Of a stretch of 64,000 bases of DNA, positions 1 to 64,000 are shown piece after piece. Position 1 is the first letter of the stretch; each line of letters begins with the position of its first letter. The notes under the pieces were generated by a model. It was not told where the DNA came from. It did no database searches and saw only the letters and a list, made by a program, of their open reading frames with translations. Origin of the DNA: an uncultured Chitinophaga sp. (GTDB lineage Bacteria > Bacteroidota > Bacteroidia > Chitinophagales > Chitinophagaceae); NCBI RefSeq assembly GCF_902168175.1, contig NZ_CABHOU010000072.1:248001-312000 (forward strand), written 5' to 3'. Made by a program: the position numbers and the translations under genes.

Positions 1-3000
1 TAACTGCTACCGACGCTTGTAGCACTTTCCCTGTAACCATTACTTACCGTCAGGATACAGTGCGTGCAGTGGGCGCATGTCTTAATAACTACCAGTTAGT
101 TCGCACCTGGATCGCTACTGATACTTGCGGTAACGCTGATAGTGTTAAACAAACCATTACTGTAGTAGATACCACTGTGCCGGTGTTCAATCCTGCTACA
201 GTGCCTGCGAACGTAACGGTTGAGTGTGACGCTATCCCTGGTGCCGCTACGGTGACAGCTACCGACGCATGTAGCACTTTCCCTGTAACCATTACTTACC
301 GTCAGGATACAGTGCGTGCAATTGGTGCATGTCTTAATAATTACCAGTTAGTTCGTACCTGGATCGCTACCGATACCTGCGGTAACGCTGACAGTGTTAA
401 ACAAACGATTACTGTAGTAGATACCACTGTGCCGGTGTTCAATCCTGCCACGGTACCTGCGAACGTAACAGTTGAATGTGACGCTATCCCTGGTGCCGCA
501 ACTGTAACAGCTACCGACGCATGTAGCACTTTCCCTGTAACAATTACTTACCGTCAGGATACAGTGCGTGCGGTTGGTGCATGTCTTAATAATTACCAGC
601 TGATCCGTACCTGGATCGCTACTGATACTTGTGGTAACGCTGACAGTGTTAAACAGACCATTACTGTAGTAGATACCACTGTGCCGGTGTTCAATCCAGC
701 CACTGTACCTGCAAACGTAACAGTTGAATGTGACGCCATCCCTGGTGCCGCTACGGTGAATGCTACCGACGCTTGTAGCACTTTCCCTGTAACAATTACT
801 TACCGTCAGGATACGGTGCGTGCAGTTGGCGTATGTCTTAATAACTACCAGTTGATCCGTACCTGGATCGCTACTGATACTTGTGGTAACGCTGACAGTG
901 TTAAACAAACGATTACTGTAGTAGATACTACTGTGCCGGTGTTCAATCCTGCCACGGTACCTGCGAACGTAACGGTTGAGTGTGACGCTATCCCTGGTGC
1001 CGCTACAGTGACTGCTACCGACGCATGTAGTACATACCCTGTAACAATTACTTACCGTCAGGACACGGTTCGTGCAGTTGGTGCATGTCTTAATAATTAC
1101 CAGTTAGTTCGTACCTGGATCGCTACTGATACCTGCGGTAACGCTGACAGTGTTAAACAGACCATTACTGTAGTAGATACAACTGTGCCGGTGTTCAATC
1201 CTGCCACTGTACCTGCGAACGTAACAGTTGAATGTGACGCTATCCCTGGTGCCGCTACGGTGACTGCTACCGACGCTTGTAGCACTTTCCCTGTAACAAT
1301 TACTTACCGTCAGGATACGGTGCGTGCAGTTGGTGCATGTCTTAATAACTACCAGTTAGTTCGCACCTGGATCGCTACTGATACCTGTGGTAACGCCGAT
1401 AGTGTTAAACAAACGATTACTGTAGTAGATACTACTGTGCCGGTGTTCAATCCAGCCACTGTACCTGCGAATGTAACGGTTGAGTGTGACGCCATCCCTG
1501 GTGCCGCTACTGTAACAGCTACCGATGCATGTAGCACTTTCCCTGTAACCATTACTTACCGTCAGGATACAGTGCGTGCAATTGGTGCATGTCTTAATAA
1601 CTACCAGTTAGTTCGTACCTGGATCGCTACTGATACTTGCGGTAACGCTGATAGTGTTAAACAAACCATTACTGTAGTAGATACTACTGTGCCGGTGTTC
1701 AATCCAGCCACGGTACCTGCGAACGTAACAGTTGAGTGTGACGCTATTCCTGGTGCCGCAACTGTAACAGCTACCGACGCATGTAGCACCTACCCTGTTC
1801 GCATCGATTACCGTCAGGACACGGTGCGCACAATTGGTGCATGTCTTAATAATTACCAGTTGATCCGTACCTGGATCGCTACTGATACTTGTGGTAACGC
1901 CGATAGTGTTAAACAAACCATTACTGTAGTAGATACTACTGTGCCGGTGTTCAATCCAGCCACTGTACCTGCAAACGTAACGGTTGAGTGTGACGCTATT
2001 CCTGGTGCCGCAACTGTAACAGCTACCGACGCATGCAGCACCTACCCTGTTCGCATTGATTACCGTCAGGACACCGTGCGCACGGTTGGTGCATGTGTAA
2101 GCAACTACCAGTTGATCCGTACCTGGATCGCTACTGATACCTGCGGTAATGCCGACAGTGTTAAACAAACCATTACTGTAGTAGATACTACTGTGCCGGT
2201 GTTCAATCCAGCCACTGTACCTGCCAACGTAACGGTTGAGTGTGACGCTATCCCTGGTGCTGCTACGGTGACTGCTACCGACGCATGTAGCACCTACCCT
2301 GTTCGCATCGATTACCGTCAGGACACGGTGCGCACAATTGGTGCATGTCTTATTAACTACCAGCTGATCCGCACCTGGATCGCTACTGATACTTGCGGTA
2401 ACGCTGATAGTGTTAAACAAACGATTACTGTAGTAGATACTACTGTGCCGGTGTTCGATCCTGCCACTGTACCTGCAAACGTAACGGTTGAGTGTGACGC
2501 TATCCCTGGTGCCGCAACTGTAACAGCTACCGACGCATGTAGCACTTTCCCTGTAACCATTACTTACCGTCAGGATACGGTGCGTGCAGTTGGTGCATGT
2601 CTTAATAACTACCAGTTAGTTCGCACCTGGATCGCTACTGATACCTGCGGTAACGCTGACAGTGTTAAACAAACCATTACTGTAGTAGATACTACTGTGC
2701 CGGTGTTCGATCCTGCCACGGTACCTGCGAACGTAACAGTTGAATGTGACGCTATCCCTGGTGCTGCTACGGTGACAGCTACCGACGCATGTAGCACCTA
2801 CCCTGTTCGCATCGATTATCGTCAGGATACGGTGCGCGCAATTGGTGCATGTCTTAATAATTACCAGTTGATCCGTACCTGGATCGCTACTGATACCTGC
2901 GGTAACGCTGACAGTGTTAAACAGATCATTACCGTGATCGATACCACTGTGCCAGTGTTTGATCCAGCCACTGTGCCGGCCGATGTGACCGTAGAATGTA

Positions 3001-4595
3001 ATGTGATTCCGGGAGCTGCCAATGTAACGGCAACCGACGCATGTAGCCAGTTCCCTGTGAGGATCGACTACCGCCAGGATACATCACGTACCGGAGCAGC
3101 TTGCGTAAACAACTACCAGTTGATCCGTACCTGGATCGCTACCGATACCTGTGGTAATATGGATAGTGTTAAACAGATCATTACCGTGATCGATACCACA
3201 CGTCCAGTATTTGATCCTGCCACTGTGCCGGCTGACGTAACAGTAGAATGTACCGCTATCCCTGGTGCTGCTGCTGTAACCGCTACCGATGCATGTAGCC
3301 AGTTCCCTGTAAGGATTGACTACCGTCAGGACACATCACGTACCACATCGACCTGTATTAATAATTACCAGTTGATCCGTACCTGGATCGCTACCGATAC
3401 CTGCGGTAACATGGACAGTGTGAAACAGATCATTACGGTGATCGATACCACACGCCCTGTGTTTGATCCTGCTACAGTACCGGCTGACGTAACAGTAGAA
3501 TGTACCGCCATCCCTGGTGCAGCTACACTGACCGCCACCGACGCCTGCAGCATCTACCCTGTTCGTATCGACTACCGCCAGGATACATCACGCACTGCTG
3601 GTGCTTGTGTAAACAACTACCAGCTGATCCGCACCTGGATTGCTACCGATACCTGCGGTAACATGGATAGTGTGAAACAGATCATTACCGTGATCGACAC
3701 TACACGCCCTGTGTTTGATCCTGCAACTGTACCGGCTGACGCCACAGTAGAATGTAACGCCATCCCGGGCGCTGCTACTGTAACAGCTACCGATGCCTGC
3801 AGCATCTACCCTGTTCGTATCGACTACCGCCAGGATACCTCCCGTACCGGTGCTGCCTGCGCGAACAACTACCAGTTGATCCGCACCTGGACCGCGATCG
3901 ATACCTGTGGTAACATGGATAGTGTGAAACAGATCATTACGGTGATCGACACCACACGCCCAGTGTTTAATCCAGCCACTGTACCGGCCGACGTGACCGT
4001 AGAATGTAATGTGATCCCGGGAGCTGCCAATGTAACGGCGACCGACGCTTGTAGCCAGTTCCCTGTGAGGATCGACTACCGCCAGGATACATCACGTACC
4101 GGAGCAGCTTGTGTAAACAACTACCAGCTGATCCGTACCTGGATCGCTACCGATACCTGTGGTAATATGGATAGTGTGAAACAGATCATTACCGTGATCG
4201 ATACTACACGTCCAGTATTTGATCCTGCCACTGTACCGGCTGATGCCACAGTAGAATGTAGCACAATACCTGCTGCTGCTGCTGTAACCGCCACCGATGC
4301 ATGTAGCCAGTTCCCTGTAAGGATTGACTACCGCCAGGATACAGCCCGTGCAGCAGGCGCCTGCTTCAACAACTACCAGTTAATCCGTACCTGGATCGCC
4401 ACCGATACCTGCGGTAACATGGATAGTGTTAAACAGGTACTGACTGTGATCGATACTACCAAACCGGTGTTCAATATGATAACAGTACCGGCCGACACCA
4501 CAGTTGAATGTAGTGCCCTGCCATCTGCTCCTGTAGTAACTGCTACGGACGCATGCAGCCCTGCCGGTGTAACTGTTACCATGACCACCAGAGTT
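1..4595 (+). repeat. 252-bp tandem coding repeats, subfamilies A and B
   Basis: Eighteen full units of exactly 252 bp (84 codons) plus the tail of another at the left edge. Units starting near 60 to 2832 (subfamily A) are nearly identical in DNA and carry VVDTTVPVF and GNADSVKQ. Units from about 3084 to 4344 (subfamily B) carry VIDTTRPVF and GNMDSVKQ. The unit near 2832 is a chimera, with an A-type first half and a B-type second half. Within B, similar segments recur at a distance of 1008 bp (four units), as seen around 2970-3120 against 3978-4128. Confidence 0.95.
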
Positions 4596-7500
4596 GATTC
4601 TGTCGGATCTTGCAGCAACTACCGCATCACCCGTACCTGGTACGCTACCGATGTGTGTGGTAACGTGGACAGCATCAAACAGGTAATCACCGTTATGGAT
4701 ACGACAAGGCCTGTATTCGTGATCACAGCGCCTGCAGATATTGCAGTGTCCTGCGATGCGATACCAACTGAGCCTACGCTTACTGCCAGCGACAACTGTA
4801 CGCCAGTGGCCGATATCCGTATCACATACGTACAAACAAGGGTGGACGGCAACTGTGCGAACAGTTACAGCCTCATCCGAACCTGGACGGCCTTCGATAT
4901 CTGTGGTAACAGCACCAGCGTACAGCAAACCATCACCGTGGCGGATACTACCAGACCGGTGTTTAACCTGCCAGCGCCTGCTAACATCACCGTAAGCTGT
5001 GACTCAATACCAACAGCGGTTACCATGACTGCTACCGATAATTGCAGTCCGGCATCAGCCATCCAGATCATACCGGGTCAGAGCATACAGCCAATACCTG
5101 GACGTTGCGCGAACAACTACCTGATCGTACGCACCTGGACAGCAATAGATGAGTGTAACAACTCAACTACGATTACCCAGACGATCACCGTAATTGACAC
5201 TACAAGGCCTGTGTTTACAGTAGCAATACCTGCCGACACTACCGTAGATTGTAGCGCAATACCACAACTGCCAGACCTGCAGGCTTCAGACAACTGTAGC
5301 CCTGTAACAAGGGTAACGCTTACTAAAAACGAGCAGCGCGTGAATATTCCGGGCGCATGCAGGAATAACTACCAGTTAATCCGCACCTGGACCGCCACAG
5401 ACGAATGTAGTAACATCCGCTCCGCAACGCAGACGATTACTGTACAGGATACCACCAGGCCGGTATTTACTACCCCTGCTCCTGCTAATGTAACTGTGAC
5501 CTGCGATAGCGTACCGCTGCAACCTGATATGAGCGCTACCGACCTTTGCAGCCCGAACGCTGTAACGGTGACTAAAAACGAACAAAGGGTGAACACTCCA
5601 GGCGCCTGCGTAAATAACTACCAGTTACTGCGCACCTGGACTGCTACCGACGAATGTGGCAACACTACCACTGTACAGCAGATCATTACTGTGCAGGATA
5701 TGGTGAAACCAAGGTTCGTAATAGCTATCCCAAGAGATACTACTGTGAACTGTGATGCGATTCCGACCATGCCTGCCCTGGCTGCTACCGACAACTGTAG
5801 CCCCGCAGCGAATGTGACGATCACCCGCAACGAACAGCGTGTGGATATAGCCGGCGCATGCGACAACAACTACAGGTTGTTACGCACCTGGACCGCTACC
5901 GACGAATGTGGTAACTATACCACTGCCCTGCAGATCATTACCGTACAGGATACCACAAGGCCGGTGTTCACCACACCGATACCTGCTAACGCAACGGTTG
6001 ATTGTGGTAATGTACCTGCACAGCCAGACCTGATCGCCACCGATAACTGTTCTGCTGCAAACAGGGTTACTGTTACCAGGAACGAACAACGCGAAGAAAT
6101 CGCTAACGCTAACTGTACCGGCAGCTACCGCCTGATCCGTACCTGGACCGCCAGGGATGAATGTGGTAACCTGACCGTTGCAACGCAGATACTCACTGTA
6201 CAGGATACCACAAGGCCGGTGTTCACCTCCGCGCCAATGAGGGATACAACAGTGAACTGTAACGAGGTGCCAGCATGGCCGGTGGTAACAGCTACCGACA
6301 ACTGTAACCCGAACGGTGTAACGATCACGATCAGTCAGACTAAACAGTTCCTGAGCGCTACCTGCAGCAACAACTACAGGCTCATACGTACCTGGACTGC
6401 GAAAGACGAATGTGGTAACACAGCCATCATGCAGCAGATACTCACCGTACAGGATACTATAAGGCCTGTGTTCTCGATCGCTCCGCCAAGGGATACTACG
6501 GTGAACTGTGATGCGATACCATCTAAACCTACTGTTACTGCTACCGACAACTGTAGCGTGAACAGCAAGGTGAAAGTGACGCAGACAGAGGTAAGGGAAA
6601 ACATCCCGAACTCCTGCAACTACAGGCTCGTACGTACCTGGACGGCTATCGACGAGTGCGGCAATTCAAACATCGTACGCCAGGTAATCACTGTACAGGA
6701 TACTACAAGGCCTGTTATTGCTCCGGCTCCGGCCAACATAACAGTAACCTGTCAGCAACCAGTACCTGCAGCGGTGGTGCTTAGAGCCACAGACAACTGT
6801 GACGGCACCTTCCCGAAAAATGCAGTGATGACAGTTGATCCATTTGTTGCAGACATCTGTAACGGTTATACCATCACCAGAAGGTGGAATGTAACGGATG
6901 CATGCGGTAACAGGGCTGAGGAAAGAGTACAGGTAATTACCATCGTACCATGTCCGAAACCAGCACTGAGACCGACGCTGCCACAGAACTGTTCAACTAA
7001 TCCATTCTTCACTATCGAAACAGTGAATCCGGTGACCAGGCCGACTTATATACTGGTAGGCGTAACGCCATCCAATGCAGTAAGGGTACCGCTGTCACAA
7101 ACCAGCAACCGCTTTAACCTGAATGGTGCTACTACTGCATCCTTCATCGTGAGAGATGGCGTAACGGGTTGCACTTCTGATACCATGACATACCAGCTGA
7201 ATTACATCCAGACACCGGTTGTAAACCTCGGCAAAGACACCAGCATATGCGGTGGCGATGGTATAGTGCTGGATGCAGGTGCTACCAACTTCAACAATAC
7301 CATTGTATGGAGTACAGGCGCCACTACACAACGTATTAAAGTACTGCAGGCTGGTACTTACTGGGTACAGGTAAGCAATGGCATCTGCGTAACCAGGGAT
7401 ACAATTAAAGTGGCCCTGATACCAATGCCGCTGATCAACCTGCCGGATACTACCATCTGTCGCGGTCAATCAGTAAGACTGAACGCAACTGTAACAGGCG

Positions 7501-8549
7501 CTACTTACCTCTGGAGCACCGGTGCCACCACCCCTGCTATCAACGTAAGCACGCAGGAACAGTTCTGGGTAAGGGTGATGAAGAACGGTTGTATCACCAT
7601 CGATACGGTGAACGTAACGGTGAATCCTCCGCCAGACATCACGCTCCGCTCAGATACCACTATCTGTCCTGGCCAGTCGGTTGTACTCACGGTTACATCT
7701 AATGCCGGCCGTGTACAATGGGTAACCGGAGAAACCGCGAACTCTATCGCGGTAAACAAAGCCGGTAACTACTGGGTAGCTGTAACAAGAGACCGTTGCA
7801 TAGTTAGAGATACCGTACAGGTGAAAATGAGATCACCGCTCAGGTTCGAACTTGGACCAGACAGGATCATTTGCCCAGACGGACGTTTCACTATCGACGC
7901 AAGGAACAATGATGCAGCGAACTACCTGTGGAATGACGGTGATCGCAACCCGATCAAGGCAATAGACAGGGCTGGTACATATATCCTGAGCATACTTGAC
8001 CGATACTGCGACAACGTAATATCAGACAGCATCAGGGTAAGAGTGGCAGGCGCTCCTAAAGTGAGCCTTGGCAACGATACCATGATCTGCCGCGGTCTTA
8101 CTTACACCATCAAACCGAAACTGCTGGAAGATGCTACGCACATCCGCTGGAGCAACGGCCAAACAGGCCCGACCCTCAACGTAACTGAGCCAGGCACTTA
8201 CTCAGTAACCGCTTATAACGATTGCGGAAGCACTACCGATGAAATCATTGTAGACTTCATGGAGTGTGAAAGCAAACCGGATATACCTAATGCCTTCTCT
8301 CCAAACGGTGACGGACGAAACGACGTCTTCCGCCCTGTGGTAAGAGGTCCGATGTATGACTATGAATTACGCATCTTCAACCGTTGGGGCGAAATGATCT
8401 TCATCTCGAAAGATCTGCACAAAGGATGGGATGGTAAATACAAAGGCAAGCCGGTTGACAATTCCACTTTCGTATGGTGGATGAGTTACAAGAAAGTTCA
8501 GAACGGACCGGTATTCATACTTAAAGGCGAAGTGACCGTAATTCGCTAA
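1..8549 (+). CDS. Giant secreted HYR-like repeat protein with type IX secretion (CHU_C) sorting domain, 5' end outside window
   Basis: The frame is open from the first base of the window, so the gene starts upstream; a methionine near base 60 would be an internal GTG valine codon and is not a start. About 2848 codons are visible. There are 28 complete units of about 84 residues (HYR-like, immunoglobulin-type fold by family knowledge), each with four conserved cysteines and the core NYQL[IV]RTW...DTCGN. These are followed by about five Ig/PKD-like domains (WSTGATT, AGTYWV motifs) and, in the last 87 residues, PNAFSPNGDGRNDVF...IFNRWG, the signature of the gliding-motility-associated C-terminal domain, which directs export by the type IX system. 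The protein is therefore probably a surface or secreted adhesin. The repeat cysteines suggest disulfide-stabilised extracellular domains. The ligand is not evident. Confidence 0.93.
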   Translation, partial: TATDACSTFPVTITYRQDTVRAVGACLNNYQLVRTWIATDTCGNADSVKQTITVVDTTVPVFNPATVPANVTVECDAIPGAATVTATDACSTFPVTITYRQDTVRAIGACLNNYQLVRTWIATDTCGNADSVKQTITVVDTTVPVFNPATVPANVTVECDAIPGAATVTATDACSTFPVTITYRQDTVRAVGACLNNYQLIRTWIATDTCGNADSVKQTITVVDTTVPVFNPATVPANVTVECDAIPGAATVNATDACSTFPVTITYRQDTVRAVGVCLNNYQLIRTWIATDTCGNADSVKQTITVVDTTVPVFNPATVPANVTVECDAIPGAATVTATDACSTYPVTITYRQDTVRAVGACLNNYQLVRTWIATDTCGNADSVKQTITVVDTTVPVFNPATVPANVTVECDAIPGAATVTATDACSTFPVTITYRQDTVRAVGACLNNYQLVRTWIATDTCGNADSVKQTITVVDTTVPVFNPATVPANVTVECDAIPGAATVTATDACSTFPVTITYRQDTVRAIGACLNNYQLVRTWIATDTCGNADSVKQTITVVDTTVPVFNPATVPANVTVECDAIPGAATVTATDACSTYPVRIDYRQDTVRTIGACLNNYQLIRTWIATDTCGNADSVKQTITVVDTTVPVFNPATVPANVTVECDAIPGAATVTATDACSTYPVRIDYRQDTVRTVGACVSNYQLIRTWIATDTCGNADSVKQTITVVDTTVPVFNPATVPANVTVECDAIPGAATVTATDACSTYPVRIDYRQDTVRTIGACLINYQLIRTWIATDTCGNADSVKQTITVVDTTVPVFDPATVPANVTVECDAIPGAATVTATDACSTFPVTITYRQDTVRAVGACLNNYQLVRTWIATDTCGNADSVKQTITVVDTTVPVFDPATVPANVTVECDAIPGAATVTATDACSTYPVRIDYRQDTVRAIGACLNNYQLIRTWIATDTCGNADSVKQIITVIDTTVPVFDPATVPADVTVECNVIPGAANVTATDACSQFPVRIDYRQDTSRTGAACVNNYQLIRTWIATDTCGNMDSVKQIITVIDTTRPVFDPATVPADVTVECTAIPGAAAVTATDACSQFPVRIDYRQDTSRTTSTCINNYQLIRTWIATDTCGNMDSVKQIITVIDTTRPVFDPATVPADVTVECTAIPGAATLTATDACSIYPVRIDYRQDTSRTAGACVNNYQLIRTWIATDTCGNMDSVKQIITVIDTTRPVFDPATVPADATVECNAIPGAATVTATDACSIYPVRIDYRQDTSRTGAACANNYQLIRTWTAIDTCGNMDSVKQIITVIDTTRPVFNPATVPADVTVECNVIPGAANVTATDACSQFPVRIDYRQDTSRTGAACVNNYQLIRTWIATDTCGNMDSVKQIITVIDTTRPVFDPATVPADATVECSTIPAAAAVTATDACSQFPVRIDYRQDTARAAGACFNNYQLIRTWIATDTCGNMDSVKQVLTVIDTTKPVFNMITVPADTTVECSALPSAPVVTATDACSPAGVTVTMTTRVDSVGSCSNYRITRTWYATDVCGNVDSIKQVITVMDTTRPVFVITAPADIAVSCDAIPTEPTLTASDNCTPVADIRITYVQTRVDGNCANSYSLIRTWTAFDICGNSTSVQQTITVADTTRPVFNLPAPANITVSCDSIPTAVTMTATDNCSPASAIQIIPGQSIQPIPGRCANNYLIVRTWTAIDECNNSTTITQTITVIDTTRPVFTVAIPADTTVDCSAIPQLPDLQASDNCSPVTRVTLTKNEQRVNIPGACRNNYQLIRTWTATDECSNIRSATQTITVQDTTRPVFTTPAPANVTVTCDSVPLQPDMSATDLCSPNAVTVTKNEQRVNTPGACVNNYQLLRTWTATDECGNTTTVQQIITVQDMVKPRFVIAIPRDTTVNCDAIPTMPALAATDNCSPAANVTITRNEQRVDIAGACDNNYRLLRTWTATDECGNYTTALQIITVQDTTRPVFTTPIPANATVDCGNVPAQPDLIATDNCSAANRVTVTRNEQREEIANANCTGSYRLIRTWTARDECGNLTVATQILTVQDTTRPVFTSAPMRDTTVNCNEVPAWPVVTATDNCNPNGVTITISQTKQFLSATCSNNYRLIRTWTAKDECGNTAIMQQILTVQDTIRPVFSIAPPRDTTVNCDAIPSKPTVTATDNCSVNSKVKVTQTEVRENIPNSCNYRLVRTWTAIDECGNSNIVRQVITVQDTTRPVIAPAPANITVTCQQPVPAAVVLRATDNCDGTFPKNAVMTVDPFVADICNGYTITRRWNVTDACGNRAEERVQVITIVPCPKPALRPTLPQNCSTNPFFTIETVNPVTRPTYILVGVTPSNAVRVPLSQTSNRFNLNGATTASFIVRDGVTGCTSDTMTYQLNYIQTPVVNLGKDTSICGGDGIVLDAGATNFNNTIVWSTGATTQRIKVLQAGTYWVQVSNGICVTRDTIKVALIPMPLINLPDTTICRGQSVRLNATVTGATYLWSTGATTPAINVSTQEQFWVRVMKNGCITIDTVNVTVNPPPDITLRSDTTICPGQSVVLTVTSNAGRVQWVTGETANSIAVNKAGNYWVAVTRDRCIVRDTVQVKMRSPLRFELGPDRIICPDGRFTIDARNNDAANYLWNDGDRNPIKAIDRAGTYILSILDRYCDNVISDSIRVRVAGAPKVSLGNDTMICRGLTYTIKPKLLEDATHIRWSNGQTGPTLNVTEPGTYSVTAYNDCGSTTDEIIVDFMECESKPDIPNAFSPNGDGRNDVFRPVVRGPMYDYELRIFNRWGEMIFISKDLHKGWDGKYKGKPVDNSTFVWWMSYKKVQNGPVFILKGEVTVIR
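4596..6950 (+). repeat. Diverged HYR-like coding repeats, subfamily C
   Basis: Ten further units of about 80-86 codons that keep the RTW...D.CGN core, the VQDTTRPVF strand and the cysteine spacing, but have drifted strongly in both protein and DNA sequence. They follow the homogeneous array directly and lead into the Ig/PKD-like region. The polarity, identical units upstream and diverged units downstream, is visible by eye. Confidence 0.9.
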
Positions 8550-8583
8550 CCTGGTAAACAAACAACATTTACGGTTCTTTCAC

Positions 8584-8615
8584 AGAGAGGCTGCCTTGTG
8601 CAGCCTCTCTTTTTT
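8584..8615 (+). terminator. Intrinsic terminator of the giant repeat gene
   Basis: A perfect 11-bp stem (AGAGAGGCTGC at 8584-8594 with its complement at 8600-8610) has a 5-nt loop and is followed by a run of six T on the plus strand. It lies 35 bp after the stop codon. Confidence 0.9.
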
Positions 8616-9142
8616 CATCCCTGTTGTACCCAGTCTTTGTAATGGGTAACCATGTAAAACAGGTCTTTTCCCCGCGTATAAAAGCCGTTCGAAGAATAAG
8701 GATAATCGCCCGCATCACGACAAAGTTGCCAGTTGGCGCGCATCGGATTTGTATGCATCATGTGCAGCAGATGAACGAGCTCACGCTCGCTACTGATACC
8801 GGTTGTTTTAACCGGCGTTTCCCAGATGGCTCCCTCCGGATATCCACTCGTATGCAGCACGCGCTCAAGCATGATCGGTTGTTCCTTTCGTAATAAATGG
8901 CGCAGGCTTTCGGCGGTACCCCGCAACAGGCAATCCATCGGCTTCTCCCTGCCATTTGGCCGAAGCTCTTCCCATAACAGGTGTACATGATTGGGCATAA
9001 TTACATAACCGTAAATCCGCACGCATTTTCTGTCGTGCAGCGATTGGAGATAACGGATCACAATGTTCTTGTACTTGTCTGATGCGAGCACCCGTTGCCT
9101 GTTGTTGATACTGACGGTGCAGTAAAAAAGTTTTGGTTCCAT
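8615..9142 (-). CDS. RAYT-like / IS200-type Y1 transposase-domain protein
   Basis: A 175-residue protein with the Y1 (HUH) nuclease motif: a hydrophobic-U-hydrophobic segment GYVIMPNHVHLLW with the HVH histidine pair, followed by an ESLRHLLRK helix and the MHTNPMRANW segment typical of the REP-associated tyrosine transposase (RAYT) group. Such proteins nick single-stranded DNA at short palindromes. I chose the ATG at 9142; a longer form would need a TTG at 9163 that lies inside a TAACTTTG promoter box. It is a single gene without flanking insertion-sequence ends, which fits a domesticated or REP-linked enzyme rather than an active insertion sequence. Palindromic segments lie just upstream (9151-9226). 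The exact catalytic tyrosine was not assigned. Confidence 0.8.
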   Translation of the reverse strand: MEPKLFYCTVSINNRQRVLASDKYKNIVIRYLQSLHDRKCVRIYGYVIMPNHVHLLWEELRPNGREKPMDCLLRGTAESLRHLLRKEQPIMLERVLHTSGYPEGAIWETPVKTTGISSERELVHLLHMMHTNPMRANWQLCRDAGDYPYSSNGFYTRGKDLFYMVTHYKDWVQQG

Positions 9143-9150
9143 AGCGGTTA

Positions 9151-9226
9151 ACAATTTCTCCAAAGTTAGGGAGAGTGTTTGGAACCACGAGCCGAGAAAT
9201 TGTCAGTTTGAGAAGAGAATTTCTCC
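9151..9226. repeat. Small inverted repeats upstream of the RAYT-like gene
   Basis: ACAATTTCTC at 9151-9160 is the inverse complement of GAGAAATTGT at 9194-9203, and the latter also pairs partly with AATTTCTC at 9219-9226. Alternative hairpins are therefore possible between the transposase gene and serA. Whether they are REP-like substrates is inference. Confidence 0.45.
9161..9168 (-). promoter_or_regulatory. -7 promoter box of the RAYT-like gene
   Basis: The minus strand reads TAACTTTG, a full match to the Bacteroidota TAnnTTTG element, 18 bp before the chosen ATG. I see no clear TTTG at -33. Confidence 0.5.
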
Positions 9227-9247
9227 AGTGACACTTAATGTTGGGGC

Positions 9248-9275
9248 AAAAAAAGGAGGACGATTGTCCTCCTTT
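9248..9275 (-). terminator. Intrinsic terminator of serA
   Basis: A 10-bp perfect stem (9252-9261 with 9266-9275, loop GATT), followed on the minus strand by seven T, sits 12 bp beyond the serA stop codon. Confidence 0.88.
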
Positions 9276-9287
9276 GCTATTTTGATA

Positions 9288-10526
9288 CTAATAGAGTAAT
9301 CGCGTTTTTATAGTATGCGGCACTTCTTTTAACAAGGCAATTGCCTCGGTAGACAGGGCACTATCTACGTCCAGTACCACGTAACCAATGTTGTCGTTGG
9401 TTTTAAGGTACTGACCCAGGATGTTGATCTTGTTCTGGGAAAGCGCTGTATTGATGGCCGATAGTACACCTGGCACGTTCGCATGGATGTGCAGGATACG
9501 ATGGGTGTTCTCTACGCCTGGTACACTGATAGCTGGGATGGTATGCGAACCGAAGCTGGCACCTTTTTCCAGGTAGTTCAGCATCTTGGCGCTTACATCG
9601 AGTCCAATATTGAACTGCGCTTCTTCTGTGCTTCCGCCGATGTGCGGGGTCAGTATTACGTTAGGCAGTTTCTGTAATGGTGTGCTGAATGCAGCACCAT
9701 TCTTTTCAGGCTCTACCGGGAATACGTCGATAGCGGCGCCGGAAAGCTGACCACTTACTAGTGCATCTCTCAGGTGTTCGAGGTTCACCACTTCGCCCCT
9801 GGCGTAGTTGATGAATATCGCGCCCTTCTTGGCATACTGAAGAATTTCCTGGTCGATCATATTTTCTGTACGGGCAGTTGAAGGCACGTGCAGGGTGATG
9901 ATATCTGATTTACCAAACAGTTCTTTCAGTTGACGTTCCTGCGAAGCGTTACCGAGCGGTAGTTTGGTTTCCACATCGTAGTAAATTACGTTCATCCCCA
10001 TTCCTTCTGCCAATACACTTACCTGGCTGCCGATGTTGCCGTAACCTACGATACCGAGCGTTTTACCTCTCAGTTCGAAACTGCCGGTAGCCTCTTTTTT
10101 CCAGATACCTTCATGCGCAGCAGCGTTTTTGTCCGGAATGCGGCGGATGAGCATAATGGAAAGGCCGATCACGAGTTCGGCCACCGAACGTGTATTGGAA
10201 TAGGGCGCATTAAATACTGCTACCCCCGACTTTGTGGCTGTTTTAAGGTCTACCTGGTTGGTGCCGATACAGAAGCACCCGATTGCCTGTAATTTATTGG
10301 CTGCTTCTAATACCGCAGGTGTAACGTGTGTTTTGGAGCGGATGCCCAAAAGGTGTACGTCTTTAATTTCGCGTACCAGATCCTCTTCGCTGAGGGCGCC
10401 GGTCAGTCGCTTTACGTTCGCATAGCCTGCATCTTTAAACTCGCTTGCTGCTGCCTCGCTGATGTTCTCCAGGAGCAAAATGTTGATCTTTTCCTTCGGA
10501 TAACTGGTTATTTTACGTTCACTCAT
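9288..10526 (-). CDS. serA: D-3-phosphoglycerate dehydrogenase
   Basis: A 412-residue NAD-dependent 2-hydroxyacid dehydrogenase that oxidises 3-phosphoglycerate, the first step of serine synthesis in the cytoplasm. The nucleotide-binding loop GYGNIG is at residues 161-166. The catalytic Arg, Glu and His of the family are visible in YARGE (R243), VEPE (E272) and TPHIGG (H295). A C-terminal ACT-like domain (about 340-412, HANVPGVLSAIN) is the usual site of serine feedback. The length matches the short E. coli-type SerA. It is a single-gene unit with its own canonical promoter and a terminator. Confidence 0.95.
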   Translation of the reverse strand: MSERKITSYPKEKINILLLENISEAAASEFKDAGYANVKRLTGALSEEDLVREIKDVHLLGIRSKTHVTPAVLEAANKLQAIGCFCIGTNQVDLKTATKSGVAVFNAPYSNTRSVAELVIGLSIMLIRRIPDKNAAAHEGIWKKEATGSFELRGKTLGIVGYGNIGSQVSVLAEGMGMNVIYYDVETKLPLGNASQERQLKELFGKSDIITLHVPSTARTENMIDQEILQYAKKGAIFINYARGEVVNLEHLRDALVSGQLSGAAIDVFPVEPEKNGAAFSTPLQKLPNVILTPHIGGSTEEAQFNIGLDVSAKMLNYLEKGASFGSHTIPAISVPGVENTHRILHIHANVPGVLSAINTALSQNKINILGQYLKTNDNIGYVVLDVDSALSTEAIALLKEVPHTIKTRLLY

Positions 10527-10562
10527 AAAAAAGTACTATTGTTTTCAAAACGTCCCAAAGCG

Positions 10563-10593
10563 CAAACCTACCAGAGTTTCAGCACAAATCAAA
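10563..10593 (-). promoter_or_regulatory. serA promoter
   Basis: On the minus strand TTTG (10590-10593), a 19-nt spacer and TAGGTTTG (10563-10570) match the Bacteroidota sigma-A consensus in full. It implies a leader of about 30 nt before the ATG. Confidence 0.82.
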
Positions 10594-10784
10594 CACTGTC
10601 CCTGTCAAATTCGATTTTCTCAAAAAAACACCCTGACTTGGCTCATTTTTTGAATAATATTTACCATCATATCTTAAAAACTCCTTAAAAAACTGGTGAT
10701 TTGCCGGATTTTATTTGGCAGAAGCAGCGTCAGCACCTATTTTTAAGGCTTTTATAACAACTGACCCATAGTTTTATATTAGTG

Positions 10785-12002
10785 ATGAAGCGCAAGAATG
10801 CAGCAATTGGTGTTTTAGCCATGTCTATATCCACACTGGTCCTGGTTTCGGGGTGCAGTAGCAGCGTGGCCCATAAGAAGGACGCAAACAACGGCAGAAA
10901 GAAGAAAGACAGCATATATACTTTGGGCCTTACCGAAGACCAGCAGGCTGCTGTACGTAATTCGGCCCGTAGTAAACAAATAAGCCGTGATATGGCGTTC
11001 ATATATGCAGATAAACTGAAGAAGAGCGGCTTTAACGGCAGTATCCTACTCGCCCGCAAAGGTGTTGTGCTTTTCGAGCAATATAATGGGTACGAGGACT
11101 TCAAAACCCGGTCTCCACTTACAGACAGCTCCAGTTTTCAATTAGCATCGGTGTCTAAAACCTTTACGGGTATGGCAGCGCTGAAGCTGGTGGAGAATCA
11201 GAAGCTGTCACTGGAAGATAGTCTCCAGCACTTCTTTCCCAACTTCCCTTATAAAGGCATTACCGTGCGTATGTTGTTGAATCACCGCAGCGGGTTGCCT
11301 AATTATCTTTATTTCTGCGACAGCCTCTGGCCTGATCGTAAAAAGCTGATGACGAACAATGATGTAATCGGGTTGATGGAAAAACATCGTCCGCGCATAC
11401 AACATATGCCTAATACGCATTTCCAGTATTGCAATACCAATTACCTGCTGCTGGCCTCTATCGTTGAAAAGGCCAGCGGTGAAAAGTTTGCTGATTACAT
11501 GCAGCATACCTTCTTCCAGCCGCTGGATATGACCCATACTTTTATCGATGACGGTACTGCGCCTAAACGCCCGCACCAAACGGTGAGCCACGACTTCCGC
11601 GGTCGTCCCGAAGCGGATGTTAATTTTGATGGTGTGGTAGGTGATAAAGGAATTTACAGCACGGTGAACGATATGCTTAAATGGGACCAGGCGCTTTATT
11701 CCGGTAAGCTCTTTACAGAGGCTACTTTGAAGGAAGCCTTCACGCCTTACAGCAATGAAAAGCCAGGCATACGTAACTATGGCTTGGGCTGGCGACTGAT
11801 GGTGTATCCTGGTAACGCTCATAACATTGTGTACCACAACGGATGGTGGCATGGTAACAATACCGTGTTCTATCGTTTCGTACAGGATTCAACCACGCTT
11901 GTAATACTGGGCAACAGGTATAACCGCGCTATCTATCACGCAGTAAAACCTATTCGTGATGCCATTGGGCATGGTGATGGTGAAGAGGCGGGCGACGAGT
12001 AA
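10785..12002 (+). CDS. Beta-lactamase-fold (class C / esterase-type) serine hydrolase lipoprotein
   Basis: A 405-residue protein with a lipoprotein signal: a hydrophobic stretch ending LVSGC, so Cys24 is probably the lipidated residue. The serine beta-lactamase family motifs are present: SVSK at 122-125 (nucleophile Ser122 and Lys125), YCN at 215-217 and HNG at 351-353, replacing the KTG-type third motif. Family members hydrolyse peptides, esters or beta-lactams; the substrate cannot be read from sequence. The ATG at 10785 is preferred over the overlapping GTG at 10782. The gene converges on the next one with directly adjoining stop codons. Confidence 0.88.
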   Translation: MKRKNAAIGVLAMSISTLVLVSGCSSSVAHKKDANNGRKKKDSIYTLGLTEDQQAAVRNSARSKQISRDMAFIYADKLKKSGFNGSILLARKGVVLFEQYNGYEDFKTRSPLTDSSSFQLASVSKTFTGMAALKLVENQKLSLEDSLQHFFPNFPYKGITVRMLLNHRSGLPNYLYFCDSLWPDRKKLMTNNDVIGLMEKHRPRIQHMPNTHFQYCNTNYLLLASIVEKASGEKFADYMQHTFFQPLDMTHTFIDDGTAPKRPHQTVSHDFRGRPEADVNFDGVVGDKGIYSTVNDMLKWDQALYSGKLFTEATLKEAFTPYSNEKPGIRNYGLGWRLMVYPGNAHNIVYHNGWWHGNNTVFYRFVQDSTTLVILGNRYNRAIYHAVKPIRDAIGHGDGEEAGDE

Positions 12003-12989
12003 TTACCCTCCGTGTTTCCGGTTCGGAAGCACGTTATTCCTGGTCCATTCAATCTTTTCTTTAAAAGGATAACTTCGCACGGGACACTGTAAAAGCTGGC
12101 AACAGGAGCAACTGGTAGGCAGGCAGGGATCTGTATGTATAAAGAATTCTGTTTCCCCGTTCTCCAACTCTCTGTTGATGAGCCTGTCCACTGCTTTCAT
12201 TTCATCATGTACCTGGCTCAGTTCCAGGTAATAAGGCATGGTGATGTGACAATCTATATGATAGTTGTTGCCGTATTGTTGTACCCGCATGTTGTGTACG
12301 TCTATCCACATAGGATGGCGGTTGCGCGACAGGATATCTATCACCTTATCTACGGTCTGCATATCCGTTTCGTCCATCAGGCCGGAAATGGATTTACGCA
12401 GCAACTGGTAACCTTTAAACAGGATGAAACTACCCATGATGGCCGAAGTGGCAGGGTCTACCCAGGTCCAGCCGGTGAAGTGGATGAGCAGCAGGGCACC
12501 GATAAGGGCGATAGAGCTATAGGCGTCGGTTAAGATGTGCTGACCGTTTCCGCTTAAGGTAATGGAGCCCGCACGTTTGCCTGCAAACACCAGGTAACGA
12601 CCGAGCAGGTAGTTGATAACGGTGGTGCCCGCGATCGCCCATAAACCATGGTCTACATCCTCAATCGTATGCGGCGTAAAGAAATACTGGGCGGCCTTAA
12701 AAAGGATTAAAAGGCCTGCTATAAAGATCATCGCGCCTTCGAAACCGATAGAAAAGAATTCTACTTTTCCATGCCCGTACGGGTGGTTCTCGTCTCTTGG
12801 TTTACTGGTAAGGTAGATGCTGTAACTCGCAAACATCCCGGCCACCACGTTGATGATCGATTCCAGGGCATCCGAGAGGATGGCAACGGAATGTGTCATG
12901 AAATAGGCGCCGAACTTCGCCACGGTAAGTATAAAACTCACCGCCAGCGATAGCAGGATAATACGAAACTCTCTTCTAAGCAAAACCAC
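12003..12989 (-). CDS. Cation diffusion facilitator family transporter
   Basis: A 328-residue inner-membrane metal/proton antiporter. The first metal-site signature is SVAILSDALES with Asp40, followed by the loop ENHPYGHGKVEF common to the family and by HILTDAYSS in a later helix. About six membrane spans are followed by a cytoplasmic domain. The last 40 residues carry a cysteine-rich tail (DPC..SCSCCQLLQC) that could bind metal. Zn, Fe, Mn and Co cannot be told apart from the sequence. The start is a GTG, with a TTG two codons later as alternative; no nearby ATG exists. Confidence 0.9.
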   Translation of the reverse strand: MVLLRREFRIILLSLAVSFILTVAKFGAYFMTHSVAILSDALESIINVVAGMFASYSIYLTSKPRDENHPYGHGKVEFFSIGFEGAMIFIAGLLILFKAAQYFFTPHTIEDVDHGLWAIAGTTVINYLLGRYLVFAGKRAGSITLSGNGQHILTDAYSSIALIGALLLIHFTGWTWVDPATSAIMGSFILFKGYQLLRKSISGLMDETDMQTVDKVIDILSRNRHPMWIDVHNMRVQQYGNNYHIDCHITMPYYLELSQVHDEMKAVDRLINRELENGETEFFIHTDPCLPTSCSCCQLLQCPVRSYPFKEKIEWTRNNVLPNRKHGG

Positions 12990-13077
12990 AGATTTAGTAC
13001 GGCAAATATCAACTAAATGAATGGATTACAACATCATCCGTACCAGGAATGTATCCACATATTTATATCTTCGTCGT

Positions 13078-13596
13078 ATGGACCTCCGCAATGCCATATT
13101 GGAAGAACATTCCAGGGAACAAACACTCAAAATCGCTGCCTGGATAGGTAAGGACAAAAAGCGCTTCGCAGCGCTGCTGCAATTGTTTTTGCACGATGAG
13201 TACCGCGTGGTACAACGTGCCGCCTGGACGCTTCGCCATGTAGCAGAACACCACCCTCCCATCATCACGCCTCATCTTGATGAAATAGTGGAACGTTTAG
13301 GGCACGATGGTATACCGGTGGCGGTTAAACGCAATGTAATGGCGGTGTTGCAGCAAATACAGATACCGGAAAAGCTGCACGGCGAAGTCATGAACTATTG
13401 TTTCGACTTCTTACAGGACCCGCAGGAAACCATTGCAGTCAAGGCTTTCTGTATGACCATCCTGGGCAACCTCGCCCAGTCTTACCCTGAAATTAAAAAT
13501 GAAATAGTACTGGTAATAGAAGACCTGCTGGAGCAGGGGGCCAGTGCGGGTATACGCTCGCGGGCCAAGAAAACGCTGAAGGCCTTGGGAAAATAA
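13078..13596 (+). CDS. HEAT-repeat-like alpha-helical protein
   Basis: About 172 residues from the ATG at 13078. It consists of repeated helix pairs of HEAT/ARM type (RVVQRAAWTLRHVAE, VKRNVMAVLQQIQ, IAVKAFCMTILGNLAQ, IRSRAKKTLKALGK), a scaffold for protein-protein contact. There is no signal peptide, so it is probably cytoplasmic. An upstream ATG at 13021 gives 19 more residues of non-conserved appearance, and a TATCTTCG box at 13066-13073 argues for the later start. It converges on infC and shares a bidirectional terminator with it. Its function is unknown. Confidence 0.75.
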   Translation: MDLRNAILEEHSREQTLKIAAWIGKDKKRFAALLQLFLHDEYRVVQRAAWTLRHVAEHHPPIITPHLDEIVERLGHDGIPVAVKRNVMAVLQQIQIPEKLHGEVMNYCFDFLQDPQETIAVKAFCMTILGNLAQSYPEIKNEIVLVIEDLLEQGASAGIRSRAKKTLKALGK

Positions 13597-13625
13597 AATA
13601 CCCGGAACAAACGCTCCGGGTATTT
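13596..13625. terminator. Bidirectional terminator between the HEAT gene and infC
   Basis: An 11-bp stem (13596-13606 with 13615-13625) is flanked by A-rich sequence on the left and T-rich sequence on the right, so it can serve both converging genes. Confidence 0.85.
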
Positions 13626-13643
13626 ATAAATATGTAGCCTGTA

Positions 13644-14489
13644 TTAGTTGCTGCTTTCTTCTGACTTATTCTCAGAAGGTGCCGGGTTATCGGACGGTGC
13701 CGGTGCCTGCGCCTGTTGGGCCGGTACAATAGGCCTGTTTTTGTACTGGATGTTGATGGGAGGCCTGCCCTGAGGCGTAACCTGGGTAGTAGTACCACCA
13801 CCACTCTGAGCAGCCGGCGACGGTGCTGGCCTTTCGATGCGTTCAGGACGTTCTGCCCTTTCAGGTCTTTCCGGCCTTTCTGCTTTCTCCGCTTTCTCGC
13901 CACCACCAGATGGTTTTTTCTTCGCGCTCTTAGGAGCGAAGATGGCGATCATCCTTTTACCTTCCATGGTAGGCATGCCTTCCAGCGCACCCACCTCAGC
14001 GAGGCGTTCTGCGAACTTCAGCAAAATCAACTCACCACGTTCTTTAAACATGATAGCACGACCTTTAAACTGAACGTACGTTTTTACTTTATTACCTTCT
14101 TTGAGGAATTTCTCAGCGTGTTTCGCCTTGAAGTCAAAGTCATGATCGTCCGTATTGGGCGTAAAGCGAATTTCTTTTACTTCGCTTTTATGCGCATTGG
14201 CTTTCATTTCCTTTTCCTTCTTCTTCTTCTCGTAAAGGAATTTATTGTAATCGATGATTCTGCATACTGGTGGAACAGCATTTGGGGAAATTTCCACAAG
14301 GTCAAGGCCCTGGTCGTCCGCCATACGCTGAGCGTCTTCTGTACGATAAACGCCGACCTCCACATTGTCACCTACCAATCGAACTTCAGGAACGCGGATC
14401 ATCCTGTTTGTGCGATGTTCTTGTTGTTGTTCTCTTCTGAAGTTAGGGCCTTTACCCCGGTTAAAATTTGGCTTTGGTCTTTGTTGCAT
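13644..14489 (-). CDS. infC: Translation initiation factor IF-3 with long low-complexity tail
   Basis: Residues 25-190 are a complete IF-3: the N-terminal domain has RVPEVRLVGDN and LDLVEISPNAVPPVCRI, and the C-terminal domain has EIRFTPNTDDHDF, VKTYVQFKGRAI and MEGKRMIAIFAPK. It binds the 30S subunit and governs start-codon fidelity. After residue 190 there is a disordered tail of about 90 residues, rich in Glu-Arg-Pro steps and then Pro, Gln and Ala, so the protein is about 100 residues longer than the family norm. It starts at an ATG, unlike the AUU of E. coli infC. It lies 61 bp after thrS on the same strand, but rpmI and rplT do not follow. Confidence 0.96.
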   Translation of the reverse strand: MQQRPKPNFNRGKGPNFRREQQQEHRTNRMIRVPEVRLVGDNVEVGVYRTEDAQRMADDQGLDLVEISPNAVPPVCRIIDYNKFLYEKKKKEKEMKANAHKSEVKEIRFTPNTDDHDFDFKAKHAEKFLKEGNKVKTYVQFKGRAIMFKERGELILLKFAERLAEVGALEGMPTMEGKRMIAIFAPKSAKKKPSGGGEKAEKAERPERPERAERPERIERPAPSPAAQSGGGTTTQVTPQGRPPINIQYKNRPIVPAQQAQAPAPSDNPAPSENKSEESSN

Positions 14490-14550
14490 TAAGAAAAATA
14501 AAAGTTACTAATTTAAATTTTACTGATCGATACGTAATATTACAACTTTC

Positions 14551-16494
14551 TTATTCAAAAGGTTTACGATTTATCACCTCGTCTGTAATAAGATCGATGA
14601 AATTTTTGATCTCCATTGTCCCGAGGTCTCCTTTTGCCTGGCGGCGTACTGCAACCAGGTTATCGGTAGCTTCCTTCTCTCCAAGTACCAGCATATACGG
14701 AATTTTTGCCAGCTCTGCTTCGCGGATCTTCTTACCGATTTTCTCGCTACGATCGTCAATCTCTGCGCGAATTTCCGAATTTTTCAGCAATTCTGCCACT
14801 TTTTCTGCATAAGCCTGGCTTTTGTCACTGATTGGCAGGATTTTAACCTGCGTAGGTGCCAGCCATAATGGGAACTTACCAGCTACGTGTTCTATAAGTA
14901 CCGCAATGAAACGTTCAAGGGAGCCAAATGGCGCACGGTGAATCATTACAGGGCGGTGTTTGGCGTTGTCTGCACCGATATACTCGAGTTCGAAGCGTTC
15001 AGGAAGGTTGTAATCTACCTGTATCGTACCCAACTGCCATTTACGGCCCAGGGCATCTTTCACCATGAAATCAAGTTTCGGGCCATAAAATGCTGCTTCG
15101 CCGTATTCTACCACGGTATTCAGCCCTTTTTCCCGGGCGCTTTCGATAATCGCCTGCTCGGCCAGGTTCCAGTTCTCGTCAGTTCCAATGTACTTGGAGC
15201 GGTCTTCCTTGTCGCGCAGGGAAATCTGGGCGGTATAGTCAGTGAAGTTCAGGCTTTTGAATACGTACAGCACCAGGTCTATCACCTTAATAAACTCTTC
15301 CTTCACCTGGTCGGGACGGCAGAAAAGGTGGGCATCATCCTGTGTAAAGCCACGTACACGGGTCAAACCATGCAGCTCGCCATGTTGCTCGTAACGGTAA
15401 ACGGTACCGAATTCGGCCAGGCGAACGGGCAGATCTTTGTAAGACTTAGGTGATGCCTTGTAAATTTCGCAGTGGTGCGGACAGTTCATCGGTTTTAACA
15501 GGAACTCCTCGCCCTCCTCAGGTGTGCTGATGGGCTGGAAGCTGTCTTTACCATACTTCTCGTAGTGGCCGGAAGTTACGTACAGCTGTTTGCTGCCGAT
15601 ATGCGGCGTTACTACGGGCAGGTAACCACTGTCCATCTGCGCCTTTTGCAGGAACTGTTGTAAACGCTCGCGGAGCATAGCTCCTTTAGGCAGCCATAAA
15701 GGCAAACCTAAACCTACTTTCTCGGAGAAGGTGAACAACTCAAGTTCCTTACCCAGTTTACGGTGGTCGCGTTTCTTCGCTTCCTCCAGCAGGGTCAGGT
15801 GCTCGTCAAGCTCTTTCTGGTTGGGGAAAGTAATACCGTAGATGCGGGTCAGCATCTTGTTCTTTTCGTTCCCACGCCAGTAAGCGCCGGCAATATTGGT
15901 GAGTTTTATCGCTTTGATAAAACCAGTGTTCGGAATGTGCGGACCTTTACACAGGTCGGTAAAACCACCCTGGGTGTAAAAAGTGATGTCGCCGTCGTTC
16001 AAACCTTCGATCAGTTCCAGTTTGTACTGGTCCTGTTTTTCGGTAAAGTACTGAAGTGCGTCTGCTTTGGATACTTCTTTACGAACATAAACGCTGCTTT
16101 GCTTTGCCAGTTCGTTCATTTTCACTTCTATCTTACGCAGGTCTTCTTCGCCGATCTGACGGTCGCCCAAATCAATATCGTAGTAGAAGCCACCACCTTC
16201 GATAGCGGGACCAATACCGAGTTTCACCCCTGGATACAGTGCTTCCAGGGCCTCGGCCATCAGGTGGGCCGAAGAGTGCCACATCGTAGACTTGCCTTCT
16301 TTGTCGGACCAGGTAAGTAGCTGCAACGTACTATCTGTTGTGATCGGGCGCGTGGCATCGATCACCTCGCCGTTTACTTTGGCCGATAATACTTTGCGCG
16401 CAAGTCCTTCGCTGATCGACTTGGCAATGTCCAGAGCGGATACGCCTGGTTCATACTGTCTGACTGCTCCATCCGGGAGTGTAATGTTGATCAT
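14551..16494 (-). CDS. thrS: Threonine-tRNA ligase
   Basis: A 647-residue class II synthetase that charges tRNA-Thr in the cytoplasm. Domains in order are an N-terminal TGS domain (1-60), the editing domain with HSSAH at residues 73-77 and the [11 protein letters not shown] segment, the catalytic core with [10 protein letters not shown] (zinc-binding Cys and His) and [10 protein letters not shown], and the C-terminal anticodon-binding domain. Length and motifs are those of bacterial ThrRS. Together with infC it forms an apparent two-gene unit. No autoregulatory operator was identified. Confidence 0.97.
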
Positions 16495-16566
16495 ATATTA
16501 TTCTAAGATCTTCTTTATAAAATGCTTGCGAAGTTAATCATTTGGGTGGAAATTAACCAGCAGTGA

Positions 16567-18948
16567 TTAAAACTTAAAGTTCCAGGTGGCGGAAGGGATG
16601 ATGGGAAACAGTGAAACCTTACGCCCTTTTACTTCCAGTGTACCTGCCGCCACACTTCCTTTCTGGTAAAAATACATGAAGTAAGGATTCATCCTGCTGT
16701 ACACATTGTAGATCGAAAAGGCCCAGCTACCCTGCACACGGTCGTTAAAACGTTTCCGCTGCGGTGTGTAAACGGCCGACAGGTCGAGGCGATGATATGG
16801 CTCCATCCGGTAAGAATTAATGCTGCCGCTCTCCTGCCGCAGCACGCCTTCCACGAAGTAAAACTTTTCTGGCAGGGTTGTAGTATTGCCGGTCCCGAAG
16901 ATAAATACGCCCGAAAAGCTCCATTTTTTACTTAAATCGTACGTGCCTACCAGCGACAAATCGTGGCGACGGTCGTACTTGGCGGGGAATTTTTTACCGT
17001 CATTCAGCTCGTCAAACTTACGCCAGGTCCAGGATAGCGTATAACCCAGCCAGCCGGTAAATTTGCCTTTGTTTTTTTTGATAAAGAATTCGGCCCCGTA
17101 CGCCCATCCTTTCCCGAACACAAAATCTTCTTCCGGGTCATTAATGGAGGGCGTATAACCTTCCCGGTACTCAACCTGGTTCTGCATGTTTTTGTAATAG
17201 GCTTCTACAGACCCCTCGTACTCATTATCTGCAAAATTGTGGAAATAGCCAGCCGAATACTGCCAGGCTACCTGCGGTTTAACGCGGTAGGTGCTGGGCA
17301 CCCATATATCGGTGGGCAGTGTGGAACCGGCATTGGTAACGAGGTGAATGAACTGGTTATTGCGGGTTACAGCTGCTTTTACAGCACTGGCCCCGTTCAG
17401 CGCATAACGTACAATTACCCGTGGTTCGGGCCAGCCGAACGACCGTACGGGCACGCCCCTGCCCCAACTGGTACTGTCAAGTTTATTGCCATTGGCATCG
17501 CGCTCGTAAGCGGTATAGGGGCCAATTTGCTGGAAACCGCTGTACCGTACCCCAATGTTCACCTGCAACTGGCTGGTGATCTCCCAGTCGTCCTGTATGT
17601 ACAGCGCCGCTTCGTGGGCAAACTTCTTAAAAGTATTATCGGGACTAAACGTTGTGCTGTCCTGCACACCGGAAACAGACGATGGGCGGAAGTGGTGATA
17701 GATGTAATTACCGCCGAACTTCAGGTGGTGTTTCGGACCGGCAAAATATTCCAGATCGAGTTTAGCGTTCAGATCGCGTATGCCGGATTTAAGGCTGATG
17801 TCGAAATTGTTTTGTGTACCGCTGAACTCGAACTTATAATCGTTGTAAATGATGGAGGTGTTTGAAAAGAGCTTTTTCGAAAACACGTGGTTCCATCGCA
17901 AAGTGGCGGTGGCATTGCCCCAGGGGATATTGGCGTCGAACGCACGCTCTTTGTTTTTGAAGGTGAATACGTCCTGGCCCAGGTAGGCGCTGAAGTAAAC
18001 ACGGTCTTTGTCCGAAAAGCGGTAATTCGCTTTCATGTTCACGTCGTAAAAGTAATAACCGGTGCCACGAAACTCACTGTCCTTAGATATAAAAGGCTTC
18101 ATCAGCAGGTCAACGTATGTACGCCGGCCAGCCAGCATAAACGATGATTTATTTTTTTGTAGAGGGCCTTGTATAGATAACCTTGAGGCAATGGCACCCA
18201 ATCCTCCTTCTACTTCAAACTTCTGATTGTTGCCTTCTTTCATTGTTACATCCACTACGGACGATAGCCGGCCGCCGTAATTAGCGGGCATGCCGCCTTT
18301 AATCAGCGTTACGTCTTTAATAGCGTCGGCATTAAAGATGGAAAAGAAACCGAAAAGATGACCGGTGTTGTATATCGGGGCCTCGTCCAGCAATATGAGA
18401 TTTTGGTCGGGGCCGCCGCCACGTACATAGAAACCGGCGTTGCCCTCTCCTGCTGATTGCACGCCTGGCATCAGTTGCATTACCTTCAGTACGTCTACTT
18501 CGCCCATCAGTGCCGGCAGCTTTTTCATTTGCGCGGTGGAGAGTTTCACAGTGCCCATTTCGGTGTTGCGGATGTTCTCATCCTTCCGTTTATCGGTAAT
18601 CACCACTTCCTTCGCCTGTATAGCGCCCGTTTTGAGCGCTATATTACGTTTAACGTTATCGTTCAGATTGATACGCTCTTCCACTGATTGGAAACCGAGG
18701 TACGAAAACACCATGGTGTATTCGCCGGCGGGCAGGGTAAGCGAATAAAAACCGTAAACATTGGTTTGTACGCCGGTAAGCGTGCCTTTAACGAGGATAT
18801 TGGCACCGGGAATGGATTCGCCGTTGCTGCCATCGTTTATATAACCACTGATCGTGAATTTGACCGGGGCTTGTGCCTGTACGCGCGGCGCTACCGCGCA
18901 AACCAGCAGTATCAGGAATAAAATAAGGTGTGCCCGGCGGTTAAACAT
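16567..18948 (-). CDS. TonB-dependent outer-membrane receptor with carboxypeptidase-regulatory-like domain
   Basis: 793 residues. A signal peptide ends near VQAQ (residue 26). A CarboxypepD_reg-like beta-sandwich follows (GYINDGSNGESIPGANILVKGT, about 30-115), then a plug domain (MGEVDVLKVMQLMPGVQS, YVRGGGPDQNLILLDEAPIYN) and a 22-strand-type barrel ending in an aromatic-rich C-terminus (SATWNFKF). It would import a ligand through the outer membrane using TonB energy. There is no SusD partner, so it is not a classical polysaccharide locus; the substrate is unknown. It follows the DUF3347 lipoprotein gene by 49 bp and may be co-transcribed with it. Confidence 0.92.
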   Translation of the reverse strand: MFNRRAHLILFLILLVCAVAPRVQAQAPVKFTISGYINDGSNGESIPGANILVKGTLTGVQTNVYGFYSLTLPAGEYTMVFSYLGFQSVEERINLNDNVKRNIALKTGAIQAKEVVITDKRKDENIRNTEMGTVKLSTAQMKKLPALMGEVDVLKVMQLMPGVQSAGEGNAGFYVRGGGPDQNLILLDEAPIYNTGHLFGFFSIFNADAIKDVTLIKGGMPANYGGRLSSVVDVTMKEGNNQKFEVEGGLGAIASRLSIQGPLQKNKSSFMLAGRRTYVDLLMKPFISKDSEFRGTGYYFYDVNMKANYRFSDKDRVYFSAYLGQDVFTFKNKERAFDANIPWGNATATLRWNHVFSKKLFSNTSIIYNDYKFEFSGTQNNFDISLKSGIRDLNAKLDLEYFAGPKHHLKFGGNYIYHHFRPSSVSGVQDSTTFSPDNTFKKFAHEAALYIQDDWEITSQLQVNIGVRYSGFQQIGPYTAYERDANGNKLDSTSWGRGVPVRSFGWPEPRVIVRYALNGASAVKAAVTRNNQFIHLVTNAGSTLPTDIWVPSTYRVKPQVAWQYSAGYFHNFADNEYEGSVEAYYKNMQNQVEYREGYTPSINDPEEDFVFGKGWAYGAEFFIKKNKGKFTGWLGYTLSWTWRKFDELNDGKKFPAKYDRRHDLSLVGTYDLSKKWSFSGVFIFGTGNTTTLPEKFYFVEGVLRQESGSINSYRMEPYHRLDLSAVYTPQRKRFNDRVQGSWAFSIYNVYSRMNPYFMYFYQKGSVAAGTLEVKGRKVSLFPIIPSATWNFKF

Positions 18949-18997
18949 ATCTCGGGGATTAATGCATGTGCTCCGTAAGTGTAAAAATACGGGGGTA

Positions 18998-19585
18998 TTA
19001 CTTGTACTGCAAAGTATCCGTAACGGTACCGCAATTCAGCATCTGGTCGCCAAAGTACGGGTTGCGGATGTCTGTATGTTCGCTGAGCCAATAGGCACCT
19101 TTGTCGTTAAACGCCATCGGGCAGTACTGGCGGTAAACGGTTTGACCTTTAAGGCCGGTGGCTTTTACCAGGTCGAACAATATGTCGGATACCATCTGGT
19201 ACGAAACGCGCTTCTTTTCGATATCTGTTTCGCCCATCAGACCTGTAAGTTCGGCACTGATATCGCCGGAAGCGGCCGTAACGATGTTATAAATGCCGGA
19301 GTCGGAACGAAGTACGTCTACCGGTAAGCTGTCGATGCTATGCTTAAGTGCCAGTGCGGCTTCGTTGGCCTTAATATCGCTGGCGGCCACGAGTGATTCG
19401 GACAGGTGATAGTAGTTATTGAGCGCTACTTTCAGCGAATCATAGAACACGCCCGGGTACGGGGCCTGGAAAGCCGCCTGCACGGTAGTATCGGCTACTT
19501 CCGCTGCCGTTTTACCTCCCTGGTTACAGGCCGTGAATACTAATATCCCTGCTATAGCTGCTATTCCCAATAAATTCAATCGCAT
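18998..19585 (-). CDS. DUF3347-like lipoprotein
   Basis: 195 residues with a lipoprotein signal (ILVFTAC, Cys20). The C-terminus has the pattern QYCPMAFNDKGAYWLS...IRNPYFG..MLNCG, which resembles the DUF3347 domain found alone or attached to heavy-metal efflux adaptors in Bacteroidota; the Cys, Met and His residues suggest copper or other soft-metal contact (inference). The N-terminal half is helical. It lies upstream of the TonB receptor on the same strand. Confidence 0.75.
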   Translation of the reverse strand: MRLNLLGIAAIAGILVFTACNQGGKTAAEVADTTVQAAFQAPYPGVFYDSLKVALNNYYHLSESLVAASDIKANEAALALKHSIDSLPVDVLRSDSGIYNIVTAASGDISAELTGLMGETDIEKKRVSYQMVSDILFDLVKATGLKGQTVYRQYCPMAFNDKGAYWLSEHTDIRNPYFGDQMLNCGTVTDTLQYK

Positions 19586-19601
19586 ATCCTTACGTTTGCA
19601 A

Positions 19602-19609
19602 CAAAGATA
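19602..19609 (-). promoter_or_regulatory. -7 promoter box of the DUF3347 gene
   Basis: The minus strand reads TATCTTTG, a full match to TAnnTTTG, 16 bp before the ATG. A matching -33 element is not obvious. Confidence 0.45.
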
Positions 19610-19658
19610 ATTAAATCATATTTATTTAGGGGTCAGCTTTAGATACTCTCCCCAGCCC

Positions 19659-19680
19659 CCGTTGCGACGCTCCGTTCAAC
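19659..19680 (+). repeat. Left arm of 22-bp perfect inverted repeat
   Basis: CCGTTGCGACGCTCCGTTCA followed by AC. Its exact inverse complement occurs at 20403-20424, 722 bp further on. The arm is itself partly palindromic (GTTG...CAAC), as REP-like units often are. Confidence 0.85.
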
Positions 19681-19976
19681 GGTAGTTTATCCATCGGGCG
19701 GGAAAAGAATAAGAGGGACGGTAAGCCCCTCTTATCGATATAAAAAGAAAAGCAATCCGCAGCCAAATAATTAAACCAATATGTCAAAGAACTAATGATA
19801 ATGAAAACCGGCACGACAGCTTTTCCGCCTGCCTTTCTCACCATTTTCCGGAGCGGCCATTCAAAGCATCTTACGACGGTAAAAATGACCCAATCCATGT
19901 TGAACAAATACTTTTTACCTGTTCAAAAGCAAAGGTACACCCGTGAAATGCCCATCGGGTTGGAAAAGGAACGAAG

Positions 19977-20020
19977 CTGCATAAACGGGGGAATGAAACT
20001 GCATAAACGGGGGAATGAAA
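19977..20020 (+). repeat. 22-bp perfect tandem duplication
   Basis: Two head-to-tail copies of a 22-bp unit that begins CTGCATAAACGGGGG (19977-19998 and 19999-20020). With only two copies and no spacer it is not a CRISPR. Confidence 0.9.
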
Positions 20021-20242
20021 CCCCTGCCGTCCGGCTATAATGCTTTGTGGGCGCGGAATACAACTCATATAACATTGTGGCAGATGTATTTATAGTTATA
20101 ATTGAGGTGGTTGAAGTGGATACATGAGGTTATTTCATCAGTCAATTTTAAATTTTAAGCGGTGGGCAGGGTGGTTTGAGCAGCGTCTTACGCATGTCGT
20201 TCCGGGCAACCAGGCATTAAGAGCCGTAATGGTATACCGAAG

Positions 20243-20346
20243 GTATATCGATCCTATATCGATCCTATACTCGCCGTCACCACCAGCCTGCGTTTCAAAG
20301 GATTTGGGTATAGGATGGGTATAGGATCGGTAAAGGATCGCTATAC
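20243..20346. repeat. Long imperfect hairpin built of iterated GATCCTATA steps
   Basis: The left arm 20243-20270 and the right arm 20319-20346 are inverse complements at 25 of 28 positions, with a 48-nt loop. Each arm contains two steps of the motif GATCCTATA or a close variant, and a further TATAGGAT copy lies in the loop side of the right arm. A stable cruciform or RNA stem is possible. Confidence 0.75.
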
Positions 20347-20402
20347 AAAGAATACCAAGTTGCGCATGAGATGTATTTATAATGTTTGGGAGCGGACCGG
20401 GA

Positions 20403-20424
20403 GTTGAACGGAGCGTCGCAACGG
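20403..20424 (-). repeat. Right arm of 22-bp perfect inverted repeat
   Basis: Exact inverse complement of the arm at 19659-19680. It lies about 110 bp before the ABC-F start codon. Confidence 0.85.
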
Positions 20425-20459
20425 CGGCTGAATCTACTTCCCCCGGCTGGTGCCCACCC

Positions 20460-20494
20460 TTGTTTCCTAAAGCCGGTTTTAAATAGTAACTTTG
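20460..20494 (+). promoter_or_regulatory. Probable promoter of the ABC-F / two-component unit
   Basis: TAACTTTG at 20487-20494 is a full match to the TAnnTTTG box, with a TTG at 20460-20462 (spacer 24 nt, longer than ideal). It gives a leader of about 35 nt. Confidence 0.55.
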
Positions 20495-20533
20495 ACAGAT
20501 TTTTTTACAAAATAGACTAAGTAACGACGAACT

Positions 20534-22513
20534 ATGCTGTTAGCATTACAGGATGTAACCTTTGAGTTTGGAGCCCGGACTATTGTACAGGACGCCTCCT
20601 GGCATATAGTACCCGGCGACCGTGTGGGACTGATCGGTATGAATGGTACGGGTAAATCGACCCTGCTCAGGATCATCAACGGTGAATATTCCATTTCCGG
20701 CGGAAGTATTAATAAAGCCAAAAACCTTTCCCTGGGGTTCTTTAACCAGGACCTGCTCAGTTTTGAGTCCGACGATTCTATTCTCGAAGTGGGTATGACC
20801 GCCTTTGAGGAAGCCGTAAAGGTGGAAAAGGAACTGGAACGACTGGTAGCGGAAATGGAGCACAACGAAAGCGAAGCCCTGCTGAACGATTACAGCGATA
20901 AACTGCACCTTTTCGAAACGCTCGACGGTTATAACATGCGTAACAAGGCCGCCGCCGTACTGGAAGGTCTTGGTTTTAGCACCGCCGCGCTCGAACGCCC
21001 GTACAGCACCTTTTCCGGTGGCTGGCGTATGCGTGTGCTGCTTGCAAGGCTCATCCTGCAGCAGCCCGACGTGTTAATGCTCGATGAACCGACGAACCAC
21101 CTTGACCTTCCCTCCATCGAATGGCTGGAAAGGTACCTGCAGAACTACGGTGGCGCGGTAATCATTGTATCGCACGACCGTTACTTCCTCGATAAAATGG
21201 TGAACAAGGTGGTGGAACTGTACCAGCAGGAACTGCACCACTATGCCGGTAACTACTCCGACTACGAAGTAGAAAAGGACATGCGCCGCGAACTGCAGCA
21301 ACGTGCCTACGAAAACCAGCAGGATTACATCCGCCAGCAGGAAAAGTTTATCGAACGCTTTAAAGCCAAAGCCTCCAAGGCCGCACAGGCTCAGAGCGTG
21401 ATGAAACGCCTCGACAAACTGGACCGCATTGAGCAGGTAGACAGTGGTCCGTCTAAAATCCGTATTAACTTTTCTGTAGATAAACAGCCCGGTAAAATAT
21501 TGCTCACGCTCAGCGACGTATCTAAGAGCTTTGGCGATATTAAAGTACTGGAAAACACCGGCGCGGAAATTAACCGCGGCGATAAAATTGCACTGATAGG
21601 TGCGAACGGTAAAGGTAAATCGACGCTGCTGCGCATTATTGCCGGCACCGAACCCATTACTGGTAACCGCATACCAGGGCACAATGTTATCAGCAGCTTT
21701 TACGCACAGCACCAGCTCGAATCGCTGAATCTCGATGATGAGATACTCGAAGAGCTGAAAAGCAGCGGCGGCGGGCGTACCGAAATGGAACTCCGCTCCC
21801 TGTTAGGTTGCTTCCTGTTTAACGGCGACGATGTGTTCAAAAAGATCCGCATCCTGTCGGGTGGAGAAAAAGCCCGTGTAGCACTGGCCAAAACCATCAT
21901 CAGCCAGGCCAACTTCATGCTGCTCGATGAGCCCACGAACCACCTTGATATGTTATCTGTTCAAATGCTGATCGATGCACTGGACAAATACGAAGGTAGT
22001 TTCGTACTCGTATCGCACGACCGTTACTTTGTAAGCCAGACGGCTAATAAGATATGGGAGATCGTGGACGGCGAGATCAAAGAATTTAAAGGCACTTACG
22101 CCGAGTGGGAAGAGCATAAACGCCGCCAGGCATTGCGGGAAGCGCAGGCTAACCAGCAGGCGGCAGCGGAAAAGAAAGCGGCAGCAGCTGCGGCGGAAGC
22201 ACAGAAAAAGAACACACCGGCCCCCGCCCCTGTTAAAGGTGCAGGCGCAATCGATAAAGACGCCCAGAAAGAGTTGCAGAAGCAGCAGAAACAGTTTTCC
22301 CAGATCGAATCACAGCTGAGTAGCCTTAATGGCCGCAAACAGAAGCTGGAAGCCGAAATGGGCGAGCCTGCCACTTACTCCGACCAGGGGAAGTTTAAAC
22401 AATGCGAACAGGAGTATGCCCAGGTGGGTAAAGAACTGGAACGCGTGAACCAGCAATATGAAAAGGTGTTTGACGCCATCATGGAGCTGGAAGCTAAGCT
22501 GGGTAAGGCGTAG
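20534..22513 (+). CDS. ABC-F family ATP-binding protein
   Basis: A 659-residue soluble protein with two ABC cassettes and no membrane domain. The first cassette has Walker A GMNGTGKST, signature FSGGWRMR and Walker B VLMLDEPTNHLD; the second has GANGKGKST, LSGGEKAR and FMLLDEPTNHLD. A charged linker between them matches the P-site-tRNA interaction motif region, and a C-terminal Ala/Gln/Lys-rich coiled coil (about 530-655) resembles that of Uup-type proteins. ABC-F proteins act on the ribosome, relieving stalls or conferring antibiotic protection; which subfamily applies is not certain. The response-regulator gene follows by 23 bp. Confidence 0.93.
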   Translation: MLLALQDVTFEFGARTIVQDASWHIVPGDRVGLIGMNGTGKSTLLRIINGEYSISGGSINKAKNLSLGFFNQDLLSFESDDSILEVGMTAFEEAVKVEKELERLVAEMEHNESEALLNDYSDKLHLFETLDGYNMRNKAAAVLEGLGFSTAALERPYSTFSGGWRMRVLLARLILQQPDVLMLDEPTNHLDLPSIEWLERYLQNYGGAVIIVSHDRYFLDKMVNKVVELYQQELHHYAGNYSDYEVEKDMRRELQQRAYENQQDYIRQQEKFIERFKAKASKAAQAQSVMKRLDKLDRIEQVDSGPSKIRINFSVDKQPGKILLTLSDVSKSFGDIKVLENTGAEINRGDKIALIGANGKGKSTLLRIIAGTEPITGNRIPGHNVISSFYAQHQLESLNLDDEILEELKSSGGGRTEMELRSLLGCFLFNGDDVFKKIRILSGGEKARVALAKTIISQANFMLLDEPTNHLDMLSVQMLIDALDKYEGSFVLVSHDRYFVSQTANKIWEIVDGEIKEFKGTYAEWEEHKRRQALREAQANQQAAAEKKAAAAAAEAQKKNTPAPAPVKGAGAIDKDAQKELQKQQKQFSQIESQLSSLNGRKQKLEAEMGEPATYSDQGKFKQCEQEYAQVGKELERVNQQYEKVFDAIMELEAKLGKA

Positions 22514-22536
22514 TATTAGCAACGTATTTATTCTCT

Positions 22537-23223
22537 ATGCAGAAAATACTGGTAGTTGAAGACGAAGTAAAAGTAGCCAATGCCGTGAAACGGGGATTGG
22601 AAGAGAATGGGTTTGAGGTAGACCTCGCGTACGACGGGCGCATGGGCCAGAGTTTGGCCGTGGGCAACAAGTACGACCTCGTTATTCTCGACCTTAACCT
22701 GCCGCACAGCAATGGCTACGAACTTTGTGAGGTCATCCGCAGCCGCAACAGTAAAGTGCCTATTATAATGCTTACCGCGCTGGGCGGGGTGGATGATAAG
22801 ATGCAGGCCTTTGAACTGGGCGCGGACGATTACATGGTAAAACCCTTCGACTTCCGGGAACTACTGGCACGTATACGCGTATTTCTTAAACGGGTAGGCA
22901 GCGAAGGCGGCGCCGGTGTAGCTAATCGCCTGGTAATAGCCGACCTGGAAATAGACCGTGAAAAGAAAGAAGTGGTACGGGCAGGCAAAAAGATTGCGCT
23001 CACCGCGAAAGAATACCAGCTGCTGGAATTCCTGGCGCTGAATAAGGGCAAAGTGATCTCCAAACTCACCATCGCTGAAAAGGTATGGGACATCGACTTC
23101 GATACGGGCACCAATGTAATTGAGGTGTACGTGAACTTCCTGCGGAAGAAGATCGATAAAGACTTTGAAACGAAGCTGCTGCATACCAAAACCGGTATGG
23201 GCTATTACCTGGCCGAAGAATAG
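22537..23223 (+). CDS. OmpR/PhoB-family response regulator
   Basis: A 228-residue DNA-binding regulator. The receiver domain has the acidic pair DE near residues 9-10, phospho-acceptor Asp52 (VILDLNLP) and Lys in MVKPFDF. A winged-helix C-terminal domain follows (LTAKEYQLLEFLALNKGKVI, then VIEVYVNFLRKKID). Its stop codon lies 6 bp before the kinase start, so the two form a cognate pair. The overall pattern resembles the RprY/QseB type of Bacteroidota. Target genes are unknown. Confidence 0.94.
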   Translation: MQKILVVEDEVKVANAVKRGLEENGFEVDLAYDGRMGQSLAVGNKYDLVILDLNLPHSNGYELCEVIRSRNSKVPIIMLTALGGVDDKMQAFELGADDYMVKPFDFRELLARIRVFLKRVGSEGGAGVANRLVIADLEIDREKKEVVRAGKKIALTAKEYQLLEFLALNKGKVISKLTIAEKVWDIDFDTGTNVIEVYVNFLRKKIDKDFETKLLHTKTGMGYYLAEE

Positions 23224-23229
23224 CCGAAC

Positions 23230-24600
23230 ATGAAGATAAAGTTCAAAATAGCGCTTTATTACACTGTTTCCGCAGCGGTACTGCTCATTACATTCGCCAC
23301 CCTCGCCTACTATTTCTCCGTAAAAGAACGCAGCCAGGAGTTTTACGACCGCCTGGAATACCGCGCCCGCTCTATTGCCAACGTGCTGGACGAAGGCGTT
23401 CACCTCGAAACCCAACTCCTCAAACGATTAGATAAAACTACCTTCCAGGACCTCTACCAGGAGACCATCGTGGTATACAATGGCGCCAATGACGTGGTGT
23501 ACGCCAGTCAGCGCGATACGGCCATTAGTATTAAGCTGGAACTCCTCAGTTTCATCCGCCGTAACGGCATTTATCATTTTGAAAAAGACAATGCCGAAAC
23601 CGTAGGCATTTACCATACTACCGGCAAGGAGCCGCTCATCGTGATCGTATCGGCGGTGGATAAATACGGGTTGACTTACCTGGAAAGCCTCCGGCAGATA
23701 TTACTCGTGGAACTGGCTGTGGCCGTGTTGTTGCTGGTGGGTGTAGGGTACTTCTTCGCCCGTAACATGATGCAGCCGATCAACCAGCTGGTAACGGAGG
23801 TAAACACCATCAACGCCAATAACCTGCAGGATAATCGCGTATCTGTAGCGGGTCGTGACGAAATAGCACAACTGGGCGCCAACTTTAATACGATGTTGCA
23901 GCGGTTGAGTAACTCGTTCGATTTGCAAAAGAGTTTTGTGAGTAACGCTTCGCATGAACTGCGTACGCCGCTGGCCTCTATTATCAGCCAGTTACAGGTA
24001 ACTACGGCGCGTGCCCGCAGCACGGAAGATTATGAGTTAACACTCAATTCAGTGCTGGAAGATGCGCAAAACCTCTCCGACCTCACCAATGGCCTGCTGC
24101 AGTTGGCCCAATCGGACATGAACCAGCAGCAGTCGCTGTTCCGGCCAGTGCGGATAGATGAATTGTTGCTCGAATTGCCCAATCTTATCAGTTTAAAACA
24201 AAAAGGCGCCCGTGTAGATATTGAGTTTTTGCAAATACCCGATAACGAAGCGCTGATTACGTGCAATGGTAACGATAGCCTGTTAAAAGTGCTGTTCCTG
24301 AACCTGGTCGACAATGCCTGTAAGTTCTCCCCCGACCACAGCGCCAACGTGACCATCGACACGAATGAGCAGATGATAGTCGTGCGGGTGCAGGACAAAG
24401 GAATGGGCATCCCCGGACAGGAACTGGGCAAGGTGTTTGAGCCTTTCTATCGTGCGCAGAATGCCTCCGCAGTACGTGGGCATGGGCTTGGACTTTCGAT
24501 CTGTAAAAGGATCGTAGGCATACATGAGGGCGCGATCAGCGTAAGTTCCGTTGTGGGTGAAGGCACCGTATTTGAAGTGAAATTACCCCACCTGCAATAA
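23230..24600 (+). CDS. Two-component sensor histidine kinase
   Basis: A 456-residue membrane kinase. Transmembrane segments lie at about 8-29 and 157-178 and flank a periplasmic sensor of about 125 residues. A HAMP domain (180-230) precedes the dimerisation domain with phospho-acceptor His242 (SHELRTPLAS). The ATPase domain has the N box LNLVDNACKFSP, the G1 box DKGMGIPG and the G2 box GHGLGLSICKRI. It is the partner of the upstream regulator. The last 18 bp overlap the 3' end of the convergent methyltransferase gene. Confidence 0.94.
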   Translation: MKIKFKIALYYTVSAAVLLITFATLAYYFSVKERSQEFYDRLEYRARSIANVLDEGVHLETQLLKRLDKTTFQDLYQETIVVYNGANDVVYASQRDTAISIKLELLSFIRRNGIYHFEKDNAETVGIYHTTGKEPLIVIVSAVDKYGLTYLESLRQILLVELAVAVLLLVGVGYFFARNMMQPINQLVTEVNTINANNLQDNRVSVAGRDEIAQLGANFNTMLQRLSNSFDLQKSFVSNASHELRTPLASIISQLQVTTARARSTEDYELTLNSVLEDAQNLSDLTNGLLQLAQSDMNQQQSLFRPVRIDELLLELPNLISLKQKGARVDIEFLQIPDNEALITCNGNDSLLKVLFLNLVDNACKFSPDHSANVTIDTNEQMIVVRVQDKGMGIPGQELGKVFEPFYRAQNASAVRGHGLGLSICKRIVGIHEGAISVSSVVGEGTVFEVKLPHLQ

Positions 24601-25425
24601 GTGTTTTTTAAAGCAGTAGATGTTCAGCTGCACATCGAACAACGGAGCTTTGTGGCGGATGTCGAAAGGTGTTGGGTACACCATAGAGGCTTCATTAAGG
24701 GTGTAATAGAAACCGTTCCGTGTTAACATCTCTAACAATTCCTGTAGTTTATTGTTCTCCTCAAACCGGCCGTGGTATTCGAGGAATAGCCTGTCCACGT
24801 TCTCCAGTCGGGGTTCAATATCTTTCATAACAGGATACTCCGCTCCTTCAATATCGATCTTTAACAGGTCGACCTTCTTAGCCAGCATATCGTATAGTCT
24901 GATCGCCTTTACATCGATCGTTTTGGCTTTATGTGCAGGTTCGCCAATGCGGCTGCTCATAGAACCCTCGCTGCTAAACTGCAGTGTTTTATCTTCTATC
25001 CATACCGCTTCCTGGCGCAGGTCTACATTGCTTAACTGCATACTGGCCACATTCTTTTTTAACAGTTCGAAGTTGGAAGCATCCGGCTCAAAGGCTACTA
25101 CGGCAGACTGTGGGTATTGCGTTTTGAAATACACCACGCTGAGGCCGATGTGCGCGCCACAGTCGATGATATATGGTGCGGGTACGGCAAAGTTGGTTTT
25201 GTAAATCTCTTTAAAGAATAATTCATCTACCCCGTGAAGAAACTCCTCACGGTTGCGGAAGTGCATGTTGTAGCCCAGGAAAGGCGAGGATGAATCGATG
25301 CCTTCGGGCGTATTCTTCAGCTTTCTTACCTGCAGCCACGACAAACCAATTTTTTCATATGGATTGGAGAACGTTTTCTTCAGTTTCTTCGAAATGCCAA
25401 TCAGTATGTTTCCGGCGGTAGACAT
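24583..25425 (-). CDS. FkbM family SAM-dependent methyltransferase
   Basis: A 280-residue protein from the ATG at 25425; an upstream TTG would add 21 residues and is less likely. The SAM-binding motif I is YIIDCGAHIGLSVVYF, followed by an acidic residue in VVAFEPDASNF and DLLKIDIEGAEYPVM, the hallmark of the FkbM group, which often O-methylates sugars or small molecules. The substrate is not evident and no biosynthetic neighbours are present. It converges on the kinase gene with an 18-bp overlap of coding ends. Confidence 0.86.
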   Translation of the reverse strand: MSTAGNILIGISKKLKKTFSNPYEKIGLSWLQVRKLKNTPEGIDSSSPFLGYNMHFRNREEFLHGVDELFFKEIYKTNFAVPAPYIIDCGAHIGLSVVYFKTQYPQSAVVAFEPDASNFELLKKNVASMQLSNVDLRQEAVWIEDKTLQFSSEGSMSSRIGEPAHKAKTIDVKAIRLYDMLAKKVDLLKIDIEGAEYPVMKDIEPRLENVDRLFLEYHGRFEENNKLQELLEMLTRNGFYYTLNEASMVYPTPFDIRHKAPLFDVQLNIYCFKKHLLQVG

Positions 25426-25573
25426 AAAAAGGGTTTTAAAAGCCCACAATTTAGTTCCTTCCCGGCAGAAATGCAAAAAGGCCAACAAGCAGGCTTAACC
25501 GTTTTTAATTTCTTTTTAATGTGCTTTAAAGCCCCCTTTAATCCCAGTTGCTGAATTTTGTATCAGCAAGGTT

Positions 25574-26020
25574 ATGAACAAGTTGTTATTATATGCCGCG
25601 TTTGGGATTACCGCCATGATTACATGGAGTGGATGCCATGACAGGAAAGGTGAAGGAGCGGTTAAAACCACATTTGTACTGAGCGATACCATGCTTAACA
25701 ATATCCGGATAGATACAGCTAGGATAGAGCCCGCCCGGTACGAATGGAAGGAACAGGAGATGTTGAACAATGTACGCGATAGCAACTATATCTTAACCAT
25801 ACCGTTTGCCTCCCTCATATTCGATCATAAGAGGAGTTATGTAATGGTGTTCAAGGACAAATACAATGTCGAATGCCGGGAGGTGGCAATCATGAAGTTG
25901 GCCGGCGATACCGCTTATCTTATTAACGGATTAAGGGCAGGCGAGAAAGTGGTATCAAAAAACCAACTTCAGATGTATAACGCGCTGAATGACTATAAAC
26001 GGCATTCAGTTCACCGATAA
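25574..26020 (+). CDS. Small lipoprotein resembling the C-terminal domain of CzcB/CusB-type efflux adaptors
   Basis: 148 residues. A signal segment ends WSGC (Cys21, imperfect lipobox). The remainder, LTIPFASLIFDHKRSYVMVF...REVAIMKLAGDTAYLINGL and AGEKVVSKNQLQMYNALND, matches the membrane-proximal beta domain seen at the end of heavy-metal RND adaptors in Bacteroidota. The barrel-sandwich hybrid and helical hairpin that make an adaptor work are absent, and no pump or channel gene is adjacent. It could be a truncated relic or a free-standing modulator. It has an intact frame and its own signal, which speaks against simple decay. Confidence 0.65.
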   Translation: MNKLLLYAAFGITAMITWSGCHDRKGEGAVKTTFVLSDTMLNNIRIDTARIEPARYEWKEQEMLNNVRDSNYILTIPFASLIFDHKRSYVMVFKDKYNVECREVAIMKLAGDTAYLINGLRAGEKVVSKNQLQMYNALNDYKRHSVHR

Positions 26021-26068
26021 AGTTTTTCTATTTTCTATTTCTAAGAACATTTTAAAACAGATTTAATC

Positions 26069-26266
26069 ATGAAAAACAAAATTATGTATGCCCTGGGCGT
26101 ACTCGCAATCGCTTCTCTGAGTGTTGGTACTGTAAGCGCACAAACAGCAAAACCAGTTAAAAAAGCGGCTACTGAACATCCTGCAAAAACAGAAAAGAAA
26201 GAAGTGAAAACGGCGAAACAGCATCATAAAAAAGCTGTTGCCGCGCCAAAGGCAACTACTAAATAA
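26069..26266 (+). CDS. Small secreted Lys/Ala-rich protein
   Basis: 65 residues with a clear signal peptide ending VSAQ near residue 25. The mature part is about 40 residues of Lys, Ala, Thr and Glu with one HH pair (KQHHKKA) and is probably unfolded and strongly basic. It lies 48 bp after the adaptor-like lipoprotein gene and is followed by an intrinsic terminator. No family was recognised. Similar short basic secreted proteins are common in Chitinophagaceae, but a role is unknown. Confidence 0.7.
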   Translation: MKNKIMYALGVLAIASLSVGTVSAQTAKPVKKAATEHPAKTEKKEVKTAKQHHKKAVAAPKATTK

Positions 26267-26354
26267 TTTTAGTTCGCATATAGGTTGATAGAATGATCAT
26301 GTATGCCGGTATAATGTGAACTATTAAACATTTACCGGTTTCATGCGCAATCAC

Positions 26355-26398
26355 TCCGCCCCGCTAGTACAAGAATGAACGCGGGGCGGATTTCGTTT
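26355..26398 (+). terminator. Intrinsic terminator after the Lys/Ala-rich gene
   Basis: A 10-bp GC-rich stem (TCCGCCCCGC at 26355-26364, complement at 26381-26390) is followed by TTTCGTTTTA. Confidence 0.75.
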
Positions 26399-26402
26399 TA
26401 TA

Positions 26403-27674
26403 TTAATTGGACGATTCGCCGGTGTACAGCACCATAAACGACCCCGTTACATTTGTTGTCGTTTTTAACCCATTCTCATACCCCGCTTTCGACACGTTGA
26501 AGCTCCCCGAAATATACTGGCCCTTGTTGCCGTACTTATCTATCACGATGCTACCCGGACTGTTATGCCATCTTACGTTATCGGCCCATACGGCCTCGTA
26601 AACAGTAATAACACCATTACGTTTAACCTGTAAAGTGAAATTGATGTTTTGCTCACGGCTCCATGCATACGGACTTCCGTCGCCTTTACCCGGGAAAGTA
26701 AGCTCTATGTGCTGTGTTACATCGCCGGTATTAATACCGTAGCCGAATAACTGCGTGCTTTGGGTGTTTTGCCGGTACACGCCACCTGACGGGCCGCCCA
26801 GGCGATAAGAGCCGGCTCCGGGACCACCGCCTACATTTACGATAAAACCGTCCTGCATAATGGTGATATTACACACCAGTAACAGCTGCGCCGATTGCCC
26901 GTAGTCAATTTCTGCGCTTACCGCAACAGGGTTATCTTCCGGCACCTCCATGGGCGCATGATAATAAGCTTTGTCGGCCCGCGATATGAGTGAGCCATCA
27001 CCAGCCAGCCGCCAGCGTTTAGTTACTTTTTTAGGAATATCGTAGCCGTAGATGATAGGTTGCTCGCCGTTGGTGCTGTTCACTTTATTCACCTGGTAAC
27101 GTACGCGCAGCTCTACTTCTCCACCGGGCACCACCGCAGCAGCACGCGGTTCGATAAACAGCTTTTGGAACATGATCCAGTCGGAAAAATGGTTGGTTTG
27201 TATGCTGAGCGTTTTATCAACCTTATTTAAAAACCGTTGGTCAATACTCATCCAGATACCGTCGGCCTTCTGGTAAGCAATGCCCAGCATGTCATCGGTA
27301 GAGCCGTTTAGCTCCTCCTGGTTATAAAAAAAAGTGATGGTAGCCGGTGTTGCAAGCTGTAAGTTATGCGGGGTAATGCGATAACCTTTGGTAACTGCCC
27401 CGGGCGCTTCGCCAGTAATGGGGGTTACAGAAATAGTCTGAGCAGATGTAAGGGCACCGGGCGGAATTTTCACCAGCACTAAACCGTCTTCGCTTGCCAG
27501 GAACCCGCCGGCGGCACCAATTACTTTCGTCGTGGCATTACCAGTAACAGTACCTACTGGCGTTGGGTGCCCCGGCTGGTCGACCGGGATATCATCTTTG
27601 GGCACCGGCTGTTTATCTTTTTTGCAGGCGATGACGGTCAATGCAAGCAATAACACGGTTATTTGACGTAACAT
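26403..27674 (-). CDS. Lipoprotein with ZU5-like domain
   Basis: 423 residues. The lipoprotein signal ends VIAC (Cys17). After a Pro-rich linker, residues about 50-165 contain GAAGGFLAS.DGLVLVKIPPGALTSAQTISVTPI, the pattern of ZU5-like domains in secreted Bacteroidota proteins, followed by NHFSDWIMFQ. The C-terminal 240 residues are beta-rich, with a Gly/Pro-rich loop (VNVGGGPGAGSYRLGG), and are not recognised. It is last in a tight three-gene unit (6-bp gap to the gene before it). A cell-surface role is likely; the function is unknown. Confidence 0.75.
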   Translation of the reverse strand: MLRQITVLLLALTVIACKKDKQPVPKDDIPVDQPGHPTPVGTVTGNATTKVIGAAGGFLASEDGLVLVKIPPGALTSAQTISVTPITGEAPGAVTKGYRITPHNLQLATPATITFFYNQEELNGSTDDMLGIAYQKADGIWMSIDQRFLNKVDKTLSIQTNHFSDWIMFQKLFIEPRAAAVVPGGEVELRVRYQVNKVNSTNGEQPIIYGYDIPKKVTKRWRLAGDGSLISRADKAYYHAPMEVPEDNPVAVSAEIDYGQSAQLLLVCNITIMQDGFIVNVGGGPGAGSYRLGGPSGGVYRQNTQSTQLFGYGINTGDVTQHIELTFPGKGDGSPYAWSREQNINFTLQVKRNGVITVYEAVWADNVRWHNSPGSIVIDKYGNKGQYISGSFNVSKAGYENGLKTTTNVTGSFMVLYTGESSN

Positions 27675-27680
27675 ATGGGT

Positions 27681-28079
27681 TTAGTTATGGGAGGCGATAA
27701 ATACTTTTACTACTTTTCCTGCTTCACTCGTCCAGAGCTGCAGACCTGCGCTTTCGAAACAGTATACAATGTGGCGGGTGTTGTCGGCGTAATCCACATG
27801 TTCCACATCATACAGTTCGCCTTTCAGTAAAGCGAGGATGGTGTTGATGTGGAGGCCCATTAGTTCCACGCCATGGAGTGAGCAATTGCCGGCACAGGCA
27901 ATGCCTTTGATAATACCGCCTTTTGTGTAAAGCGCAGTTGCTTCCGCATCGATGGTGTAAATGCCATGATCGCCAATACCGGGCGTGTAAGTAATAACGC
28001 CGAACGATTCGAGGTGCGGGTAAAAGTGCGTGTTGAGTTCGAAGGGGCCAATGCCGACCGCTAAATTAACCTGGTACAT
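27681..28079 (-). CDS. Conserved-looking protein of unknown function
   Basis: 132 residues without signal peptide or membrane span. It contains IGPFELNTHFYPHLESFGVITYTPGIGDHG and CAGNCSLHGVELMGL (in part), which gives an impression of a compact alpha/beta fold, but I recognise no family. It lies between a small lipoprotein gene (4 bp) and the ZU5 lipoprotein gene (6 bp), so the three are almost certainly co-transcribed. The combination of two lipoproteins with a cytoplasmic-looking middle protein is unusual. Confidence 0.6.
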   Translation of the reverse strand: MYQVNLAVGIGPFELNTHFYPHLESFGVITYTPGIGDHGIYTIDAEATALYTKGGIIKGIACAGNCSLHGVELMGLHINTILALLKGELYDVEHVDYADNTRHIVYCFESAGLQLWTSEAGKVVKVFIASHN

Positions 28080-28083
28080 GGTG

Positions 28084-28278
28084 TTAACGTTTTGGGGTGA
28101 TGATCAGTTGATCGATATTGATAGTGTGCGCTTGGGCTACCCGGTAAGCGAAAGTAGCTTTTACCTGTCCGCCGGGCAGCAGTACATAACGTTCGTGTAC
28201 GGGAGTTTTGTCCGTATTCGTTTTACAGGCGCCGAGGCATAAGGCCACAACAGCGATCCTGGTAATTTTGGGGTGCAT
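28084..28278 (-). CDS. Small lipoprotein
   Basis: 64 residues with a lipoprotein signal (VVALCLGAC, Cys18) and a 46-residue mature part (YVLLPGGQVKATFAYRVAQ, INIDQLIITPKR) that looks like a few beta strands. It is first gene of a three-gene unit. No family was recognised. Confidence 0.62.
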   Translation of the reverse strand: MHPKITRIAVVALCLGACKTNTDKTPVHERYVLLPGGQVKATFAYRVAQAHTINIDQLIITPKR

Positions 28279-28368
28279 AACAACAATTTTGATGCAAGTA
28301 ACAATGGTTTGGGTGCGTGGTAAAGGGGAAGGTGAATGAATTGTTGGAAAGGTGGGGTGAGTTGGAGG

Positions 28369-28860
28369 TTAGATCAACGTGATCACCTGCCACGTGGCTA
28401 TCGCCAGAAAGAGAATACCGCCGAAAAAGGTAGACTTATAGCCCGATGGTGCTGCTGATCTGCCTTCCTCATCCGCCAGGTAATAATGTGGGTCTTCAGG
28501 ATCGTACCGGATATTCAATTTGTCGCCTACACTATAAATTGGCACCGATGTTCCCAGGTTAAGTATTACGGACAGCTGCTCTCCCTCCCTTGTGTGGAAC
28601 GATACGGTATATACTTGTTTTGTGCGGCTGTAAGCGGATTTTCCTGGATCGGTCTGGATCCATCCCCCCTGCTTCCATTTTGTAATGGTGCCGGTTGTAG
28701 ATATGCCGTTTTGCAGGAGTGCCTTATAGTGCTGTCTTCTCATAACTGCAAAAACTATGCATGTAATGCCGAACACGGTAGGTACTACTGTAAATACTTC
28801 AACGAAACGAAGCAAATCGAAAATCCAATGATGTTTGGCAAGCAGGAAGACCATAAGCAT
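28369..28860 (-). CDS. DUF3592-like membrane protein
   Basis: 163 residues with membrane helices at about 15-42 and 145-162. The extracytoplasmic part has GISTTGTITKWKQGG and VYTVSFHTREGEQLSV...YSVGDKLNIRYDPEDP, the DUF3592 pattern (a small beta domain between two helices). Its function is unknown. A second protein of the same build is encoded at 31290-31715. It stands alone on its strand and diverges from the TlpA-like gene. Confidence 0.72.
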   Translation of the reverse strand: MLMVFLLAKHHWIFDLLRFVEVFTVVPTVFGITCIVFAVMRRQHYKALLQNGISTTGTITKWKQGGWIQTDPGKSAYSRTKQVYTVSFHTREGEQLSVILNLGTSVPIYSVGDKLNIRYDPEDPHYYLADEEGRSAAPSGYKSTFFGGILFLAIATWQVITLI

Positions 28861-28996
28861 TAAAAGTATAAAATTTTAGTTGAATGCTTCCTATGAAGGG
28901 ATAGTAAGGTTCACACCCAGAAATTCACATTTCGTCACAATTACCGCCCCGTCATTGCCCCCGTTTTTATCTTACCCTCCTCAAACTAAACTATCC

Positions 28997-30385
28997 ATGC
29001 ATCTTTTTAAACTAACCATTTTACTTACATTATTTACGCTGCAATTGCAGGCGCAGCGCGTAACGTTGAAAGGCCGTATTGCCGGCGCAAAGGCAAACAT
29101 GTTATACCTCCGGCTCTCGGCTGGCTCCGTGCCTTATATGTCCGACAGCATTCCTTTAAACAGCGATGGCAGCTTTTCTTATTCGACGACTAAGATTACC
29201 AGTCCCGGTGTATATACCATGCAGGTGGCAAACGGCCGTTTCGCAGGGCTGATGCTGGCGCCGGGTTACAACATGATCCTTAATGGCATGGCCGATTCGC
29301 TGCCCTATTCACTTACCTATACCGGAACGGGCGCCATGACTAACCGTTACTGGGCAAAGTATCGTGGAATGGGCGCCAAGCCCTGGCCTAAGTGGGACGA
29401 AATGAACGAGGAAACATTCGTCCGCCAATACGTAACAGCCAACTGGTTCGATTCCGCCGCCGATGTGATGGCTAAACAGGTATTCGGGCCGTCCAATACT
29501 GATCCTTATAAAGATTTTTTTCTTGAAGGAGCCCGTACAGAGTTTGAAGTGATGAGGATATACAACCTGCATATGTACGCGTTCAACAACAACTATAGTA
29601 CGGGTCGTACCGACTCGCTATTGAACCGCTACTTCCCGGACTGGCTGAAGCAGAATCTGGGTGATCAACACATCGGCTCACAGCTTTACATGAATTTCCT
29701 GCTCAACAGTTATTTATTTCACCTGCAGGATATGCTGGGCGGCAATATATCGCGGCTGGCGATTGCCGACAGTTTGTATACCGGCAAAACCCGGGAACTG
29801 ATCATGGCGAGGGTGATCGCTAATAACCTGGAAACAGTAGCCAAACCAGAAAGTATTGAAACATTACTGGCGTACGTGCCGGGCATTGCAGATACCGCCA
29901 TTCAAAGGTTCGTGCAGGAAGCCGCCGCTAAAAAGGAAAAGGAAGTAATGGTGTACGGGAAGAACAGCCCCGCCCCTGCTTTCTCGCTGCCCGATAGTTT
30001 AGGCCAGATGTATGGCCTGGAAAACTTCAAAGACAAAGTGGTATTACTGGAGTTCTGGGCCAGTTGGTGTGGCCCCTGCAAACAGGCGATTCCTGCTATG
30101 AAGCGGATACGGGAAAAGTACAGGCATTGTGACGATGTGGTGGTGATCAGTATCGCTGTAAATGATGTGAAGGGCAGAGCGTTGCGTTACCAGATCATGG
30201 AACAGCAGCAAATGGACTGGCTGCAGCTCGAAGACCTTGATGGTCAGGTTCAAACGGCTTATAAGGCCATGGCTATTCCGCGGACGGTGGTGTTGGCCCC
30301 CGGCATGCGCATCGCTGATTTCGATGCACCTTACCCTGGCGAACCAGCGCTGGAGGCGTTAATAGAGAGTCTTTTGAAGAAATGA
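28997..30385 (+). CDS. TlpA-like thioredoxin-fold protein with DUF4369-like N-terminus
   Basis: About 462 residues from the ATG at 28997, which is followed at once by a signal peptide (LFKLTILLTLFTLQLQAQ); a longer form lacks one. Residues 21-110 resemble the DUF4369 beta domain (VTLKGRIAGAKANMLYL). The middle is helical. The C-terminal 140 residues are an AhpC/TSA-Redoxin-type thioredoxin fold with WCGPC (Cys358 and Cys361) in FWASWCGPCKQAIP. It is a periplasmic disulfide oxidoreductase; whether it reduces or oxidises is unknown. The family is greatly expanded in Bacteroidota. Confidence 0.88.
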   Translation: MHLFKLTILLTLFTLQLQAQRVTLKGRIAGAKANMLYLRLSAGSVPYMSDSIPLNSDGSFSYSTTKITSPGVYTMQVANGRFAGLMLAPGYNMILNGMADSLPYSLTYTGTGAMTNRYWAKYRGMGAKPWPKWDEMNEETFVRQYVTANWFDSAADVMAKQVFGPSNTDPYKDFFLEGARTEFEVMRIYNLHMYAFNNNYSTGRTDSLLNRYFPDWLKQNLGDQHIGSQLYMNFLLNSYLFHLQDMLGGNISRLAIADSLYTGKTRELIMARVIANNLETVAKPESIETLLAYVPGIADTAIQRFVQEAAAKKEKEVMVYGKNSPAPAFSLPDSLGQMYGLENFKDKVVLLEFWASWCGPCKQAIPAMKRIREKYRHCDDVVVISIAVNDVKGRALRYQIMEQQQMDWLQLEDLDGQVQTAYKAMAIPRTVVLAPGMRIADFDAPYPGEPALEALIESLLKK

Positions 30386-30760
30386 TCAGAGGTTGAGGTA
30401 TACTTCTTTCGCAAACACCTCCATATTGCCTTTGTCGGCAAAGTCGAGGCAATAGAAGCCCCTGCCCTTTTTGTCCAGCTCTACCAACCCGCTTTTGTCC
30501 GTAAAGCGGCCGCGGTAGAAGGTATCCAGCACACCCAGCTTCTGACCGGGTTTAAAAGACAGGTCGAATTTAGAAATGATCGCATCCTGGAAGTCCAGCG
30601 ACACTCTTTTGGGGCCGATAAAAAACATTCTCATCTCTTTATGGGCAGCGTTAAAAGCAATGCCTTCGCATACATAGTCGTTGCGAATGTCGATAAGTCT
30701 GGTACCCGAGTTAAGGCTCAGCAATGATTCAAATAGTGGAAAGGTGGATAAGGTGACCAT
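30386..30760 (-). CDS. Hypothetical protein
   Basis: 124 residues from the ATG at 30760, which lies 16 bp after the stop of the upstream membrane-protein gene; a longer reading would overlap that gene. It is a soluble beta-rich protein (IRNDYVCEGIAFNAAHKEMR, FDLSFKPGQKLGVLDTFYRG, GFYCLDFADKG). No family was recognised. It is probably co-transcribed with the membrane gene. It ends directly against the convergent TlpA-like gene, with no spacer. Confidence 0.62.
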   Translation of the reverse strand: MVTLSTFPLFESLLSLNSGTRLIDIRNDYVCEGIAFNAAHKEMRMFFIGPKRVSLDFQDAIISKFDLSFKPGQKLGVLDTFYRGRFTDKSGLVELDKKGRGFYCLDFADKGNMEVFAKEVYLNL

Positions 30761-30776
30761 GGTTAAATTTATACAT

Positions 30777-31199
30777 TTATTCGGTTCCTTCCGCGACGGG
30801 GGCCTGATGTTTAGGGAATATACGTCTGAAAGCAATATCGATAAGCCAGTAGCCGCCGAACAGTATACTGACATTAAAATAATCGTTCGTCGGTTTACTG
30901 TGTTGGGCATCGATGAGCACGGATGTAAGTATTACCGCTGGTATAAGTAATATATGAGCCACCAGCTTTAAATGGCGAAAATGCCAGGCAGACTCTCCGG
31001 GCGGAAACGTCCTTTCCATGGTGTGGAAATACACGATACCACAGTAAAGAAACATATACATGGTGGCTTCGAAGTTATCGGCAGTCAGCAAAGGTTGCGG
31101 TTCGCTGGTGGGATATAACCAAATGAACAAGCCGGATGTAATGAACCAGAAAGCTGCAAATGTGACGAGGTGTCGTACTAACGGAAGAAATGATCTCAT
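30777..31199 (-). CDS. Small integral membrane protein
   Basis: 140 residues with four predicted spans (about 10-28, 48-63, 78-96 and 107-122) and a hydrophilic C-terminus. Nothing like a catalytic motif is visible. It is probably in an operon with the hypothetical gene that follows on the same strand. Its function is unknown. Confidence 0.6.
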   Translation of the reverse strand: MRSFLPLVRHLVTFAAFWFITSGLFIWLYPTSEPQPLLTADNFEATMYMFLYCGIVYFHTMERTFPPGESAWHFRHLKLVAHILLIPAVILTSVLIDAQHSKPTNDYFNVSILFGGYWLIDIAFRRIFPKHQAPVAEGTE

Positions 31200-31263
31200 A
31201 AATTGTTAACTAAGATGGATAGGGACACTATGGGTATTGAAACAATACGTCGAATCATTATCT

Positions 31264-31295
31264 AAAAATAAAAATTTTAGGTGAGGTGCCTAAAA
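31264..31295 (-). terminator. Intrinsic terminator overlapping the DUF3592-like stop codon
   Basis: A 7-bp stem (31275-31281 with 31289-31295) is followed on the minus strand by a T-rich run. The stop codon of the gene lies inside the stem. Confidence 0.7.
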
Positions 31296-31715
31296 AGCTT
31301 CCAGCATACGGTACCCTGCGAGGCAAACCAACGCGGCAGCTGCTAAGAACAAAAGGATATAACGAAGCGGGGTGGCTCGGTTGCCGCCGCCGTTCACGGT
31401 AAATTGTTTCGGGCGTTTCCGGTTGTAACGTACTTCTACCCTTTCGCCCTGCCGGTATACATCGTTCGTGGTGGCCGCGTGCAATGCGAAGGTGTGCGTT
31501 TTACCGCTGGCAGCGGTAAAGGTTACGGTGTAGCCGCCCTGTTTAACGGAAATGGCCCCGTTAGTTATCACGCCGTGCTGCTGTAGCTGTTTATAAGCCC
31601 GGCGGTACAATAGTCCGCGGATGATGCAGAAAATAGCTGCCAGTATAGGTAGTATGGTGCCGAATTCTATGAAACGTAATTTGCCTGAAAATAAATAGCC
31701 GGTGGTAAGCAACAT
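31290..31715 (-). CDS. DUF3592-like membrane protein
   Basis: 141 residues with helices at about 15-35 and 118-137. The domain between them, ITNGAISVKQGGYTVTFTAA and YRQGERVEVRYNRKRP, follows the same plan as the protein encoded at 28369-28860, so the two are probably distant paralogues. The function is unknown. It is a single gene with its own terminator. Confidence 0.68.
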   Translation of the reverse strand: MLLTTGYLFSGKLRFIEFGTILPILAAIFCIIRGLLYRRAYKQLQQHGVITNGAISVKQGGYTVTFTAASGKTHTFALHAATTNDVYRQGERVEVRYNRKRPKQFTVNGGGNRATPLRYILLFLAAAALVCLAGYRMLEAF

Positions 31716-31770
31716 GCCTGTCTGTTTCTGGCAAAATACGAATCTTCGGGGAATTTGGATTTATGAGCTT

Positions 31771-31809
31771 AAAAAGGAACACCCGGTAACGTAATGCTCC
31801 CGGGTGTTC
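31771..31809 (-). terminator. Intrinsic terminator of the secreted coiled-coil gene
   Basis: A 10-bp stem (GAACACCCGG at 31777-31786 with its complement at 31800-31809) is followed by TTTTT on the minus strand, 7 bp after the stop codon. Confidence 0.82.
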
Positions 31810-31815
31810 ATCATC

Positions 31816-32949
31816 TTAGTCCTTTGTGAGCTTCTGCTCCAGCAGGTTTACTTTCTCTTCCAGTTTCTTCCGCTCTTCACGTTCGCCAATTAAGTAAAGT
31901 GTGAGTTCTTCGATCTTCTCCAGTAGTTTCTTGTTCATTTCGCCGAGGTCGTGCCCGTTGGTTTCTACTTCCTTTGCAGAAGGAATGCCCGGCAGGTGCT
32001 GATGGGTTTCGATGTATTGCTGTACTTCCTGCAGCGATGGCAGTTTGTAGGCTTTGTCGAATACATAATCGGGCCAGCCTGTGGTGGTAACCTTTATCTT
32101 TTTAGCGGAAATGGTGCCATTTACCGCGAGTCTGCTACCCGACGGTATAGTGCCCGTGCCGATGCCTACATTGCCGCCACCGTAAGCCATCAAGATATCT
32201 CCGGGGGATGTGGTGTTGAGGTACAATGTTTTGTTGGTACCGTTCGCGTTCGTTTCCAGGTCAAGGTATCCTTCGTTACTACCTCTTATTCTGCCTCCAT
32301 TTGCCCCGCCAAACATGGTCCAGTGGTTATATGAACTGCCAAGGATCGCGGAGATGTTATCGCCGTTGGAGGACGTCTGAGTGTTAAAGACGTGTAAGGG
32401 CGCTTCCGGTGTTTCGACTCCAATACCAACGGTTTTGAAAACGTTCAGGTATGTCACTAACGTAGTCGGGTAAGACATAGTGGCGAGGGCCTCGTCGGCT
32501 ACTGTCCAGCCGGAATAATTCGCAGACGTTACGGGCCAGCCAACTTCAAATGCTTTAATATGAAAACGAAGATAATAGTCTTTGCTATTAAGAAATATTA
32601 CCACCTTGTTGTTTTCATTTGCGAGGTAGATAGAAGGTGTATATGCACCAGATGAAGACACCCTGCTTCTTGCGAATCCTCCGTCGTAGATATAGTAGGT
32701 AAGATTCAGCGAAATTGGCGCATCGAGACCATTAGACGCGCCGTATCCATAACAATACCCTTCGATAATGATGGTAGGCATGTGAGTACCGTTAGTAAAA
32801 GGCAGGTTGGTTTTGATCTTAACGCCATGCACCGGAGTGCCATTCAAATGATAATTAAGTACATCCAAATAACCTGGGTCCTGGGCGCGGACATTAAAAA
32901 ACAGGAAGCAGATCATCGCTGCTGCCAGCATGAAAATTCTTTTCGACAT
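31816..32949 (-). CDS. Secreted tail-fibre-like protein with C-terminal coiled coil
   Basis: 377 residues from the ATG at 32949, which is followed by a signal peptide (MLAAAMICFLFFNVRAQ). The middle has VGIGVETPEAPLHVF and GNVGIGTGTIPSGSRLAVNG, motifs of the tail-fibre or endosialidase-chaperone-like surface proteins common in Bacteroidota. Then come YVFDKAYKLPSLQEVQQYI, HQHLPGIPSAKEVETNG and a terminal coiled coil (MNKKLLEKIEELTLYLI... to the end) that would trimerise. It is probably a secreted or surface fibre; the partner is unknown. An upstream in-frame extension was rejected because it lacks a signal. Confidence 0.78.
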   Translation of the reverse strand: MSKRIFMLAAAMICFLFFNVRAQDPGYLDVLNYHLNGTPVHGVKIKTNLPFTNGTHMPTIIIEGYCYGYGASNGLDAPISLNLTYYIYDGGFARSRVSSSGAYTPSIYLANENNKVVIFLNSKDYYLRFHIKAFEVGWPVTSANYSGWTVADEALATMSYPTTLVTYLNVFKTVGIGVETPEAPLHVFNTQTSSNGDNISAILGSSYNHWTMFGGANGGRIRGSNEGYLDLETNANGTNKTLYLNTTSPGDILMAYGGGNVGIGTGTIPSGSRLAVNGTISAKKIKVTTTGWPDYVFDKAYKLPSLQEVQQYIETHQHLPGIPSAKEVETNGHDLGEMNKKLLEKIEELTLYLIGEREERKKLEEKVNLLEQKLTKD

Positions 32950-33114
32950 AAAGGGATGTTTAAATTGTACGGGTTTACATTGTATAGTTACCGGGTACGG
33001 GTTAAAAAATAAAATATAGGGAACTCTCGCGGGCCAAATATATTGCATTTCGTTGTCAACATTACACATTTCATCAAATTCCCGTCTCCTCTATTTTTCG
33101 TAAATTTAAATTAC

Positions 33115-34116
33115 ATGATGCGCCTGTTCTTTTCCTGGAAACTGCACCATCTGTTATTCTGGACGCTGTTCTTTATGGTCTGGATGCTGTTGCGGTTCGA
33201 CGATTATCCTGCTATGCAGCCTACTGTGCTGGCGGGGTTGCTAAAGGTATTGTCGCTCGCGCTGGCAGTGTATTTTACCAATTACGTACTCATCCCCCGG
33301 TTGCTGTATAAAAAACAGTACCTGTTGTTTGGCATTGCGTTTATCGTGTTGGTACTCATCACCGGGTTCGCCATCATCCGGCTGCTTAACGTAATACTGC
33401 TTCCTTATATACTAAACATCCGCAAATGGCCTAATGCTACGCTGAGTGCGCAGGTGTACGATGTATACATACCCTTGTTTTTTATGGTGGGTGCAGCGGC
33501 AGGCATTAAGTTTTATATTGACAGGCAAAAAACGCTGCGGCTGGGTGCCGAGCAGGAACTGGAATACCTTCGGGCGCAAATGAACCCGCATTCGCTGTTC
33601 AACTCTCTTAACGCCATTTACTTCTTGATAGATAAAGAGAATAAAACCGCCCGCGATACGCTCATGCAGTTCTCCGGCCTGCTGCGCTACCAGCTGTACG
33701 ATGCCAATACGCCCTTTATCGACCTGGAAAAGGAACTGGAATACCTGCGCTCTTATGTGGATATACAAAGGTTGCGGCATGATACACACTACGAGATCGC
33801 ATTCACCTGTATGGATGATGTAAAAGGCCTCAGGATCGCTCCTTTGCTGCTCATCCCCTTCGTAGAGAACGTGTTTAAGCACCTTTCAGCACATACGGAC
33901 CAGCAGAACACAGGCCGCATCAATATTAGCCGGGAGGGAGATAAACTGAGGCTGGAGACTTTCAATACGAAAGACATGGAAGTGAAAGGGAAAGGCGGCA
34001 TAGGACTGGCAAACGCCAAACGCCGCCTGGCGCTCCTGTATCCGGGTAAACACCAACTGGACATCATAGAAACGTCTGTCGATTATTCCGTCACCCTCTA
34101 CATCCACCTGTTATGA
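33115..34116 (+). CDS. LytS/YehU-family sensor histidine kinase
   Basis: About 333 residues. Four membrane helices (about 12-28, 38-60, 70-98 and 118-134) lead into a His_kinase domain with AQMNPHSLFNSLNAI, where His159 is the phospho-acceptor, and a short ATPase domain (PFVENVFKHLS, KGGIGLANAKRRL). The family norm is NPHFLFN, so the Ser after the histidine is slightly unusual. The start is one of two adjacent ATGs (33115 or 33118). It overlaps the LytTR regulator by ATGA, so the pair is translationally coupled. Confidence 0.9.
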   Translation: MMRLFFSWKLHHLLFWTLFFMVWMLLRFDDYPAMQPTVLAGLLKVLSLALAVYFTNYVLIPRLLYKKQYLLFGIAFIVLVLITGFAIIRLLNVILLPYILNIRKWPNATLSAQVYDVYIPLFFMVGAAAGIKFYIDRQKTLRLGAEQELEYLRAQMNPHSLFNSLNAIYFLIDKENKTARDTLMQFSGLLRYQLYDANTPFIDLEKELEYLRSYVDIQRLRHDTHYEIAFTCMDDVKGLRIAPLLLIPFVENVFKHLSAHTDQQNTGRINISREGDKLRLETFNTKDMEVKGKGGIGLANAKRRLALLYPGKHQLDIIETSVDYSVTLYIHLL

Positions 34117-34820
34117 TATTACGCTGCATGATTATCGACGATGAACCGCTGGCGCGTAAAGGACTCAGAGAGTATATGGCCGATACCGGTTTCCTGCAAT
34201 TGGCAGGCGAATACGAGAGTGCAGTAAAGGCTTCCGGCGCGCTGGCTACCGAAAAGCCCGATCTGCTGTTCCTCGACATTCAAATGCCTAAAATGAACGG
34301 CATCGATTTCCTCCGTTCGCTCCCCAATCCGCCGATGGTTATTTTCACCACTGCGCATAGCGGGCATGCGTTAGAGGCCTTTGAATTAAACGTCATCGAT
34401 TACCTCGTAAAACCGATCTCCCTCGACCGCTTCCTGAAAGCGGTGATGAAAGCCCGCGACTTTGCCGGTTACCGTGCAGTCAAAGCGGCACCGGAAGACT
34501 ACTTCTTCATCAAATGTGATAATAAGATCGAAAAGGTGGCCTTTGCTGACATATTGTATGTAGAGGCATTACAGAACTACGTGGCGGTATATACACCACT
34601 ACGCAAATTCATCACCTATCTCACCTTTAAAGCTATAGAGGAATACCTGCCGGAGGAACAGTTCATCAAAGTGCACAAATCCTTTATCGTATCCGTCAGT
34701 AAAATTGATAGTATTGACGGGCAGGATGTATTTATTGGTCAGCAACAGGTGCCGATCAGCCGTGGGCTGAAGGAAGATGTGATGAAGCGGGTGTTGAATA
34801 ACAGGTATTTGAAGCGGTGA
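34113..34820 (+). CDS. LytTR-family response regulator
   Basis: A 235-residue regulator: a receiver domain with Asp55 (LLFLDIQMPKMNG) and Lys in YLVKPISLDRF, followed by a LytTR DNA-binding domain (VEALQNYVAVYTPLRKF, QFIKVHKSFIVSVSKIDSID). It binds DNA through a beta fold at direct repeats by family knowledge. Its start codon overlaps the kinase stop codon. The regulon is unknown. Confidence 0.93.
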   Translation: MILRCMIIDDEPLARKGLREYMADTGFLQLAGEYESAVKASGALATEKPDLLFLDIQMPKMNGIDFLRSLPNPPMVIFTTAHSGHALEAFELNVIDYLVKPISLDRFLKAVMKARDFAGYRAVKAAPEDYFFIKCDNKIEKVAFADILYVEALQNYVAVYTPLRKFITYLTFKAIEEYLPEEQFIKVHKSFIVSVSKIDSIDGQDVFIGQQQVPISRGLKEDVMKRVLNNRYLKR

Positions 34821-35132
34821 GAATCAATATGAGTGCGGGGCATGCGTTCTATACGCATTTCCTGTTTTGACGGAATTGTTTTCACCCGTGTCTGTATTTG
34901 TTGACTCTTATAGGTACCTGCTTATTACAAACCATTTTAATCCGCATGAAAGCTTCGGTGGAGGTATTTATATCCTTTTGAATGATGAAGGCCGCGGGGG
35001 CGGCGGTGTATACACCGTTCATGTCGCTAAAAAACCGGACCCTTCGCAGAGCCCGGCCTTCTCGAGTTGTGCTAAACAGGAAGGCTGGACAACCTTCCTC
35101 TGTTTCTACGTATGCTATGGTAAAAAACGTTC
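34821..35132. other. Intergenic region with a 14-bp palindrome and a weak hairpin
   Basis: No convincing gene; an 89-residue frame on the plus strand would need a TTG start and has no recognisable features. The stretch holds the perfect palindrome CGGTGTATACACCG at 35004-35017 and an imperfect hairpin at about 35079-35107 (GGAAGG with CCTTCC) near the end of the efflux operon, which may act as its terminator although the T run is poor. Confidence 0.5.
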
Positions 35133-36554
35133 TTAATGGCCGCCCAGCGACCTGTATAAGGTAACCAGCCCGCTGTAAACATTCCGGCGGGTATTGATCA
35201 TGGCCAGTTCAGCTTCCAGTACACTTTTTTGTGCGGTAATTACCTCCAGGTACGAGGCGTAACCGGTGGAGAACAGTGTGTTCGCGGTCGATACAGCCTG
35301 TTTCAACACCATCACTTCTTTCTTTTTCATTTCAAAAGCCTGCTGCTGGTTATCTACCTTGTTTAAGGCGGTGACAGTCTCCTGGTAGCCGTTTACCACT
35401 GCCTGCTGGTATTGGTAAAAGGCAGACATAGCGCCGGCCCTGCTGGTATTATATCCTGCTTTTAACTGTCCCTGGTTGAATAAAGGCGTGGTAAGTCCGC
35501 CCAGTATGCCCCATGCCAGGGAGGCGGGCGACTGGAACAGCAGGTTGGCCTTAAATGCATTAAAGCCTGCATAAGGCGTAATGGTTAATGTGGGGAGAAA
35601 GGCCAGTCGCGCTGCTTCCAGGTCCTTTTGTGTAGCGCCCAGTTCTCGGGCGGCCTGTTGTATGTCCGGGCGATGCAGCAGCAGTGAAGCGGGAATGCCT
35701 GTAGCGGAAAGATGCGTAAGGCTGTCTGTATCCCAGCCGGTGCGTGTAATATGCTGTGGCAGGCGGCCCAGCAGTGCGCTCAGTTGATTTTCAAGCGCGG
35801 CAATTTGTTCCTGTACACCAAACAGCAAAGCTTTGGTGCTGAGCAATTGCGCGTGAAACTGCTGCACCGCCAGCTCTGTTGCCCGGCCGGCGGACTTCTG
35901 TATATTGACCAGGGCCAGGGCGCTTTCCTGCAATGTGATGTTGCGTTTAATGATCTCGCGTTCATCGTCCAGCGCCAGCAGTTCGTAATACATGCCCGTT
36001 ACCGAGGCCACTACCTGTGTTCTTAACAGGCGCTGTCCTTCCATACTACCGAGCAGGCGTTCGTAGGCTGCCTGTTTCTGGTGGCGCAGTTTGCCCCAGA
36101 TGTCGGCCTCCCACGAACTGCGTAAGCCAGCGAAGTAATCAGGTGTTGGGCCCGGAATTCGTTGATCTTTCGAGATGTTGGGCGACAAATTCGTATCGAA
36201 ATTGCCCACACCGTTCAGCGTGTAGTCGCCGTAGCGGTCCACGCCTGCCGATAGCGCTACATCTACACGTGGCAGCATCGCGCGTTTGCTTCGCAGTAAA
36301 TTAGCTTTTGCGGCTTCAATGCGTTGCATGGCCGCCTGCAAATCAAAGTTTGATTGAAGCGCGGTGTCTATCAGCTGTTGTAATTGCTCGTCCGCAAACA
36401 CCTGTTTGAGTACCGCGAGCGACAAAGTATCCTGCTGTGAGCCCATCACAGCAGGTGTTTTCAGTTGTTCCGGCAAGGTGAGCTGCCGCTGGGTGCTGCA
36501 GGCGGTAATACCTGCAATACCGATGATATATGCGTATTTCTTTAGTGCGATCAT
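35133..36554 (-). CDS. RND efflux outer-membrane channel (NodT/TolC family)
   Basis: 473 residues. A lipoprotein signal ends GITAC (Cys19). The repeated long helices typical of outer-membrane factors are seen in both halves (FDLQAAMQRIEAAKANLLRSK; PASLLLHRPDIQQAARELG; TALNKVDNQQQAFEMKK). It forms the trimeric exit duct of a tripartite pump. The start codon overlaps the stop of the pump gene by 4 bp (ATGA), which shows coupling. Confidence 0.93.
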   Translation of the reverse strand: MIALKKYAYIIGIAGITACSTQRQLTLPEQLKTPAVMGSQQDTLSLAVLKQVFADEQLQQLIDTALQSNFDLQAAMQRIEAAKANLLRSKRAMLPRVDVALSAGVDRYGDYTLNGVGNFDTNLSPNISKDQRIPGPTPDYFAGLRSSWEADIWGKLRHQKQAAYERLLGSMEGQRLLRTQVVASVTGMYYELLALDDEREIIKRNITLQESALALVNIQKSAGRATELAVQQFHAQLLSTKALLFGVQEQIAALENQLSALLGRLPQHITRTGWDTDSLTHLSATGIPASLLLHRPDIQQAARELGATQKDLEAARLAFLPTLTITPYAGFNAFKANLLFQSPASLAWGILGGLTTPLFNQGQLKAGYNTSRAGAMSAFYQYQQAVVNGYQETVTALNKVDNQQQAFEMKKKEVMVLKQAVSTANTLFSTGYASYLEVITAQKSVLEAELAMINTRRNVYSGLVTLYRSLGGH

Positions 36555-39500
36555 TGTACAGTTTTTTTCCTGGTGAGAGAGGCAAACAACACGTAGAGTC
36601 CGGGGATGATCAACACGCCGAACAGCGTGCCGATTAGCATACCGCCAGCTGCGGCGGTACCGATAGAACGGTTACCCAGTGCGCCCGCACCGCTGGCAAT
36701 GCATAGCGGGATCAATCCGGCTACGAATGCGAAGGAGGTCATCAGGATCGGGCGCAAACGTGATACGGCGCCCTCCTTGGCGGCTTCCAGCACGCTCAGT
36801 CCCTGTTTGTTCCTTAATACCGCAAACTCCACGATCAGGATGGCATTTTTGCCGAGCAGGCCAATCAGCATGACTAATGCTACCTGCGCATAGATATTGT
36901 TTTCGAGGCCCAGCAGTTTGAGCGACAGGAAGGCGCCAAATATGCCTGCGGGTAAGGATAGCAGTACAGGCAATGGCAGCAGGAAACTTTCGTATTGCGC
37001 TGCCAGTAGCAGGTATACGAATACCAGTACGACAATAAAGATGTAAATAGCCTGGTTGCCCGACAGTATCTGTTCGCGCGTCATGCCGCTCCATTCGTAG
37101 CTATAGCCCTGCGACAATACCTTAGCTGCGGTTTCTTCTACGGCTTTAATGGCTTCGCTGCTGCTGAAGCCCGCAGCGGCGTCGCCGTTAATCATGGCCG
37201 CTGTGTACATGTTGTAACGGGTCAGCTGCTCTGGTCCATACACGCGTTCGAGGGTGATGAAGTCGGCATACGGCACCATCTCTCCCCTGTCATTTTTCAC
37301 GTATAACTGCAGCAGGTTTTCTGGTTTAGTGCGATAATGAGGATGCGCCTGCACCATCACTTTATACATTTGCCCGAAGCGAATAAAGTTGGAGGTGTAT
37401 AAACTGCCCATCAGCGTTTGCAGGTTGCTCATGGCATTTTCGATACTTACCCCTTTTTTTGCCGCCATGGCCTGGTCTACGTGCACCATATACTGCGGGA
37501 AACTGGCGTCAAAGCTGGTGAAGGCACTGCCTATTGCGGGGTGCTTCTTTAATGCATCAATGAACTTTTCCGTTTCTGTAGCCGTGGCTTTCAGGTCACC
37601 AGCACCGGTTTTGTCGAGCAGCCTTAATTCGAAACCGCTGGAGTTACCGAAGCCCGGCACTGTGGGCGGGGGAAAGAATTCTATGCTCGCATCGGCAATA
37701 TGTTTGGTGCGTTGTTGCAGGGTGGCGATCATATCATTTACAGAGGCCTTCCTTTCGTCCCAGGCCTTCAGGTTTACCATACCCATACCATAAGAGGCAC
37801 CGGCTACTTCATTCACCAGGCTATAACCCGCCAGTGTTGATACCGATTCCACTTCGGTAAGCAACGAGGCCTGCTTCTGCACTTCGCTGAGTACTTCTTC
37901 TGTACGTTCAACGGTGGCACCGGGCGGCGTTGTCACGTTTACGTATATCATGCCCTGGTCTTCAGTCGGAATAAATCCACCCGGCAAGATGGCCGCTACG
38001 CCCCAGGTGGCAGCGAAGAAAACGCCCAGTAGTACCAGTGTAATCAGTTTGCGGCCTGCTATACGACTGATCAGCGAAGCGTATTTGCGTTCGGTGCCGC
38101 CGTACGCGCGGTTAAATCCATTGAAGAACTTTTGTAAAAGGCCTTTCTTCTTCCCATCGTTATGTTTTAACATGATGGCGCACAGTGCCGGCGTAAGCGT
38201 TACCGCGTTGATGCCCGAGATCACGATGGCGATAGCCAGCGTAAGAGAGAACTGCCTGTAAAACACGCCTACCGGTCCGGAGAGGAACGCCACGGGTATA
38301 AATACCGCCGACATCACCAGGGTAATGGCTACCAGTGCGCCGCTTATTTCTTTCATGGCAGCCAGTGTAGCCTCCATGGGTGGCAGGTGTTCCTCACTCA
38401 TTTTCACGTGTACTGCCTCCACCACCACAATGGCATTATCTACCACGATGCCGATGGCCAGTACTAGTGCGAAGAGTGTGAGCAGGTTGATAGAGAAACC
38501 CATCAGCTGCATAAAACACAGCGTTCCGATCAAGGCTACCGGTACAGCCAGTGCCGGGATCAACGTAGATCTGAAATCCTGCAGGAAAATGAACACCACT
38601 AAGAACACCAACAGGAATGCTTCGAACAGCGTTTTGATTACTTCATGAATAGAGGCATCCAGGAACCGCGATACGTCGTAATTGAAATTGTAATCCATTC
38701 CCGGAGGGAACGATTGCTCTTTCATTTCGGCCATCTTTTTCTTCACGTTCATGATCACATCCTGGGCGTTAGAGCCCGGGCGCTGCTTTAGCATGATGGA
38801 GGCGGATGGTTTGCCATCGGTTTTAGACACCATGCTGTACGTAAGTGAGCCAAATTCCACATCGGCCACATCCTTCAGATTTAATACAGACCCGTCGCTG
38901 TTAGCGCGTATCACGATCCGCTCATATTGTTCAGGCTCGAAAAATTTGCCGGTATAGCGAAGGACATATTGCTGCATATTGGTTTCCTTATTAGATCCCT
39001 CGCCTGTTTTACCGGGTGCGGCTTCAATATTCTGCTTCCTGATAGCGGATGTTACTTCTTCAGCGGAAACGTTGTAGGCCAGCATCCTGTCGGGCTTCAG
39101 CCATACACGCATCGCGTATTCCCGCGCGCCCATAATCTCGGCACGCCCTACGCCATCAATACGTTTTAACTCCTGTAGCACATTGATGTCGGCGAAGTTG
39201 TAGATGAACTGTTCGTCGAGTTGGGTGTCGTTGCTGGTAACGTTCAGGTACAGCAGCATACTGTTCACTTCTTTTTCTGTAGTCACCCCGCTCTTAATTA
39301 CCTCCTCGGGCAATTCATCGATGATGGTGGCCACACGATTCTGTACATTCACCGCAGCCTGGTCGGGATCGGTGCCCACCTGGAAAAACACTTGTATAAC
39401 CGTAATGCCGTCGTTGCTGGATACAGAGGACATGTAGGTCATGCCCGGCACGCCGTTAATAGCACGTTCCAGTGGCGTGGCCACTGCTTTTACACATACT

Positions 39501-39664
39501 TCGGCATTAGCGCCAGTATACCTGGCCGTAACGGTTACCGACGGCGGTACGATGTCCGGGAACTGGGTAACGGGCAACGTGAACAGCGCCAGCAGTCCCA
39601 GGAGGGTAATAATGAGGGATATGACCAGTGATAACACCGGTCGTTTTATAAATGTATCAAACAT
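36551..39664 (-). CDS. RND efflux pump, hydrophobic/amphiphilic exporter (HAE1) type
   Basis: A 1037-residue inner-membrane proton-driven pump with 12 spans and two large periplasmic loops, the normal length of AcrB homologues. The start MFDTFIKRPVLSLVISLII is typical. Transmembrane helix 4 reads LAIGIVVDNAIVVVE, so of the AcrB Asp407-Asp408 pair only the first Asp is kept and the second is Asn. Helix 10 has MLIGLLGKNAILIVEF with the essential Lys. Its substrates could be drugs, bile-like detergents or dyes. It lies between the adaptor and channel genes in one operon. Confidence 0.95.
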   Translation of the reverse strand: MFDTFIKRPVLSLVISLIITLLGLLALFTLPVTQFPDIVPPSVTVTARYTGANAEVCVKAVATPLERAINGVPGMTYMSSVSSNDGITVIQVFFQVGTDPDQAAVNVQNRVATIIDELPEEVIKSGVTTEKEVNSMLLYLNVTSNDTQLDEQFIYNFADINVLQELKRIDGVGRAEIMGAREYAMRVWLKPDRMLAYNVSAEEVTSAIRKQNIEAAPGKTGEGSNKETNMQQYVLRYTGKFFEPEQYERIVIRANSDGSVLNLKDVADVEFGSLTYSMVSKTDGKPSASIMLKQRPGSNAQDVIMNVKKKMAEMKEQSFPPGMDYNFNYDVSRFLDASIHEVIKTLFEAFLLVFLVVFIFLQDFRSTLIPALAVPVALIGTLCFMQLMGFSINLLTLFALVLAIGIVVDNAIVVVEAVHVKMSEEHLPPMEATLAAMKEISGALVAITLVMSAVFIPVAFLSGPVGVFYRQFSLTLAIAIVISGINAVTLTPALCAIMLKHNDGKKKGLLQKFFNGFNRAYGGTERKYASLISRIAGRKLITLVLLGVFFAATWGVAAILPGGFIPTEDQGMIYVNVTTPPGATVERTEEVLSEVQKQASLLTEVESVSTLAGYSLVNEVAGASYGMGMVNLKAWDERKASVNDMIATLQQRTKHIADASIEFFPPPTVPGFGNSSGFELRLLDKTGAGDLKATATETEKFIDALKKHPAIGSAFTSFDASFPQYMVHVDQAMAAKKGVSIENAMSNLQTLMGSLYTSNFIRFGQMYKVMVQAHPHYRTKPENLLQLYVKNDRGEMVPYADFITLERVYGPEQLTRYNMYTAAMINGDAAAGFSSSEAIKAVEETAAKVLSQGYSYEWSGMTREQILSGNQAIYIFIVVLVFVYLLLAAQYESFLLPLPVLLSLPAGIFGAFLSLKLLGLENNIYAQVALVMLIGLLGKNAILIVEFAVLRNKQGLSVLEAAKEGAVSRLRPILMTSFAFVAGLIPLCIASGAGALGNRSIGTAAAGGMLIGTLFGVLIIPGLYVLFASLTRKKTVQ

Positions 39665-39694
39665 TGAATTATGTTTTCGTGAAGAGCCTGTTGT

Positions 39695-40801
39695 TTACAT
39701 GTTTAGCAAACTGTCTATCGTTACAATACGGGGAGCGATGAGCATCCCATCGCGGATGTTGCGTACCCCTTCGGCTACTACACGTTCGCCAGGCTCCAGT
39801 CCGGATTGCACGATGTAAAAGTGCGACATGCGGGTTTGCGGGATGAAGTTGCGCATCTTTACTTTATTGGCTTCGTCTACCACGAAAACATAATTCCGGT
39901 CCTGCATTTCAAACACCGCCTTCTGCGGTACAATGACTGCCTCGTCAACTTCCGTGGAAAGCTTGATCTTACCGCTGGCCCCGTGTTTCAGTAGTTTGCG
40001 GGGATTGGCAAAACGGGCACGGAAGGCGATAGAGCCGGTACTTTCTTCAAATTCCCCCTCTATCGTTTCGATTTTACCAGGATTGGGATAATCAGTACCA
40101 TCGGCCAGCACGAGGTGTACATCGCCGTATTGATGATTGGTTTTAGAATAATGAAGATATTCTGTTTCCGACACGCTGAAATATGCGTACACTTCGCGCA
40201 CGTCCGACAGTGTGGTGAATAATGCGCCTTCGCTGATAAGACTGCCGGTCTTCAATGGAATACGATCAATCACACCGGCAAATGGAGCCCTGACCTCGGT
40301 GTAGCGAAGGTGTGCTTCAGCATTCGTGAGAGTAGAACGGGCTTCATCGGCCTTCGCCTCTGCGGCCGCGAGGCGTGCACGTGCAACTTCCAGCTCTGAA
40401 GGTGCAAGCACTTTACTTTCCGTCAGCAGTTTGACCCTGTCTGCTTCCAGCGAAGCGGCTTTGGCTTCGGCAATTACGTTACTCAGTGCGGCTTTGGCCC
40501 TGGATAGTTCTGCTTTATATTCGCCGTCGCTGATGCGGAATAACAGCTGTCCCTTTTGTACTTCTTCCCCTTCATCTACATGTACCGATTCTAAAAATCC
40601 ATGTACACGTGCGCGTATCTCTACATTCTGAAGGGCCTGTATGTCGGCCACGTAACTGTGGTACAGCATGGTGTCTTTTGCTTCCAGCCTGGTTACGGGT
40701 AATGATTTAAGTTCTTCTTTCGTTTCATTGGCGCTGCTACCGGCACATCCGGCAAATACAACAGCGGCCAGCGATATTGCTATCCCTGAGTTAAGTCGCA
40801 T
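39695..40801 (-). CDS. RND efflux periplasmic adaptor (membrane fusion protein)
   Basis: 368 residues from the ATG at 40801 (a TTG 9 bp upstream is less likely). A lipoprotein signal ends VFAGC (Cys18). The order is a lipoyl half-motif (VEIRARVHGFLESVHVDEGE), an alpha hairpin rich in Ala/Glu (ALSNVIAEAKAASLEAD..., AEAKADEARSTL), the second lipoyl half (RYTEVRAPFAGVIDRIPLK) and the beta-barrel and membrane-proximal domains (VIVPQKAVFEMQDRNYVFVV). It bridges pump and channel. It is the first gene of the efflux trio, 30 bp before the pump. Confidence 0.93.
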   Translation of the reverse strand: MRLNSGIAISLAAVVFAGCAGSSANETKEELKSLPVTRLEAKDTMLYHSYVADIQALQNVEIRARVHGFLESVHVDEGEEVQKGQLLFRISDGEYKAELSRAKAALSNVIAEAKAASLEADRVKLLTESKVLAPSELEVARARLAAAEAKADEARSTLTNAEAHLRYTEVRAPFAGVIDRIPLKTGSLISEGALFTTLSDVREVYAYFSVSETEYLHYSKTNHQYGDVHLVLADGTDYPNPGKIETIEGEFEESTGSIAFRARFANPRKLLKHGASGKIKLSTEVDEAVIVPQKAVFEMQDRNYVFVVDEANKVKMRNFIPQTRMSHFYIVQSGLEPGERVVAEGVRNIRDGMLIAPRIVTIDSLLNM

Positions 40802-40916
40802 ACAATACAATTATTCTCCCGCGATGGCGGGAAATTTGAAAATAAAAATGGATACGCTGTACCTGAACTGGTACAACGAACAATGCCGGAAAGGCTCAGC
40901 GGTAAACGGGAAAAAC

Positions 40917-41342
40917 TCAGAAGGGTGTTTGCCGGAAGAGGAACTGGTAGTAACCAGGTAGAAAGGCATGTACAAGGCTGTACTCACCTGTTTTGTTGAT
41001 GGGAAGAAAACTATCGTACTCACAGCTGTAGGGCAGCATGCCGGCAGGCCGGGCTACAAGGTTATACTGCTGTGAAAAAACGGAAACGTAATAACGTGCC
41101 TTGGTGCGGCGTGGTTTAGGCGAGCAAACTTTCTCAAAAGCCTGGTCCTGCTCTTCTACTACTGGCGTGGCACCGGGACCTTTCACCCCATTTCCCTCGT
41201 ATTCATCAGGAATGATGCAATAGCTGTTATCGCAGGTTAAGTGGTACGAAGCTGCGGCCGACATCATACCCGCGGTGAGCTGCACGAGCAAAAGCATCGA
41301 GCAGATCAGCCATTTGTATATGTTATGATGTCGTTTAAGCAT
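40917..41342 (-). CDS. Hypothetical secreted or membrane-anchored protein
   Basis: 141 residues. An N-terminal hydrophobic helix (WLICSMLLLVQLTAGMMSAAA) may be a signal peptide. The rest has five cysteines (HLTCDNSYCIIPDEY, KVCSPKPRRTK, LPYSCEYDSF) and an aromatic C-terminus (PGYYQFLFRQTPF). No family was recognised. It precedes the efflux operon on the same strand with a gap of about 115 bp, so it may be transcribed with it. Confidence 0.5.
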   Translation of the reverse strand: MLKRHHNIYKWLICSMLLLVQLTAGMMSAAASYHLTCDNSYCIIPDEYEGNGVKGPGATPVVEEQDQAFEKVCSPKPRRTKARYYVSVFSQQYNLVARPAGMLPYSCEYDSFLPINKTGEYSLVHAFLPGYYQFLFRQTPF

Positions 41343-41412
41343 AAGCCGCTAAATTAGCCCATCATTGTAAAAAGTCAAAATGCGATTTGATGAACGGAAA
41401 GTATTCATCCAT

Positions 41413-41443
41413 AAAAAAGCTGCTTCCCTCGCGGAAAGCAGCC
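41413..41443 (-). terminator. Intrinsic terminator of trhO
   Basis: A stem of GCTGCTT (41419-41425) with AAGCAGC (41436-41442), extended by partial pairing of the interior, is followed on the minus strand by TTTTTT. Confidence 0.8.
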
Positions 41444-41468
41444 GGTTGTTAAAATTATTTTAAAGGCA

Positions 41469-42503
41469 TCAATCCTCCCCCAACCTCGGCCTCAACCGCT
41501 GCCTGGATTTATTAAATACCATATTCCCCTTATCAATGCCCTGCCTTAACTTCTTCTGCTCTTCTTCCGGCAGGTTTAAAACAGACTGGCAATCGTCGCT
41601 GCAGGTCCCCTGGTATTTAGCTGCGCATTTTTCGCATTGGATAAACAGCAGGTGGCAGCCTTCGTTTTTACAGTTGGTGTGATCGTCGCAGGGCTCACCG
41701 CACTGGTGGCAATGGCTGATAATTTCATCGCCGATACGTTCACCCAGGCGATCGTCGAAAACAAAATTCTTTCCTTTAAATTTATTGGGAAGACCCAGTT
41801 CTTTTGCTTTGTTGCTGTATTCGATAATTCCCCCTTCGAGGTGATACACATTTTTGAATCCATTGTGGAGAAAATACGCCGACGCCTTTTCGCAGCGGAT
41901 ACCACCCGTGCAGTACATGATGATGTTTTTGTCCTTTTGGTCCTGCAGCATGTCTACGGCCATGGGTAACTGCTCGCGGAAAGTATCGGAAGGAACTTCC
42001 ATGGCACGGTCGAAATGACCTACCTCAAATTCGTAGTGGTTCCGCATATCTACGATTACCGTATCGGGATCGGCGGAAAGTTCGTTAAACGCGGGAGCGT
42101 CGAGGTACTGGCCACGGTGGGTAATATCGAAGTTGGGATCGTCAATACCGTCGGCTACGATCTTTTCGCGCACTTTAATTTTTAGCACATAAAACGACTT
42201 GCCGTCATCATCCACAGCGATGTTCAGCCGGATGCCGTTCAGGAAGTCGTACGTGTAAAGGAATTGTCGGAAAGCGTCCACATTATGTTCCGGTACGCTG
42301 ATCTGGGCGTTAATACCCTCATGGGCCACATAAATGCGCCCGAAAACTCCTAAGTCAAATAAACCGGTGTAAAGTTCATCGCGGAAAAGCTGTGGATCTG
42401 CAATTTTGGCGTACTGGTAGAAGGAGATAGTAACGCGCCTGAAGTTTTCTTCTGCGAGCCTTTGCTTCAGCAAATCTGCAGACACTCTGTTGTGTAATGC
42501 CAT
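41469..42503 (-). CDS. trhO: tRNA uridine(34) hydroxylase, rhodanese-family TrhO
   Basis: 344 residues from the ATG at 42503; an in-frame extension upstream is not conserved-looking. It has an N-terminal ferredoxin-like UPF0176 domain ([21 protein letters not shown]), a rhodanese domain with the Cys loop [13 protein letters not shown] (catalytic Cys198 by alignment) and a C-terminal Cys-rich zinc-binding region ([20 protein letters not shown]). The family hydroxylates uridine 34 of certain tRNAs in an oxygen-dependent way. It is a single-gene unit. Confidence 0.93.
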
Positions 42504-42574
42504 AATTGGAAATTTTAAGGACGTACGTCGGACGAACAAAATTTCTTTTTTTCTGTTATTAAAAAAGATGGCAA

Positions 42575-42582
42575 CAAAAGTA
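42575..42582 (-). promoter_or_regulatory. -7 promoter box of trhO
   Basis: TACTTTTG on the minus strand fits TAnnTTTG and gives a leader of about 70 nt. No clear -33 element is seen. Confidence 0.4.
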
Positions 42583-42746
42583 CAAAAAATCCCGGGATGG
42601 GGAGATTTTCTACAGTCAACCAAATCAGATTAAATTTTTACCATATTTATTACCGGATCGCCACAAGCATTATAAACCATTGGCATGCTTTTGGAAAAAA
42701 CTTTCACAAGTAACCAACAATACATTAACCCTTAAAGTTGAAGACT

Positions 42747-42893
42747 ATGAACACTTACGTTATTTACTTTTTTCTGGTAGTTACCGCGATATGGTTGTAC
42801 CGCCTTCTGGCATATTTTTATGATGACAGAAACGAGAAAGCCTCCGGCAAACAGTATAAAACCGCTTACAGACGGAGATTGAACCGTTATTGA
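42747..42893 (+). CDS. Short single-span membrane protein (48 residues)
   Basis: A 48-codon frame starting MNTYVIYFFLVVTAIWLYR, with one membrane helix (about 4-24), then a charged tail (DDRNEKASGKQYKTAYRRRL) that would lie in the cytoplasm by the positive-inside rule. The ATG is clear and an intrinsic terminator follows 27 bp after the stop, so it is a complete transcription unit. It is unlikely to be found by length-limited gene callers. The function is unknown. Confidence 0.6.
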   Translation: MNTYVIYFFLVVTAIWLYRLLAYFYDDRNEKASGKQYKTAYRRRLNRY

Positions 42894-42919
42894 TTATATA
42901 TTGGCAAGCGAACGACATG

Positions 42920-42955
42920 AAGCCACCTTTTTTAAGTAAAAGGGTGGCTTTTTGT
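42920..42955 (+). terminator. Intrinsic terminator after the 48-residue membrane protein gene
   Basis: AAGCCACC at 42920-42927 pairs with GGTGGCTT at 42943-42950; the stem continues through T/A pairs with one bulge and is followed by a T run. Confidence 0.8.
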
Positions 42956-42979
42956 CTTTAGTGCTTAACGTTTACTGTT

Positions 42980-43153
42980 TCAGGTAATCGCAGGGAACAT
43001 TTTCCGGTAAATAATCGATGCAGAAAGCCGCTCATGGGGTAACTTTTCCCCCATATAACCCCGGTACCGTAATTTTAAGACCGGCTGTTGTTCCTCTACG
43101 GAGTGACATTCAATGTATTCAATGAGTTTTTCCAGGGAGTTGATACGAGTAGT
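42980..43153 (-). pseudogene. Coding-like remnant without a start codon
   Basis: On the minus strand 55 codons read as a soluble, protein-like sequence (RINSLEKLIEYIECHS, VEEQQPVLKLRYRGYMGEK, LSASIIYRKMFPAIT) and end in TGA. Two codons upstream the frame is closed by TAA and it has no ATG, GTG or TTG before Met32. The 5' part may have been lost by frameshift or deletion. The family is unknown; the composition is what suggests coding. Confidence 0.3.
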
Positions 43154-43206
43154 TTAATTCTGATGGGGATGTTTTGCCGGTCGTAGCAATAACAGCCAGA
43201 ATCAGG

Positions 43207-45717
43207 CTAGTTTATCCGCACCGCCCCACCAATCAATCCACCTAAACCTAACCGCACTCCTACTTTGGTTGGCGACTGCGCCTGGTAGCCGGCTACCACA
43301 TCAACCCGCAGTATTTTGAAGATGTTCTCCAGGCCCGCAAATACTTCCACGTAGTTGTTGTTGCTATTCACATAAAACGCATTGGCGCCGCCCACCAGGT
43401 GCCATTTAAGGCGATTGAACAAAGGTATTTTGTTCGTAAGGAAACCATTGAAGTGGTGTTCTACATTCACCGTGGCATAAAGGCGCGCATCGGTGCTGTA
43501 CTGGTAATAGGGCGCCAGCTGGAAGCTGTTCAGGTATTTGGAGTTATAGAAAGTCTGGTTGCCGTTAAAGTGTTGCAGGTCGGGAATATTAACGCTGTCG
43601 CGGTTCAGGAAACCACCCACTGACAAACGGTAATGGAATTCGCCTGGCAGTTTTAAATTGATCTCGTCGAACACGCCCGCCTTCCATTTATCGAAATTGA
43701 TATCACTGCCCAGTATGTTTAAGCCTTTGCTGTATTGCAGTTCAAAGGTCGGGTATTTAGACCCCATCGCCTGCCGGCTGTCGGGCAATTCAATAAAACG
43801 CTGGCCCGGCTGGTAACGGAAGCCGGCGTCCCACACTAATGCCTGGTGCTTCAAAAATGGGCGATTGGCCAGTTCCTGCGGCTGGTTGGGTGTAAACGTT
43901 TTGTCTTTGTTTTCGAATATTACGAAATCGGTGGTGTTTAGTAAGGGCAGGCGGTTTTCGTAAGTGATGGAGGAAGTTACACGCAGGCTATTGTCGAAGC
44001 GGCGCGTATAATTGATTTTACCGAACTGTTTCTCATAATACTTTGCATAGTTTTCCTTCAGCAACAACGTGTACAAAGAATTAAATAACGGGGTAATGGG
44101 ATTGTCGTCGTTGAATTGCGACACCGCTTTGCCCCCCGACAAACTCCAGATGTTCCGGGAATTGCTGTATTTCTTATGCCGGCCGCGGTATTCCAGTTCC
44201 GTCCAGGCGTTGAAATGCGTATTGCTGATGCCGTAGCGGAAATGGTTATTCCATTTCAGTATTTTATCATCTCTTAAACTAAAGTTGATACCCGGGTGTG
44301 CCTGTATCACAAGACCTTCCACCGTATTGTATTCCAATCCCTTTATCAGCCCTTTCATATTGAAACTGTGCGAGGCGATGGAGCTGTCGCGTTTAAAGTA
44401 CATGGGGTAATTTACATCCGACCACAACACATCCCATACCTTTACTCCGTGCCGTTTACTTCTTAAGGTGTCCAGTTGGCGGCGGGATGTGGCAGAATCG
44501 CGTTCTGCTTTGGCCGTACTGTCTTTTACCACGAAGTCGCGCGCCTCTTCCTGCTCCAGCGGTACCGGGCGAATACTGTCCCAGTAAGCGATGCTGCGTT
44601 TCTCGGCAGCGGTATCGTACTTCATAAATATTTTATCGAAATACTTTTTAGGCAGATCGGGTTGCAGGTTATAATTGGAGTAAACGTTTACGAAGTTGCC
44701 CACCACGTTAAACCCGAATTGTTTGATGGCTACATACACGAACTGGTCTTTCGTACGCCAAACATCCCCGCTTACAGGCACGTGCATCTGCCTGATCTTT
44801 AAAGTATCTACCAGTTCCAGTTGGTATTCGCTGGTCAATTCGAGGTCGGTGCTATGAATGCGCCAGTCATCTTCTGTAATAAATATGTACCCGGAAAATA
44901 CTGGCTCGAATTTCCGTTTAGGGATTACTTTGATCTTATTCACCGTTTTCCCGTCCTCCACAAAACTGCCTTCCAGCCGGTACCGGTAATGCATTAACGC
45001 CGATTCAGCGATAGGCGATATAAAGCCACGTGGGTTCACCTGCGAAACGATGGCTTCTACGTTGTTGTCATAAAAATTAATGAACGCAGGGAAACTTACG
45101 CCAAGTCCTCCCCCGCTCTGCCTGGCCGAAACCACTTCCAGCTTCAGTTTGTCAGGTTCACGGTACGCTATTTTTGTTACCGATTCAGAAAGGAACACTA
45201 CGCCCTGGCCGGTAGAATCGACCCCCAGTTCATCCTTATCTATCTTTTGCCCTAAAACCTTTTTCGGAACAGCCCGCAGTTTGAAAAAGCCTTTGATATA
45301 AGCTTCGCAGGTATATTCTTTCACCTGTTGCCTGTAATACGGCCGTTTCTTAATGGCCTGGCGGATAATAGCGTAGGCAGGGTCTTCGCCGCCCGACTTA
45401 ATGACCACTTCTTTTACCTGCAGGCTAAGCGGCTGCATGATAAAGTCTAGTGGAACATCGGTAGTGGCGAGTGTTACAGCCTGCTCCTGTTTCTTAAACC
45501 CGAGGTATTGGCATACGATCGTATAACTACCGGCTGGCAGCTCGAGATGATACTGCCCCTGTGCATTGGCGGTGGTACCGTTAGTGGTGCCTTTGATCAA
45601 TACAGTGGCGTAAGGCAGCGCAATGCCTTTATCGTCGGTAACTTTACCACGAATGGCCGCAGCCTGCGCTAGCAGAGAATACAAAAGGAAACAGAGAGTC
45701 ATCTGAAACTTGGGCAT
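43207..45717 (-). CDS. DUF5686 / carboxypeptidase-regulatory-like outer-membrane protein
   Basis: 836 residues. A signal peptide ends LLAQAAA (about residue 21). A CarboxypepD_reg-like beta-sandwich follows (IRGKVTDDKGIALPYATVLIKGT, in part, about 22-105) and then the DUF5686 body (ILRDA-like start AYAIIRQAIKKRPYYRQQVKEY). The C-terminus, with amphipathic strands and GVRLGLGGLIGGAVRIN, suggests an outer-membrane barrel. The role is unknown, possibly transport or surface assembly. It lacks a TonB plug. It is probably co-transcribed after the small membrane gene at 45762. Confidence 0.85.
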   Translation of the reverse strand: MPKFQMTLCFLLYSLLAQAAAIRGKVTDDKGIALPYATVLIKGTTNGTTANAQGQYHLELPAGSYTIVCQYLGFKKQEQAVTLATTDVPLDFIMQPLSLQVKEVVIKSGGEDPAYAIIRQAIKKRPYYRQQVKEYTCEAYIKGFFKLRAVPKKVLGQKIDKDELGVDSTGQGVVFLSESVTKIAYREPDKLKLEVVSARQSGGGLGVSFPAFINFYDNNVEAIVSQVNPRGFISPIAESALMHYRYRLEGSFVEDGKTVNKIKVIPKRKFEPVFSGYIFITEDDWRIHSTDLELTSEYQLELVDTLKIRQMHVPVSGDVWRTKDQFVYVAIKQFGFNVVGNFVNVYSNYNLQPDLPKKYFDKIFMKYDTAAEKRSIAYWDSIRPVPLEQEEARDFVVKDSTAKAERDSATSRRQLDTLRSKRHGVKVWDVLWSDVNYPMYFKRDSSIASHSFNMKGLIKGLEYNTVEGLVIQAHPGINFSLRDDKILKWNNHFRYGISNTHFNAWTELEYRGRHKKYSNSRNIWSLSGGKAVSQFNDDNPITPLFNSLYTLLLKENYAKYYEKQFGKINYTRRFDNSLRVTSSITYENRLPLLNTTDFVIFENKDKTFTPNQPQELANRPFLKHQALVWDAGFRYQPGQRFIELPDSRQAMGSKYPTFELQYSKGLNILGSDINFDKWKAGVFDEINLKLPGEFHYRLSVGGFLNRDSVNIPDLQHFNGNQTFYNSKYLNSFQLAPYYQYSTDARLYATVNVEHHFNGFLTNKIPLFNRLKWHLVGGANAFYVNSNNNYVEVFAGLENIFKILRVDVVAGYQAQSPTKVGVRLGLGGLIGGAVRIN

Positions 45718-45761
45718 AAGCGAAAATTAACCGGTATTGGCAAACAGGAAGGTGACTGTAT

Positions 45762-46139
45762 TTAAGCCGCTGTGACAGTAGGTGCCTGTGTCTTTTTCCT
45801 GCGGAGCAGCGAGGCGCTTAATGCAGCGAAACCTGCCACAAGTGCGCCGGGAATGCCAGTGATAAGAATGATGAGGTAAGGATTTTTGGCCTTCAGTATC
45901 AGGTCGGCCATTTTAGTGGAAAGAATATGCTCGTTTTGCATATCCACAATTAGCGCCATTACGAGGTACAGGCAGTAAATGGCGAGGAAAGCGTTAAAAA
46001 AAGCTTTTGCCGGCTTCAGGGTAATCCAGAGTCCAACAACAAATGCAACGATGGCTATCACCCACCAGTCGAGCAACTGGCCGAGCAGGCAGCTTAATAT
46101 TACATTGAGAAAGAAGGCGATCCAGAAACGCATTAGCAT
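45762..46139 (-). CDS. Small integral membrane protein
   Basis: 125 residues with four predicted spans (about 5-22, 25-42, 48-68 and 90-113) and a basic C-terminus (LLRRKKTQA). No motif was recognised. It lies 44 bp before the DUF5686 gene on the same strand. The function is unknown. Confidence 0.62.
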   Translation of the reverse strand: MLMRFWIAFFLNVILSCLLGQLLDWWVIAIVAFVVGLWITLKPAKAFFNAFLAIYCLYLVMALIVDMQNEHILSTKMADLILKAKNPYLIILITGIPGALVAGFAALSASLLRRKKTQAPTVTAA

Positions 46140-46172
46140 ATTATTTAAACCAAGATAAAGAAACTTTAGAAA

Positions 46173-46209
46173 ACAAAAACGCCTCCCGCTATTTTTTTGC
46201 AGGGAGGCG
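46173..46209 (-). terminator. Intrinsic terminator of the OsmC-metZ unit
   Basis: CGCCTCCC (46180-46187) pairs with GGGAGGCG (46202-46209); on the minus strand TTTTTG and further T follow. Confidence 0.85.
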
Positions 46210-46227
46210 CTGGCTTAAGTTCAGATG

Positions 46228-47409
46228 TTATGCTTTTTGCAAGGCCTGTTCAATGTCCTGCTGAATATCTGAAAGGTGTTCCAGTCCGCAGGAAATACGG
46301 ATTAAACCAGGCGTAATGCCCACCTTCTGCCTTTCTTCCTCGGAAAGTTTAGCGTGGGTGGTTGATGATGGGTGCGATACGATCGTACGGCTATCGCCAA
46401 GGTTGGCGGTGAGCGAACACATATCGATAGCATCCAGGAAGCGGCGTCCTTTCTCAAGGCCGCCTTTAATTTCGAAGCAAAGAATGCCACCGCCGGCCAC
46501 CATTTGCTTTTTAGCAATATCGTATTGCTTATGCGTTTCCAGGAACGGATATTTCACCCATTCCAGTTTGTCGTTATTTTGCAGCGCTTTCGCCAGCGAG
46601 AGGGCAGTTTCCGAATGGCGGGCCATACGGATGTGCAGTGTTTCAAGGCTTTTGCTCAGCACCCAGGCGTTAAAGGGCGACATAGCCGGACCAGTACTGC
46701 GGCAAAAGGTATGTACTTCCTTTACCAGATCTTTTTTACCAACCACTGCCCCGCCAAGTACGCGGCCCTGACCGTCAATCCATTTGGTAGCGGAGTGTGT
46801 AACGATATCGGCGCCCAGCAGGATGGGCCTTTGCAAAGCCGGTGTAGCGAAACAGTTGTCTACGTTCAGGATTACGTTTTTCTTCTTACATATCCCGGCT
46901 ACGTAGGCAATGTCGATTACGTCGAGGCCCGGGTTAGACGGAGTTTCCAGGAAAACCATTTTGGTATTCGGCTTAATGGCCGCTTCCAGGCTTTCCGGGT
47001 TGTTGATGTCGAAGTAAGTATGTTCGATTCCCCACTTTGGGAGGAACTTAGTGATTACAGTGTGGGTAGATCCGAAGATAGAACTGGAAGACACCAGGTG
47101 ATCGCCTGCTTTGAGGAAAGCCATAAAGCTGGCGAAGATGGCGCTCATGCCCGAAGAAGTGGCGAAACCTGTTTCTGCTCCTTCAAGAGCGGCCAGTCTG
47201 GCGGCAAACTCGTCTACCGTTGGATTGCTGAAGCGGCTGTATATATTGGCATCCGTTTCGTCCGCAAAGGCCGCACGCATATCTTCAGCACTGTCGAAAG
47301 TAAAGCTCGAAGTAAGAAACATGGGGCTGGAGTGCTCCATGTGCGGTGTTTGGTCGGCTCGGGTACGAATGGCGTTTGTTTCCGGATGGTACTGATTCTT
47401 TCTATTCAT
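46228..47409 (-). CDS. metZ: O-acetylhomoserine/O-succinylhomoserine sulfhydrylase (trans-sulfuration PLP enzyme)
   Basis: A 393-residue Cys/Met-metabolism PLP enzyme. The cofactor Lys209 is in THSATKWIDGQG, the phosphate loop is SSGMSAIF (85-92) and Asp184 lies in NVDNCFATP. The sequence pattern (MEHSSPMFLTSSFTFD, NIYSRFSNPTVDEF) matches MetZ-type sulfhydrylases, which make homocysteine from an acylhomoserine and sulfide; because metX is next door, O-acetylhomoserine is the likely substrate. Cystathionine gamma-synthase or lyase activity cannot be excluded. The OsmC gene ends only one base before its start codon. Confidence 0.88.
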   Translation of the reverse strand: MNRKNQYHPETNAIRTRADQTPHMEHSSPMFLTSSFTFDSAEDMRAAFADETDANIYSRFSNPTVDEFAARLAALEGAETGFATSSGMSAIFASFMAFLKAGDHLVSSSSIFGSTHTVITKFLPKWGIEHTYFDINNPESLEAAIKPNTKMVFLETPSNPGLDVIDIAYVAGICKKKNVILNVDNCFATPALQRPILLGADIVTHSATKWIDGQGRVLGGAVVGKKDLVKEVHTFCRSTGPAMSPFNAWVLSKSLETLHIRMARHSETALSLAKALQNNDKLEWVKYPFLETHKQYDIAKKQMVAGGGILCFEIKGGLEKGRRFLDAIDMCSLTANLGDSRTIVSHPSSTTHAKLSEEERQKVGITPGLIRISCGLEHLSDIQQDIEQALQKA

Positions 47410-47410
47410 C

Positions 47411-47836
47411 TTATTTTGCGGGGGAAATGTTCACTTCCCAGGTGAGTTTGGTTTTTGATGTACGCAGGGTTTCCGCTACAGAACAGTATTTGTTCATAGA
47501 CAGTTCCACGGCACGCTGCGCTTTATCGGCATCAATATTACCCTCGAGGAAGAATTTGATATGTGCGGTTTCCCATAAAGAAGGTTCTTTACCTTTTTCA
47601 CGGTCTGCGTCTATCTCAATCCTGAAGTCGGTGATCTCCTGGCGTTGCTTTTTGAGGATCATCACCACATCGATGGCGGAGCAACCGCCGAGGCCCATGA
47701 TCAACATCTGCATCGGACGAACGCCGTTGTTCTTCCCGCCGTTCTCCACAGAAGAATCCATTAATACTTTGTGGCCGTTTTCGTCCACAGCTTCCATATT
47801 AAATCCGTCGTCTATTCTTTGTAAAGCGATCTTCAT
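47411..47836 (-). CDS. OsmC family peroxiredoxin-like protein
   Basis: 141 residues of OsmC/YhfA type. The two family cysteines are Cys52 (GLGGCSAIDVV) and Cys118 (NKYCSVAETL), which form the peroxidatic/resolving pair in enzymes of the group that reduce organic peroxides. It is cytoplasmic. It starts the two-gene unit with metZ, which ties a thiol peroxidase to sulfhydration of homoserine (inference of functional link). Confidence 0.88.
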   Translation of the reverse strand: MKIALQRIDDGFNMEAVDENGHKVLMDSSVENGGKNNGVRPMQMLIMGLGGCSAIDVVMILKKQRQEITDFRIEIDADREKGKEPSLWETAHIKFFLEGNIDADKAQRAVELSMNKYCSVAETLRTSKTKLTWEVNISPAK

Positions 47837-47864
47837 AAATTGATAAGATATCTTGATTATTCTT

Positions 47865-47872
47865 CAAAGATA
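47865..47872 (-). promoter_or_regulatory. -7 promoter box of the OsmC-metZ unit
   Basis: TATCTTTG on the minus strand, 28 bp before the OsmC ATG. The palindrome AAGATATCTT at 47845-47854 lies between box and start codon and could be an operator. Confidence 0.5.
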
Positions 47873-47904
47873 AACAAGAATGGCTAAAAGAGGAAAAACA
47901 CATC

Positions 47905-47935
47905 TTGGCTTAATCATTATTCTGATGTAGGTTTG
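47905..47935 (+). promoter_or_regulatory. metX promoter
   Basis: TTG (47905-47907), a 20-nt spacer and TAGGTTTG (47928-47935) match the Bacteroidota consensus. The -7 box overlaps the TTG at 47933-47935 that is the longest possible metX start codon. Confidence 0.72.
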
Positions 47936-47950
47936 CGCAAAATTCCAGAT

Positions 47951-48970
47951 TTGCCGCTTCAAACCTACCATAGCACGCAGCCCTTCGTACTCGAATCCGG
48001 TCATATACTGCCGGAAATACACATCGCCTATTATACTTACGGCACCCTGAATGCCGCCGGAGATAATGTAGTGTGGGTATGCCATGCGCTAACGGCTAAC
48101 GCCGAAGTGGCCGACTGGTGGCAGGGACTGATAGGTGAACACCGGGTAATAGATCCTTCCAAACACTTTATCGTGTGCGCCAATATCCTGGGTTCCTGTT
48201 ACGGTAGCTCCGGTCCCCTCTCCATTAACCCGGAAACAGAACAGCCTTATTACTTCAGCTTTCCGCAGGTAACCATCCGCGATATGGTAAAAGCACATAT
48301 CATGCTGCGCAGGCACCTTGATATCAGTGATATTTACTTATTGGTAGGCGGTTCTATGGGCGGCTACCAGGCCCTTGAATGGACATTGGCCGAACCAGAC
48401 CTGGTAAAAAGATTATTCCTGCTGGCTACCGGCTCAGCCGAAAGTGCCTGGGGAATTGCCGTGCATACCGCTCAACGACTGTCCATCGAAGCCGATCCCA
48501 CATGGAAAGATGCGTCATCAGTGGCCGGCCATGCCGGTTTGAAGGCCGCGAGGGCTATCGGCATGCTTACCTATCGTAATTATCAAACCTTTGTTCGCAC
48601 CCAAACCGAGCCGGACAAAGACAAAACCGACGATTTCAGAGCATCCTCTTATATCATTTACCAGGGTAACAAACTGGTGAAGAGGTTTAACGCCCAAAGT
48701 TACTGGCTGTTAACCAAAGCCATGGATAGTCACAACATAGCCCGTGGTCGTTCGACAGATAGCGTTGAAACACTTCAGCTTATCTCCCAGCCCACCCTGG
48801 TTGTAGGCATTACCAGCGATATTCTTTGTCCACCCGAAGAACAGCGTTTTATGGGCCAGCATATACCCAATGCGGCCTACCACGAAATAGACTCGCCTTA
48901 CGGGCACGATGGTTTTCTTATCGAGTTTGAAAAAATTGGCGCTATCCTGCAACGTTGGCTAAATAAGTAG
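47951..48970 (+). CDS. metX: Homoserine O-acetyltransferase
   Basis: About 339 residues. It transfers acetyl from acetyl-CoA to homoserine, the committed step of methionine synthesis. It has the alpha/beta-hydrolase fold with nucleophile elbow LVGGSMGGYQ (Ser135 in this numbering), MDSHNIARG and the terminal YGHDGFLIEF carrying the catalytic His. There is no ATG near the N-terminus. A TTG at 47933 lies in the promoter -7 box, so I prefer the TTG at 47951, giving a product that starts MPLQTYHSTQPFVLESGH with almost no leader. It diverges from the OsmC-metZ unit, and together these make homocysteine from homoserine. Confidence 0.9.
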   Translation: MPLQTYHSTQPFVLESGHILPEIHIAYYTYGTLNAAGDNVVWVCHALTANAEVADWWQGLIGEHRVIDPSKHFIVCANILGSCYGSSGPLSINPETEQPYYFSFPQVTIRDMVKAHIMLRRHLDISDIYLLVGGSMGGYQALEWTLAEPDLVKRLFLLATGSAESAWGIAVHTAQRLSIEADPTWKDASSVAGHAGLKAARAIGMLTYRNYQTFVRTQTEPDKDKTDDFRASSYIIYQGNKLVKRFNAQSYWLLTKAMDSHNIARGRSTDSVETLQLISQPTLVVGITSDILCPPEEQRFMGQHIPNAAYHEIDSPYGHDGFLIEFEKIGAILQRWLNK

Positions 48971-49028
48971 GGATATATTCGTTGGCGTTACCGCATTTAT
49001 CCTACAACTAAAATTCCTTTCACGGTTC

Positions 49029-49058
49029 TTGCCAGAATCGCTTTTTGTGTTATATTTA
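49029..49058 (+). promoter_or_regulatory. Promoter of the second TonB receptor
   Basis: TTG at 49029-49031, 19 nt, then TATATTTA at 49051-49058, a near match to TAnnTTTG. The leader is about 45 nt. Confidence 0.6.
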
Positions 49059-49107
49059 GTACAGAGTTTTTTCCACGTAGATCATCCAAAACCAAAACCT
49101 TCCGTTT

Positions 49108-51984
49108 ATGAAGAACTATCTGCATAAGTACCCCGTATTTACTGTATTGCTGTTACTATTTAGCCTCACATTAAGCGCGCAAACACCTATTGTGATCAAA
49201 GGAAAAGTGACCGATAAAACCTCCGGGCAAGGCATGCCGGGTGTTAGTGTATCGGTGAAAGGGGCCGCTACAGGCGCGGTTACAGATGCAAATGGCTCGT
49301 TCACGATTAATACCAGCCGAAGTTTACCCCTTACACTCGTGTTTACGTCAATAGGTTACAGCGCCGAAGAGCAAACTATCACCAGTGCAGGATCGGAAAT
49401 AAATGTATCGCTTACATCTGCTTCCATTTTGGGGCAGGAAGTAGTGGTATCTGCCAGCCGTGTTCCTGAAAGCATTCTGCAATCACCGGTATCTATTGAA
49501 AAGATGGATTTAAGGTCGATCAGAGCTACCCCGGCAGCCACGTTTTATGACGGTTTGGCCAATCTTAAAGGTGTGGAGATGAGTACCCAGAGCCTTACGT
49601 TTAAATCTGTAAACACACGGGGTTTTAACAGTAATGCAAATACACGCCTGCTGCAACTGATCGACGGTATGGATAACCAGGCGCCAGGCCTTAACTTCTC
49701 CGTAGGAAACATCGTAGGTATTACCGAGCTGGACATGGATAACGTGGAGCTGTTGCCAGGCGCGGCATCTGCTTTATATGGCCCTAACGCTTTAAACGGT
49801 ATCGTACTGCTGAATAGTAAAAGTCCTTTTACCTACCAGGGTTTCAGCGCCAATGTTAAAGGCGGGTTGCTGGCCGAAAAAGGGCGTAGCACGCCTAACA
49901 CCGGTTACTATGATGTAACGCTGCGATATGCGAAAGCATTTAATAACAAATTCGCTTTTAAAATAAACTTTGGTTACATCAGTGCAGATGACTGGCAGGC
50001 GTATGATCAGCGTGATCAGAGCCTGTTAAACGGACATGGGCTGGGTGATGGCAGCAGGGCCAACAATCCGGGTTACAATGGTATCAATACTTATGGGGAT
50101 GAGACCAATATTAATATGAAGTCGTCGCTTCGCCCGGCGGCTTTGAATACAGGAAATCCTTTGGGTAATGGGATTGCAGCACTTTCCGGCGCTACGGGTG
50201 GACTGATCAGCCGCGAACAGATCTTCAACGCCATCATGCCTGATAGCGCTAATTCGTTTGTTTCCCGTACCGGTTACAACGAACTGGACGTAGCCGATTA
50301 TCATACTAAAAACCTGAAACTGAATGCGGCATTGCATTATAAGTTCAATAACGATTTAGAGGCCATATTACAGGGAAGCTATGGTTATGGTACTACTGTT
50401 TACACAGGCGCCGACCGTTACGCTATCCGCAACTTTAACATGGGGCAATATAAGGCCGAGCTTCGTGGTAAAAACTTCTACGTACGACTGTATACAACGC
50501 AGGAAAGAGCAGGCGATTCTTATTCAGTGGGTATTCTTGCTTCTGGTATCAACGAGCGCTGGAAAGCTTCTCCCACCTGGTTCCAGCAATACTTTGGCAC
50601 TTATGCAGGTGGCGCGCTTCAGGCGTTCAGTACTGCATTTCAGCAAAGCCTTGGCGGCGGCGCCAGTCCCGCGGCTGCATTTGCCGCTGCAACCACCGCA
50701 GCACAAGGCGGATCAACAGCCTATCATAACGCCGCAAGAGGTGTTGCCGATAATGGCCGCCTGATGCCCGGCACTGATGCATTCAATAAAACCGCAGACA
50801 GTGTTAAACAGAAACCAATTCCCGGCGACCTGGCTACCGGCTTAGGTGCAAGGCTGGCCGATAAAACAAACCTCTACCAGGCGGAGTTTATGTACAACTT
50901 CACCGACCATATCAAGTTTATGGAACTGATGCTGGGTGGTAATTATCGCGTGTACGCCCTTAACTCAGAAAAAACGTTGTTTGCTGTGGATGATAACGGT
51001 GATGAATTCCGCATCCAGGAATATGGCGGGTTTGTGCAGGTCGGTAAGAAACTGTTTGAAGAACACCTGAAGCTCTCCGCAGCACTACGTTACGATAAAA
51101 ACGAAAACTTCGACGGCCAGTTCAGTCCACGTATTTCGGCGGTGTATACATTCCTCCGCACGCATAACTTCCGCGCATCTTACCAAACTGGTTTCCGCAT
51201 CCCTACCTGTCAGGACCAATACATCGATCTCAGGACACCGCAGTACCGCCTGATCGGTGGCCTTCCCTTCCTGATCGACCGTTATGGATTGCGGGATGAA
51301 ACGATCTTTACTGCAGAATCCGTACAGGCGGGAGCGCCACAGCCCTATACTATACAGGAGCTGAAACCGGAAAAGATTTATGCTTATGAAGTCGGCTACA
51401 AAGGTTTATACGGTAATAAATTGCTGGTAGATGCGTACGTATATTTCAACAACTTCAAAAACTTCAACGGCAGCCAGGCTATTGTAAAGCCCAGCACTTC
51501 CGAGATATTCTCGATGCCGGTTAGTTTCGATAAAGATATCCGTTCGTGGGGTTGGGCAATTGGACTGGATTACTCGCTGCCGCTTAACTTCTTCGTAGGC
51601 GGTAACGTATCGTACAATGAGCTTTCCAATGAAGATGAACTGGGTGGATTTATTACTGCCTTCAACACGCCTAAGATCCGTTATAACCTCTCCGCAGGCA
51701 ACCGTAATATTGCGAACAGTAATATTAGCTTCAACGTTGCGTGGCGCTGGCAGGACGAGTACCTGTGGCAATCGACCTTTGTAAGTGTGGCGGCGCGTGC
51801 TGCAGATGTAAGCACCATTCCAGCTTACGGCACACTGGATGCACAGGTGAGCAAGTTCTTTCCCCAGATTAAAACAACATTGAAAATCGGTGCGGCTAAT
51901 GCGTTGAACAACCGTTATATCCAGTCGTGGGGTAACCCTACGGTGGGCACACAGGCGTATGTGTCGCTTGGATACAATTTATAA
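49108..51984 (+). CDS. TonB-dependent receptor with carboxypeptidase-regulatory-like domain
   Basis: 958 residues. A signal peptide ends TLSAQ (about 25). A CarboxypepD_reg-like domain (VIKGKVTDKTSGQGMPGVSV, in part, 28-110) is followed by a plug domain (RVPESILQSPVSIEKMD, RLLQLIDGMDNQAPGLNF, ALYGPNALNGIV) and a large barrel ending in YVSLGYNL, an aromatic sorting terminus. A loop region near residues 495-545 is unusually rich in Ala, Gly and Gln (LGGGASPAAAFAAATTAAQGG in part) and is probably extracellular. No SusD gene is adjacent. The ligand is unknown. Confidence 0.92.
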   Translation: MKNYLHKYPVFTVLLLLFSLTLSAQTPIVIKGKVTDKTSGQGMPGVSVSVKGAATGAVTDANGSFTINTSRSLPLTLVFTSIGYSAEEQTITSAGSEINVSLTSASILGQEVVVSASRVPESILQSPVSIEKMDLRSIRATPAATFYDGLANLKGVEMSTQSLTFKSVNTRGFNSNANTRLLQLIDGMDNQAPGLNFSVGNIVGITELDMDNVELLPGAASALYGPNALNGIVLLNSKSPFTYQGFSANVKGGLLAEKGRSTPNTGYYDVTLRYAKAFNNKFAFKINFGYISADDWQAYDQRDQSLLNGHGLGDGSRANNPGYNGINTYGDETNINMKSSLRPAALNTGNPLGNGIAALSGATGGLISREQIFNAIMPDSANSFVSRTGYNELDVADYHTKNLKLNAALHYKFNNDLEAILQGSYGYGTTVYTGADRYAIRNFNMGQYKAELRGKNFYVRLYTTQERAGDSYSVGILASGINERWKASPTWFQQYFGTYAGGALQAFSTAFQQSLGGGASPAAAFAAATTAAQGGSTAYHNAARGVADNGRLMPGTDAFNKTADSVKQKPIPGDLATGLGARLADKTNLYQAEFMYNFTDHIKFMELMLGGNYRVYALNSEKTLFAVDDNGDEFRIQEYGGFVQVGKKLFEEHLKLSAALRYDKNENFDGQFSPRISAVYTFLRTHNFRASYQTGFRIPTCQDQYIDLRTPQYRLIGGLPFLIDRYGLRDETIFTAESVQAGAPQPYTIQELKPEKIYAYEVGYKGLYGNKLLVDAYVYFNNFKNFNGSQAIVKPSTSEIFSMPVSFDKDIRSWGWAIGLDYSLPLNFFVGGNVSYNELSNEDELGGFITAFNTPKIRYNLSAGNRNIANSNISFNVAWRWQDEYLWQSTFVSVAARAADVSTIPAYGTLDAQVSKFFPQIKTTLKIGAANALNNRYIQSWGNPTVGTQAYVSLGYNL

Positions 51985-52007
51985 GTTACAAACCTGCTTA
52001 AATAGTC

Positions 52008-52036
52008 GACGGCCCCCGGATTACCCGGGAGCCGTC
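52008..52036. terminator. Hairpin between the TonB receptor and ychF
   Basis: A GC-rich stem (GACGGC...CCGG at 52008-52019 with CCCGGGAGCCGTC at 52024-52036) is followed on the plus strand by TTATTTTG. It lies between two converging genes and may serve both. Confidence 0.75.
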
Positions 52037-52077
52037 TTATTTTGTTGTAACCCTCATGATTGCTCACGAAGTATCTT

Positions 52078-53181
52078 TTATACGTTGAAGCGGAAGTGCA
52101 TTACATCACCATCAGCAACGATATATTCTTTACCTTCTATTCTCAGGCGGCCATTGTCGCGCGCGCCAGATTCAGAACCATATTTTACATAGTCATCATA
52201 AGCGATTACTTCCGCTTTGATAAAACCTTTTTCGAAATCGGTATGGATTACACTGGCCGCCTGTGGCGCTTTCCAGCCGCGGTGGATCGTCCATGCGCGT
52301 ACTTCCTGAACACCTGCAGTGAAGTAGGTGATCAGCTGCAGCAGGTTGTAAGCAGAGTGTATCAGGCGGTCGAGGCCTGGTTCCGTGAGGTTATATTCAG
52401 AAAGGAACAGCGCTTTATCATCGGCATCTTCCAGTTCAGATATCTGCGCTTCGATCGTGTTGTTCATCACAATTACCTGTGCATTTTCAGCTTTAACAGC
52501 TTCCCTCAGTGCTTCTGAGTATTTGTTGCCGGTAAGCATCGATGCTTCGTCTACGTTAGCAACGTACAATACTGGTTTTTCTGTCATAAGGAACAGGTCA
52601 GCTGTAGCTACGCGTTCTTCTTTTGTCAGGTCCAGTTCACGCAGGTTCTTACCTTTTTCGAGGTGTTCTTTACACCTTTTCAGGATGTCGAACTCAATTT
52701 TCGCTTTAGGATCGCCACCGGTTTTAGCCATCTTCTCAGTTCTGGCAATCTTCTTTTCCACGCTTTCCAGGTCCTTCAGCTGTAACTCAGTGTCGATAAT
52801 TTCTTTATCGCTTACCGGGTTAATAGCGCCTTCCTCACGAAGGATGTTATCGTCCTCAAAGCAGCGGATCACATGCACGATAGCGTCTACCTCGCGGATG
52901 TTAGCCAGGAACTTGTTGCCCAGGCCTTCACCTTTGCTCGCTCCTTTTACAAGACCGGCGATGTCTACAAATTCGATAGTGGTAGGAACAACGCGCTCAG
53001 GCTTCACCAGCTCTTCCAGCTTTTTAAGACGTGGGTCCGGAACGTCCACCAAACCTACGTTGGGTTCGATAGTACAGAAACGGTAATTGCTTGCCTGTGC
53101 TTTTGCACTATTACTAACTGCATTGAACAAAGTTGACTTGCCAACATTCGGTAAACCAACTATACCTGCTTGTAACGCCAT
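52078..53181 (-). CDS. ychF: Redox-regulated ATPase YchF (Obg-related)
   Basis: 367 residues from the ATG at 53181 (a longer reading starts inside the promoter region). The P-loop is GLPNVGKST, followed by CTIEPNVG and the altered G4 motif VANVDE, which gives ATP rather than GTP preference in this family. It has a TGS domain near the C-terminus (FFTAGVQEVRAW in part, to FEKGFIKAEVI) and the ending GDVMHFRFNV. It binds ribosomes and takes part in translation and oxidative-stress control by family knowledge. It is conserved across bacteria at this length. Confidence 0.95.
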   Translation of the reverse strand: MALQAGIVGLPNVGKSTLFNAVSNSAKAQASNYRFCTIEPNVGLVDVPDPRLKKLEELVKPERVVPTTIEFVDIAGLVKGASKGEGLGNKFLANIREVDAIVHVIRCFEDDNILREEGAINPVSDKEIIDTELQLKDLESVEKKIARTEKMAKTGGDPKAKIEFDILKRCKEHLEKGKNLRELDLTKEERVATADLFLMTEKPVLYVANVDEASMLTGNKYSEALREAVKAENAQVIVMNNTIEAQISELEDADDKALFLSEYNLTEPGLDRLIHSAYNLLQLITYFTAGVQEVRAWTIHRGWKAPQAASVIHTDFEKGFIKAEVIAYDDYVKYGSESGARDNGRLRIEGKEYIVADGDVMHFRFNV

Positions 53182-53199
53182 TTTTTCGAAAAATTTGCG

Positions 53200-53207
53200 C
53201 AAAGATA
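53200..53207 (-). promoter_or_regulatory. -7 promoter box of ychF
   Basis: TATCTTTG on the minus strand, 18 bp before the ATG at 53181. The -33 element is not clear. Confidence 0.48.
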
Positions 53208-53293
53208 GTGTAATCAATCGAGTAATGGTTGTTAAAATTGATTATTTTGGACGCCGGTAAGTAAATATCTTACCCGATTGTAATTATTAGCAT

Positions 53294-54526
53294 ATGGTAT
53301 TGAACTATGTATGGATCGCGTTTTTTGTTATTGCGTTTGTGGTAGCGCTTGGCAAACTGATCTTTTTGGGGGATGTGGGACTTTTCAGCCAGGTAACAAC
53401 CGGGATGTTCGACAGTGCCAAAACCAGTGTGGAGTTGGCGATTGGCCTGATCGGTATGATGGCGATGTGGCTGGGAATTATGCGTGTGGGCGAAAAGGCG
53501 GGCATGATCGAGAAATTTGCGCGTGCGGTGAATCCGTTCTTTTCTATTCTGTTTCCCGGTATTCCTAAAAAAGATCCTGCGATGGGTTCGGTGATGATGA
53601 ACTTCTCCGCCAATATGCTTGGATTGGATAATGCGGCTACGCCGATGGGTTTAAAAGCGATGTCGCAGTTACAGGAAATTAATCCGGATAAAGAAACGGC
53701 GAGTGATGCGCAGATCATGTTCCTGGTATTGAATACGGCGGGGATAACAATTATTCCTACTTCAGTAATGGCGATGCGTTTGGCTTCCGGAGCGGCTAAT
53801 CCGGCAGATATATTTATTCCAACGCTGATAGGCACCCTGATCTCCTTTATTGCAGGGATGATCGCGGTTTCCGTCTACCAGCGTATTAACCTGTTCCGCT
53901 TGCCCGTGCTGGTGTTTCTTCTTATTTTCGGAGGGATAATGGCAGCCTTGTATTATGGCTTGTCGGGACTACCTTCCGATCAAATTGCTTTGTACGTTGG
54001 CCTCATTGGCGGCTTTATCATATTCGGTTTGATTGTCTGGTTCCTATTGGCCGGCATGGCAAAAAAGATAAACGTTTACGAAACATTTATCGACGGTGCT
54101 AAAGAGGGGTTCCAGGTGTCTGTAATGATCATTCCTTACCTGGTGGCGTTCCTTGTTGGCATCAGTGCATTGCGCACAACAGGCTGTATGGATTATTTAA
54201 CAAACGGTATTGGTTACGTGGTGGCTGCAATGGGTTTTAATACAGATTTTGTACCCGCATTACCCGTTGGCATTATGAAAACCTTCAGTGGCGGCGGCGC
54301 CCGCGGTGCCATGGTAGATGTGATGAAGACTTACGGTGCGGATTCTTTCCAGGGCCGACTGGCCTGCATCATGCAGGGTTCTACAGAAACAACATTTTAT
54401 GTACTGGCCGTTTATTTCGGCTCCGTTAATATCAAAAAGACACGCTATGCACTTGCCTGCGGGCTTATTGCCGATGTGGTCGGCGTTATAGGCGCTATCA
54501 TCGTAGGTTATATTTTCTTTCACTGA
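53294..54526 (+). CDS. Nucleoside-recognition (gate) domain membrane protein, SpmA-SpmB-like fusion
   Basis: A 410-residue membrane protein with about 10 spans and two Gate domains (VELAIGLIGMMAMWLGIMRV and, in the second half, FIDGAKEGFQVSVMIIPYLV). SpmA and SpmB of sporulating bacteria carry one each; here they are fused in one chain, as is common in non-sporulating Bacteroidota. The motif NMLGLDNAATPMG and GGGARGAMVDVMKTYG are typical. The substrate is unknown. It is followed by the YeiH-type gene after 21 bp, suggesting a shared unit. Confidence 0.85.
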   Translation: MVLNYVWIAFFVIAFVVALGKLIFLGDVGLFSQVTTGMFDSAKTSVELAIGLIGMMAMWLGIMRVGEKAGMIEKFARAVNPFFSILFPGIPKKDPAMGSVMMNFSANMLGLDNAATPMGLKAMSQLQEINPDKETASDAQIMFLVLNTAGITIIPTSVMAMRLASGAANPADIFIPTLIGTLISFIAGMIAVSVYQRINLFRLPVLVFLLIFGGIMAALYYGLSGLPSDQIALYVGLIGGFIIFGLIVWFLLAGMAKKINVYETFIDGAKEGFQVSVMIIPYLVAFLVGISALRTTGCMDYLTNGIGYVVAAMGFNTDFVPALPVGIMKTFSGGGARGAMVDVMKTYGADSFQGRLACIMQGSTETTFYVLAVYFGSVNIKKTRYALACGLIADVVGVIGAIIVGYIFFH

Positions 54527-54547
54527 TTATTGTTTTAAACTGATACA

Positions 54548-55810
54548 ATGAAACGTACGTTACATGAAGACTGGATAGCGGTGCTACTGGCAGGGCTGTC
54601 ACTTATCCTGATTTTATCAGGATTAAAACCAACCCTGCCCAAATTTGAATGGAGTAATGGAGAAACGCTGGTAGCTCAACTGAGTAAACTTCAGAACTGG
54701 TCGAACCTCGGTATTTTGTATGTATGGCTTTGTGCCAGCCTTGCTATTACAAGGTTATTGTCCTCTCAGCCCGTAAGTATACATCTCTTTATCGGCGCAT
54801 TATTTCTGGTATTGGTCATGTGGTTCGCCCAACTTATCACGGGCAATTCCGCTATTAAAGGTCTGGGTATTGAAGTGGTATTATTCAGCCTGTTGCTCGG
54901 TCTTTTCATCAGTAACGTACTGGGCGTTCCTGCCTGGTTAAAACCGGCCATCCAAACGGAATTGTATATTAAAACCGGACTTGTTTTACTGGGCAGTACT
55001 ATCATTTTTGGAGATATCATGAAAGCCGGTGCATTAGGCATTATTCAATCGGTAGTAGTAGTGTTTACCGTATGGTATTTTTCATTCTGGTTATGCAAAA
55101 AAATGGGGCTGGATGATGAGTTCAGGATGATGATTTCCAGCGCTGTGTCGATCTGCGGAGTTTCTGCGGCCATTGCCACCTCCGGTGCTATCGAAGGTGA
55201 TAACAAAAAGCTTTCCCAGGTGATATCACTGGTATTGATCGTAGCTATCCCCATGATGTTACTGATGCCTCCTATTGCACATTGGATGGGTTTGTCGCCG
55301 GCAGTTACAGGTGCCTGGCTCGGCGGAACTATCGATACGTCGGGAGCTGTGGTTGCGGCAGGTACGTTGGCGGGCGAAGAGGCGTTTAAGATCGCTACTA
55401 TTGTCAAGTTCTCACAAAACGTGTTACTTGGACTGGCGGCGTTCTTCATTTCTGTATATTGGGCCTATAATAAGAAACAGGAGAATCAGCAGAAGCCTGG
55501 CCTTAAAACGATATGGGAGCGCTTTCCGAAGTTCGTACTCGGTTTCATTGTAGCTTCTCTCCTATTTTCCTTTGTGGTACAGCCGGCAACATTTAAGGCT
55601 TTAAAAGATCCGATTAAAGATCTGCAGACTTTCTGGTTTGCGCTGGCTTTTGTTTGTATCGGACTTGAAACTAAGTTCAGGGATATTTTCGGGGCAGGCA
55701 ACAGCCGGCCGGCATTGGCGTTTATTACGGCGCAGGTATTCAACATTTTCTTTACGTTGATTATTGCCTACATCGTATTCAGCGGCCGATTCTTTACCAT
55801 AGGTCAGTAA
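54548..55810 (+). CDS. YeiH-family putative sulfate exporter
   Basis: 420 residues with about 10-11 spans. It has the conserved segments LYIKTGLVLLGSTIIFGDI, AVSICGVSAAIATSGAI, GAWLGGTIDTSGAVVAAG and VCIGLETKFRDIF of the UPF0324 family, for which sulfate or sulfonate export is proposed. The N-terminus extends past a typical family start. The gene lies directly after the gate-domain gene, and the two may act together. The substrate was not tested. Confidence 0.85.
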   Translation: MKRTLHEDWIAVLLAGLSLILILSGLKPTLPKFEWSNGETLVAQLSKLQNWSNLGILYVWLCASLAITRLLSSQPVSIHLFIGALFLVLVMWFAQLITGNSAIKGLGIEVVLFSLLLGLFISNVLGVPAWLKPAIQTELYIKTGLVLLGSTIIFGDIMKAGALGIIQSVVVVFTVWYFSFWLCKKMGLDDEFRMMISSAVSICGVSAAIATSGAIEGDNKKLSQVISLVLIVAIPMMLLMPPIAHWMGLSPAVTGAWLGGTIDTSGAVVAAGTLAGEEAFKIATIVKFSQNVLLGLAAFFISVYWAYNKKQENQQKPGLKTIWERFPKFVLGFIVASLLFSFVVQPATFKALKDPIKDLQTFWFALAFVCIGLETKFRDIFGAGNSRPALAFITAQVFNIFFTLIIAYIVFSGRFFTIGQ

Positions 55811-55846
55811 ACAAAGTACAAGCGCTCCGCTTGACGCTGGAATAAA

Positions 55847-55883
55847 AGTGCCCCCGGTAAGTGTCTGACTTACCGGGGGCACT
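55847..55883. terminator. 15-bp perfect hairpin after the YeiH gene
   Basis: AGTGCCCCCGGTAAG (55847-55861) pairs perfectly with 55869-55883 across a 7-nt loop. T-rich sequence follows on the minus side (TTTTATT) and less so on the plus side. It is probably a terminator; which strand it serves is uncertain. Confidence 0.7.
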
Positions 55884-55981
55884 GTACATATGAGTAGTCC
55901 CTTTTTTATTTAGCACATTGACGGGGAGAGCTGACGTTCTCATTATCCCGGAGAGAAGATGATGTAATCATAAATATTGAT

Positions 55982-56032
55982 AAAAAAATGCAAGCTCCGG
56001 TGATCTTAGAAGATGACCGGGGCTTGCATTTA
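55982..56032 (-). terminator. Intrinsic terminator of the thiamine-binding protein gene
   Basis: AAATGCAAGC (55986-55995) pairs with GCTTGCATTT (56022-56031); the stem continues inward with one bulge (CCGGT with ACCGG). On the minus strand seven T follow. Confidence 0.85.
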
Positions 56033-56053
56033 CATAACGTTTTTACCAATAAA

Positions 56054-56356
56054 TTAAACGGCGGCGTCGTACTTCCCTGTCTTCTCTTCCATCGTTACAT
56101 CCGCATCTTTTCTGATCTGCATTTTTATATAAACCAGCAGCTGCGAAGCGCCGGCTTTAAAGCAAACTTCCTGCGTTCTTTTTACCACTTCCATCAATTC
56201 TTCATACGTTCCTTCCATCACAGTTTCAAAAGGGCACACTTTGTACTTTACTCCGGAGTCTTTAATTACCGCAATTGCTTCATCTACAACCGCATAAACC
56301 TGTTCAGAAGGTACCGAAGGAATGATCTGCAGGGCAAGATTAATAGTCTTTGACAT
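56054..56356 (-). CDS. MTH1187/YqgV-family thiamine-binding protein
   Basis: 100 residues, all in the small ferredoxin-like YqgV/MTH1187 domain (NLALQIIPS, VIKDSGVKYKVCPFETVMEG, LLVYIKMQIRKDAD), which binds thiamine-like molecules and forms oligomers. It is cytoplasmic. It is a single-gene unit with its own terminator; the neighbouring GNAT-hydrolase fusion lies about 100 bp upstream on the same strand. Confidence 0.87.
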   Translation of the reverse strand: MSKTINLALQIIPSVPSEQVYAVVDEAIAVIKDSGVKYKVCPFETVMEGTYEELMEVVKRTQEVCFKAGASQLLVYIKMQIRKDADVTMEEKTGKYDAAV

Positions 56357-56457
56357 TATTTGTGTTCTTTTTACAGTAAGTACTTAAAACAGATAAATTT
56401 TGAAAAAACAGTTTTGTGTAATAATAACAGTAATTATTAACGCCACGTAAACGCGCT

Positions 56458-57978
56458 TTATTTCTTCTTTATGACAATTTCATACAAATCATTGCGTATA
56501 TCCTTTAACGTTTGTACACTGCCAAATGCATGTAGCTCTTTCAGTAAAACCAGGTCCACATCTGCTATCACGATCATCTCCGTATTGGGTGTTGCATCGG
56601 CCTTAACACCGGTTGCCGGGAAGGCGAAATCGGATGGTGTAAGAATGGCGGATTGGGCATATTGCATGTCCATATTGTTCACCTTTGGCAGGTTACCAAC
56701 ACTTCCTGCAATGGCTACATAACATTCATTTTCGATCGCCCTGGCCTGTGCACAAAAACGTACACGGTTATAGCCGTTTTGCGTATCGGTAAGGAAAGGT
56801 ACGAACAGGATTTGCATGCCCTGCTGGGCAAGTAATCTTGGCAGTTCGGGGAACTCTACATCATAACAAATTACAATGCCCACCTTGCCGCAATCGGTAT
56901 CGAACACCCGCACTTCATTTCCACCCTTCATGCCCCAGGCGTTAACTTCGTTAGGGGTGATGTGAATTTTTGTGTAGGAGTCGTACGTGCCATCGCGACG
57001 GCACAGGTACGAGATGTTATACAGCACTTCGTCTATTACAATAGGCATGCTGCCGGTAATAATATTCACGTTGTAGGATACGGCAAACCGTATGAACTCG
57101 TTCTTTAACCGCTCTGTATACTTCGCCAGCCCGCGTATGGCGGCCGCCTGATCTACCTGGTTAAATTCTATCATCAGCGGCGCATTAAACAACTCTGGAA
57201 AAACAACGAAGTCGGAGCCGTAGTCGCTTACAGCATCTACAAAGTACTCGATCTGTTGGATGAGGCCTTCGGCACCGTCGTAAGCCCGCATTTGCCATTG
57301 TACGAGGCCTATACGGACAGTCGACTTATTATACCGGATGGTGTCCGCATCTTTCTCATAATAGATATTGTACCACTGTAGCAACGTGGCGAATCCCTTA
57401 GAGGCCTCGTCGGCAGGAAGGTAATTGCGCAGGATTTTCTTAACTGTGAAGTCGTTAGAGAACTGGAAAGTCAGCGTAGGGTCATAAATTTCCTTATCTC
57501 TTACCTTTTCTATGTATTCCCTGGGCGTTAATTTATCGGCGAACTTCTCATAATTAGGAATACGTCCGCCCGACACTATGCCACTGAGGTTTAGTTGCTC
57601 ACACAGCGACTTCCGCGTATCGTACAGTCGCCTGGCCAGTCGCCGCCCCCTGTATTCTGGATGTACGAACACCTCTATACCATATAATACGTCGCCTTTG
57701 GGGTCGTGCGTATTAAAAGTATAGTAGCCAGTAATCTCCTCATAGGTGTGCTCATCGCCGAATTTGCCATAATCCACGATAATCCCCAGCGCGCAGCCCA
57801 CCACCTTGTCGTTGATCGCAATGGCGATCTGCCCCTCGGGAAATAGTCGAATGAGCCGCTCCAGGGTTTCGGCCCGCCAGTAATTGCCCTGCATATCGGG
57901 ATAGGCCAGTTTCATTGATTCTTTGAGGTCGAAGTAGTCTTCGGCGGTCAATTGCCGGATTGCAACGGTTTCTGACAT
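56458..57978 (-). CDS. Bifunctional GNAT acetyltransferase / carbon-nitrogen hydrolase fusion
   Basis: 506 residues in two domains. Residues 1-180 are a GNAT acetyltransferase with the acetyl-CoA pyrophosphate loop RGRRLARRLY (110-119). Residues 222-490 are a nitrilase-superfamily amidohydrolase with the catalytic triad Glu262 (VFPELF), Lys337 (YTKIH) and Cys371 (VICYDVEFPE). The fusion is known in bacterial genomes but its reaction is not established; hydrolysis of an amide coupled to acetylation of an amine is an inference. It has its own promoter region, with a TAACTTTC-like box 40 bp upstream. Confidence 0.9.
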   Translation of the reverse strand: MSETVAIRQLTAEDYFDLKESMKLAYPDMQGNYWRAETLERLIRLFPEGQIAIAINDKVVGCALGIIVDYGKFGDEHTYEEITGYYTFNTHDPKGDVLYGIEVFVHPEYRGRRLARRLYDTRKSLCEQLNLSGIVSGGRIPNYEKFADKLTPREYIEKVRDKEIYDPTLTFQFSNDFTVKKILRNYLPADEASKGFATLLQWYNIYYEKDADTIRYNKSTVRIGLVQWQMRAYDGAEGLIQQIEYFVDAVSDYGSDFVVFPELFNAPLMIEFNQVDQAAAIRGLAKYTERLKNEFIRFAVSYNVNIITGSMPIVIDEVLYNISYLCRRDGTYDSYTKIHITPNEVNAWGMKGGNEVRVFDTDCGKVGIVICYDVEFPELPRLLAQQGMQILFVPFLTDTQNGYNRVRFCAQARAIENECYVAIAGSVGNLPKVNNMDMQYAQSAILTPSDFAFPATGVKADATPNTEMIVIADVDLVLLKELHAFGSVQTLKDIRNDLYEIVIKKK

Positions 57979-58176
57979 GGTTTAGTATAATTTGAACGAG
58001 GAAAGTTACTGATATTTTCGTGTGATATGTTGGTATTGCAGAATTGATTAAATTTAATAGGCCAATCCAAACAACAAATCTGTTATTGCACATGAACCAG
58101 TCTTAATTTTTTCAGATACACGCCGCCAACACACACAGAGAAGAGTCATTTTTCTATTTGCTTAAAGATTACATAC

Positions 58177-58629
58177 ATGCTAGCTACGAAAGCCTCTCCA
58201 GATTTAGTAATGCTTTCTATTCAACCTGCCAGGCAAGACAAAACGCTGGACAAAAAACGGACCGCAATTATCCGTTCTTTTATCCAGGACCTTTTTATTC
58301 ATGCCGGGCCACCTGCATCCCTTAGCCGTTACATGGCTTATGAGTGTAAGCCAGATTGTAGTGCATGTTTCTGCAAAAGGGTGGAATTTGTCAGAGAAGA
58401 AACAGGTGCCTTTCTTAATGCTTATCATCATTCCAGGGTTTCTGTGCAGCCCTACAGTGCTATTCAGGAACTAAATGAATCTGCTTCTTTTCCTTTGACT
58501 TCTGTAAACGAAATTTACGGACTCGTAGGAAATGATAGGGTGATGATGTACTTTCTGTTCGAGGTAGGGTCCGAAAAGCTGGTTTCTTTCTGCTCAGTTG
58601 AACAGAAGAAGTACTTTTTCGCTTTCTGA
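58177..58629 (+). CDS. Orphan protein with a Cys cluster
   Basis: 150 residues with no signal peptide or span. Its outstanding feature is CKPDCSACFC (Cys57, 61, 64 and 66; spacing CX3CX2CXC), which suggests a metal or iron-sulfur site, followed by EETGAFLNAYHHSRVSV. The rest shows mixed alpha/beta propensity (NEIYGLVGNDRVMMYFLF). I recognise no family. It converges on the polysaccharide operon and shares a terminator hairpin. Confidence 0.55.
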   Translation: MLATKASPDLVMLSIQPARQDKTLDKKRTAIIRSFIQDLFIHAGPPASLSRYMAYECKPDCSACFCKRVEFVREETGAFLNAYHHSRVSVQPYSAIQELNESASFPLTSVNEIYGLVGNDRVMMYFLFEVGSEKLVSFCSVEQKKYFFAF

Positions 58630-58654
58630 TAAGACTATACCTGTCAAAATGATA

Positions 58655-58690
58655 AAGGGAAAGATGCGTGCATCTCTCCCCTTATGTGTT
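58655..58690. terminator. Bidirectional hairpin between the Cys-cluster gene and the polysaccharide operon
   Basis: The core AGATGC (58662-58667) pairs with GCATCT (58670-58675), extended by AAGGG with CCCTT. It is followed by T-rich sequence on the plus strand. Confidence 0.65.
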
Positions 58691-58711
58691 TCTATTTTTA
58701 TTAAGGCAAGC

Positions 58712-59962
58712 CTATTTGTTGAGTATTTCCTCTATATACACCACCTTGGTATTGTTGGTGCGGAGGAAGTCTTTGTTGGCGTCCGTTACTTTCAGGAATG
58801 CTTTAACCTGGCGCAGTACAAAGAAAGGCAGGTGAAACATCGCCTTGAAAATAGCAGCATCCTTGCTCATTACCACTACAATGCTGAAGAAGGTAATAAC
58901 GAAAGTGAAGATCGCCGCCGCCCAGAATATTGCCCAGGGCAGGCTGATGAATAAATTGGCGATCATAAACAATCCAGCAGCGCCCATCATCATAAACAAA
59001 GGAGGCCGGAAAAGGTTGATCCCAAAGAACGTATTATTGAAATTAAACCTCGACAACCCGTTCCACAGTACCTTTACCGCATACTGCATAGATGTAAAAT
59101 ATGCGTTGATCCAGCGTGTGCGCTGTTTCTGCAAAGCGGCACCGTCCTCAATTTTTTCGTCGTATACGATAGCCTCTGTAGCATAAGCCAGCACATCAAC
59201 GTTGTTAACGATATCGGCCTGCATTTTTTTATCGAACCCGCCCAGTTTGCTGAAAGTGCCAGGGAAGTTTTGATAAAGAATGGTTTTATAAAGCTCTACG
59301 TCCATCACAATACCGAGTCCCCAGATGTGCGAAGACAGTCCGAGTTCCATACGCATCTGCCTGTCAATGAAGTTACAGTAATGATTGCCGGATGCGTCCA
59401 TACGGGCATACAGCGTATCTGTATTCTTGGGCAGCATATTGGTTTGCACTACTTTATAACCTTTATTGAAGTATTGATTTACAACATACAGGTATTGCGG
59501 GTGTACCAGGTTATCGGAATCGAAAATGATAAATGCATCATGCTTTACCGTAAACTGATCGATACCGAGGTCTATAGATTTAGTTTTGTTATTGAAGGGA
59601 ACGTCAGGTGCAAGAATGGTAACTTTGGGATCGTTAAACTGGGCTCTTAGGTTATCCACCGCTTCTTTTGTACAGTTATCGGCCACAACATATACCCTAA
59701 ACTCTCTGTAAGCCTGTTTCAGCAGAGAATCTACCAACGGCGGTACGAGTGTTAAATCAGTATGTGCGCATACAATAGCACCAAAGCTGTATTGTTTGGG
59801 ATTTTCCACCACAGTGCCCTTCCTGAGTGGTGAGTTGCTCCAGCCGAAAAGCTTCTTAATTCCGTAAATGATGAGTAATACTGTAGGCAGCAATACAAAG
59901 AAAGCCAGCGCTACCTGTATTACTATAAAAATATTATTCAGTATTTGTAAAACTGTGTTCAT
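58712..59962 (-). CDS. Membrane glycosyltransferase family 2, processive type
   Basis: 416 residues. An N-terminal membrane helix (about 8-35) and C-terminal spans (about 315-375) flank a cytoplasmic GT-A domain. The DxD-type metal motif FDSDN (148-151) and the QRTRW motif (280-284) are typical of processive, cellulose- or hyaluronan-synthase-like enzymes that extend a chain and export it. The sugar is not known. It is last gene in the polysaccharide unit, 10 bp after the GT4 gene. Confidence 0.87.
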   Translation of the reverse strand: MNTVLQILNNIFIVIQVALAFFVLLPTVLLIIYGIKKLFGWSNSPLRKGTVVENPKQYSFGAIVCAHTDLTLVPPLVDSLLKQAYREFRVYVVADNCTKEAVDNLRAQFNDPKVTILAPDVPFNNKTKSIDLGIDQFTVKHDAFIIFDSDNLVHPQYLYVVNQYFNKGYKVVQTNMLPKNTDTLYARMDASGNHYCNFIDRQMRMELGLSSHIWGLGIVMDVELYKTILYQNFPGTFSKLGGFDKKMQADIVNNVDVLAYATEAIVYDEKIEDGAALQKQRTRWINAYFTSMQYAVKVLWNGLSRFNFNNTFFGINLFRPPLFMMMGAAGLFMIANLFISLPWAIFWAAAIFTFVITFFSIVVVMSKDAAIFKAMFHLPFFVLRQVKAFLKVTDANKDFLRTNNTKVVYIEEILNK

Positions 59963-59972
59963 GGTAAACCGG

Positions 59973-61106
59973 TTAATTGGGGGATTGAAGCACCTGGTCG
60001 TACAGGTCTTCTATCTTGCGAGCCATGCTGTGGATGCTGTATTTTTCCAAAATGGTTTTTACAGCGTTTTTCTGCAGCATGGCGCGGAAAAATTTCTCCG
60101 TGTGTAATTTAACAATAGCGTTTGCCAAAAGGTTTGCACTACGGGCCTCGATCAGCCAGCCATTCTCAAGATGTTTCACAATTTCACGCGAACCATCCAC
60201 GTTGGTGGCCACTACCGCCGTACCCATGGCCATTGCTTCCAGCAGGCCTATCGGCAAACCTTCCCATAAAGAAGGAAGGCAGTAAATATCGCTGGCATGC
60301 AGGATATCCGGCACATCCGCACGGAAAGGCTGATAGATAACGTTACTGCTAACGCCCAGTTCCTTTGCCAGATCCATCATATCGTCTTTCAGTTCCCCGT
60401 CTCCCACTACCAGCAAGGTAAGGTCGCTTGTTTCCTGCAAAGCTTCAGCAAATCCCCTGATCATCGTTAAGGGGTCCTTTTGCACTGTAATCCTCGCTAT
60501 GTAACTAATGAGGGTATGATGCTCAGGAACACCCAATTCCTGGCGGATGTTTTTGTAAACACCATCAGGATTGAATTTTACCGGATCGATGCCATTATTG
60601 ATGACGGTAGAACTGAATTTGCCGAAATGCGAAATGCCGGTAGCCTGGTTAGATGCAGATACCGAAATATTATGGTTCACCCTGTTAGTGATGAACTTTT
60701 CAGAAAACACGCGTACTTTCTTCTGTACAAATGGCTGATCATCGTGAAAAGACCAGCCGTGAATAGTATATACGATAGGAAGTCCTAATGCTTTCGTCGG
60801 GATCAGCAGGTTGCTGGCGGCCCTGGAGCCGTGCGCGTGAACAAGATCGATCTGCTCATTCTTCAGCAGCGCTTTTACGCGTTGCCACTGGCGGATATCG
60901 AATGCTTTTAATGAAGGGATCACGTAATTTTTGATGCCCATTTCATTCAGCCGGGTAATCATGGGACCATCCGTGAAGGAAAGGACAACCGGTTCGAAAC
61001 GTGATTTGTCGAGTTGCTCTACAAGCCCCAGAACGTGTGTTTCTCCCCCGCCTACCAAACCCTGACGGATGGTCTGTAATACTTTTATTTTTTTAGGAGC
61101 TCCCAT
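59973..61106 (-). CDS. Glycosyltransferase family 4
   Basis: 377 residues with the GT-B fold. The N-terminal half has GGGETHVLGLVEQLD and an HAHGSRAASN loop; the C-terminal half has the EX7E-type motif LWEGLPIGLLEAMAMG and a UDP/GDP-binding region (VVGDGELKDDM). It transfers a sugar to a lipid-linked or soluble acceptor in the cytoplasm. Its start overlaps the stop of the epimerase gene by one base. Confidence 0.9.
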   Translation of the reverse strand: MGAPKKIKVLQTIRQGLVGGGETHVLGLVEQLDKSRFEPVVLSFTDGPMITRLNEMGIKNYVIPSLKAFDIRQWQRVKALLKNEQIDLVHAHGSRAASNLLIPTKALGLPIVYTIHGWSFHDDQPFVQKKVRVFSEKFITNRVNHNISVSASNQATGISHFGKFSSTVINNGIDPVKFNPDGVYKNIRQELGVPEHHTLISYIARITVQKDPLTMIRGFAEALQETSDLTLLVVGDGELKDDMMDLAKELGVSSNVIYQPFRADVPDILHASDIYCLPSLWEGLPIGLLEAMAMGTAVVATNVDGSREIVKHLENGWLIEARSANLLANAIVKLHTEKFFRAMLQKNAVKTILEKYSIHSMARKIEDLYDQVLQSPN

Positions 61107-62128
61107 TATGCTGGTACTGCTTCCGACTGCGGCGCTTTACGCTCCCAGCCCTGCGGCAGTTTTTCGTAAATCTCAATGTTTTCGAACTCTTTGCTTTTAC
61201 GGGCACCTACCACCTTAGCCCAATCGGCCATCTTGGCAATACCCTGGGCCAGTGTGATACCTGTACCTTCGCCAAATACGCTGTGCGCGCGTGAGTGGTC
61301 AGAGTATGCGTGCATAACTTCGTTACGTGCAGCCAGGTATTTAATATTAGGTTCCACACCGAAGCATGCACCTACAACTTTCGCCAGTTCGTTAACAGTA
61401 TAAGGTTTATCGGCGCCGATGTTGAACACCTGGTTGTAAGAAGCCGGTGTGTCAACAGATTTAGCGATCGGGATCGCTACGTCATCGATATAGCTGAAGG
61501 CGCGTGTTTGCTCGCCATCACCAAAGATGGTCAGCTGCTGGCCCTGCATGATCTGGTTCATGAAAATGCCGATTACGTTGCGGTACTTGTCGCCAATGTT
61601 CTGGTTTTCACCATAAACGTTGTGGGGACGGAATACAACATAGTTCAAACCGAACATTTCGTGAGCAGCTTTCAGGTCCATTTCCACCGCATACTTAGAT
61701 ACACCGTACGGATCTTCGGGCTGAGGCACCATATCCTCGCGCATTGGCAACTGGCCTGCGCCGTATACCGCGATAGAGGAAGTGAATACGAAGCATTTTA
61801 CTTTATGCTTAATAGACTCGTTGATCAGGTTAATGCTGCCAATGAGGTTATTGTTATAGTTAAACCTGCGGATGAAGTGCGAAAGTCCTTCTGCAGCATA
61901 AGCTGCCAGGTGATATACGTAAGAGAATTTGTATTCTGCGAACAGGCTTGTAACCAGTTGATCGTCCACTACAGAACCTTGTACGAAGATCGCTCCTTCG
62001 GGAATATGGTCTTCAAAACCACCGCTCAGGTCGTCCAGTACTACTACTTTGTGACCCATAGCCAAACAATGTTTTACCACGTGAGATCCGATAAACCCGG
62101 CGCCTCCGGTAACTAATGATGTTATCAT
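61106..62128 (-). CDS. NAD-dependent sugar-nucleotide epimerase/dehydratase
   Basis: 340 residues of extended short-chain dehydrogenase type. The Rossmann loop is GGAGFIGSH (8-16), the catalytic pair is Tyr141 and Lys145 (YGVSKYAVE), and the middle contains HNVYGENQNIGDKYRN, resembling UDP-glucose 4-epimerase and WbpP-like enzymes. It makes an activated sugar for the surrounding transferases; the exact reaction cannot be fixed from sequence. Confidence 0.9.
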   Translation of the reverse strand: MITSLVTGGAGFIGSHVVKHCLAMGHKVVVLDDLSGGFEDHIPEGAIFVQGSVVDDQLVTSLFAEYKFSYVYHLAAYAAEGLSHFIRRFNYNNNLIGSINLINESIKHKVKCFVFTSSIAVYGAGQLPMREDMVPQPEDPYGVSKYAVEMDLKAAHEMFGLNYVVFRPHNVYGENQNIGDKYRNVIGIFMNQIMQGQQLTIFGDGEQTRAFSYIDDVAIPIAKSVDTPASYNQVFNIGADKPYTVNELAKVVGACFGVEPNIKYLAARNEVMHAYSDHSRAHSVFGEGTGITLAQGIAKMADWAKVVGARKSKEFENIEIYEKLPQGWERKAPQSEAVPA

Positions 62129-62141
62129 ATCAATTCAATTT

Positions 62142-63053
62142 TTACGATACTGTTGAATAACTTGAGTTTGTTACATTCCAGAAAGTGCCTCTCAGGAATG
62201 ATTTCAAATGTTTAAACTGTCCTCTGATGGTGTACTTCAGCACAGATTTCGGGAATGTAAACACCGAAAAGAACAGTGTGAAGGATGCTAACTGCAACAG
62301 GTTTGTGTTCCTGCGCATGTAAAGTATCCTGTTGCGGGTATGGTAGTATGCCTTAATAGCGCTTTCCTTACCCATGGTGATAGACTCCTTATGATAAATA
62401 AGCCCATCAGCCACATATAATATCTTATAGCCGGCGCGGATAATCCTGGCCGACCAATCTGATTCTTCGTAATATATAAAGAACTTGTCAGCAAACATAC
62501 CAACTTTTTCCAATACTTCGCGTTTTACCAGCATAGCGGCTCCATGAGCGCAGTTGGTGGGACCAGAAATATTATATTGTCCTTTATCTTCCTCGTTGCT
62601 ACCCACGGCAGACTGGCGGCCGGTGAACAGGTTCATTGGGTTGAATCCTGCATACTGGATAACATTAGGATGGGAGAAGTAGCGGATTTTAGGGCAGGTT
62701 ACGCCGATAGTCGGGTCATTTTCAAATGGTTCCAACAGGCGCTCCAGCAAATCCGGCGTTACTTCGGTGTCGTTATTTACAATAAGAACGAAGTCTCCTT
62801 TGGCATGGTGCATACCAAAATTATTGCCCCCGGTAAAGCCGAGGTTCTCTTTACTAAGCAGGATTTTTACATTGGGATAGTTTCCTGCTTCGATCTGGGC
62901 CGTGGGATCTTCTTTTGATGCATTGTCTACAACGATGGTCTCAAAATTCCTGTAGGTCAGCTTTTTAGTTGATTCCAGGAATTCACAGGTGATACCGGTT
63001 TGGTTATAGTTCAATGTGATCAGCGACACCAGCGGTTCTGAACGTAGTTTCAT
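62142..63053 (-). CDS. Glycosyltransferase family 2
   Basis: 303 residues with the rhamnosyltransferase-like GT2 pattern (SLITLNYNQTGITCEFLEST, ENLGFTGGNNFGMHHA, LIVNNDTEVTP as the metal-binding DxD region). Only a short hydrophobic segment near the C-terminus is present, so it is cytoplasmic or peripheral. It lies 13 bp before the epimerase gene in the same unit. Confidence 0.9.
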   Translation of the reverse strand: MKLRSEPLVSLITLNYNQTGITCEFLESTKKLTYRNFETIVVDNASKEDPTAQIEAGNYPNVKILLSKENLGFTGGNNFGMHHAKGDFVLIVNNDTEVTPDLLERLLEPFENDPTIGVTCPKIRYFSHPNVIQYAGFNPMNLFTGRQSAVGSNEEDKGQYNISGPTNCAHGAAMLVKREVLEKVGMFADKFFIYYEESDWSARIIRAGYKILYVADGLIYHKESITMGKESAIKAYYHTRNRILYMRRNTNLLQLASFTLFFSVFTFPKSVLKYTIRGQFKHLKSFLRGTFWNVTNSSYSTVS

Positions 63054-63110
63054 GATTATATTATACTTGTATTCGGTGTATTGGGTAAAAAATTCAGCCG
63101 GGTTCAGGGC

Positions 63111-64000
63111 TTATACGTTGTCTTTCTGCATAAGGGCTTTAGGCGTTTGGGCCATAATCCACATATCGTACATGAAAGAGTATTTTTCAGCATAGTCTAT
63201 ATCCAAACCTATACGCTCATTCACACTCATCTCCTTCTGTCCTCTTTTTTTGATCTGCCACAAACCGGTAAGGCCTGCGGGTGCATTAAAACGGCCTGCG
63301 TATTGGTCGGTAGTAAGGGTAGCAGCTTCGTACAAAGGTAAAGGACGGTTGCCTACCAGCGACATATCCCCTTTCAGCACATTCAGCAACTGTGGCAATT
63401 CGTCCAGGCTGGTGTTGCGTAAAAAGCCTCCCAGTTTGGTAACACGCGGATCGTTGCTCAGTTTAAAGAACACCGGGCCCGCAGCTTTGTTCTCTTCCGC
63501 TACATCATACTGATTAAGATGGCTCAGTTCTTTTACCTTTTTATCAGCATCCGCGCACATGGTACGGAACTTATAGAACTTAAATACCTTGTAGCGACTG
63601 CCGGCCCTTTGTGAAATATAAAAGATGGGGCCTTTTGATTCTAATTTGATGGCAACGGCTATGACAGCAAGAACCGGGCTGAGCGCAAGAAGCGCACTAC
63701 CGGCGGCAGTGATGTCTACAAGGCGCTTTAATAGATAGTTAATGTCTTTACCCTCGTACCATTTTGGATTACTGCCCATGGCCTCTTCCTGTTTATTACT
63801 CATTTGCCTGAACTTACGGGCAAACTGCAATTTAAGGCTAAAGTCAGCAGCACTGGTTTCCGGTGTAACAACATCGTCGATACCACCGATACGGGCATAT
63901 TTTTGTTTCTCCTCCACAGATAATGAGTCAGTGTACAGGAAAAACGGGATTTTACGGAAGTGTTTGTTCTGCTGCAAAAATTGCAACAACTGCTGCAGCT
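63111..64000 (-). CDS. Sugar transferase (undecaprenyl-phosphate type) with receiver-like N-terminal segment, 5' end outside window
   Basis: The frame runs off the right edge; a Leu-coded TTG near 63989 is not a real start. The C-terminal 210 residues are a bacterial sugar transferase: a membrane helix (ITAAGSALLALSPVLAVIAV), SKGPIFYISQRAG, YKFRTM and DELPQLLNVLKGDMSLVG. It moves a sugar-1-phosphate to undecaprenyl phosphate, the first step of exopolysaccharide assembly. The visible N-terminal part (LQFLQQNKHFRKIPFFLYTD, IGGIDDVVTPETSAADFSLK in part) looks like a receiver (REC) fold rather than the usual set of membrane spans. It is first in the polysaccharide unit seen here. Confidence 0.85.
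   Translation of the reverse strand, partial: LQQLLQFLQQNKHFRKIPFFLYTDSLSVEEKQKYARIGGIDDVVTPETSAADFSLKLQFARKFRQMSNKQEEAMGSNPKWYEGKDINYLLKRLVDITAAGSALLALSPVLAVIAVAIKLESKGPIFYISQRAGSRYKVFKFYKFRTMCADADKKVKELSHLNQYDVAEENKAAGPVFFKLSNDPRVTKLGGFLRNTSLDELPQLLNVLKGDMSLVGNRPLPLYEAATLTTDQYAGRFNAPAGLTGLWQIKKRGQKEMSVNERIGLDIDYAEKYSFMYDMWIMAQTPKALMQKDNV

What the first reader, a model, noticed from the sequence alone, without database searches (positions are those of the whole stretch)
19586..20533. Non-coding island bounded by a perfect 22-bp inverted repeat
The arms at 19659-19680 and 20403-20424 are exact inverse complements 722 bp apart, far beyond chance, and the interior has no credible gene but several structured repeats. 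The arm is partly palindromic. It could be a non-autonomous mobile element, a pair of REP-like units or a structured RNA locus. It is the best candidate for something undescribed here.
Basis: partly seen in the sequence, partly recalled or inferred. Interest (0 to 1): 0.65.

Follow-up and report, generated by a model that had tools for sequence, protein, structure and literature searches.

The report
REP-like repeat pair with swapped interior
The island is a pair of inverted copies of a short repeat that this bacterium carries about 190 times, mostly between its genes, enclosing a mosaic of other repeats; a sister species has the pair at the same place but with different DNA inside, which makes it a member of a little-known, widespread kind of bacterial repeat element rather than a lone curiosity.

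Summary
The 22-bp arms are real and perfect (28 bp with one mismatch). They are the centre of a ~75-bp repeat unit ("E"); the arm occurs about 189 times in this genome (controls 1 and 0). Neighbouring arms face each other: 17 of 19 pairs within 2 kb. The element spans about 19628-20455, between two divergent promoters. At this locus 31 of 31 other genus genomes tested have a short spacer without arms. The sister genome G051 has two facing E arms there, of another subtype, with an unrelated interior. In 12 of 15 shared E sites the interior is unrelated or missing; usually only one of two arms is kept.
E occurs across Chitinophagaceae, with up to ~1,630 copies per genome. In one related MAG near-touching dimers fold as ~120-nt hairpins. 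I read the island as a REPIN/BIME-like element filled with other repeats: an 11-bp AGGAT-iteron hairpin, a possible small-RNA unit, 22-bp repeats. RAYT-like proteins track E across the genus, but here they lack the catalytic tyrosine and are not flanked by E, so RAYT-REP membership is unproven. The paper searches made here found no description of the family.

The parts
19628..20455 (.). Whole element: two inverted E units with a mosaic interior; outer ends AGGGGTCAGC / GGCTGGTGCCC
   Evidence: Column profile of 100 arms shows conservation from about 30 bp outside to about 43 bp inside the arm and little beyond; nhmmer matches in L001
19628..19701 (+). Left E unit (REP-like)
19659..19680 (+). 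Left 22-nt arm CCGTTGCGACGCTCCGTTCAAC
19708..19736 (-). Terminator-like hairpin of a possible small-RNA unit; the stem differs between copies while pairing is kept in 5 of the 6 copies that have it
   Evidence: 6 of the 11 copies have it
19777..19794 (-). AGTTCTTTGACATATTGG; exact match found in 11 fetched G000 loci. The 21-mer AGTTCTTTGACATATTGGTTT has a tRNA gene within 100 bp downstream on the same strand in 14 of 16 viral contigs that hold it, so probably a promoter
   Evidence: promoter role inferred; some of the 16 contigs have near-identical surroundings
19930..19937 (-). TACCTTTG, fits the Bacteroidota -7 consensus (consensus recalled)
   Evidence: also in the other long-type copies printed (L005, L008, L009, L018, L032), not in L010 and L011
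19968..20011 (+). Two 22-bp direct repeats (91%)
20232..20346 (.). Core hairpin: inverted arrays of ATCCT/AGGAT with 11-bp period around a 45-nt loop with GCGTTTCA (GGGTTTCA in most G000 copies); 24 dispersed copies in the genome, itself included
20383..20455 (-). Right E unit (REP-like)
20403..20424 (-). Right 22-nt arm
19602..19609 (-). TATCTTTG, probable -7 box of the lipoprotein gene, outside the element
   Evidence: consensus recalled
20487..20494 (+). TAACTTTG, probable -7 box of the ABC-F gene, outside the element, also in G051
   Evidence: consensus recalled
18998..19585 (-). Left flanking gene, 195-aa lipoprotein-like (by reading), DUF3347
20534..22513 (+). Right flanking gene, ABC-F type ATPase: two ABC_tran domains, ABC_tran_Xtn, ABC_tran_CTD
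8615..9163 (-). RAYT-like protein (REP_Tyr_transpos below cut-off), HUH motif NHVH present, catalytic Tyr position is Met

Best explanation
The island is a REPIN/BIME-like composite repeat. Shown: two ~75-bp REP-like units (E) face each other and bound a mosaic interior; E is a high-copy, mostly intergenic family found across Chitinophagaceae; the site has no arm in 31 related genomes and is occupied by facing E units in this genome and its sister G051, with unrelated interiors and different arm subtypes. Inferred: one insertion before the two species split, then replacement of the content. The ancestral mobile form was the simple dimer still seen in other genera, two E units nearly touching, which folds into a hairpin as single-stranded DNA. 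It was spread through single-stranded DNA by a HUH (RAYT/TnpA_REP-type) enzyme, inserting into A/T-rich spacers, often at 3' gene ends. In Chitinophaga recombination between the many copies now changes what lies between and beside them, so islands gain, lose or swap modules, arms included. The present RAYT-like protein, which lacks the catalytic tyrosine, may at most bind E. The flanking promoters lie outside the element, so the host probably tolerates it. I put the REP-like, formerly mobile dimer at about 0.8, exchange by recombination at about 0.45 (lowered from 0.5 after the recount showed that most sites keep only one arm), and RAYT as the original enzyme at about 0.4.
For: Arm copies 92+97, controls 1 and 0. 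Facing pairs: 17 '> <', 2 '< >', 0 tandem among neighbours within 2 kb in 80 fetched regions. Unit ends defined on 100 arms. 31 of 31 genus genomes other than G000 and G051 have a spacer of about 54-213 bp and no arm; G051 has about 570 bp with 2 arms. Interior unrelated or missing in 12 of 15 shared sites, 1 partly aligned, 1 solo unit aligned throughout, 1 without arm in G051 (junctions). Control: in the same regions 4 of 4 E-free spacers of 150 bp or more align fully, while 14 spacers with E (arms masked) align over a median of 11.5%. Modules recur between loci: 65% of 100 arms have a same-orientation match to another locus at 51-75 bp inside, 18% at 500 bp. Convergent spacers 32 of 77 with an arm vs 28 of 144 without; median spacer 388 vs 100 bp. 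Copies 28 to 1,630 in 8 other genomes, controls 0-1. Near-touching dimers of one MAG fold with z -5.6 to -8.8 (4 of 4 tried). RAYT-like proteins of groups A/B read in 18 of the 19 genus genomes with 6 or more arms; group A, with HUH, read only in the three genomes with most arms.
Against: Arms are not steadily kept: of 31 G000 arms at 20 matched loci only 15 have a same-orientation arm at the place in G051; of 10 two-armed G000 sites among the 15 only 2 have two arms in G051, and in L094/L256 the arm is inverted. In 5 of the 12 changed sites the G051 gap is under 260 bp, so the interior is largely missing rather than replaced. The control spacers are few (4) and shorter (170-373 bp) than E spacers (median 719), and the one short E spacer compared (180 bp, L070) aligns fully. 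No RAYT gene checked in the genus has an arm in the fetched flank (37 loci). E units near RAYTs elsewhere (L343, L347, L348, L350, L354) are what E density predicts or weak. G098 has 309 arms and no RAYT match (MAG, completeness unknown); G041 has 7 arms and none. Chitinophaga RAYTs of groups A/B lack the catalytic Tyr, group B also the HUH motif. The GTAG tag is exact in only 16 of 75 units with a readable outer box in other genera and decayed in G000. No target-site duplication was recognised. RAYT and E may co-occur through shared ancestry: E genomes lie in two clades of the ABC-F tree.
Confidence: 0.6

Rival explanations
1. A MITE: E units are terminal inverted repeats of a non-autonomous transposon, moved by a DDE transposase of an IS elsewhere; the interior is cargo.
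For: Paired inverted ends, armless spacers in relatives, A/T-rich outer flank, facing pairs 118-1,925 bp apart, a 220-aa ORF between two E units in L110 with DNA similarity in L128.
Against: Most arms read stand alone at up to 4 mismatches (60 of the 80 regions hold one arm); the unit is complete as a solo ~75-bp repeat (L079 and its orthologue); no target duplication recognised; near-touching dimers with no interior; no transposase met between E ends in the three widest pairs looked at.
Confidence: 0.15
2. A host-functional site: E is a protein-binding or chromosome-organising site kept by selection, with islands as by-products; arm subtypes follow a co-evolving DNA-binding protein, perhaps the Tyr-less RAYT.
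For: Arm dyad GYGWCRC kept by covariation of positions 7 and 11 (T-A 130, C-G 23, other 0 of 153 arms that match the fixed positions); species-typical subtypes (TGTCACTCCCT 83 of 98 in G000; TGTCACTCACT 30 and TGTCACTCCCT 10 of 55 in G051); RAYT-like proteins in most E genomes, group A about 11 kb from the ABC-F gene in both G000 and G051.
Against: Copy number 0 to ~1,630 among related genomes, 39 of 79 genus genomes without a match; the 153 arms are not independent, since subtypes are inherited families; arms often not kept at orthologous places.
Confidence: 0.2
3. A structured regulatory RNA locus transcribed across the island, closed by the arms as a long stem.
For: Promoter-like and terminator-like sequences in several copies; conserved core hairpin.
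Against: Interior differs between species at the same site; 1 of 20 core pairs shows a double change; no Rfam match reached its gathering score; most arms read are alone.
Confidence: 0.07

Closest known systems
REP / REPIN / BIME elements with RAYT (TnpA_REP), GTAG-tagged REP super-family
   Same: Up to hundreds or more short intergenic units per genome, facing inverted dimers, preference for convergent spacers, near-touching dimers fold as ssDNA hairpins, RAYT-like genes in most carrier genomes checked
   Different: Unit ~75 bp instead of 20-40; a single unit folds poorly; GTAG tag degenerate; interiors up to ~1 kb that differ between sister species; RAYT-like proteins of this genus lack the catalytic Tyr; no RAYT flanked by E beyond what E density gives
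BrickBuilt MITE of Porphyromonas gingivalis (PMC4596501; abstract and passages seen)
   Same: Bacteroidota, intergenic, tandem repeats (23 nt there; 22 and 11 nt here) inside an inverted-repeat element
   Different: 19 copies in strain ATCC 33277, 12-nt ends similar to those of ISPg1/ISPg9, end sequence unrelated by reading; reported from P. gingivalis and P. gulae only, as far as the passages show
Subclass 2.6 TnpA_REP of Bacteroidetes with 'atypical secondary structures' (PMC6006769; passages seen)
   Same: Bacteroidota RAYTs whose flanking structures have copies elsewhere in the genome
   Different: Motif there is NH[LIV]H and YIH[QN]NP; in group A here the Tyr is Met, Asn or Leu; flanking E not found in Chitinophaga
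CGTC-tagged REPs (PMC3733652; abstract and passages seen)
   Same: REP-like, no dedicated transposase, present in Bacteroidetes
   Different: E has no CGTC tag; a CGTC-like unit occurs separately inside some islands (L018, L087, L100; by reading)

Membership tests
REP / REPIN (RAYT-associated) | High copy number, mainly intergenic | tested here: met
   189 arms, controls 1 and 0; 12 of 100 arms fall in ORF calls of 100 aa or more, the rest outside (crude gene calls)
REP / REPIN (RAYT-associated) | Units form facing inverted dimers | tested here: met
   17 of 19 neighbour pairs within 2 kb; 12 of 17 pairs within 1.5 kb in the 65 loci, 3 of the other 5 from one tandem array
REP / REPIN (RAYT-associated) | Each unit is a 20-40 nt palindrome that folds | tested here: not met
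   Unit ~75 nt, 4 single-unit folds z +0.57 to -0.88; near-touching dimers fold
REP / REPIN (RAYT-associated) | GTAG tag at one end | tested here: inconclusive
   Exact GTAG in 16 of 75 units of other genera with a readable outer box (99 units examined); GGGA 14 and GTAA 5 of 63 readable in G000 (102 examined)
REP / REPIN (RAYT-associated) | A RAYT gene flanked by the repeat | tested here: not met
   0 of 37 genus RAYT-like loci within the fetched flank of about 1.5-2 kb; other genera not above E density
RAYT / TnpA_REP (protein at 8615-9163) | HUH motif | tested here: met
   NHVH
RAYT / TnpA_REP (protein at 8615-9163) | Catalytic Tyr (YIxNNP) | tested here: not met
   HMMHTNP in the alignment; no structure predicted
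RAYT / TnpA_REP (protein at 8615-9163) | NCBIfam cut-off (80 bits) | tested here: not met
   64.8 bits, E 7.4e-18
MITE | Terminal inverted repeats | tested here: met
MITE | Target-site duplication | tested here: inconclusive
   None recognised by reading flanks and one filled/empty comparison
MITE | Ends shared with an autonomous element | not tested
   No transposase with E ends was met, but none was searched for systematically
Known structured RNA (Rfam) | Covariance match above gathering score | tested here: not met
   4 matches, all far below gathering scores
Mobility in the present | Presence or absence among strains of one species | not testable with these tools
   One genome per species held

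The most novel reading that the evidence does not exclude
E sites act as docking places for interchangeable intergenic cassettes: places on the chromosome stay in use over species divergence, while interior modules, and at some loci both arms with their subtype, are exchanged with other loci of the same genome, managed by a RAYT-derived protein that has lost its cleavage chemistry.
Probability: 0.15. Interest if true: 0.8.

Novelty: new variant of a known kind. Interest (0 to 1): 0.52.

Why it matters
If right, the family Chitinophagaceae, and perhaps its relatives, carries a REP-like family that I found no report of, reaching ~1,600 copies per genome. Its islands separate two questions usually mixed: how repeat sites stay in place and how their contents turn over. 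It also offers RAYT-like proteins without the catalytic tyrosine beside abundant repeats, a direct way to test whether such transposases can turn into repeat-binding host proteins. The 11-bp AGGAT arrays, whose spacer letters differ by lineage, are a second puzzle ready for a binding screen.

Tried and rejected
Tried without result: Rfam; plasmid and phage collections (no match to the element); E arm in viral contigs (none); sigma-70 and terminator scan of the island (1 promoter-like site, shuffles 2.2; 0 terminator-like, shuffles 1.4; it does not cover Bacteroidota promoters, and its loop limit of 8 misses the hairpin at 19708-19736). Paper searches for this family: (Chitinophaga with 'repetitive extragenic palindromic') 0 papers; (Chitinophagaceae, interspersed repeats, intergenic) 0; 7 papers, of which one names Chitinophaga (a soil community study, by listing); (six literal sequences) 5 papers, unrelated by title. 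Wider searches (228, 57 and 106 papers) were read only as listings of 15, 15 and 10.

Considered and rejected: insertion exactly at the 22-bp arm (an early match of the flank ACTCTCCCC to genome G010, locus L050, I take as coincidence since one search placed the unit end 30 bp further out). A REPtron in a Segetibacter MAG (L348: three E units near a RAYT with YFHNNP) was first thought decisive; one search showed 1,340 arms in 4.1 Mb, so it is expected. Integron-like attC sites: core-site letters do not fit by reading (motif recalled). CsrA-type GGA decoy RNA for the AGGAT arrays: not tested (motif recalled). Core hairpin as a selected RNA helix: 1 of 20 pairs doubly changed.

Dropped rows and partial use: one search left out L033 and L034 (no core match), and I left the divergent L020 row out of alignment A1 (21 of 22 found rows, of 24 loci). 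The 13 dimers were picked because they were listed as facing pairs, so they are not counted as orientation evidence. One search listed 100 of 189 arm places; I fetched 80 regions from that list. One search listed 50 of the 115 arm places of G051. In one search, 21 G000 regions matched a G051 region; 15 with usable flanks on both sides were compared, 20, 17. L068 (arms 3,435 bp apart) is left out of the pair count. G069 and G006 had no ABC-F match and are untested at the window locus. The AGGAT pattern control is not clean: the reversed pattern gives 16 in G000 against 38, 25 in G081 against 42, 9 in G008 against 0, partly because TATAGGA repeats fit both.

Full report
Observation. The arms at 19659-19680 and 20403-20424 are exact inverse complements, 722 bp apart, and extend to 28 nt at 96%. 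It is the longest near-exact inverted repeat found in the window with a 14-nt seed. The arm pattern has 2 matches against 0.13 expected. ORFs lying wholly in the interior are 81 aa or less.

The arm is a repeat. In the window's genome (G000, 6.65 Mb, 109 contigs) the pattern CCGTTGNGNCNCTCCNTTCANC with up to 2 mismatches occurs 92 + 97 times; the reversed control gives 1 and 0. I fetched 80 regions around listed sites and read 100 arms. A column profile shows conservation from about 30 bp outside the arm (outer end GGGACCAGC after an A/T-rich stretch) to about 43 bp inside, and little further. I call this ~75-bp unit E. In the window the element is therefore about 19628-20455. Neighbouring arms within 2 kb are 17 times '> <', twice '< >' and never tandem in those regions. 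The window pair is one more '> <'. Spacers with E are longer (median 388 vs 100 bp) and more often convergent (32 of 77 vs 28 of 144) than spacers without, by a crude ORF-based gene call. The window spacer is divergent, the least common class (10 of 77). Its two probable -7 boxes (TATCTTTG at 19602-19609 minus, TAACTTTG at 20487-20494 plus; consensus recalled) lie outside the element.

Armless and filled sites. The gene pair left and right of the island is kept in the genus. In 31 of 31 genomes other than G000 and G051 where both genes were found, the spacer is about 54-213 bp and has no arm. The sister genome G051 (ABC-F protein 90%; lipoprotein 76%) has a spacer of about 570 bp with two facing E units at the same place. 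Both its arms have the subtype TGTCACTCACT, where both G000 arms have CGACGCTCCGT, and the interior is unrelated. The simplest reading is one insertion before these two species split and a change of content after it.

How general this is. Of the G000 regions, 21 matched a fetched G051 region by flanking genes, and I compared 15 in detail. In 12 no interior match longer than 60 bp remains; in 5 of these the G051 gap is under 260 bp, so the interior is largely missing there, and in 7 it is 303-491 bp of other sequence. In 1 (L070/L241) part of the interior aligns, 1 solo E (L079/L245) aligns throughout, and 1 (L087/L262) has no arm in G051 (junctions). Arms are not steadily kept: of 10 sites with two arms in G000 only 2 (the window and L100) have two in G051, and in L094/L256 the arm is inverted. 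Of 31 G000 arms at 20 matched loci, 15 have a same-orientation arm at the place; of these 2 keep the same 11-nt core, 5 differ as CTCCC/CTCAC, 1 by another letter and 7 switch between the TGTCA and CGWCG subfamilies. A control in the same regions: 4 of 4 E-free spacers of 150 bp or more (170-373 bp) align fully, while 14 spacers with E, arms masked, align over a median of 11.5% (Mann-Whitney p 0.006). The control is small and its spacers are shorter; the one 180-bp E spacer also aligns fully. Interior modules recur at other loci of the genome, for example 86% identity over 533 bp between L005 and L008.

Inside the arm, positions 7 and 11 vary together so that the dyad GYGWCRC is kept: T-A 130, C-G 23, other 0 of 153 arms matching the fixed positions in G000 and G051. 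These are inherited subtypes, so the count is not 153 independent events.

The interior is a mosaic. The core at 20232-20346 has 24 copies in G000, itself included, the others 75-87% identical. Its plan in G000 is (ATCCT-N6)n, a 45-46-nt loop, (AGGAT-N6)n; two G051 examples have loops of 46 and 80 nt, and none was matched by this strict pattern in the few fetched G003 and G043 loci. The loop carries GGGTTTCA in most G000 copies (GCGTTTCA in the window). The AGGAT spacing peaks sharply at 11 bp in the G000 arm regions: 26 pairs, against 0-3 at other spacings except 8 at 22 bp. A triple-AGGAT pattern occurs in 29 of 79 genus genomes, with lineage-specific spacer letters; the reversed control is not clean (for example 16 against 38 in G000). 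It is not tied to E: G003 has 39 and only 2 arms, while G024 and G066 have none and 13-14 arms. In an alignment of 21 cores the 20-pair stem has 1 pair with a compensatory change, so I read the array as DNA sites rather than a selected RNA helix. Another module has AGTTCTTTGACATATTGG on the minus strand (19777-19794), found exactly in 11 fetched G000 loci. The longer 21-mer is found in 16 viral contigs, with a tRNA gene within 100 bp downstream on the same strand in 14 of them (L366 has one 250 bp away, L370 none). In 6 of the 11 copies it is followed by a variable stretch and a terminator-like hairpin, whose stem differs between copies while pairing is kept in 5. A small RNA is an inference. 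A 22-bp direct repeat lies at 19968-20011.

Distribution. With a related pattern, 40 of 79 genomes of the genus have at least one match; 19 have 6 or more, the most being 184 (G000), 115 (G051) and 40 (G069). Segetibacter and Pinibacter are Chitinophagaceae, order Chitinophagales. In 8 such genomes counts are 1,630, 1,340, 903, 309, 265, 69, 58 and 28, controls 0-1. In one MAG two E units nearly touch at 5 places, and the four that I folded as single-stranded DNA have z -5.6 to -8.8, 0 of 200 shuffles as good. In other genera the outer end is exactly GTAG in 16 of 75 units with a readable box, of 99 units examined.

RAYT link. The window holds a RAYT-like gene (8615-9163): NCBIfam REP_Tyr_transpos 64.8 bits, cut-off 80. 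In the genus 54 of 79 genomes match that family at E 0.01, 1 over the cut-off. I extracted 37 proteins and read an alignment of 26. Two groups are seen in 18 of the 19 genomes with 6 or more arms: 17 in the alignment, and G057 by its motifs, which equal those of G055; G041 has no match. Group A keeps HUH and was read only in G000, G051 and G069, the three richest in E. Group B has lost HUH. Both lack the catalytic Tyr. Proteins of 15 genomes with 3 or fewer arms were extracted; the 6 that I aligned are in neither group, the other 9 I saw only as motif lines, and hits of the remaining E-poor genomes were not extracted. The gene in G051 lies about 11 kb from ABC-F, as in the window. Against a direct link: no arm lies in the flanks of the 37 loci, E units near RAYTs in other genera (L343, L347, L348, L350, L354) are weak or explained by E density, G098 has 309 arms and no match, and the E genomes fall into two clades of the ABC-F tree (support values not read), so shared descent may explain the co-occurrence.

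Known kinds. PMC3733652 (abstract and passages) describes GTAG and CGTC REPs, facing dimers, a preference for convergent and unidirectional spacers, and RAYT genes flanked by REPs or other inverted repeats. PMC6006769 (passages) reports Bacteroidetes RAYTs flanked by atypical structures with copies elsewhere in the genome. PMC8266576 (passages) reports that E. coli TnpA_REP needs GTAG and describes the catalytic Tyr. PMC4596501 (abstract and passages) describes the BrickBuilt MITE; PMC5771137 (passages) mentions it. The island works like a REPIN/BIME and is filed as a variant, not as a proven RAYT-REP, because the flanking-RAYT and single-palindrome features were tested and not met. Paper searches found no description of this family in the held library.

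Verdict. A real, multi-copy element; the best reading is a REP-like pair with changing mosaic content. It is not a lone novelty, but it belongs to a little-known family with an unusual property: places that stay in use while the content, and often one arm, changes.

Noticed in passing
window 1-4588: Eighteen 252-bp repeats in register, 69-94% identical to the first, probably a repeat-domain protein gene.
   Followed up: no
window 8615-9163 (-): RAYT-like protein with HUH motif but Met at the catalytic Tyr position; the group A proteins of G051 and G069 have Asn and Leu there.
   Followed up: partly
   Followed up: no
L018, L087, L100: A second palindromic repeat like CGTCATCGCGAGGAACGAAGCGATGACG inside E islands (read); resembles CGTC-tagged REPs.
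   Followed up: no
L110 2804-3466: 220-aa ORF between two facing E units; DNA similarity (67% over 374 bp) to the E island in L128, no Pfam family at E 0.1; possible cargo.
   Followed up: partly
G003 and G049: AGGAT 11-bp arrays (39 and 21) in genomes with 2 and 1 arm matches; spacer letters differ by lineage, so the arrays look like an independent family.
   Followed up: partly
L364-L379: AGTTCTTTGACATATTGGTTTstands within 100 bp upstream of a tRNA gene in 14 of 16 viral contigs, likely a widespread Bacteroidota stable-RNA promoter.
   Followed up: partly
L077 2924-3484: 186-aa ORF without a Pfam or NCBIfam match at E 0.1 between two facing E units 1,153 bp apart.
   Followed up: no
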